Under the pieces are notes generated by a model. The model saw nothing but the letters and a program-made list of their open reading frames with translations, did not search any database and was not told the DNA's origin. A stretch of 33,842 nt of DNA from Saccharicrinis sp. (GTDB lineage Bacteria; Bacteroidota; Bacteroidia; Bacteroidales; Marinilabiliaceae), in NCBI GenBank assembly GCA_024635555.1, contig JAGXIO010000005.1, positions 1 to 33,842 of the forward strand, given 5' to 3'. Below, one piece after another: positions 1 to 33,842 of this stretch; positions within the stretch are counted from its first letter, which is position 1, and every line of letters starts with the position of its first letter. Both the position numbers and the translations under genes were made by a program.

Positions 1-659
1 ATTTCGGGATCACCATTCTGAGCCCATTGTGCCATTTTCTTAGTAATATCGGAGCCTAATCTTTCTTCGTAATAATTACCATGAATCATTTCATTATTGA
101 GGTCGTATTCAACAAACCGTCCCTTATAACGGGCAGTTACAGTTTCAGCGCGGTTCTTCAGCGTTTGCTCCAACTCCACATCAGATAATTCTTTTACCCA
201 GGATTGTACAAATTCAGGAACGCCCCAAAACAGATTGTGACCTCTTATTGGTATGGAGTTTGCTTCGGTCCAATCCAATATTGCATCAATCCCCGAATAC
301 TTTACCTCTCCCTTTTCTCGCTCCATGTTTGCCCATTTCACAGCGTTTTCAGTAACTGCCGAGTTGAAGTTTTCCAGAAATTTTTCCTTGTATTTTTTAA
401 CATCGTCATCTGAGGCCGAACCATTAAACATTTGGTCGCTTAAAGCACATCCAAACCAAAATTCATGAGAGATTTGTTCAATATTTACCTTCGAGCCGGG
501 TTTAGCTTTAATTATCAACTCACCTTTCCTGTTTTTAGAAATAGATTGTTCAATTTCAGAATTCTGTGCAAAACAGGTTGATAATGGTATCATCAACATG
601 AAGATGACTGCGATAAGTACCACCAGTCGCACTTTTAAAAAATTTGTTTTCAATCTCAT
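1..659 (-). CDS. GH10 endo-1,4-beta-xylanase, N-terminal part (runs off the left edge)
   Basis: The reading frame is open from an ATG at 659 to the window edge, giving the first 219 residues. Residues 1 to about 31 form a signal peptide (charged start, hydrophobic core, ending near STCFAQ). A short beta-rich stretch follows (HEFWFGCAL near residue 65), as in many GH10 enzymes of Bacteroidota. GH10 hallmarks are then seen in order: FNSAVTENAVKW (98-109), IPIRGHNLFWG (136-146) and VEYDLNNEMIHG (183-194). In the last, E190 is the expected acid/base glutamate; the nucleophile would lie beyond the edge. GH10 enzymes cleave beta-1,4-xylan, and the signal peptide implies export. The start lies 10 bp after the stop of the damaged glycosidase gene upstream, so the two were probably one transcript. 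The family assignment is firm; substrate detail is inferred. Confidence 0.9.
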   Translation of the reverse strand, partial: MRLKTNFLKVRLVVLIAVIFMLMIPLSTCFAQNSEIEQSISKNRKGELIIKAKPGSKVNIEQISHEFWFGCALSDQMFNGSASDDDVKKYKEKFLENFNSAVTENAVKWANMEREKGEVKYSGIDAILDWTEANSIPIRGHNLFWGVPEFVQSWVKELSDVELEQTLKNRAETVTARYKGRFVEYDLNNEMIHGNYYEERLGSDITKKMAQWAQNGDPE

Positions 660-669
660 TTACTAAATC

Positions 670-1472
670 TTATCTTATTAAAAACTTCTTTTCTGTTAAT
701 AATACAGGAGAATCGTATAGAGGAATATCAAAAGTGCAACTACTTCCGGTATTACTCCATTGTGACTTTGGTATTTCAAAAATGGACCCGGTCATCATAT
801 CAACCCAAACAGGGTTTTTAAAATTCATATTTTCAAGCTTAATAGACATGGCTTTGTTTCAAATGAATTGGTAACATTTTTTCCATCAAACCAAAGCACA
901 ACCATTGGCGTTTGAGTTGCTTTGTTTTGATAACCATAAACCGACATCGATTCCTGATTTGTAGTAGAATAATTAAAACCGGAGATTAGTTCCATGTTAT
1001 TATCGAAAATGGATGCTATGTTTTGCACTGCATAATACGCCACTTTCGGACGGATGGCAGCCATGGTAATATCGGATTGAATCAAACCTTTTGTATTTAA
1101 TACTGCCCGGTCGCCCCAGTTGTAATAATTGTTGATGATAGTGAAAACAGAAGTTTCAATGTCGTGCCCCAAATCACCCAGCAAACGGCGCATATCGTAT
1201 TTCGCCTGCGTATATTCTGTCCAGTAATATTCAGATAAGGCAAAATTCGGAATGTAGGTTGAAGGGGCGCCATTTAAAATTGAGAATTCGCTCATTCCGT
1301 GCAACAGTACGGTACTGGGATAAGTACTGATATCCATGTATTGTTCCCCTTTTGCAAATGCACGAAGGATTATTTCACGAGTGCGCACATTTTCCTTGTT
1401 TTGCGCATTAAGATTACTAGTCAAAACGACAACAGAAAAAATGGAAAGTAGTATTTGATTAAATTGCAACAT
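670..1472 (-). pseudogene. Damaged glycoside hydrolase-like gene (internal truncation plus frameshift)
   Basis: The ATG at 1472 gives a good signal peptide (MLQFNQILLSIFSVVVL...NAQ). An ATG at 1544 is also in frame but would bury it. The mature part starts abruptly in what reads like the middle of a glycosidase barrel (DISTYPSTVLLHGMSEFS, then YYWTEYTQAKYDMRRLLGDL) and continues into a C-terminal beta-sandwich-like region (MVVLWFDGKNVTNSFETKP). At about 847-850 the frame is lost and reaches a stop at 825. A one-base shift restores a typical ending (KNPVWVDMMTGSIFEIPKSQ ... LLTEKKFLIR) with stop TAA at 670-672, only 10 bp before the GH10 start. The likely history is loss of the N-terminal catalytic half plus a one-base deletion. 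I cannot name the GH family. A sequencing error could explain the frameshift but not the missing barrel. Confidence 0.65.
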
Positions 1473-1718
1473 ATTATAATGTGATAATAGTTTTTTATTT
1501 ACCAGTTTGCCAAAGGCAATAATCTGTTCTGGTTCAATTTTCACAAGTTCATTAATGAAACAAATGGGTAATTAGAATGAAATACAATATGGATTTTCCA
1601 ATTGCTTTTTGTATCCCCAAAAAAAAGAAACCACTGATAGCAATCAACTGCAGCGAATTTGCAAAGACTAGACCTATGTTTGCACAAGATTATTCAAGAC
1701 TTTAAAATAAGAAAAACA

Positions 1719-1743
1719 GTCAGCAACTCACAGAGTTGCTGAC
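1719..1743 (-). terminator. Rho-independent terminator of the T9SS protein gene
   Basis: An 11-bp perfect stem (arms 1719-1729 and 1733-1743, CAGCAACTC/GAGTTGCTG core) with a 3-nt loop is followed on the minus strand by a T-rich tail (TGTTTTTCTTATTTT). It lies 40 bp past the stop of the 1783-3099 gene. Confidence 0.8.
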
Positions 1744-1782
1744 ATGGTATAAATTATAGGTCAAACATTGGTAAAGCGATAA

Positions 1783-3099
1783 TTACTGAATCACCACCAA
1801 GCTTGATACAACTGCTTTATCCGAAACTACTTTCAGAACATATGTTCCTTTTGCTATTGATTGTACATTTAATTCAACTATCGCCGCATCCGAATATTCC
1901 TTTGTAAGTACAACACGTCCGTTTAAATCAACTAAGCTTAATTGTACAGTTGAACCTGTAATACCAGTTACTTGAATTACTTCAGATGCAGGATTAGGGA
2001 ACACTTTAATACTTGCTTTTGCAGCTTTAGTTTCTTTAACAGCTACTGTCCCTGAAAAATTAGATACAGCAACACCCCTAAATGCGTAGTTTTCACCTGC
2101 AGTAGCCAATGTGTCGGCAACTAAATCGGTAATATCACCATTATAACCTTTATCGTCAGTTAAGGCAACTAAACAATTATTACTTACAGTTCCATTACCG
2201 CTAACAGCATAAATGCGAGCATTTGCCCCATCTTTTACTACTGTAATTCCAGATACACTACCATAAGCAGTTCCGGCAGCAACCCAATCAGTACCATTCC
2301 AATACCATTTAAGAAAATTACCGTCTAAATTACCTATATATATAACATCAAGACCTGTACCATTCCAATCTGCGGTGGCATCCATATCTAACATTGTAAA
2401 ACCGGCCACACTAGTATTAGGATTAAAGATAGTTGTACCGGTAGCACCTGCTTCGGTAGGTAATGCAGGAGTACTATACACCATATTATTATAATTCGGT
2501 ATTGCATATAACTGATCGCCATAAATATTAACAGTTCTGGCTCCTGCTCCAACTGTACCAATACCTGTTAGAGCTGTACCGCCTAATGCAACATATCCTA
2601 TTTGATTAGTACCACCCTCGATATTTACATAAAAAGCTGAACCATCCACACTGGCAACACTTCTAGGACTATGAAATGTACCTAAATTTGAGAATTTTGT
2701 ACTGTAATCAACCGTTCCATCATTGGCTATTCTCGCAACTAATTTGTTGCCCGTTCTGGCAGCTGCTCCAATTCCATCAGCAGCGACACCAGGTTCTTGA
2801 TCGTAACCTAGTACAAGCAGGTAAGCTCCATCAGTTGACAACCCTAATTGACCTTCTGATTTTGTAGCACCTAAGGGGCCTGCCAATGTTAATTTATCGA
2901 CACCTGTGCTACTTAATTCAACAACGCCTGTAGATTGTGTTTGTTTAATATCGGCAGAAGTGTACTCCATAAGAGTTACTTTCGCAGTATTACCTGCTAA
3001 AGCAGTTGTTCCATCGCCAACACGTGTAACAACCAATCTGTTTTGTGCTTGAGCAAACATTGCTGAAGCAGCAAATAATAAAGTAAAAATTGTTTTCAT
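1783..3099 (-). CDS. T9SS-exported protein, possibly beta-propeller, function unknown
   Basis: This 438-residue protein has a signal peptide (MKTIFTLLFAASAMFAQAQ) and a C-terminal type A T9SS sorting domain of about 80 residues (VFPNPASEVIQV near 366, ending VVSDKAVVSSLVVIQ). The domain implies passage through the Por system and release or attachment at the surface. The central 330 residues are rich in Gly, Thr and Ala, with short strand-like blocks recurring about every 40-50 residues (GAYLLVLGYDQ, GSAFYVNIEG, LDVIYIGNLDGNFLKWYW, ARIYAVSGNGT). This fits a beta-propeller, but no catalytic motif is seen. It has its own promoter-like element and terminator, so it is a single-gene unit. The fold is inferred; the export route is well supported. 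Confidence 0.8.
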   Translation of the reverse strand: MKTIFTLLFAASAMFAQAQNRLVVTRVGDGTTALAGNTAKVTLMEYTSADIKQTQSTGVVELSSTGVDKLTLAGPLGATKSEGQLGLSTDGAYLLVLGYDQEPGVAADGIGAAARTGNKLVARIANDGTVDYSTKFSNLGTFHSPRSVASVDGSAFYVNIEGGTNQIGYVALGGTALTGIGTVGAGARTVNIYGDQLYAIPNYNNMVYSTPALPTEAGATGTTIFNPNTSVAGFTMLDMDATADWNGTGLDVIYIGNLDGNFLKWYWNGTDWVAAGTAYGSVSGITVVKDGANARIYAVSGNGTVSNNCLVALTDDKGYNGDITDLVADTLATAGENYAFRGVAVSNFSGTVAVKETKAAKASIKVFPNPASEVIQVTGITGSTVQLSLVDLNGRVVLTKEYSDAAIVELNVQSIAKGTYVLKVVSDKAVVSSLVVIQ

Positions 3100-3127
3100 G
3101 ATAATTTATATTAATTAGTTAATAAGA

Positions 3128-3135
3128 CAAAATTA
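3128..3135 (-). promoter_or_regulatory. Bacteroidota -7 element upstream of the T9SS protein gene
   Basis: The minus strand reads TAATTTTG, an exact match to the Bacteroidota -7 consensus TAnnTTTG, about 29 nt upstream of the ATG at 3099. No convincing -33 TTTG was found, so this is a candidate only. Confidence 0.45.
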
Positions 3136-3319
3136 AATATAATAAGTGGGGATAATTTTCATCCTATTTGCAATGTATTGACCTATATTTGCCTAAACTC
3201 GCGTAAAAACAGATGAAGCTTTTTTATGACTGTAAGCGGACGCCCTGGCCATGAGCCATTGACTAGGTTAGATGGAACTGGCAATAAGCAAAACCACTTC
3301 AGCAGAGATTGAATTGAAA

Positions 3320-3344
3320 AGACCCCACCAAATCGATGAGGTCT
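3320..3344 (-). terminator. Rho-independent terminator after the truncated susD
   Basis: On the minus strand AGACCTC pairs with GGGGTCT (7 bp with one G-U) around an 11-nt loop, and TTTTC follows. It lies 28 bp past the stop of the susD remnant. Confidence 0.65.
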
Positions 3345-3371
3345 ATTTCTAAATTGATCAAACTAAGTGAA

Positions 3372-4292
3372 CTATTGAATATAACCAGGATTTTGCTCTA
3401 GCACTGCATCTTTATTGGCTTCAATTTCAGCTGCCGGAATAGGCAATAAAGCATTATAATCCTGAATATTACCTGCATTTTGAGGATTATAAAGACGTAC
3501 ACGTTCAACCAATTTACCAGTACGCGATAAGGTAAGCCTACGTTGTTCTTCGTATACCAGTTCTCTGCCACGTTCATCCAAAATATAATCCAGAGTTACT
3601 GCTGCATCGGCCACAGGATTTGCCATTGCACGAGCCCGAACTACATTGATGTCATTAGCAGCATTCACTTTATCATTTTTTCCAAGATAAGCTTCAGCCC
3701 TTAATAAATAAGTTTCTGCTAAACGCAACAGATACATATCATGGTAGGTACCTCCGGCTCCTGTTTTTAATATACCCAATTCTATATTCTCATAAAGCGC
3801 ATCAGGATGTTGACCTGGAGTTGTCGTTTTTGATGGGAACGGATACCATCTCCAATTCTGATTTTGCCAGGTTGGGCTATTTGACGTACCATCAGGATTA
3901 ACTGCACTTTTACCATAATAAGCCGATGCTGGATTGTTAAAAACAAGATCCCTTACAATATTGTGTGGGGCATTTCGAATGTCATTCGTAAAATCACTTT
4001 GCCATAAATCGAACAAAAAGAAATTGGTACATTTGATAAATGATACTCCACGACCTCCGCCATTATAATCAGAAAAAGCTTTATTCAACATGCCATTTTT
4101 TCCATCCGGGTCTGTAAACGAGATCCATGCAGCAGGATTACAGTTCCTTTCCCATCTGTTTGGTCCACCTGTTGTACTTTCAAGCAATCCCCCGGGGATA
4201 TCGACTTCCATTTGACTCTCCCAAAGAGCCTCTCTATTCCCACTTTTACGGTTTTGGTTTCCGACCTGAAATTTCACCTCACGGGTTCGCAT
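3372..4292 (-). pseudogene. SusD/RagB family lipoprotein, 5'-truncated remnant
   Basis: The 306-residue frame is the C-terminal half of a SusD-like starch-binding family protein. It contains the family's typical YHDMYLLRLAETYLLRAEAY helix (about 185-204), the INVVRARA segment, and the DYILDERGRELVYEEQRR motif (about 235-252). It ends with LLPIPAAEIEANKDAVLEQN, the usual SusD C-terminus. SusD family proteins are normally 480-600 residues with a lipoprotein signal, and both the signal and the N-terminal TPR half are absent. The first 20 residues (MRTREVKFQVGNQNRKSGN) do not resemble SusD and are encoded by foreign flanking sequence, so the break lies near 4235. No partner susC is present. It is probably non-functional debris of an older utilisation locus, disrupted on the side where the IS sits. 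Confidence 0.8.
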
Positions 4293-4530
4293 TTCGTGCC
4301 TCTCACCAACCCTCTCCCAGCTAACAGTAATAGCTTTTTTAATTACCTATCCTCATTATTGAAATATTTCATTCAATAATGATTCTAAATATAAAGTTGC
4401 ACAGTATCCGCCGGAGCAAAGGCGTATTACTAAAGTATGGTTTTGTCAATAAATTGCGGCAAAAGTTCTTTGAAATTATCGGTAGGTGCAATGTGGATGT
4501 TTTCCATGACGTACTTTAAATGCAGGTATT

Positions 4531-4929
4531 TTGGAATTACGTAATACAGGAAAACTCATCGAAATTAAGAATGAATGGAAAGTATATGAAACGAGCCCCC
4601 GAAGGGTCGGGGCAGGCTATGAGAGTTGCTTCTCACAAAACCTGTCCCGCCTCAGCGGGAGGGGGAATGATTGTAATGGCGAGTTCCCCCGAATCAAGTT
4701 CGGGGCAGGCTATGTGGCAAAAAAATCAATTAGAGTATATGAAAAAGAGGATTTGCAAAACAATGATGCTGATCATAATTTTAACTTTTATCTTATTGTT
4801 GCCTACGCATTAATAATGTTGGTTTTTACTTGGGTTTTTTTGATTATTGTCCATGATTTAAGAAGTCCCTTTAATTCAATTATTGGTTTTAGCACTATTT
4901 TAACCCGTTTTGCACGGTTTGCTCCGTAA
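4531..4929 (+). pseudogene. Sensor histidine kinase fragment interrupted by palindromic repeats
   Basis: The only plus-strand coding trace in the window. The frame holds a membrane-segment-like stretch (FYLIVAYALIMLVFTWVFL) followed by HDLRSPFNSIIGFSTIL at 4852-4902. The latter is an unmistakable HisKA phospho-acceptor H-box with the sequence style of Bacteroidota kinases. No further kinase sequence follows; after 4902 it runs into the transposase side of the insertion. Upstream, the frame is filled by two copies of a GC-rich hairpin repeat (4592-4714) that are unlikely to encode protein. I read it as a decayed remnant, not a gene. It could have belonged to a regulator of a nearby locus, but this is inference. 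Confidence 0.5.
4592..4714. repeat. Pair of GC-rich palindromic repeats with four hairpins
   Basis: The 15-mer TCGGGGCAGGCTATG occurs at 4607-4621 and again at 4700-4714, each time as the right arm of a hairpin. Hairpins: CCCCGA/TCGGGG (4597-4612), TGAGA/TCTCA (4620-4635), TCCCGC/GCGGGA (4645-4660) and CCCCGAA/TTCGGGG (4687-4705). This GC content is far from that of the AT-rich surroundings, which suggests a dispersed mobile-type repeat. Confidence 0.65.
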
Positions 4930-6850
4930 CTTCCTGAAATTAAGTTGAATCATTTTCAAAAATTTCCGCAGGTAGGACTACAGATTTTTTTCTGTAAAAC
5001 GGGACATATTTATAACCCATCAGGTCATATATTTCTTTTTTTTTAGATGTGGGCTCGGTACACTTGCGAACCGATAATACCTGATCGTTGATGTTGGTGA
5101 TATTCGTTGTCACACACTTTTGCGTGTTCATTATCCTTCGGATCTCTCTCCAATCCGAGCAGTAGCCTTTTTGCTTTAGCTGGTATCTGATTGTCGATAC
5201 CAACCAGTAGGCAAGCAGTCCCAAGTGTAAATGTGCCATGGAGGCATCGTCGGTCTTGTGATATATAGGACGCAGGTCGAGGTCTGATTTTAAGACCCGA
5301 AAAGTGCTTTCCACCTCTCTGATTATATTATAAATTAACCATAATGTTTTTTCGTCTTCTCCGTCTAGCGATGTCCTTAAAAAATAGATGCCCGCTTTTT
5401 TGCCAAGGTCCTGACCTTTCTTGTGCTCGCACCTTACCTGTGTGGCCACACCGTTTTTGTCGTCGGAAACTATGATGTGGTAATATTTGTGTACCGATGG
5501 GTATTTCTGTTTCAAACGCCCTATCCTTTGATGTACCCTGTCCAGTTTCTTTGTCCCCCCCTTTTTGTTCAGGGCCGCGTTTATTGTTTGGATACCTTCC
5601 TCGAACCGCTGAGACAGCAACCCGTTCATACTGTTTTCTTTTAAAGCTTTGGCATGGCTTTTCACCCAAAGGTAATTGTCGTCGTTATCCTGGCAGCGTA
5701 CCTTTAAAAGTTCTATCGGCTGATTCTTTTTGTCCTTTATCACAACCGGGTCGCTGTCCGTGTCTGCCCGGTAGTCTTTAAGGTTGGAACGAGAAACGCA
5801 CATATAATCATAGCCCTCGTGTTTTAACATCTCCACGTTGTCGTCGGTGGCAATCCCGGCGTCCATCACCACTATCGGTTTACGGTCTGTAAAGGAAGTT
5901 TGTTTGCTCAATGCTTTTATCACGATTTTCAGGGTTTTGCTGTCGGACATGTTGCCCTCGAAAATGTTGGAATATTTTAAAAAACCTTCGCGGTTAATGA
6001 CCACGGCCAAGACAATCAGCCGGGCATCCCGGCGTTTTTCCTTACTGCGGCCAAACTTGGCCAGCTTGCTCCCTTTCATTTGTCCCTCAAAATAGGTATT
6101 GGTCAGGTCATATAATATTATTTTGTCTTCCAGGTCGAACAGTTCGTTGGTCTGCCGCGAAAGGTATTGTTCCAACTGGTCCTTTACCGCGTACAACTTG
6201 TGCGATATGGCATATAGCCTGTCCTTACCCACATTTCCCCGGTCGAAGCCCGTTAGCTCACAAATGGCGGAGTTCTCTTTTATATAGGAGGCAGTCTTCA
6301 GTTCCGATGCCGGATATACCGCTCTGCTCACGATATGCGTACAGGCCAGCGATATATTTTCTTCGGACCAACCGTCCCCGCGCAAAAAATCGCCTATTTT
6401 CAACTGGTCGAAGGCTTGCTTGCAGAGCCATTCGCCCCCGAGCTCTCTGGCGTCGTTGTTCTTCAGGCTCGACATGTCCACCGTTTCCCATTCATGCTCC
6501 CGGTCGCTAATGTCATAACGTTTTTTCCTTTTTATCTCGTTATAGAAATGGGCGGCAAGTTCTTCTACTTTTTCATCAACTATGTCGAAACCAAGTGTGT
6601 CCGAGCCGTGCTTTATCATCTCTTCCACTCGCTTCCCTAGTTGTTTTATCTGCACCTCGGTGTCCAGCTCCTCCAGTTTCCCGAAACAGATCATGGAACG
6701 GTGTCGGACGTGGCCGTCAATACGGTAACTTTCGCATAAACTGTAAATAGTGTACCGCTGCTTTGTGGTCTTATTATATTTTGAAAATGACTTCACGAAC
6801 ATATCCCAAGTTTACGGCCTAACTTGTTAAATGTCAATACCTGAGGTAGG
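4903..6850 (-). mobile_element. IS1634-type insertion sequence (approximate limits)
   Basis: The left limit is set by the end of histidine-kinase similarity at 4902, and the right limit by the start of low-complexity AT-rich sequence after the transposase start. Both ends carry TTACGG-like sequence in inverted orientation (around 4922-4929 and 6812-6818), but the match is short and imperfect. The boundaries are estimates. Confidence 0.45.
4940..6802 (-). CDS. IS1634-family DDE transposase
   Basis: The 620-residue frame is complete. The DDE triad can be placed: D232 in IILYDLTNTYFEG, D314 in PIVVMDAGIATDD, and E498 in IIREVESTFRVLK, which gives the E(6)K spacing to K505 of IS4-type enzymes. 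The KFGRSKEKRRDARLIVLAVV segment after the first Asp and HLGLLAYWLV after the Glu are typical of the IS1634 group, and the length is in the expected 500-650 range. The N-terminal region (res 1-140) is the usual DNA-binding part. The transposase appears intact and could be active. GC content is higher than in the flanks, consistent with recent arrival. I could not define clean terminal inverted repeats or a target duplication; outer ends are probably near 4903 and 6830-6850. Confidence 0.88.
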   Translation of the reverse strand: MFVKSFSKYNKTTKQRYTIYSLCESYRIDGHVRHRSMICFGKLEELDTEVQIKQLGKRVEEMIKHGSDTLGFDIVDEKVEELAAHFYNEIKRKKRYDISDREHEWETVDMSSLKNNDARELGGEWLCKQAFDQLKIGDFLRGDGWSEENISLACTHIVSRAVYPASELKTASYIKENSAICELTGFDRGNVGKDRLYAISHKLYAVKDQLEQYLSRQTNELFDLEDKIILYDLTNTYFEGQMKGSKLAKFGRSKEKRRDARLIVLAVVINREGFLKYSNIFEGNMSDSKTLKIVIKALSKQTSFTDRKPIVVMDAGIATDDNVEMLKHEGYDYMCVSRSNLKDYRADTDSDPVVIKDKKNQPIELLKVRCQDNDDNYLWVKSHAKALKENSMNGLLSQRFEEGIQTINAALNKKGGTKKLDRVHQRIGRLKQKYPSVHKYYHIIVSDDKNGVATQVRCEHKKGQDLGKKAGIYFLRTSLDGEDEKTLWLIYNIIREVESTFRVLKSDLDLRPIYHKTDDASMAHLHLGLLAYWLVSTIRYQLKQKGYCSDWREIRRIMNTQKCVTTNITNINDQVLSVRKCTEPTSKKKEIYDLMGYKYVPFYRKKSVVLPAEIFENDST

Positions 6851-6887
6851 TCTACATTTCAAAACTCAAAAATACCAAAAACTAAAC

Positions 6888-7157
6888 TTACTGAAATTCA
6901 GAACCATAGAAAATCATACTGCACAAATTGTTAATAAATACAAGGGTTATCAACAGATATTTTTTATTTTGGAGGGCTAAACTCTCAATGTGGATTAACG
7001 GCTTGTTTGAAAAACGTAAACCAACATAACTGTCCTTTGGTAATATTAAATTTTTATTGTCTCTTTCAAATGTGCCGTTAGGATAGTAACAAAGTTTCTG
7101 GATGAATTTTAGCCAGCATTTGGAGGGTTCGAATGACGGGAAGAAATTTCGTGATAA
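6888..7157 (-). other. Start-less open frame, possible protein remnant
   Basis: Within the 470-bp gap between the IS and the small ORF, one minus frame stays open for about 90 codons between a TAA just upstream of 7157 and a TAA at 6888-6890. It reads CWLKFIQKLCYYPNGTFERD and then LILPKDSYVGLRFSNKPLIH, which has plausible protein composition. No start codon or family is recognised. It may be a remnant of a gene cut by the IS, or a chance frame. Nothing else was recognised in 6851-7278. Confidence 0.25.
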
Positions 7158-7278
7158 TTAGAGAGATATTTTATATTTAAATTCGGGGTACATATTTTAA
7201 ATACGGAAGCCTCAATCTATAAAGGACTTTAGTATTCTAATTCTGTACAAAGAAATTTACTATACATTACACTACCAT

Positions 7279-7509
7279 TCATTTCCTTTTATGGGAACAA
7301 TTGACATGATGTGCTAAAATACAATTCTTCTTTTTGGTATCAAGTCCATTGAACCAAATAAATTTCTCTTTAAAAGAAAGGTGCTTCGCCTCATTTACTG
7401 GACAGTTCCCTAATCTATTTTTTGCAGGACAATCAAAGAAGATACCATATATTTGATAAAAATCACATTGTTCTTCAACGTTACATAGATATTCTAACAT
7501 GCTAACCAA
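7279..7509 (-). CDS. Small cysteine-rich protein, function unknown
   Basis: The 76-residue frame has six cysteines (C9, C15, C27, C36, C63, C71) and two histidine pairs or clusters near the C-terminus (H67-H68, H73). The C-x5-C, FDCPAKNRLGNCP and HHVNCSHKRK segments suggest a compact metal-binding or disulphide-stabilised fold. No signal peptide or membrane segment is seen, so metal binding in the cytoplasm is the more natural reading. The start could be the ATG at 7509 or the one at 7500 (MLEYLC). It stands alone, with no operon partner: 107 bp separate it from the GH88 remnant upstream. I believe the composition is too orderly for a chance frame, but I cannot assign a family. Confidence 0.5.
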   Translation of the reverse strand: MVSMLEYLCNVEEQCDFYQIYGIFFDCPAKNRLGNCPVNEAKHLSFKEKFIWFNGLDTKKKNCILAHHVNCSHKRK

Positions 7510-7616
7510 TGTTTTAGTACGTTTAGTTTAACTTATTATTGCCTATAGTTTGAGCTGCACACTCTTCTTCCATTGATTAACCAACTCGAACTTCTACTCA
7601 GTATGTATTTATCTAT

Positions 7617-8047
7617 TTACAAATAGATAGCTCTGTAACATAAAGATTTGTTGTTGCCATGTATAGCTAAATAATTAGGAGATAGTAGCGAGTTTACCAT
7701 TTTATTCGCAGCATCCAGATATACCTTTTTTTTAGTTGAGTAGGTAGACAATTTATATAAGGCTGCAGCAGTAATTGCTGCAGCAGAAGCATCTCTTGGA
7801 ATTTCAGGATAGTCTGAAACATCGTAATTCCACTCTGGGATAAAACCCTCATCGTTAACATTGTAATCCCATAACGGAATCATATCTTCAGGAATATTTT
7901 TGTGGTTTACCATATATTTTGCAATGTATTCTCAAATTTGCCGGCAATGTATCAGATTGTATCAAATTGGTCTTTTTCGTTCGTCTTTGTTGTGCAAGCC
8001 GAAAAGAAAACAAGCACATACAAAATACTTAGTAATTGTTTAATTTT
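7617..8047 (-). pseudogene. GH88 unsaturated glucuronyl hydrolase, internally deleted remnant
   Basis: Two pieces of one gene are visible. The 5' piece (8047 down to a TGA at 7952-7954) encodes a lipoprotein signal without its ATG: KIKQLLSILYVLVFFSAC, a clear FSAC lipobox. The 3' piece (7913-7617) carries the GH88 signature IPLWDYNV ... PRDASAAAITAAALYKLS and AANKMVNSLLSPNYL. GH88 enzymes are about 370-420 residues; here about two thirds is missing, including the catalytic aspartates. The frame also ends early after NNKSLCYRAIYL. GH88 removes the 4,5-unsaturated uronate that polysaccharide lyases leave, so it would have completed the pathway begun by the PL8-like lyase upstream. It lies in operon order directly after the last susD, separated by the hairpin array. 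Confidence 0.7.
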
Positions 8048-8205
8048 TAACCTGCCCTATTCATAAATTTTATGAATAAGGCACCAAAGGCCGATTCTGC
8101 CTAGGCAGAATCGAGGGTTAACCCTCGAAAAAGTTTACTTAAACTTTTTCGGCTTTCCGCTTATGATAGCGGAAAGTGAAAAATGCGTGCATTTTTCAGG
8201 TTAAA
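8046..8205. repeat. Chain of six back-to-back hairpins inside a 9-bp outer stem
   Basis: The outer stem is TTTAACCTG (8046-8054) with CAGGTTAAA (8197-8205). Inside it: H1 GCC(C)TATTCATAA with TTATGAATA(A)GGC (8054-8082); H2 a fully self-complementary 22-mer (8092-8113, arms CGATTCTGCC/GGCAGAATCG); H3 a 16-mer CGAGGGTTAACCCTCG (8112-8127); H4 arms CGAAAAAGTTTA/TAAACTTTTTCG (8126-8151); H5 CTTTCCGCT/AGCGGAAAG (8153-8176); H6 TGAAAAATGC/GCATTTTTCA (8177-8198). H2 and H3, and H3 and H4, share a CG dinucleotide, so there is almost no spacer. The only unpaired stretch is 8083-8091. It sits in the 3' untranslated region of the susD at 8274 and abuts codon 2 of the GH88 remnant. Confidence 0.85.
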
Positions 8206-8273
8206 TCATATTAGCGTTTCTCAATCGTAATATTGTAATTATCGCTCAATTCTATTTACAAATCACGAGTAAT

Positions 8274-10016
8274 CTACAATCCCATATTTACTTTAATTTT
8301 TTGAACTGTTTTATTTTGATAATCAGGATTTGCAAAGAATTTTCTGGCGTTTTCATTGTACGGTAAAAACCAGTTTTCAGGATTCTCTGCTTGTGCCCGA
8401 ATTGCAGCTTTCTTTCCTATGGGTGCCGACATTTCAATTTCATCAAGAATATAGCTCCATTGTCCACTACGTTGCATGATTCGAATCAAATCGAACCAGC
8501 GTTTTCCTTCGAAAGCCAGTTCTTTGGCACGTTCTTCCAGTATTAATGTTTCTGGTTCATATTTATCGGTAGGTGAACTATCGGTGGATTTAATGTATTC
8601 TTCCAACAAAACCCGAGATCTTAAGCCATAGGTTGCCACTCCTGCAAAACTTTGATATGTACCTTGCAATTTTCTCACTGCCTCGCCGTAGTTTCCTTCT
8701 CTGTTTAAGGCTTCGCAGTTCATACACAATACTTCTGCCATTCGGTAGGCAATCCAGTTACAATCACTTTCAAAGCCGTTTCTTTTTATGCCATCAGTAC
8801 CATTCACCAAAAACTTAAATATTTGAGGATCAATCCACTTTTTGTTGATGCTATCGTACTGGCCAATAAACGATGCGTTGTAACCTCTCATGATGTCACA
8901 GGTATCAAGCTTATAATCCACTTTTGGATTATAGTATTTATCGTCTTGCCAAAAATCGATGGCTTTTTGTGATGGCCTTACAATGTATCGCCCTCCTTCT
9001 TCTGGTAATAATTCAGTATAAAGTTGAAGTACATTTAAATCAGGTGTACTGGATTGGAAACGTATTTCAAAAATTGTTTCAGGTTTCAGGCTACCTCCAG
9101 CGGTAAAGATATTTATCCAACGTTGAACAGGAACTCCGCCACTGGTAAAACATACAGGTGCCCGTGAGTTATCTCCAAGACTATACTGTAAAGGGTTATA
9201 ATCCAAAATTCTGTTTGTAAGGGTAATTACCTCTTTAAACTTGTTTCTCCACAACTTAATGTCAGCTTGCAGAACAAGATTCGTAATAGCCTTAAAACGA
9301 GAAGAATAAATGGCCGGATTGATTGTACTTTCACTGGAATACTCACTCGGATAAGTGCGTTCAATGCCTTCAACCCGTGCCAATTGAGCTTCAAGTGTAT
9401 CGAGTATTACTTCAGAAAAGGTTGGATCAACAAAATAAACAGGCATTTCTTTCAACTCGTAGGAGCCATCTTTGGCCCAAACGGTATCTATTTTTGTTTG
9501 TTTATAATTCTCGTCAAAGGGCTCCAAAATAAGCGGAACATCGCCAAAGGTTCGCACCAGCCAGAAATAGGTATATGCTCTAACATTGATTGCTTCAGCA
9601 ACGTATTGACTCACTAACTCATCATCGAAATTGTAGTCATTATCAGCCACTTTCGTAGCATACTTTATGATGTAATTTGCTCGGTTGATTACATCGTAAA
9701 ATTCTGACCAGTCGGTAAACCTATTGTTTCCTGAAACGTTGAGATCATTCAACTCCTTAATCTCCCAACTTGCACCGGTACCAGGCCACACCAAATCGCC
9801 ACGTACTTCAGACCACACAAACATTTTTTCAACGCAATCCTGTAAGCCATCGTACATTCCACGTGCGGCATTATCAATATCGTAAGATGAAGTGAAGTTA
9901 TCATCGAGATATATTTTGTCGTTTGGATCAGTAACCAGATATTCTTCACACCCGGACATTAGTACTGCCAACAACATCATAAGTGCAAATAGTGTATACT
10001 TATTCATGGATCTCAT
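8274..10016 (-). CDS. SusD/RagB-like surface glycan-binding lipoprotein (second pair)
   Basis: A full-length 580-residue SusD-like protein. The signal peptide ends in a lipobox (LMSGC, Cys23), so it should be lipidated and surface-exposed. The N-terminal SusD part shows DIDNAARGMYDGLQD and EAINVRAYTYFWLVRTFGDV (the TPR helices with the typical R-A-Y-F-L pattern). The C-terminal RagB part shows NWIAYRMAEVLCMNCEAL, ILEERAKELAFEGKRWFDLI and the closing FLPYNENARKF. SusD proteins cap their SusC transporter and bind oligosaccharide. It starts 29 bp after the stop of the susC at 10046, and the two surely form one complex. An ATG at 10007 (MNKYTLF) is an equally good start. It is the last intact gene of the nine-gene run. 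Confidence 0.93.
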   Translation of the reverse strand: MRSMNKYTLFALMMLLAVLMSGCEEYLVTDPNDKIYLDDNFTSSYDIDNAARGMYDGLQDCVEKMFVWSEVRGDLVWPGTGASWEIKELNDLNVSGNNRFTDWSEFYDVINRANYIIKYATKVADNDYNFDDELVSQYVAEAINVRAYTYFWLVRTFGDVPLILEPFDENYKQTKIDTVWAKDGSYELKEMPVYFVDPTFSEVILDTLEAQLARVEGIERTYPSEYSSESTINPAIYSSRFKAITNLVLQADIKLWRNKFKEVITLTNRILDYNPLQYSLGDNSRAPVCFTSGGVPVQRWINIFTAGGSLKPETIFEIRFQSSTPDLNVLQLYTELLPEEGGRYIVRPSQKAIDFWQDDKYYNPKVDYKLDTCDIMRGYNASFIGQYDSINKKWIDPQIFKFLVNGTDGIKRNGFESDCNWIAYRMAEVLCMNCEALNREGNYGEAVRKLQGTYQSFAGVATYGLRSRVLLEEYIKSTDSSPTDKYEPETLILEERAKELAFEGKRWFDLIRIMQRSGQWSYILDEIEMSAPIGKKAAIRAQAENPENWFLPYNENARKFFANPDYQNKTVQKIKVNMGL

Positions 10017-10045
10017 AATTTTAATTTTTTCCTGTTATCAATAAT

Positions 10046-13000
10046 TTACAACCCAAGTTTTACTCCAATGAGAAAGGTACGCGGAGCCGGATAAGTTCCG
10101 GTATCGATACCAAATAACAATGGATTATAACCACTTACAAAATCAGGTGAATAACCCAGATATTTTGAGAATGTATAAATATTCTGACCTTTTAGATAAA
10201 CAGTTAGGGCTTTCATTCCAATTTTTCCTAAGATGGTTTCGGGCACATCATATGATAAACTTAACAATTGCAATCTTAGAAAGGAGGCATCTTCGAGCCA
10301 TCTTGTTGAATTCCGTGTATTACCGGCAGGATCGCCCATTGCAATTCGTGGAATATTCGTTGATGCGGCATCACCTTCACGCTGCCATGCGTTTATTACG
10401 GCTGTAGTCTGATTGTAATAATTTGACATGGATTCTAATTTTCTTCGTGTGGCATTCATGGCCTGATTACCAACAGAATAGGTTAAATTAAGGTCCATTT
10501 TCCAGCCTTTATAACTTAAAGTATTCAATATACTTCCGAAATAATCGGGATGAGGGTTCCCAATAATTCCCATATCATTAACATTAATTATACCGTCATC
10601 ATTCAAATCTTCATACTTCACGTCTCCAGCTTCGAATGGCATGAACTCAGATGAATTTTGATAGGCAGCAGCCTCTTCTGCATTGTCGAAAATTCCAATG
10701 GCATTGTATCCATAAAATACTCCAAGGGCTTCCCCTTCTCTTGCCATACCCTGGAACCCATCTGATCCCATCGTGTATTCTCCTCCTGGCAAGCGGGTAA
10801 CGGTATTCTTGTATTTACTAACCTTCAATCTTAGATCCCAAATCAAATTTTTACTAACAGGACGGAAAAACAAGCTTATGTCAATCCCCTTATTTTCGAT
10901 ATCACCAAGGTTATCAAGAATTCCTGGATATCCCGTAATTGATGGTAACTCTTTAAAGTAGAACAGGTCGGTAGTATTCTTCAAATAAATGTCTACCTCA
11001 GCGCCGATGCGATTTCTGGCACCCATGAATTGAATTCCTACATCGTACTGCTGGTTAGTTTCCCATTTCAAATCGACATTTCCAATATTAGAAGGCTTAA
11101 TGGCTCCCCGTAAATTATAATCGGCTCCAGTGTATGTATTGTATGCAGCAAATCCTTCTATATTTTCATTTCCGGTAACACCGTATCCTGCTTTTATCTT
11201 TAACTCATTAATGAATTCAACATCCTTCAAAAAATTTTCTTCTGACAATCTCCATCCTGCAGATATTCCGGGGAAGTAACCGAATCGGTTGTTCGTTCCG
11301 AAACTGGAAGAACCATCAATGCGTAAATTCGCTTCCAATAAAATTTTATCCTGATAATCGTAGTTTATTTTGGCATACGCTGATACCATTCTTGATACCA
11401 TTTCACCACTACTTAACGAATCGGCTTCTCCTTTCGCCAATGTTGTGAAATAATCAGCTGCTGAGTTAATGCTTTTTCCATACGTATAATCTATATTTTG
11501 ATTATGGACCCCAATTCCAGCCAACATTTTAATGTTGTGTGAATTATTAAATGTTTTATGATATTTCAAATAAGCATCACCTTGCAACAAGAATCGGTTA
11601 TTAACCTTACTCTCAGAGAATCGATCTGCATTTTGACTGGTTGACAAACCATAATCAGGATAAAAACGCTTCTCACTTTGTCGGTTGTAATCTACCCCAA
11701 GAACCACACGACCATTTAGGTTTTTCAACAAATCAAAATCAAGGTATATACTTCCCATCAAACGATTAACTCCAACTTTGTTTTCCAGATTTGAAACAAC
11801 GTGTGAGGGATTGCTCATTCCAAAAAAATCCTGGTCTTCGTTTACACTGGAAACACTGCCATCGGGTGCAATAATTTGAGGTGCGTATTGAGGTGCCTTT
11901 ACGAGAGAAATAAACAAGGGATTCGAATGCACATTAATACCTTCATCGGCAATGGACCGATCAGCATAACAGAAGTTTACCACATTCCCAAATCTCATTT
12001 TATCTGATATGCGGTACAAGAGGTTAAAATCGATGGTAAATCGTTGGAAATTGGTTCCTGTAACAAATCCTTTCTGATTCAGCAATCCCGTACTAAAGGC
12101 ATAGGTTGTTACTTGATCTCCACCTTTTAAGTTAAGGTAGTAATTCTGTACTACTCCCTGATCTGAAATGATGTCTTGCCAATTGTTATCGTTATTGTAT
12201 CGGTAATAGTTTTGAGAATTGGGATTGTGGTATAAAACCTTTCCGTAACGCAAACCAAATTCATAAGGACTCATGCCGTTTTTGTAGTTCAAATCTTTAA
12301 AATAAGATGAATATTCCGATGCATTTAACATCGGGATGACCTTTGGCATTAAAGCCACACCTGTATAAGCATCAAGCGTAAGAGTGGTTTTTCCCGTTGT
12401 ACCCAAATTGGTTTCAATTAATACCACACCATTTCCACCTCGTACGCCATAAAAAGCCGACTGGGCTCCATCTTTTATAATGGTGACCGATCGTAAATCG
12501 TTAGGATTTAAGTCAGCTAAAGGATTATTATAAGCTCCTGCTGACAAAGGATTAGAATATTGATAATTTCGTAATACCAATCCATCAACAACATACAAGG
12601 GCTGTGTTCCTCCAAAAATGGTTGAGATACCGCGAATAAGTAATGTGGAACCCGAGCCAGGTGTTCCTGAGTTATTCAATACCCGAACTCCTGAAGCCAT
12701 TCCGTCGATTCTTGATTCAAAAGAGGGATAAATTGAAGCATTCAATTGCTCGTGGTTAATGTATGAACGTGAACCAGTGAAAAGCTTGTCTTTTATTTCA
12801 CCCAAAGGAATTGCAATCTTATCCTCAATGGAATACTCATTGTTATCAACCATGTACACTTCAACCTGATCACCACCTTGTACGAATTTTACACTCTTTT
12901 TATATCCTGCATAAGTAAAATCGATCCAACTACTTTGCTCCGGCATGGTTAATTCGAATTCACCTTCAGCTCCTGTATAAACCGGATCTGAGGCCACTCC

Positions 13001-13165
13001 TGTTAACTTCACCTCAATATCCTTCAGTGGTTCTCCTGTGGACATTGATTTAACCAAACCAGTTACCTTAAACTGTGCATGTACTGCATTAGATAGTAAT
13101 ATTAAGAACAACAACGAGTAAAATCGCAAATTCTTAAAAGAAATATTTCTTATCTGAGTTCTCAT
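10046..13165 (-). CDS. SusC/RagA-like TonB-dependent outer membrane transporter (second pair)
   Basis: This 1039-residue protein has a signal peptide (to about 30, SNAVHAQ), then a carboxypeptidase-regulatory-like N-terminal domain (about 33-108, VTGLVKSMSTGEPLKDIEV). The plug follows, with GMASGVRVLNNSGTPGSGS, LLIRGISTIFGGTQPLYVVD and IIKDGAQSAFYGVRGGNGVV, and then a 22-strand barrel ending GVKLGL. The LLIRG/LYVVDG pair is diagnostic for SusC. It imports oligosaccharides captured by its SusD partner, powered by TonB. The stretch before the plug (IAIPLGEIKDKLFTGSRSYI) lacks the common DEVVVTGYG-type TonB box, unlike the other transporter here. Gaps to neighbours are 26 and 29 bp, which indicates co-transcription. 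Confidence 0.94.
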   Translation of the reverse strand: MRTQIRNISFKNLRFYSLLFLILLSNAVHAQFKVTGLVKSMSTGEPLKDIEVKLTGVASDPVYTGAEGEFELTMPEQSSWIDFTYAGYKKSVKFVQGGDQVEVYMVDNNEYSIEDKIAIPLGEIKDKLFTGSRSYINHEQLNASIYPSFESRIDGMASGVRVLNNSGTPGSGSTLLIRGISTIFGGTQPLYVVDGLVLRNYQYSNPLSAGAYNNPLADLNPNDLRSVTIIKDGAQSAFYGVRGGNGVVLIETNLGTTGKTTLTLDAYTGVALMPKVIPMLNASEYSSYFKDLNYKNGMSPYEFGLRYGKVLYHNPNSQNYYRYNNDNNWQDIISDQGVVQNYYLNLKGGDQVTTYAFSTGLLNQKGFVTGTNFQRFTIDFNLLYRISDKMRFGNVVNFCYADRSIADEGINVHSNPLFISLVKAPQYAPQIIAPDGSVSSVNEDQDFFGMSNPSHVVSNLENKVGVNRLMGSIYLDFDLLKNLNGRVVLGVDYNRQSEKRFYPDYGLSTSQNADRFSESKVNNRFLLQGDAYLKYHKTFNNSHNIKMLAGIGVHNQNIDYTYGKSINSAADYFTTLAKGEADSLSSGEMVSRMVSAYAKINYDYQDKILLEANLRIDGSSSFGTNNRFGYFPGISAGWRLSEENFLKDVEFINELKIKAGYGVTGNENIEGFAAYNTYTGADYNLRGAIKPSNIGNVDLKWETNQQYDVGIQFMGARNRIGAEVDIYLKNTTDLFYFKELPSITGYPGILDNLGDIENKGIDISLFFRPVSKNLIWDLRLKVSKYKNTVTRLPGGEYTMGSDGFQGMAREGEALGVFYGYNAIGIFDNAEEAAAYQNSSEFMPFEAGDVKYEDLNDDGIINVNDMGIIGNPHPDYFGSILNTLSYKGWKMDLNLTYSVGNQAMNATRRKLESMSNYYNQTTAVINAWQREGDAASTNIPRIAMGDPAGNTRNSTRWLEDASFLRLQLLSLSYDVPETILGKIGMKALTVYLKGQNIYTFSKYLGYSPDFVSGYNPLLFGIDTGTYPAPRTFLIGVKLGL

Positions 13166-13191
13166 TTATTCCCTTTTAGTTTGTTCAATTT

Positions 13192-14655
13192 TTAATATTC
13201 AAGAGGTATAAATACCAGCTTATCAATCATTAATGCGGCGAAAACACCATTGGTAATTTGAATTCCAATATGCAGGTTACCATCTTCCTGAAGAAAAACG
13301 TAACCGACTTCACCATAAGCCCAGTAATTTGGATCCAGGTTATTTATATCTTTTCCAATATAGGTTTGCAGATTTATAGGCTTATTCGTAATTGGAATGC
13401 CCTCAGAATGTAATCCCACAGTAATGTTACTCCATTGGTAGGCCATTTTCACCTTATATAAGCCTTTGTACATGTTAGGCACAAATATGTCAATCTTATC
13501 CCAACTTAATAAGCTATTACCAAACAAATGATAATTTACCGAACTTCCGTTTCCTCCAACAGTTGGTTGCATTTCTGCATCGTATATCAATGTTTTTTCA
13601 TGACCATCAAAACCCAATGACCATTCTGCCTCATAAACGATACTATCCAAAAAATCGACAGCAGTTGGTTCGTAAATAATATCTGATGCCTCTAAAATAT
13701 AACCATTGCTTGCAATAATCTGATTGCTATACAATTCCTCATTCAGTTTTTTGCCTACCACCCAATTTTCTCCTTCTGTGATGATGGTATCGGCATTGAA
13801 AAGTGTTGTTTCGTTGTAAGCTCCGCGTAACATTTGATTCCGAATAAGCCTGGTATAATAGAATTGTGAAATACGGGAATCCACATTGCCATTCAATTCC
13901 ACCAGCCTACTCCTTTGATTCAAAATTGCCTCATCAGAAGGGATTAGCAAGCAATATCCATGCTCTTCGTCTGATGCATTAAAGGATGGAAACTCCCAAT
14001 AAGGTTCTGTTGACAGAATAACTCCACCTTCGCCATTGAAACCCAATTTGTAGGCTTCCAAATCAGGATGAATACTATCATATTTATTATAATACTCGAG
14101 AAATATGGAATATTTATTAGGATCTAATTGTTGAAATTGTTCTTCGATATTGGGCACCACCTCAATCACTTTTTGAACACTGTGAATGACGCCGTTACGT
14201 GCTTCTTTATCAACAATTTCTCCTTCAACAGCTATTAAACTCAGTCGGTTGTTAATGTTTACCTTACTACCATCATCAGAATTAACCTGAAAGTATTTCC
14301 CCCCAATTGACTGCAACACCAGTGAATCGGTTAGGTTTTCAAAATAATACCGTCCAAATACAATGTGATTACTCACAAGCTTTTTTAACTCATCACCTGT
14401 TATACCACTAAAGCTTCCTGCAGGTGGGACGAAAACAGTAAATACGTCAGCCCCTGCGACTACCTTATCCAGTCCGGTTTCTTCCAGGGCTGCAATAAAC
14501 TCATCGGTGCCACTTGTTGTCTTCAGTATTTGAAGTACATTATTATTTTCATAAGCTTCATCATCAATGTAATGATCAGTCCAGCTGGTGCATGCTAAAG
14601 CAAATAGCAGGATGATTGCAGCTAAATATTTCAATATTATGGATCTATTATTCAT
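13192..14655 (-). CDS. FAS1 (fasciclin) domain lipoprotein
   Basis: A 487-residue lipoprotein (lipobox ALAC, Cys22). The first FAS1 module (about 38-168) shows TVFVPPAGSFSGI, the LVSNHIVFGRYYF histidine motif and NGVIHSVQKVIEVVP, the closing FAS1 signature. A second, more diverged module (about 170-330) has CLLIPSDEAI and ends at NGYILEASDIIYEP. The last 150 residues (about 340-487) look like a beta-sandwich (YHLFGNSLLSWDKIDIFVP, YKVKMAYQWSNITVGLHSEG) and may bind ligand. FAS1 modules act in adhesion or protein contacts. Placed between a SusD and a SusC gene, where surface glycan-binding proteins usually sit, it is likely an accessory binding lipoprotein of this transporter system; that role is inferred. 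Gaps are 26 and 42 bp. Confidence 0.85.
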   Translation of the reverse strand: MNNRSIILKYLAAIILLFALACTSWTDHYIDDEAYENNNVLQILKTTSGTDEFIAALEETGLDKVVAGADVFTVFVPPAGSFSGITGDELKKLVSNHIVFGRYYFENLTDSLVLQSIGGKYFQVNSDDGSKVNINNRLSLIAVEGEIVDKEARNGVIHSVQKVIEVVPNIEEQFQQLDPNKYSIFLEYYNKYDSIHPDLEAYKLGFNGEGGVILSTEPYWEFPSFNASDEEHGYCLLIPSDEAILNQRSRLVELNGNVDSRISQFYYTRLIRNQMLRGAYNETTLFNADTIITEGENWVVGKKLNEELYSNQIIASNGYILEASDIIYEPTAVDFLDSIVYEAEWSLGFDGHEKTLIYDAEMQPTVGGNGSSVNYHLFGNSLLSWDKIDIFVPNMYKGLYKVKMAYQWSNITVGLHSEGIPITNKPINLQTYIGKDINNLDPNYWAYGEVGYVFLQEDGNLHIGIQITNGVFAALMIDKLVFIPLEY

Positions 14656-14697
14656 TCGTTCTAATTTTATTTCTAAAATGACAACTCTTACAATTCA

Positions 14698-16248
14698 TTA
14701 TAGTACTGCAGGTTCTATTACTATTGCCGATATATAAATATCAGGACTTCCTGTATTCAGGTAGGTCACTTCCAAAGCAACCTCAACATTTTCGTCACCT
14801 TGGTTTACTTTAAAATTTCCGGTAGGTATTTCATATAAATTTACATTAGTTGAACTGGCCGGATTCGGTGTTCGCGTATCAACACGTCCCCTATTTGCCA
14901 GAATAAATTCAAAGTCGTAGATTCCTTCGCTATTGGTACCCGGAAAGACCATTTGCTTATTATTCACTAATATTTTGGCTTTTGAGCCTCCTTTTTTTGT
15001 AATCAAGGTCAGCTTATAGTCTCCCGCCGGGATATTTGGGATATTCACCCAAAATTTTGCACCTACTTTTGAAGGTTTTAATCGAACAATACCGTATTCG
15101 CCATCACCAAGGTAGCCATTGCTGCTATTATTCTCTTTATTGGCTCCGATGGTTGTATTCCATCTTTCATGAGGGTATGCGCTATATATTATTTCACGGG
15201 GCGATTGTGCTAAATAGGCAAATGCATCAGAGCATTCGTGTATAACACCATTTTTCATGATCAGATCAGAGTTTTCCAATACTAAAGTACTCTTGCCGTT
15301 AATAACAATATTGTTCTCCTTCACTTTAACTTTCATTCGCATGATATTGTCGCCATAAGGAACTTTTGCCAGTGTTTTCTTGAAACTGGAATACAGATTA
15401 GGTGTATATTGGATTCCGGATATGATGAATGACGCAGCGAATTCTGATGCCTGATCGGGGTATACTTTATTTGCATAATTCAAATCACTACCCAGAAACT
15501 CTTCATATCTGGCATCCATGGCTAAAATTGAATCTTCAATTTCGTAAAGTTTTCCCATGGCATGATCGGGAACGGCCATTACCGTAAATTGATTCTGATC
15601 GTATGGGTATTCGGTTTGCCTCAATTGGCTTAAGGTATCGCTGATTCCGTATTTATCGAGAAACTGATAAAATTTTTTGTACTTTTCTTCTTTCTCCAAA
15701 TAATCGGCGATAGATAAAACAGGTGGATCCAACACATGATCTACAATATGAAGCATACCGTTCCAGGCTTCAATATTCCCATCTATTATCAGTGACTTAT
15801 TATTGACTTTAATGTTATCCAAACCACCCGATAAATCAATGTAAAGCAAATAACCATTGGCTGTTGTATCCGCTTCATCCATTAATCCATTCTGAAAATT
15901 TAAGGTAGAAATTTCAAATGGGAGTATATGGTATTCGAATATAGCTTCCAATACTGTTTCTTCAACATCATCAAGACCTGTAATACCCTTTGTTTCGAAA
16001 TATTGTTGCCAGGCCTGATTGGTTGGTGCAAAGACCGTGTAGGGACCATAGCTTTTCAACAAGTTGTATATGTAGCATTTCTTAGCTGCTTCAACGGTAA
16101 TGGACATATCCTCTCTTTCCTGAAGAATTTCAAGCAACAATTGCTCGTCTTTTACCTCAAAAACACCTTCTGTTGCATCAATATTACATCCAACAAAAAG
16201 TGTGATGATAAAAGGTAACAACAGGTAATATTTCAATTTCATACTCAT
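14698..16248 (-). CDS. FAS1 (fasciclin) domain lipoprotein with C-terminal beta-sandwich
   Basis: A 516-residue lipoprotein (lipobox FVGC, Cys21). Module 1 (about 36-172) has YTVFAPTNQAWQQYF, EYHILPF and NGMLHIVDHVLDPP, all classic FAS1 elements. Module 2 (about 178-345) has FTVMAVPDHAM and NGVIHECSDAFAYL. Residues 355-516 form a separate domain that starts at SAYPHERWNTTIGA and contains FWVNIPNIPAGDYKLTLITK and FVLANRG-like strands (FEFILANRGRVDTRTP). It resembles carbohydrate-binding beta-sandwiches found behind FAS1 in this phylum. It follows the susD stop by only 2 bp, so translation is probably coupled. Surface glycan or protein binding within the SusCD complex is the likely role (inference). 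Confidence 0.87.
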   Translation of the reverse strand: MSMKLKYYLLLPFIITLFVGCNIDATEGVFEVKDEQLLLEILQEREDMSITVEAAKKCYIYNLLKSYGPYTVFAPTNQAWQQYFETKGITGLDDVEETVLEAIFEYHILPFEISTLNFQNGLMDEADTTANGYLLYIDLSGGLDNIKVNNKSLIIDGNIEAWNGMLHIVDHVLDPPVLSIADYLEKEEKYKKFYQFLDKYGISDTLSQLRQTEYPYDQNQFTVMAVPDHAMGKLYEIEDSILAMDARYEEFLGSDLNYANKVYPDQASEFAASFIISGIQYTPNLYSSFKKTLAKVPYGDNIMRMKVKVKENNIVINGKSTLVLENSDLIMKNGVIHECSDAFAYLAQSPREIIYSAYPHERWNTTIGANKENNSSNGYLGDGEYGIVRLKPSKVGAKFWVNIPNIPAGDYKLTLITKKGGSKAKILVNNKQMVFPGTNSEGIYDFEFILANRGRVDTRTPNPASSTNVNLYEIPTGNFKVNQGDENVEVALEVTYLNTGSPDIYISAIVIEPAVL

Positions 16249-16250
16249 AG

Positions 16251-17777
16251 CTAGTTGTTTTGATAAAATGGATTTTGAACAAGATTCCTATTAACATCAA
16301 TTTCATCTTTTGCAATCGGGAAATACCAGGCTTCCGGATTATTAAGAATCCCCCTAACAAAAATCTGATCTTCTTCATTCATAATTGAGACCAGGCTTCG
16401 AACCAATATATTTTCATCTCCCGTAATGTTCTCAGCCCACTGACGTTTACCAATTCGAACCAAATCGAACCAGCGGGTTCCTTCAAAAGCTGTTTCTTTT
16501 AACTTGTATTGAAGAATTAATTCTTCAACATTTTTTACACCTCCCGAAATAAGTTCATAATTCACAACACCTGAGCGTTGCTCCATGCGGTATATCGTTG
16601 TATTGATCTCATTAATCGCAGCACTTCCATATAAACGATTCATTGCCTCCAATTTATTAAACAAGATGTGAGGAAGTCTGTATATCACCCAATTGGGATT
16701 AAATTCGGTACCAATTAATTGATTACCGCCCCAATCGGCACCTGCATGTTTTCTCACCACATCCCAACTACTCCCGGTAAGTGTTTTTATTCGTTCATCA
16801 GGCTGAGGCCAAATCACTGAAATTGGTCTGGCGCGTAAATAATTCTTGAACCATTCTTCCATTGAATAGGAGTAACGAGAAGAGTTATGCCTGTCGGTAT
16901 GATCAAAGCTTTCTTCATAATTCAATTCGAAGATGGACTCTTTGGTGTTCCCTTTTTGTGGATCAAAAATATCCCACCAATAAGGGCCTCCAAGTAAAAC
17001 GTACAAACTACTATTTACTATATGATCGCAAGCAGCAATACAGTTTTCGTATTCATTTAACCATAAAAAGACATCGGAAGATAGTGCCCATGCAGCCCCT
17101 GCTGTTGCTCTTGCACGGGTCATTTTTTTCGACAATTCAGGATCTCCTTCGTATTTGTATTCTGCAGGTAAATGTGTTGTCGCAAAATCTAAATCTGCTT
17201 TAATTAACTCAAATACCTGATCAGGGCTTTCGCTTTTTGCCGGGAAATAGTCTTGTTGATCGGTTAAGCTGGGTTCCGTTACAATGGGAACATTCTTCCA
17301 CATTCGAATGAGATTGAAATAAGCAAATGCCCTTAAGAACTTTGCTTCACCAATAAGCTCGTTGTATTTCTGATCTGAGAATCCTGCATCAAGGGCTTTG
17401 ACAGCCTCGGATTTCGCAAGCACCACATTCATGTCTAGAATTAATTTGTACCATCGTGACCAATCACAAATTTTATCCCGGGAAGAGTAAACTCCTTTTT
17501 GCCACTTAATCATTTCTGATCTTGTTGGTCTGATAATATCTGAACGCAATAATCCAAAAAGTATCAAATCGTCCTGAAGTCGTCTCAGATCATAATATCC
17601 TGTCATTACAGCGGCTTCTACATCATTGGAATTCTTCCAGAAATCTTGTTCCAAAAGTTCATCCTTTGGGAACGTTTCGTACAAACTCTCACAAGAAATA
17701 AACTGCAATACGATTAGTAGCAACAGCAGTCTTCCAATTCCAAATTTGTTCCTATCTATATTCAATATTTTCTTCAT
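16251..17777 (-). CDS. SusD/RagB-like surface glycan-binding lipoprotein (first pair)
   Basis: I chose the ATG at 17777 (MKKILNIDRNK) because it gives 508 residues with a compact lipoprotein signal (lipobox FISC, Cys29) and lies 4 bp after the susC stop. An in-frame ATG at 17804 would overlap susC. SusD features: SNDVEAAVMTGYYDLRRLQD in the N-terminus, LIGEAKFLRAFAYFNLIRMW (TPR helix), LPHILFNKLEAMNRLYG, and LKETAFEGTRWFDLVRIGKR near the C-terminus. It ends with YFPIAKDEIDVN and NPFYQNN, as usual for the family. It pairs with the SusC at 17782-21054 to capture and hand over oligosaccharides at the cell surface. Confidence 0.93.
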   Translation of the reverse strand: MKKILNIDRNKFGIGRLLLLLIVLQFISCESLYETFPKDELLEQDFWKNSNDVEAAVMTGYYDLRRLQDDLILFGLLRSDIIRPTRSEMIKWQKGVYSSRDKICDWSRWYKLILDMNVVLAKSEAVKALDAGFSDQKYNELIGEAKFLRAFAYFNLIRMWKNVPIVTEPSLTDQQDYFPAKSESPDQVFELIKADLDFATTHLPAEYKYEGDPELSKKMTRARATAGAAWALSSDVFLWLNEYENCIAACDHIVNSSLYVLLGGPYWWDIFDPQKGNTKESIFELNYEESFDHTDRHNSSRYSYSMEEWFKNYLRARPISVIWPQPDERIKTLTGSSWDVVRKHAGADWGGNQLIGTEFNPNWVIYRLPHILFNKLEAMNRLYGSAAINEINTTIYRMEQRSGVVNYELISGGVKNVEELILQYKLKETAFEGTRWFDLVRIGKRQWAENITGDENILVRSLVSIMNEEDQIFVRGILNNPEAWYFPIAKDEIDVNRNLVQNPFYQNN

Positions 17778-17781
17778 CGCA

Positions 17782-20700
17782 CTAAAATTTAATGGTCGCA
17801 CCAAATGTGTAGGTTCTGGGTTGAGCTGTTAACGATTTATCAATACCACTCAGAAATGATCCTTTTCCATTGACCTCAGGATCCTGCCCCGAATAGTTAG
17901 TCCAGGTAATTAAATTACTGCCTACCATGAATAGTCTGCAAGAGCTAATGTTCAACTTCTTGGTTACTTTTCGCGGCACAAAATAGGAAAGCTGCAAGCT
18001 TTTTAATCGCATGTATGTAGCGTTTTCTACATAGTGGCTTGAAGCCAGTGAATTGACTCCTCCTTTATATTCGTGAGCGGCTTTTGGAATATCCGTAATA
18101 TCACCTTGTTTTCTCCATCTGCGCTTCACTGCTGTACTTTGATTGCTTAAATCTTGCATTTCCTCTACATCGCGCCGGGCAATGTTTACCACATCCTGTC
18201 CTACCGTATATTGGCAAAACAGATTCAAAGTAAAAGCTTTATAAGAAGCGGTTGAACTTAATCCACCATAGAAATCAGGATTTACATCACCAATAAGTTT
18301 AACGTCGAGGTTATCAATGACACCATCGCTATTCAAATCTTTATATTTTACGTCTCCGCCCTCAAGTAAATAATTCTGATATTTTATAATCTTGGCATTA
18401 TTAAATGGCAAATTTTCGTTGTAACCTCCAAGATTGTATACAATATTATTATCAGCATCGCGAACAACAGCATCCTGGTCAGTTGCATATACTCCTTCGT
18501 ACACGTATCCGTAAAACGAGCCAAGAGGATCACCTTCAACCAATCGCCAGTAATAACCTCCAGCCTTATCATCAATACCTTCAGTGGCAGTCAATTCAGG
18601 AATGTACTCAATAGTATTTACCAAAGCTGAAATATTCCCTCCGATTGAAAATGAAAAATCTTTCTTGCGTACAATGTCCCAATTGAATTCAAATTCAACA
18701 CCACGGTTTCGAACATCTCCGGCATTGTACCAGGTTAATTTAGTAAAACCTGCAGATGCAGGTAGCGCATTGTCTTTTTGCAATAAGTCATTCGTATATT
18801 TATCGAAGTAAAACAAATCGAATGTTACTTTATTCTTTAAAAATGCGCCACTTAATCCAATATTATGCTGAGAGGTTGTTTCCCAGCGAATGTTGTCCAA
18901 TCTTATATTTTGACTTTGAATACCCCCCATGCCCAGGTAACTGTTCATGCTATTCGAAGAATACCGACTAAAAAAGGTGTAATTAGAAATATTACCATTC
19001 CCGTTAATACCCCATGAATAGCGCAAGGAAAGTTCATCGATAAAATCAAGCCCTGACATCCACCATTCATCACTTATGATCCATTTAGCAGAAGCTGTAG
19101 GTAACATGGCAAATCGGTTCTCGGGTCCAAATTTGGACGATCCATCATAACTAAGTGAACCACTTAATATGTATCGATTGAGATATTTGTATTGTCCGCG
19201 TGCACCAACACTGGTCAACACACTCTCACTATAGTCAGCGTCAAGCGGTGAACCTGAATAACTTGCAGCAGTTGACAAAGTTGGAGTCCTGAAAGAAGCG
19301 ATGTTGTTTCCACTGGCCGATATACTGCTGGAATTATCCATATCGATAGAGCCAAAAAGTGTAATATTTACATTATGGATACCATCAAAATCGCGCATAT
19401 AATTTGAAGTGACACGTGTATAAACTTTGATATTATCACTGTCTAACAACTTCATTCTATTGTAATTCTCTTCTCCCGGACCATAACCTGTAGCGGTCGG
19501 TGGAATGAAATAAAAATCTTTATCGGCCTTGAAGTCACCTCCTAGGTCGGCCTGTAATTTAAGGTATTGTATAGGTCTAAGCACTACCCTTACGCTACCG
19601 TACAATCGGTTTGACCGGCTTTGATTTTGCTTGTTCAAAATAAAAGCATACGGGTTTGAAATGGAATAGTCATTGGAGACCAGCAGTTTTTGGAAAGCAA
19701 ATTGACCATCCAATGTTTCTCCTTGCTGATTCTGCAAATAGATTGGCCATGTAGGTGCTCTCTGCAATGCAGTTTTTTGAATACTGTTCCCAGGTACAAT
19801 TACCGTTTCCCCATCTTTAGTCGATACATCTTTTTGCTCTAATGTTGAATTGGTATAAGCAATATTCGTTGCAATAGCCAATTTATTACTAATGGAATAA
19901 TCGAGATTAAACATGGTATTAAATTTGCTGTACGCAGTGGTAATAATTGGTCCACGGTTGTCTTCGAATGTTGTACTAAAACGATATCGAACTGAATTTC
20001 CACCCCCACTTAAGCTAAAGTTATAATTTTGAATATACCCATTGTTTTCAATAGCGTCCACCCAATCGGTGTTGTTGTTGTGCAATTCAAAATTCTTATC
20101 GTCGACATTGTCTCTTAGATTCGTTACAACTTCACGATGGTACTTTTCATTCCCTCTGTTTTGATCTGCCTCATTCATTAGTGTTTTATATTCATCACCA
20201 TTTAGCATTGGGATGCCTTTTACCGGAACTTTTAATGATAAGCGGGTTGAAAATCCCACCACAGTTTTGTTTGTTTCTCCTCTTTTGGTTTTGATGATTA
20301 CCACACCGTTGGCAGCTCGTGTTCCCCATAATGCTACGGCACTTGCATCCTTTAATACATCGATGGATTCAATTTCCTCCGGCGGAATATCACTCAAGGG
20401 TGAGGAGCCTACTTCTGAAAGACCTCCACCACTCGATGAAATTACGGGGATACCATCAACCACAAATAATGGATCATTTCCGGCAGAAATTGAAGATTGC
20501 CCACGAATTTGGATCTCAATACCGGATCCGGGATCACCAGAGAATGAAGTAGCCATAACTCCTGAAACCCTCCCTTGCAATACTTCTCCAATATTGGTGG
20601 CAGGAAGTCCTGCAATATCTTTCATGTCCAGGGTAGAAACACTTCCTGTTAAATCTCGTTGGGAAATATTTTCTATACCTGTACTTGTAAGCCTTTGAGC

Positions 20701-21054
20701 AGTAACCACAACATCTGCAAGCTCTTCCGTATCTTCCTTCATACGAACAGTAATATCGTTTTGGTTCTTAATAGGAATAACAACAGATTTGTAACTTATG
20801 AAAGAGAACATTAATTCTGTTTTCCCGGAAGCACTAATCTTTAGCATAAAATTACCGTTGATATCGGTTACCGTACCATTTAACGATCGGTTATTTTCGT
20901 TTTTTTCAATTACGTTTACACCAATAATGGGTTCTCCGCTCATCTCTTCCACTACCTTACCTTTTATGACGAAAGTTTGAGCTGCTGCGAAAGGTGTCAC
21001 TAACAGTATAAAGAGTAGAAAAAAGGTTAATTTGGTTATGATATTTTGTCTCAT
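17782..21054 (-). CDS. SusC/RagA-like TonB-dependent outer membrane transporter (first pair)
   Basis: This 1090-residue protein has a signal peptide (ends FAAAQ, 25), a carboxypeptidase-regulatory-like domain (about 29-105; GKVVEEMSGEPIIGVNVIEK), a clear TonB-box-like stretch (EELADVVVTAQRL), and the plug (GEVLQGRVSGVMATSFSGDP, IQIRGQSSISAGNDPLFVVD, VLKDASAVALWGTRAANGVV). The barrel follows and closes with TYTFGATIKF. No STN domain is present, so transport without a dedicated anti-sigma signalling arm is expected. It is followed 4 bp later by its susD and preceded 40 bp earlier by a four-module FAS1 lipoprotein. The two SusC proteins in this operon are clearly diverged from each other, so they are more likely specialised for different fragments than recent duplicates. 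Confidence 0.95.
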   Translation of the reverse strand: MRQNIITKLTFFLLFILLVTPFAAAQTFVIKGKVVEEMSGEPIIGVNVIEKNENNRSLNGTVTDINGNFMLKISASGKTELMFSFISYKSVVIPIKNQNDITVRMKEDTEELADVVVTAQRLTSTGIENISQRDLTGSVSTLDMKDIAGLPATNIGEVLQGRVSGVMATSFSGDPGSGIEIQIRGQSSISAGNDPLFVVDGIPVISSSGGGLSEVGSSPLSDIPPEEIESIDVLKDASAVALWGTRAANGVVIIKTKRGETNKTVVGFSTRLSLKVPVKGIPMLNGDEYKTLMNEADQNRGNEKYHREVVTNLRDNVDDKNFELHNNNTDWVDAIENNGYIQNYNFSLSGGGNSVRYRFSTTFEDNRGPIITTAYSKFNTMFNLDYSISNKLAIATNIAYTNSTLEQKDVSTKDGETVIVPGNSIQKTALQRAPTWPIYLQNQQGETLDGQFAFQKLLVSNDYSISNPYAFILNKQNQSRSNRLYGSVRVVLRPIQYLKLQADLGGDFKADKDFYFIPPTATGYGPGEENYNRMKLLDSDNIKVYTRVTSNYMRDFDGIHNVNITLFGSIDMDNSSSISASGNNIASFRTPTLSTAASYSGSPLDADYSESVLTSVGARGQYKYLNRYILSGSLSYDGSSKFGPENRFAMLPTASAKWIISDEWWMSGLDFIDELSLRYSWGINGNGNISNYTFFSRYSSNSMNSYLGMGGIQSQNIRLDNIRWETTSQHNIGLSGAFLKNKVTFDLFYFDKYTNDLLQKDNALPASAGFTKLTWYNAGDVRNRGVEFEFNWDIVRKKDFSFSIGGNISALVNTIEYIPELTATEGIDDKAGGYYWRLVEGDPLGSFYGYVYEGVYATDQDAVVRDADNNIVYNLGGYNENLPFNNAKIIKYQNYLLEGGDVKYKDLNSDGVIDNLDVKLIGDVNPDFYGGLSSTASYKAFTLNLFCQYTVGQDVVNIARRDVEEMQDLSNQSTAVKRRWRKQGDITDIPKAAHEYKGGVNSLASSHYVENATYMRLKSLQLSYFVPRKVTKKLNISSCRLFMVGSNLITWTNYSGQDPEVNGKGSFLSGIDKSLTAQPRTYTFGATIKF

Positions 21055-21094
21055 TTGTCAAATAATTTAATTCAGATTTTCAGGTTATATCTTT

Positions 21095-23173
21095 TTAGGG
21101 CAGTAACACCTGATCAATAATGTTTACTACACCATTTGATCCTTGCTCATTAAGAATTTTAAAAGACGCAGCTGCCTGATCTGCATGGGTACCTTTAATT
21201 CTTATTTGACCTCTATCTTTGAATAATGTCAGCTTTTTTCCTACCGAGCTATAAAAAATTTCATTATTTGGATTGGTAATCATCATTCGCTTACGTACAA
21301 TATGACTTCGAAGGAAATAATCTCTTTCTACTGTATTCATTTCCGCCCATGTCTTAAGATTATCGTCATTTGCTGCTCTGACATCGTAAGCTTTCATGGC
21401 TTCATCGGTTGGAATAAACAGCGTAAAATCCCTCTGCCACTGCAGTAATTCTTCTTGTAATAACTCTGAATGCAAACCATTGGTCAATTCACCATAATAG
21501 GTTTGAACTGTACTTTTATGTCGTGTTAGTTGAGCGTATACAGTGAAACTTGGAATGGTTCCCCATAAATAATCATCAACGATGTATACAATCCCATTTG
21601 ATCCTACCTGGTAATCTATGATTTGTGCCACACTATCAGGAAACAAGCTACTATACAAGGTATTCCCTTGTTTACGCATGAATGCTCCACGATAGGTGCT
21701 GTAGTAACCGTCCTTAAATTGGTCAACTCTTGTTCCTTTATCAAACTTATTATCCATCGCCTCATCGGTAAGTAAAATGGTATTAGGTATAATGAAAAAT
21801 GGAGCAGCATCCCGTAAACTTAACGTATTCATATCGTAAACCGACTTGGCTATTGAATCTTCGAATACAACTTGCGCCGGAGCTATTAAAGTCCAGGATT
21901 CGGGATAACTCACCTTTTCACCAAAAAGATAATCGTTTGACACATAATAGCTGTTGGAAATAATATTGATATATCCTGACTCTTCCATCATATATCGATA
22001 GGCTGCAAATTGAGGATCCAAAAGAATCTTACCTGTAATTGACGATAAGCGAGGTTGTGCAAGAAGCTTATTTACCGGATATATGAAACCGTTACTGGTA
22101 ACAATTGGTGCTTTTGAAAGAAAATCGATTGGATCAGATACAGTACGATAATCGGCCATGCTAATTCCGCCTTTCATGTCCTCTTCGTATAATCTTTTCT
22201 TGTGTCGATTGACATTTGCAAAATTGTATTTTAATAAACCTGTTACCAGATCATCAGGCAAGTTTTTAATGTCTCCCCCAAAACTCACCAGATAAGGTTC
22301 AAAGAAATCGTTTAGCACCTCATTTGTTGGTACAAAAAGGGTAACATCGAATTGTTCTTCATTGAATGGCAAATCAGTAATTTGTTGATGTATATTGTTT
22401 TCATCCTTGTACCAGTACTCTTGATTGTAGTGAGTCAATTCTCCTTCGAAAGAAACGGGGATAAGCGTATCGTAACGATCGATAAACGAGAAGTAAGTGG
22501 AAAAATCAGGATTACTCTCCAGGTATTCAAACGCATTAAGCTTTGGTTCAATCGCCGCATCAATACCGTGAACAACCCCATTTGAACAGGAAATATCCAT
22601 TTTATTCCTAATTACCTTTGCTGACTCTACAAAAAATAATGAATCACTAGCTTCATATTCCCTATGATAAATCGCCTGATATTCAGAAGAATAATTTGTT
22701 TTACCTGCTCCTCCAAAATACGATTTAGGAAAAACAGACAAATATTTGTATCGGTTGAATTTTTTATTAAATAATCGTGACTGATATCTGTTTTCGGATT
22801 TATTTTGGTACTGTTTATTAAAATCGTAATTGTAATAAATACCAAAAATGATGTGATACTCAACAAAGTTTTTTATTCCAACTGAGTCTAATACCTCGGT
22901 TGATTTTTCAGGATGGTTTTGATTATATGCATCAATGGCTGCATTGGTTGGCGCAAAAACGGAATATACCGTTCCCCGAATCAACAAATCATCTACATTC
23001 GATTTCTCCAACAGCTCAACAAACTTTGAAAAATCCGCATCACTTCTCAAGGTATCAATGATTGAACTTAAGTTTTCATAACCATAAACACTTTTCTTCT
23101 CGTAATAGTCTTCTTCACAAGAAAAAAGAACAACCAAGAAACAGGCACTTAGTATTAAAAGTATTTTATTCAT
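21095..23173 (-). CDS. Four-module FAS1 (fasciclin) lipoprotein
   Basis: A 692-residue lipoprotein (lipobox LFSC, Cys19). Four FAS1 modules follow in series. Module 1, about 33-210: VYSVFAPTNAAIDAYN, EYHIIFGIYY, NGVVHGIDAAIEPKL. Module 2, about 212-385: FDVTLFVPTNEVLNDFF, NGFIYPVNKLLAQP. Module 3, about 388-540, is the least typical: WTLIAPAQVVFED, NGIVYIVDDYLWG. Module 4, about 545-692: FTLFIPTDEAMKAYD, NGVVNIIDQVLLP at the very end. There is no other domain. It is the first gene after the PL8-like lyase and directly precedes susC, with gaps of 70 and 40 bp. A stalk-like surface adhesin or ligand-binding scaffold that works with the first SusCD pair is the best guess. Confidence 0.88.
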   Translation of the reverse strand: MNKILLILSACFLVVLFSCEEDYYEKKSVYGYENLSSIIDTLRSDADFSKFVELLEKSNVDDLLIRGTVYSVFAPTNAAIDAYNQNHPEKSTEVLDSVGIKNFVEYHIIFGIYYNYDFNKQYQNKSENRYQSRLFNKKFNRYKYLSVFPKSYFGGAGKTNYSSEYQAIYHREYEASDSLFFVESAKVIRNKMDISCSNGVVHGIDAAIEPKLNAFEYLESNPDFSTYFSFIDRYDTLIPVSFEGELTHYNQEYWYKDENNIHQQITDLPFNEEQFDVTLFVPTNEVLNDFFEPYLVSFGGDIKNLPDDLVTGLLKYNFANVNRHKKRLYEEDMKGGISMADYRTVSDPIDFLSKAPIVTSNGFIYPVNKLLAQPRLSSITGKILLDPQFAAYRYMMEESGYINIISNSYYVSNDYLFGEKVSYPESWTLIAPAQVVFEDSIAKSVYDMNTLSLRDAAPFFIIPNTILLTDEAMDNKFDKGTRVDQFKDGYYSTYRGAFMRKQGNTLYSSLFPDSVAQIIDYQVGSNGIVYIVDDYLWGTIPSFTVYAQLTRHKSTVQTYYGELTNGLHSELLQEELLQWQRDFTLFIPTDEAMKAYDVRAANDDNLKTWAEMNTVERDYFLRSHIVRKRMMITNPNNEIFYSSVGKKLTLFKDRGQIRIKGTHADQAAASFKILNEQGSNGVVNIIDQVLLP

Positions 23174-23243
23174 CAGATCTTAATTAGCTATATTTTTAGT
23201 TGTTATCCAGTAAATCGATAAAAGTTTACTTTCCTTTTAAAGT

Positions 23244-26200
23244 TTAGTTCACCAAAATAGTCTTGGAAGCCATTCTACGGCCTGCAACTATTTTTACCAC
23301 GTATACTCCTTTCCCGAATTGCGAGCAATCCAACTGAGTTTGATATTTTCCTCTGGTTTGATTTTGATTTTTACTATAAACACTTCGTCCAAATACATCA
23401 ATCACATTTATCTGAACCTTTTCATCAGTTTCAAGTGTATAATCGACATTTAAGAGCTGAGAGCTTTTTACAGGCACAGGATAGACTTTTAAGTCAAAAG
23501 AAAGTTCGCTTTCCGCTTCTGGCAGAGAACTTGCCCCGGGCAAAACCTTTAGTTCGGTATTAACCTTTGCACCCCAAAGATTTTCATTATTGGTATAGGC
23601 CGCCTGTTCCTTGTAAATTTCTGATGGTAAAGCCTCCAGGTCTTGTTCGGTATTAACCTCTGCATCCCAAATATTTCCATTGTTGGTATAGGCCGCTTTT
23701 CCCTTGTAAATTCCTGATGGGAAAGCCACCAAACGCTGTGTCGTTTCAGCAGGCTTATTTTTAAATGTTTTTACCATAATAATCTCAATTATCTCTTCCT
23801 TTTGGTACGGGTCAGACACCCAAACTTCGATCAGGTCATTGGCTCCTTCCTTGAGCAAAATATAGGATGGCTTGTCTACGGACAATTTTAAATCATCAGA
23901 AAGGTTTATTTCACCCGGCTCAATAAAGGCAATTCCAAATACGCCTTCCAAATTGTTTCTTACTGCCTGAAGTTTGCTCGTATTGGATATTACTGTTACG
24001 GGTTCTTGTTCAATATAATCAATGAATGCACTTTCTCCTTTTCCAGGAACAGCCATGTAGGCATACTGTGCATTTTCAAATTCTTTTCCATGGTCAATTT
24101 CAAAGGTCATGACAACCGCTGTATCATAATTTATTTGATAATTATCGTACTCAATCTCTTTCACCTTCCATGATCCATTGTATACATCCCAGGCTTCTAT
24201 CCGTTTTTCTATTTTAATTTTAAAATCTGTTCCATAATCTTGGTTTGGAAAAACATAAAATCCTTTACCCCCGGCATGAAACCATGAAGGTTCAGTAATA
24301 GGAAGCAAGAACTCACTATTGGTAACAGAACCAGAAATGGACTGAATCTGACCTTCTTTAACACTGTAAGATATTTTTCCATCCAATACCTCATTCTCGA
24401 GAGTGGTACCTACTGAATAGACCTTATTTGCAGTTAATTTATTGATGCCTGTACCTAAAGCGACATAACAATCTTTGAAGAAAAAGTAGGATTTATAACC
24501 TGTTACATTTGCTGTATTCACTTCCCTGTTATAGAAGAATCCGCATGCAGCATTGTGACCATCGGAAACTCCACCGGCAAAACTGTTTTTACTTTTTCCA
24601 TTTTTCCCTGCAAGGTTGTATGGAAAAATAATGTTTCTTCTTTCTACTGTTGTACCAGGTAGCTTACGATGATCCAATAAATACCTTCTGCCATAGGATG
24701 CAAAACCATTGTATGAAAATACTGCTCCATCACCCAAAAATGTGCTTTTCAGACCATAAATGGTATCTAAGCCGGTTTCAAATGCTCCCGTGCGATTCGA
24801 AGGCATAAATAGTGTTGAGAAATATGATTGTGAACTATAAATTAATGCGTTTGAGTTCCAAAAATATTTGGTGGAATCCCTTGTATAAAATTCTTCTTTA
24901 ACATTTTCGTAATCTTTGAATATTATTTCATTGGTTTCTAAATCAGCATTATTTACAAATCCTTCGTAGCGAATTTCGTTCATTTTTTGCAGCATAAAAT
25001 TTTTGCTGCTTTTTGACCCATTGTCAGAGAAATATTTTCCGGTTAATTGAGCCGGAATAAAATCATTCCAGTGCAACCATTCTAATCCGTTGGGAATGGC
25101 ATACCCTAAAATATTGATTTTATCTGCCGGCAAACGCCAATGTGTTCTTTTTGAAATACGGGCATAATCAATCACTTCATCTAACCAGTTTAAACCATAG
25201 GTATACCAATTCCATTGAGCCCCGCTGGTATTGTTCATGGTAAAAGATCCATCTGCCATGATACCTGCAGGATACTTATCAGCACTATTGTATTGGATAT
25301 TCAAGTTACTTACCATGGTGTCGTAAACCTCAAATGAAAGTTCAACATTTCCGGTAAAAGCCGACAGCGCCAAAGTACCCCAAACCCTTGCGGTAAGGTT
25401 ACTACCCGAATACGGTTGTGTCAACTTGGAATTTACATTTTCGGTCCAGCACCACCTGTTAAAAGAATCAATTTTTGCAATCAATCGATCAATTTCTTCC
25501 CTTCTGGAAGGAGTATTTTGATATTCCAGCATCATATCGTTATATAAAGGCAGAACAACTGCCCCCAGATAGTTCGGCCACAATAAAGGTGCATCGGGTT
25601 CAACATAACCCGGTTTATGGTCTATCCAATATTCAACAGCCTGATACATTTTATGTCGAACATCGCTGGCTTTTCGCGTTCTGAATCTTTCATTGTAATA
25701 GTCTTTTGCAATGCTGCGCATTCTACCACCCAGAATTTTGGTCATGTATACAGGATATTCTTTGGAATTTTCTGAGGGTTTGTCAAAGAAACTCCCATCT
25801 TCAACTCTGATGTCTAATAAAGCTGCATTGGTTGAAATATCGCTGATAATGTTATCCAAATGACCACCTACCATATTTCTTCTTAAACCCGCCATACTAT
25901 CCTGCACGGCTTGGTAATCCACAATGAAATCGTATTCCAAAACATTGGATGTAGTAGTTAGGTTACTAACACATACAGGAACTTTTATACTACCAGTAAA
26001 TCTATCCGCTGCAACAATACTATTGTTCTTTACCGTATAGTTTTCACCTTCAAAAATATGAACTGAATATTCGTTGATATCGACACCGTTTAAAACATTG
26101 AAATCCTCCTTTTCAAATACATATTCTGCTTCTCTGTCGATTATTAATCGTTGATTAACGACTTTTTCAATAATCGGAACATTATCGCTTGATGTGGTAA

Positions 26201-28181
26201 AGGAAATGGCCTTAACAAGGGAATAATTACCTGCCTCATCTTTAATCATGATGTAGCAAAAATACGATGTACTATTCTCTAATCCATTAACATTAAACTC
26301 AACATCCTGATTCGCAGTATTGTATTGGAATGTTCCCTTAGCAATTACATCATCGGCCGCCAAAATTTGCTTATAGCCCGGAGGCATTTGATCCATGTTC
26401 TGTATAACATAGTAACCAAGTCCGGCTTCATTAGCCAGGACAGTAAAGATAGCACCAAACCCGGAGGAATTTACCAACTCAAGTTTTTCAATCAACGGAA
26501 CATCCAAATCATCGTTTGATGTGGTTAAATCATACTCGATTATGCCTGATTGATTACCGGCATAATCTTCGGCTATTAAATACAACACATAGCTGGTATT
26601 CTTTATTAGGTTATAAAACCCTAGTTGATCTGTTTCTTCTTCTATTTTTCCGGACTTACCCAGGTTGAGCAAATTTTCTACCGATGGCTTAGTCGCATTT
26701 TCTTCTTTTAGCAAATAATAATAAAAACATGGTTCTGAGCTGGTAAATGAAAATTGAGTGGAATAGTTATTGGTGGCTGAAAAAAGAGGATTCAACATTT
26801 GAGGTGCAACAAGGTCTTCATCAGGAGTTGTGAACGAAACCTTTTTAATATCGCTAACATTCCCATTAAAATCAACCACAGCTACAAATAAATTGTATGA
26901 AGTATTCGCTACTGTTCCGCCACAATCATATACTGTATCCTGTTTTGCGAAATCATATAAGTTTTCTCCCTGGGAAATTGCACCGGTTCCTGTTTTTATA
27001 CTTTCATAATCGATTGAATTTGTGGAAGCAGGATAAATAGCCCAATAAACATTCGATCTTTCACTGGAAGACAGCTTAATATAAGCTCCGTTGTATACCA
27101 CTCGATCTACTTCAAGCTTTTCTATTATTGGAGGGGTAATATCTGGCAGATGATATAATTTAAAATCTTTCACATTATATTGTTCTCCTTGTGGATTGAT
27201 ATAACGAAAAGCAATAGTTACCCAATCGCCAATAAACTGGGATAAATCTAGCATTCCTGACGCAAAGAAATCGGTAGGGTAAATACGGTGGTCGAACCTG
27301 CCTTTACTATAATCTGTCCATTCGATTTTGTTAACCAGACTGGTCGCATCAAAACGCACATTTGCTACTTTGATTTCTAATCCAACAGGACCGTTATTTC
27401 CATTCAGTATTTGCGACTGAAAACTAAAAAATGCATCGCCCGAGGTGGTAAGATCAAAAGAGCGCATCACCAACCAGGCATTATTGCCACTGGTTGCTTT
27501 TGCATAACCCGTTCTTACCGACCATAATGAATTGTCGTTTGGAGTCCCCGACAAATTGAAATAATCTGTACCCCCGGTGGAGCGACTTATTTCAATTGGC
27601 GGTACTATTTCTTTTACATTGGAAGAAACCTCACGGGTGAGTTCAATTCTATTTATTTTATTTATCCATGCTTCTGTTGAAAGTGGCATAGCAAATTTGA
27701 ACGCAATGTATACATTTTTCTTCCCTTCGAATTGTGCCAAATCAACCATGTAGTTTTTCACTACATTAAGCGCCGGAGTAATTTTGTCCTGACTCATTAG
27801 CATTTCCCAATCGCCGGTAAAGGCGATTCCATTCGTGTATCCTGGAAAATCAGTACATCCCATCACCGAAATTGCATTACTACCATAAGCCAATTCATAA
27901 TCGAAACTGAATTCAGCTTCAGTAGCCAGGGATAAATCGTATGGTCCAAAAACTACCCAATCTTCTGCTACAGGATATTGACCAAAGTCATTTTTTTCAA
28001 CAAACTCATTGCTAACCAATAATGAACGATTCTCCCAATACCAGGTATTGTTTTTTCCGGTTACATCGTATACTTTGTATCCTTCTCCGTTGTTGAACAA
28101 CTGGTTATAATCAACAAATGATCTTTCAGCTTTTGCCGTAAATATTTGTAACAAAAAAATGATGCTTAAACAGTACTTCAT
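23244..28181 (-). CDS. PL8-like polysaccharide lyase, multimodular, T9SS-exported
   Basis: The ATG at 28181 gives a clean signal peptide (MKYCLSIIFLLQIFTAKA); one at 28205 is in frame. Residues 20-345 form two jelly-roll-like modules and about 350-665 three Fn3-like modules. About 755-1120 is an alpha/alpha toroid followed by beta-sandwiches to about 1460. Its PL8 marks are SGSNLTAR (catalytic-type Asn928), MADGSFTMNN (977-984), the WYTYG Tyr995, MPSNRTG (Arg1130), GDGAVFSY, LPGTT (1174-1178), KSYFFFKDCYVALGTGI and SWFHAGGKGFYVFPN. PL8 enzymes beta-eliminate hyaluronan, chondroitin or xanthan chains. The usual catalytic His in DGSFxQH is Asn here. A 31-residue tandem repeat precedes the T9SS sorting domain (about 1562-1645, VYPVPVKSSQLLNVDY ... 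MASKTILVN). It is the first gene of the nine-gene run. The PL8 superfamily is well supported; activity and substrate are not. Confidence 0.82.
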   Translation of the reverse strand: MKYCLSIIFLLQIFTAKAERSFVDYNQLFNNGEGYKVYDVTGKNNTWYWENRSLLVSNEFVEKNDFGQYPVAEDWVVFGPYDLSLATEAEFSFDYELAYGSNAISVMGCTDFPGYTNGIAFTGDWEMLMSQDKITPALNVVKNYMVDLAQFEGKKNVYIAFKFAMPLSTEAWINKINRIELTREVSSNVKEIVPPIEISRSTGGTDYFNLSGTPNDNSLWSVRTGYAKATSGNNAWLVMRSFDLTTSGDAFFSFQSQILNGNNGPVGLEIKVANVRFDATSLVNKIEWTDYSKGRFDHRIYPTDFFASGMLDLSQFIGDWVTIAFRYINPQGEQYNVKDFKLYHLPDITPPIIEKLEVDRVVYNGAYIKLSSSERSNVYWAIYPASTNSIDYESIKTGTGAISQGENLYDFAKQDTVYDCGGTVANTSYNLFVAVVDFNGNVSDIKKVSFTTPDEDLVAPQMLNPLFSATNNYSTQFSFTSSEPCFYYYLLKEENATKPSVENLLNLGKSGKIEEETDQLGFYNLIKNTSYVLYLIAEDYAGNQSGIIEYDLTTSNDDLDVPLIEKLELVNSSGFGAIFTVLANEAGLGYYVIQNMDQMPPGYKQILAADDVIAKGTFQYNTANQDVEFNVNGLENSTSYFCYIMIKDEAGNYSLVKAISFTTSSDNVPIIEKVVNQRLIIDREAEYVFEKEDFNVLNGVDINEYSVHIFEGENYTVKNNSIVAADRFTGSIKVPVCVSNLTTTSNVLEYDFIVDYQAVQDSMAGLRRNMVGGHLDNIISDISTNAALLDIRVEDGSFFDKPSENSKEYPVYMTKILGGRMRSIAKDYYNERFRTRKASDVRHKMYQAVEYWIDHKPGYVEPDAPLLWPNYLGAVVLPLYNDMMLEYQNTPSRREEIDRLIAKIDSFNRWCWTENVNSKLTQPYSGSNLTARVWGTLALSAFTGNVELSFEVYDTMVSNLNIQYNSADKYPAGIMADGSFTMNNTSGAQWNWYTYGLNWLDEVIDYARISKRTHWRLPADKINILGYAIPNGLEWLHWNDFIPAQLTGKYFSDNGSKSSKNFMLQKMNEIRYEGFVNNADLETNEIIFKDYENVKEEFYTRDSTKYFWNSNALIYSSQSYFSTLFMPSNRTGAFETGLDTIYGLKSTFLGDGAVFSYNGFASYGRRYLLDHRKLPGTTVERRNIIFPYNLAGKNGKSKNSFAGGVSDGHNAACGFFYNREVNTANVTGYKSYFFFKDCYVALGTGINKLTANKVYSVGTTLENEVLDGKISYSVKEGQIQSISGSVTNSEFLLPITEPSWFHAGGKGFYVFPNQDYGTDFKIKIEKRIEAWDVYNGSWKVKEIEYDNYQINYDTAVVMTFEIDHGKEFENAQYAYMAVPGKGESAFIDYIEQEPVTVISNTSKLQAVRNNLEGVFGIAFIEPGEINLSDDLKLSVDKPSYILLKEGANDLIEVWVSDPYQKEEIIEIIMVKTFKNKPAETTQRLVAFPSGIYKGKAAYTNNGNIWDAEVNTEQDLEALPSEIYKEQAAYTNNENLWGAKVNTELKVLPGASSLPEAESELSFDLKVYPVPVKSSQLLNVDYTLETDEKVQINVIDVFGRSVYSKNQNQTRGKYQTQLDCSQFGKGVYVVKIVAGRRMASKTILVN

Positions 28182-28377
28182 TTGTCTAAAATTTATAATT
28201 ATCAATGGCTAATACAGCATGGTACAGTATTCCTCTTTCAGATTAAAAAAATTGGATTGACGTTCCACTTATTACCTGAGATGAATAATATCTGCCAGTT
28301 AGCTTGCTCTTTATATTATATTCTTTGTATCAAAACAAATAATTAACAAATTCATTCCTTATCCTATTGAAACTCGC

Positions 28378-28417
28378 TTACCAACTCCGGATAGTTTTTA
28401 CCAACTCCTGATAGTTT
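28378..28417 (-). promoter_or_regulatory. Tandem 20-bp direct repeat, candidate regulator binding site
   Basis: The minus strand reads AAACTATCAGGAGTTGGTAA followed at once by AAACTATCCGGAGTTGGTAA: 19 of 20 bases identical, with a period of two helical turns. It lies about 200 bp upstream of the PL8-like gene that opens the operon. A weak -7-like TGAATTTG follows 23 nt downstream. Tandem direct repeats of this kind are used by AraC-type regulators, including hybrid two-component systems of utilisation loci; that link is inferred. Nothing else was recognised in 28206-28800. Confidence 0.5.
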
Positions 28418-28803
28418 TCTTTTACAAAGGAATCAAAAAAGGAGGGTTTAAATGTGCTAAAATTATCCATATTAGCAACAAAATTATACTCGGAAGCAAC
28501 TCAATGCTCAAATACCAAAACAGCAAACAGCTATATCAGTGTAACTTATACAAATGTACAATTTAGCCATATCAATTATGGCAAATTACCTACCGTAAAA
28601 TTCAAAATTGGCGTTACCAATGAACCATCATTTTTTCCCGGCTCTGTAACGTTTTGTATGGATAATAGAAACATCCACCTTTTTCTGATATTGTTTTACC
28701 ATACCCATACTAATGTCTTGAGTTAATAATCCATATTGCCATCTGATTTTACGATCTTTTAATGCAATTGCTACAAGATGGATTAAGGTCTGAAAGCAAA
28801 AAA

Positions 28804-28833
28804 AGCCCCGGTTTTCAAATGAAAACCGGGGCT
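28804..28833 (-). terminator. Strong rho-independent terminator of the 1305-residue protein gene
   Basis: A perfect 13-bp stem (AGCCCCGGTTTTC/GAAAACCGGGGCT) with a 4-nt loop is followed on the minus strand by seven T residues. It lies 30 bp past the stop at 28863 and isolates that gene from the operon to its left. Confidence 0.92.
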
Positions 28834-28862
28834 CAACTAAAATTATACGAACTAAACTAAAA

Positions 28863-31800
28863 CTAATTCACGACTAACTTAGCTACATATACTTTTCCAC
28901 TAATTGTTTTTACATTAACAAGGTAAATTCCTTTTTGGAATTTAGTAACATCAACTATGTTGTTACCTTCTGACATTAATTTTTCAAACAAAGTAAGTCC
29001 AACAAGGTTAATTACGCTTACTTGTGCCTGCTCTGTTAAGCTAATGGTTACAAAATGATCAGCAGGGTTAGGATAAACGCTTACCAAAGATGCATCGTAA
29101 CCCGAAATAGAAGTAAGATTGTAAACCACTGTAACGGATAGATTATCATCTTTCAATTCCACATCAGCAGTTTGCTCAACAGCATTACGAGATGTCATAT
29201 ACGAATAACTTCCTATTTCCAAATTCTCAAATACGACTTCTCCGGTATTGTCAGTAATCAAGGTGGTTTCACCAACTTTTACAGCTACTTCTGCCAAAGG
29301 AGTTCCGTTATTATCTTCTACTTTAATAGTAAGGTCATATTTTTCAACAATGGTAACTGCAACACTCATGTCTGCAATTAATTCTACAGATCCAAATTCA
29401 GTGTAGTTACCTTTCACAATTGAATATCCCTGGTTACCCGAACTTAATCCATCGAAAGTTGCATTTCCACTCGCGTCTGTTACCGACTCAGCACTTCCTA
29501 CTTTCGCAGTCAATCCTTGCAATGGTTTACCATTTACATCTTCAACTTTAATTGTAAGAGAGTAAGTGTATTCCAAAGTCCTGTTTAAAGCGAATACTTT
29601 CGATTGATAAGCACCAGAAACCAATACAAACCAAGCTTCATAGCCAGTCGATTGTGCCAGCGTTAATTTGTCAACAGAAATAAGCACTTCTGCAGGATTT
29701 TCAATGTCGATTGATTTAAAGTCGATACCTGTATCACCGGCCATAATTTCTTCAGCAGTTGGTACAGCTGCATCCGTTGATGTAACCAAGGTATATAATA
29801 TACCTTTACCCGATGTTGCCAAAGTAAAATCGACCTTATACTGATCTGTTGTATCGTTCACCTGAATTGCATCACCCGCAGTAACAGAAAGAATTTGTAA
29901 GTTTTGTGTTGCAATTTCTACTTTTTCCACAGCCGAACCATACTCACCATCTTCATCGGCAACAGTTACATATACATCGTATGCAGTTCCAGGAACCAAG
30001 CCTGTGATTTCCCACTCCAATTCGGAGCCATCGGTAATATCATAATTGGTGGATCCTCTTTTGTTAAATGAATTGATTACAGCTTCGAAATCAGCAGGAG
30101 CTTCTAATCCTGGTTTCAATACCGTATAGTATATCCTACCTGAAGTTTCAGCAGCTGTTTTCAATGTTGAACTGGTTGCGTAAGTATTTACCTCTTCGCA
30201 AAGGGTCATGTTCAATTTTGAAGTTTCGAATACAGTAGCTACTGCATCATAGAAAACACCATCGGCCCAGGCATAATTTAAACTACGGAAAGTAGTAAAT
30301 ACATGATATTTTGTACTTGGTTCTAAACCACCCAGAGAGAATGACTGATCGATAAAATTACCTGCGGTATAATCGAAGTATCCAAATGCATCGGCACCCT
30401 CACCGGAGATTGCTTTATCAAAGTCAGGCTCAGTAACGCCAGTACCATCATCCTTAAGCAAATAGTAGAATAAACGTCCGTAAGCGTTGGAAGTAAAGAC
30501 CATATCGCCCATTGTAGATGATTTTGGAGTACACTCTACCCAGTCGATGATAGGGGCAGGAGGAGTACCGGTAGATATACCTGAAACATTACAATTATAG
30601 ACCGAAAAGTTGTGTGCCCATTGGTTGTGCCGGAAACGGAAACCAATATATACACCTGCTGTATCCATACCTGAGGCGTTATCAACCGCCCAATCTTTAG
30701 TTTGATAAACACCTCTAACGGGAGGGAAATCACCAGGCAGAGAAATCTGCGTCCAGTCGTTAAGGTCAACTACACCATCACCTTTATATTTTTTAGAAAT
30801 ACTGGCGGTAAGGCGATCAGTATAGCTACCCCAGGTGTTCATAAATTCAGAATGAACAACTACATCACTCATTCCTGAGAGGTCAATAGGACCAACCATA
30901 CACCATGCTTCTTGCCAAATAGCAGATTGACCTCTATTGGTAACTTTTACTTTACCTACATCACCACTAGTTATTGCAGTTGGATCGCTTCCCCAATGAT
31001 CGTCTGTATTTCCCTCTAATTGTACTACCTCAACAAAGTGATAGTTTTGATTTTCAACATCGAAATCCTGGAAGAATGCAGGTGTTGGCAATACATCATT
31101 GGTAGTTGTAATGTTGGTTGTTACTACATCAGAAACATTACCTGATCCATCAACTACTACAGCCTGAATTTTATAAGTTGTAGCTTTATTTAAGTTATCC
31201 AATACAATGGCATTGTTATAAGTTGCTGAATCCAGCTCAGCCATACCACTTGCTCTGGCACTTACTCTGTTTAATACCTCTTCGCTAGTTAAGGTAACAT
31301 CTTCATTGGTCGCACTCCAATAGGCAACGGCTCCACCAAATCCGGCAGTTGGCTCATTACAAACAAGATTCAAAATACCAGCATGATTTGAAGGATCTGA
31401 AGTTGTTAATGAAGTGATGATTGGTGCAGTTTCATCTGCTAAAGTAGTAAAGTATTCCGATTTCATGATGTCAGATACATTACCGGTCATATCGGTTACC
31501 GTTGCATATACAATGTAATTGCTATTCAACTCAAGCCCTTCCAATAACCAGTCTTCATCAACGGCTAAAGTATCGAATGGAATATAACCCCTCTGCACTG
31601 ATCCGGTACCAGCCATAAACTGATCGAAATCTTCAGGCTCTAAACCAGCATTGTATAAACGATAATTGATGTTACCTAATTCATCGGCTATTAAGTTTAC
31701 ATTGGCTGTGATTTCTGTAATATCAGTCACTTCCAATTTTGTAATTATTGGGAAAACCAAATCATTTGTAGTTAACTGATTTAGGCTCTTTATTTCAGCC

Positions 31801-32780
31801 ATATTCCCTTTATAATCTTCAGCAACATACGACAAGGTCACCTCGGTGTTTTGCTGTAAGCCTGCAATAAAAAATGGTTTTTGAATTCCCGGCACATTAA
31901 AGTTGAACGACCCACTTTGAATGAATGCATCTGTACCAATACCTTCTTTTAATGAAGTTGCAGATGCCGGTTTTTGATCTTTTGGCATAACGGCCCAATA
32001 TACTTTACACAATTCATCGGCATCGTACCAGGCTCTCATGAACGTATTTCCCACACTGTCCACTTTTGCAACACTCCCAACAGGAGCCACAGCATCTTCC
32101 ATAGTACCGGCCAATGAAACTTTTTTAATGAATATGTTTTTATATGCTGCTGGTGATATATAATTATCATTCCAAAAATGAATGGCAATACGAATTTTCA
32201 TATCACTAAACATGGCCAGGTTCATTGGACCGCAATAATTTAAATGCTGCCGAAATTCGGTATAACTAGTAGGGCTAATTCCTAATTCTATGTAATTATA
32301 ACGAGTATCAAGTTTTAACTGGTAAGCACTCCATTGTTTCAGGAATAAAGAGTCATCAGGTTCTGTTAAATCCAAACTATCAACTGCCTGAACGTATAAA
32401 TAACACGTATTATTGTCACGTGTTGCCCACGCATCTAAATAATCGAGATAAAGCTCAATATCGTTTTTATCGGTCAAATCAATTTCCGGCGAATAAATCA
32501 TGGTATTTCGCAAACTCTTTGGGCTTTTACCCAACTTTGACTCCCAAGCACCCGCTTCACAAGCATATTGAGTGCTAAACTTCCAAACCCATTGCGCATC
32601 GAAAGTTCCACCTGATTCCGCAATAATCTGTTCAAAATTCCTGATCTCCCAGCCCAATGGCCCATCGGTAAAATCAAAAATGGTCACCGGTACTTTTTCT
32701 TCCACTCCTCCCTGAGCAAATAATGTTGCAGACAATGACATCAGTAACGCCATCGTAAATAATGTAAATCTTCGTTTCAT
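28863..32780 (-). CDS. Large modular T9SS surface protein with Fn3-like modules
   Basis: A 1305-residue protein with a signal peptide (MKRRFTLFTMALLMSLSATLFAQ). Modules in order: a jelly-roll-like domain (about 30-225, LGWEIRNFEQII...), three Fn3-like modules (about 232-340, 343-447, 451-561), and a second jelly-roll-like domain (565-750). Next come about three more Fn3-like modules (750-1085), two carboxypeptidase-regulatory/transthyretin-like repeats (LTIKVEDVNGKPLQGLTAKV and LTIKVEDNNGTPLAEVAVKV), and a T9SS sorting domain (about 1228-1305, SVYPNPADHFVTISL, ending YVAKLVVN). The Fn3-like unit recurs in the PL8-like lyase next door, with the same GTGAI/Y..YVAxxDxxGNVSD pattern. No catalytic motif is seen. 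It may be a cell-surface adhesin or substrate-binding scaffold working with the lyase (inference). It has its own promoter and terminator. Confidence 0.85.
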   Translation of the reverse strand: MKRRFTLFTMALLMSLSATLFAQGGVEEKVPVTIFDFTDGPLGWEIRNFEQIIAESGGTFDAQWVWKFSTQYACEAGAWESKLGKSPKSLRNTMIYSPEIDLTDKNDIELYLDYLDAWATRDNNTCYLYVQAVDSLDLTEPDDSLFLKQWSAYQLKLDTRYNYIELGISPTSYTEFRQHLNYCGPMNLAMFSDMKIRIAIHFWNDNYISPAAYKNIFIKKVSLAGTMEDAVAPVGSVAKVDSVGNTFMRAWYDADELCKVYWAVMPKDQKPASATSLKEGIGTDAFIQSGSFNFNVPGIQKPFFIAGLQQNTEVTLSYVAEDYKGNMAEIKSLNQLTTNDLVFPIITKLEVTDITEITANVNLIADELGNINYRLYNAGLEPEDFDQFMAGTGSVQRGYIPFDTLAVDEDWLLEGLELNSNYIVYATVTDMTGNVSDIMKSEYFTTLADETAPIITSLTTSDPSNHAGILNLVCNEPTAGFGGAVAYWSATNEDVTLTSEEVLNRVSARASGMAELDSATYNNAIVLDNLNKATTYKIQAVVVDGSGNVSDVVTTNITTTNDVLPTPAFFQDFDVENQNYHFVEVVQLEGNTDDHWGSDPTAITSGDVGKVKVTNRGQSAIWQEAWCMVGPIDLSGMSDVVVHSEFMNTWGSYTDRLTASISKKYKGDGVVDLNDWTQISLPGDFPPVRGVYQTKDWAVDNASGMDTAGVYIGFRFRHNQWAHNFSVYNCNVSGISTGTPPAPIIDWVECTPKSSTMGDMVFTSNAYGRLFYYLLKDDGTGVTEPDFDKAISGEGADAFGYFDYTAGNFIDQSFSLGGLEPSTKYHVFTTFRSLNYAWADGVFYDAVATVFETSKLNMTLCEEVNTYATSSTLKTAAETSGRIYYTVLKPGLEAPADFEAVINSFNKRGSTNYDITDGSELEWEITGLVPGTAYDVYVTVADEDGEYGSAVEKVEIATQNLQILSVTAGDAIQVNDTTDQYKVDFTLATSGKGILYTLVTSTDAAVPTAEEIMAGDTGIDFKSIDIENPAEVLISVDKLTLAQSTGYEAWFVLVSGAYQSKVFALNRTLEYTYSLTIKVEDVNGKPLQGLTAKVGSAESVTDASGNATFDGLSSGNQGYSIVKGNYTEFGSVELIADMSVAVTIVEKYDLTIKVEDNNGTPLAEVAVKVGETTLITDNTGEVVFENLEIGSYSYMTSRNAVEQTADVELKDDNLSVTVVYNLTSISGYDASLVSVYPNPADHFVTISLTEQAQVSVINLVGLTLFEKLMSEGNNIVDVTKFQKGIYLVNVKTISGKVYVAKLVVN

Positions 32781-32806
32781 AATACAAATAATTTAGTTAA
32801 AACAAT

Positions 32807-32835
32807 TTATTGGGTTTCCCATTATTGGGTTTCCC
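32807..32835. repeat. 14-bp direct repeat in the leader of the 1305-residue protein gene
   Basis: TTATTGGGTTTCCC occurs at 32807-32820 and again at 32822-32835, one base apart. It lies between the -7-like element and the start codon, so it would be in the 5' untranslated RNA. Its role is unknown; it could be an operator or a translation-control element. Confidence 0.6.
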
Positions 32836-32852
32836 TATTTATAATATTAGTC

Positions 32853-32860
32853 CAAATTTA
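32853..32860 (-). promoter_or_regulatory. Bacteroidota -7 element upstream of the 1305-residue protein gene
   Basis: The minus strand reads TAAATTTG, an exact TAnnTTTG match, about 72 nt upstream of the ATG at 32780. No convincing -33 element was found at the expected distance. Confidence 0.45.
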
Positions 32861-33021
32861 ATGGAATAGAATATTAAAGGGGGTATAAATTTGTACATTA
32901 AACATCAAAAATTGCTCACAAAAACAAGAGGCAGTTTTCGTGAGGTCTAATTTTGTACATATAAAACACATCTTCCTCCAGAAATGACTACAATACTGGA
33001 AAGCATAGCATGGGCTTTAGT

Positions 33022-33690
33022 TCAACAATATTTTTCATTCATTTTATCCTCGGGCGAAAGCCACATGTTATCTATAACCCATGGTACTTCTTGATATAAT
33101 ACAGTCATTTCACCATCTTTTGTTTTTTTTGTTTTATATCTCGCAGGTGAGAGATGTTCTACTACATCTTTCCAGTAATGAAATGTTTCATTTATTCCAT
33201 GACCCACTGATATTACTGGATTTTTCAACCATTTACCACTACAATGTCTTCCATATATTGAAGGATAATCTAACTCAAAACGACTGTGCGAGGTCATATT
33301 TAATCCTAAAGTGTAAAAAACTGATAATATAATATCATCTGTTTCCATAAATACTGGCGTTAAAATATCTACTGTTTCTTTTCCGTATTTTTCATGAATG
33401 AACTCCTCTACAATAGTTTTAGTATTTAAAGTAGTGTCTTCCGCAATTCTTTTTAATGCGTATAAATTTACTTCTGTAGCTTGTCCAATATTTTGTGTTT
33501 GCCCATATCTGTCAGTTCTGGCAACATAACCAATCACATTTTTTTGTTTTGAATTCTTCGGGGTAATAATCTAAATCATATAATAAATGATCCCAAACAA
33601 AAACTTTAGCTATTCCTGCTTTGTGGGCTTTGTCTATTATTTGCCTTGTTCTCTGAAGCCTTTGTGCACTCCTTACATCCTTCAGATCCA
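33022..33690 (-). pseudogene. Glycosidase-like C-terminal remnant, frameshifted in an A7 run
   Basis: Two frames join into one sequence. From the ATG at 33690, MDLKDVRSAQRLQRTRQIID and KVFVWDHLLYDLDYYPEEFK are encoded. Then an A7 run at about 33540-33546 shifts the frame. If one A is removed the text reads EEFKTKNVIGYVARTDRYG and continues as EVNLYALKRIAEDTTLNTKT, VEEFIHEKYGKETVDIL and HYWKDVVEHLSPARY to the stop at 33022. The EVNLYAL-R ... EEFIxxKYG pattern resembles the helical C-terminal region of alpha-glucuronidase-type (GH67-like) enzymes, but I am not sure of the family. A full enzyme would be far longer, so the 5' part is missing or lies beyond an older break. The remaining 150 bp to the right edge hold nothing I recognise. 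Confidence 0.55.
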
Positions 33691-33842
33691 TAATAAATTT
33701 AATTAAATGTATTTACTTCCAAAATCTTAACCATCTGCCCAATGACCTATATTTATTGGCAATAGTTAATTTGTAATCTGCTGAGTACCTTTTTTAATTT
33801 GATATTTTTTGTTGTTTATTATAAGTGTATATTTTTGATTAC

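Follow-up and report, generated by a model that had tools for sequence, protein, structure and literature searches.

A 33,842-nt stretch of Saccharicrinis sp. DNA (the window) contained, at 8046–8205 on the minus strand, a 160-bp repeat comprising a complete element (designated family A) and one flanking base outside each copy of its duplicated TTAA, as delimited by its genome copies (alignment A1). The element was probably a non-autonomous MITE of the IS1380 type, having a hairpin-array interior and borrowing an IS1380-family transposase. It was dispersed in the genome, was bordered by a 4-bp duplication, resembled IS1380 of the same genus at its ends, and had covarying hairpins and modular partial copies. 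IS1380 was taken as the likely helper because the ends of the element matched those of IS1380 in this genus.

Structure of the element

Nearly all of 8046–8205 was palindromic, with six hairpins of 16–29 nt and a minor one. In the minus-strand orientation of the alignments, these were H1 (20 nt, 8178–8197), H2 (24 nt, 8153–8176, found in both fold and alignment), H3 (26 nt, 8126–8151), H4 (16 nt, 8112–8127, with an internal TTAA at 8118–8121), H5 (22 nt, 8092–8113), the minor hairpin (9 nt, 8083–8091) and H7 (29 nt, 8054–8082). H1 appeared in the fold and had 96.6% of its cells paired among 31 sequences; H3, H5 and H7 were altered on both sides in some copies at 3 of 12, 3 of 10 and 3 of 13 pairs, respectively. 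One CG was common to H3 and H4 at their junction and another to H4 and H5. The sequences TTTAACCTG (8046) and CAGGTTAAA (8197) were complementary, and the outer stem consisted of the duplicated TTAA (8047–8050 and 8201–8204) plus CCTG/CAGG. The left end, CCTGAAAAATGCA (8188–8200, minus strand), lay within H1 and the right end, CCTGCCCTATTCATAAA (8051–8067, plus strand), within H7.

Folding of 8040–8211 gave -73.1 kcal/mol (z -9.2) for the plus-strand RNA, -76.5 (z -11.5) for the minus-strand RNA and -47.3 (z -10.4) for the minus-strand DNA, and in each of the three tests none of 200 dinucleotide shuffles folded as well. The six palindromes of 16–29 nt, two shared CG dinucleotides and complementary ends described in a first-pass annotation were confirmed, and the fold was far beyond chance. 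The same annotation had proposed 9-bp terminal repeats. The complementary ends were real but were actually a 4-bp target duplication, most often TTAA, and a short inverted repeat, CCTG/CAGG: the agreement of flanking tetranucleotides among copies (see below) indicated that the 9-bp stem was a self-complementary target duplication beside CCTG/CAGG.

The interior of the element contained no gene. It was located between a SusD gene (8274–10016) and a decayed open frame, IKQLLSILYVLVFFSAC, which begins at the element edge as had been noted, but whose designation as a GH88 remnant was not confirmed by Pfam. No in-frame ATG preceded this frame when the flanks were rejoined with a single TTAA, and Pfam assigned no family to the 98-aa ORF at 7617–7913.

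Copies and distribution

The genome of the window (G000) is a draft assembly of 5.33 Mb in 259 contigs. Searching it with the 160-bp element gave 58 matches, which corresponded to 35 distinct family A places; the remaining 23 rows were opposite-strand palindrome matches inside those copies (22) and one copy of a second family. Twenty-two of the 35 places covered at least 158 of the 160 bases with 93–100% identity, and several of the less complete copies were cut by contig ends. The flanks of these copies were mutually unrelated. An earlier proposal that this was a mobile or structured element had named its test beforehand, and was supported by the many dispersed copies, their variable flanks and their covarying stems (see below).

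In a DNA search of 61 genomes (its own and 60 relatives), matches were obtained in three, all of one genus; thus copies occurred in two further genomes of Saccharicrinis besides that of the window. A covariance model built from 31 copies gave matches in 3 of 9 genomes of the genus and in 4 of 71 genomes of the bacterial family. Its sole match outside the genus (L177 in genome G023, 34 bits) read by eye as an element of the second family between two TTAA. A 19-nt core pattern was found in 16 stretches of named genome contigs, three of which were from Saccharicrinis sp. LH_M89. The 160-bp element had no match in plasmid and phage records; a 17-nt end gave seven single matches in viral contigs, none of them paired, and these were taken as chance. 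An orthologous empty site was sought with one G000 locus in eight genomes, and none was obtained. Among the matches listed in literature searches on IS1380, MITEs, TTAA hairpins and Saccharicrinis repeats, there was no apparent description of these elements.

With a crude gene calling based on ORF length, all 46 copies examined in three genomes lay outside called genes, barring two short overlapping ORFs and end overlaps of up to 23 nt. Thirty G000 copies had called genes on either side; these genes were co-directional at 12 copies, counter-directional at 7, divergent at 8 and convergent at 3.

A second family and modular forms

The second family (B) was found through a 27-nt end match. Its layout was TTAA-CCC-hairpins-GGG-TTAA-CCTG-hairpin-CAGG-TTAA, mostly 140–210 bp in length. 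In G000, 10 of 31 family B matches exceeded 120 of 154 bases. Of the nine genomes in the genus, four had a family B match, G007 among them with two weak ones only.

In family A, the internal TTAA of H4 split the element into two TTAA-CC...GG-TTAA modules, and H4 contained TTAACC/GGTTAA, which repeats the sequence at the edge of the element. Eight fragments of the left part were detected in G000, four ending where the H4 TTAA has its edge (element position 87 or 88) and the others at 36, 44, 61 and 92; a copy in another Saccharicrinis genome (L118 in G006) likewise ended at 88. Inner hairpins were lost from L039 and L042. Hairpins were also found alone: H1 in L111 and L114, H7 in L112, and a family B hairpin in L150. 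The smallest forms were such single hairpins, some 26–35 bp, between target-like tetranucleotides, and the flanks of some old ones did not fit a direct duplication (TTAG/CTAA for L111 and L112, TTAG/CTAT for L150). Joining and loss of modules at shared TTAA sites would explain the partial copies and the lone hairpins.

Hairpin tips varied among copies, as noted at L141 and L122 of family B and L043 of family A: some had extra nested hairpins of the GACTACGTCGAACG or GGCTGCG type and others partly deleted forms, as if tips had been exchanged or lost.

Target duplication

Flanking tetranucleotides were compared in 57 copies (32 of family A and 25 of family B), hand-picked for the presence of both ends; single hairpins, fragments with one end and copies truncated by a contig end were left out. 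They were equal in 40 copies, against a mean of 25.1 and a maximum of 36 in 20,000 shuffles. Among the 27 copies with a non-TTAA end, 10 agreed as direct repeats (a count reached by one of 20,000 shuffles), none agreed only as an inverted repeat, and 17 differed. The non-TTAA flanks that tended to recur on both sides were TTAG, CTAA, TTAT, TAAG, ATAA and CTAG, and YTAR fitted 45 of 57 left and 53 of 57 right tetranucleotides. A direct-repeat scan across all offsets revealed nothing clear. The 17 of 57 copies with different flanking tetranucleotides speak against an IS1380-type MITE. Two copies scored as disagreeing owing to the anchors (L159 and L071) agreed by eye.

IS1380 elements with matching ends

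IS1380 (PF13701) matches were found in 6 of 9 genomes of the genus. In G000, the PF13701 search detected a broken IS1380 (L165, 1359–2655) starting with CCTGAAATATGCA, which shared 12 of 13 bases with the left end of family A; its other-strand end, CCTGCTTAATTCATAAA, shared 14 of 17 with the right end. An intact IS1380 was found in genome G008 (L167, 1353–3037), encoding a 454-aa ORF with 363 bits to NF033539 (cut-off 180) and having CTAG on both sides. Its right end was identical to that of family B (17 of 17 bases) and shared 15 of 17 with that of family A. A 287-bp IS1380 remnant with such ends was present in genome G003 (L176). Flanks were unequal at L165 (ATAG/TTAG) and L176 (CTAC/TTAC).

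Paired-end scores, computed for facing ends, were 30 for L167, 24 for L165 and 26 for L176. The controls reached at most 16 (28 stretches, including 12 of the 13 named-contig stretches with the 19-nt pattern that were not from LH_M89) and 20 (60 Markov sequences). The other seven IS1380 loci scored at most 16, among them an intact but different IS1380 in G006 (16), and 14 other transposase loci of G000 also scored at most 16. None of the copy-rich genomes yielded an intact helper whose ends matched; L165 was the only IS1380 of G000 with matching ends, in a draft assembly that may lack or collapse others. Neither family A nor family B was found in G008, home of the intact IS1380 with matching ends, and G007, with its two weak family B matches, had no IS1380 match. 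These absences weigh against the IS1380 reading, as do the unequal flanks of L165 and L176, the control-level ends of the intact G006 IS1380 and the lack of an orthologous empty site among the eight genomes searched.

In both L165 and L167 a hairpin was seen between the left end and the transposase gene: CCTGAAAAT...ATTTTCAGG in L165 (1390–1440), which resembled H1 of family A by eye, and CCCTAAAAATA...TATTTTTAGGG in L167 (1380–1440).

Other transposases of G000 were considered as movers and rejected. Four PF01609 loci had no end pair above control; one of them, at 4940–6802 on the minus strand of the window and 1.2 kb from the element, encoded a 620-aa IS1634-family transposase (NF033559, 266 bits) and had no matching end pair. 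A single sub-cut-off match to the IS701-type PF13546 likewise had no end pair above control.

Proposed mode of movement

The three features of a MITE, as defined in the consulted passages of PMC4133298, were all found: many transposase-less copies (35 places, 160 bp), terminal inverted repeats resembling the ends of an intact IS (the outer repeat of family A itself being only CCTG/CAGG, with the IS likeness running further at each end) and bordering target duplications (40 of 57). The IS1380-type ends together with the 4-bp duplication favoured a DDE-type transposase over single-strand transposition. An IS1380 transposase, acting in trans, would recognise the ends CCTG.../...CAGG, excise the element and place it at a TTAA or similar site (in most cases YTAR), the 4 bp of which would become duplicated. 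The interior is a hairpin array of two modules with a common TTAA, which insertion at shared TTAA sites may have joined, and the fold would be retained for the spread of the element rather than for the host at each site.

Conservation of pairing and alternative explanations

In family A, 93.6% of cells were paired among 31 sequences, and both sides were changed at 12 of 68 pairs, compared with 4.4 in shuffled and 3–11 in slid controls. In family B (11 copies including L177), 93.2% of cells were paired, and both sides were changed at 20 of 55 pairs, compared with 6.3 in shuffled and 2–10 in slid controls. Two-sided changes retained pairing in all 8 cases in L177 and in 10 of 11 cases in L159. 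Among the changes in five old G006 copies of family A, 72 of the 95 on one side broke a pair and 14 of the 27 on both sides kept one. Since old single copies lose pairing, it was kept along the lineage and not at each site, and the fold probably serves propagation of the element and not the host at each site.

The strong RNA fold on both strands, the intergenic position of the copies and the covarying stems of both families would also suit a transcribed host element, regulating expression or protecting 3′ ends and mobile only in the past, but such a role is improbable. The 30 copies with genes on both sides showed all four arrangements, eight of them divergent, and the broken pairs in G006 mean that the fold was not maintained in place. 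These observations also argue against the earlier suggestion that the element caps the 3′ end of an operon transcript. Rfam gave no match at gathering score in the window or in seven family B or fragment loci, the best sub-threshold score being 25.9 bits against 76 required. Equally improbable is a REP/REPIN-type element whose single-stranded hairpins would be the route by which a Y1 tyrosine (RAYT) transposase moves it. Passages of PMC3116915 describe REPINs as hairpin-forming, intergenic and rich in compensatory changes too, and G000 had 10 PF01797 matches, several at loci flanked by REP-like palindrome pairs; at L058, L060, L061 and L062, near-identical palindrome pairs were seen on both sides of the Y1 gene, as would be expected of a RAYT with its own REPs. 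However, none of the 10 Y1 loci carried the element, none of the nine scored had an end pair above control, the element has a 4-bp target duplication, and neither the GTAG nor the CGTC tag described for REPs in passages of PMC3733652, nor a complement of either, occurred in 8046–8205.

For the interior only, it is nearly an even question whether the perfect hairpins and paired changes arose by template switching that corrected imperfect palindromes, the fold itself being under no selection, leaving a plain MITE that is mutation-prone inside. Template switching can mimic covariation, and L111 and L023 likely carry its traces: their hairpins were perfect for 12 and 10 bp, respectively, beyond the CCTG...CAGG core into flanking DNA, as it would leave. 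The predominance of broken pairs among singly changed pairs of old copies is also in its favour. On the other hand, correction should erase the internal loops of the family B long stem, and these stayed open, with pairing in 0 of 11 copies at two opposed positions and in 1, 2 and 5 of 11 at three others; the pairing preserved by two-sided changes in L177 and L159 also argues against it. An IS1380-type MITE whose hairpin array is a selected part of the transposon is a more tentative idea. Such a class would spread via folded RNA or single-stranded DNA, REPIN-like but with a DDE transposase, would be present in two genera of this bacterial family, and would grow by joining hairpin modules at common TTAA sites and shrink by losing them. 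The hairpins may act, as folded DNA or RNA, in the propagation of the element itself.

Comparison with known systems

The element is of a known kind, the IS1380-type non-autonomous element, and its unusual part is the hairpin-array interior. With the IS1380 family (NF033539/PF13701), exemplified by L167 of G008, it has in common the terminal repeat CCTGAA..ATTCATAAA and a 4-bp duplication of the YTAR type, but it lacks a transposase gene and has a hairpin interior, and on one side at least the ends of families A and B depart from those of L167 by two or more bases. In passages of PMC10813416, IS1380 serves as the prokaryotic outgroup for piggyBac, whose target is TTAA; the duplicated sequence is TTAA or, in rare cases, a variant such as TTAG, CTAA or TAAA, and the ends of several groups begin with CCC. 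TTAA duplications with rare variants and CCC ends are thus common ground, but piggyBac elements, as these passages present them, are eukaryotic and larger, and the relation runs through IS1380. An IS982-derived MITE of Cardinium (PMC9769881) is similarly short and gene-less, with IS-like ends, target duplications and many copies in one lineage, but it derives from another IS family and its abstract mentions no hairpin-array interior. REPINs, in the passages of PMC3116915, resemble the element in being hairpin-forming intergenic units with compensatory changes and proposed movement in trans; those passages describe no target duplication, whereas the present element has one, with other ends and no GTAG.

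These elements connect a multi-hairpin repeat of bacteria with a transposase of the IS1380/piggyBac type that duplicates TTAA. They also separate two things often confused, pairing kept along an element lineage, as here, and pairing kept at individual insertions. If movement required folding, a DDE transposon would have a dependence on nucleic-acid structure that is otherwise associated with Y1 single-strand elements. The single hairpins would be convenient natural substrates for work on the bacterial relatives of piggyBac.

Other repeats

Another dispersed repeat, containing TCGGGGCAGGCTATG, was observed at 4560–4760 of the window (L161, 886–1045) and also in L009, L044 and L163. TCGGGGCAGGCTATG occurred in 5 of 186 loci, of which L044 and L072 were the same place, and L161 and L163 were 79% identical. 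A 232-bp repeat with 90% identity between two contigs (L160, 2373–2603, and L163, 391–621) was located near PF01609 fragments.
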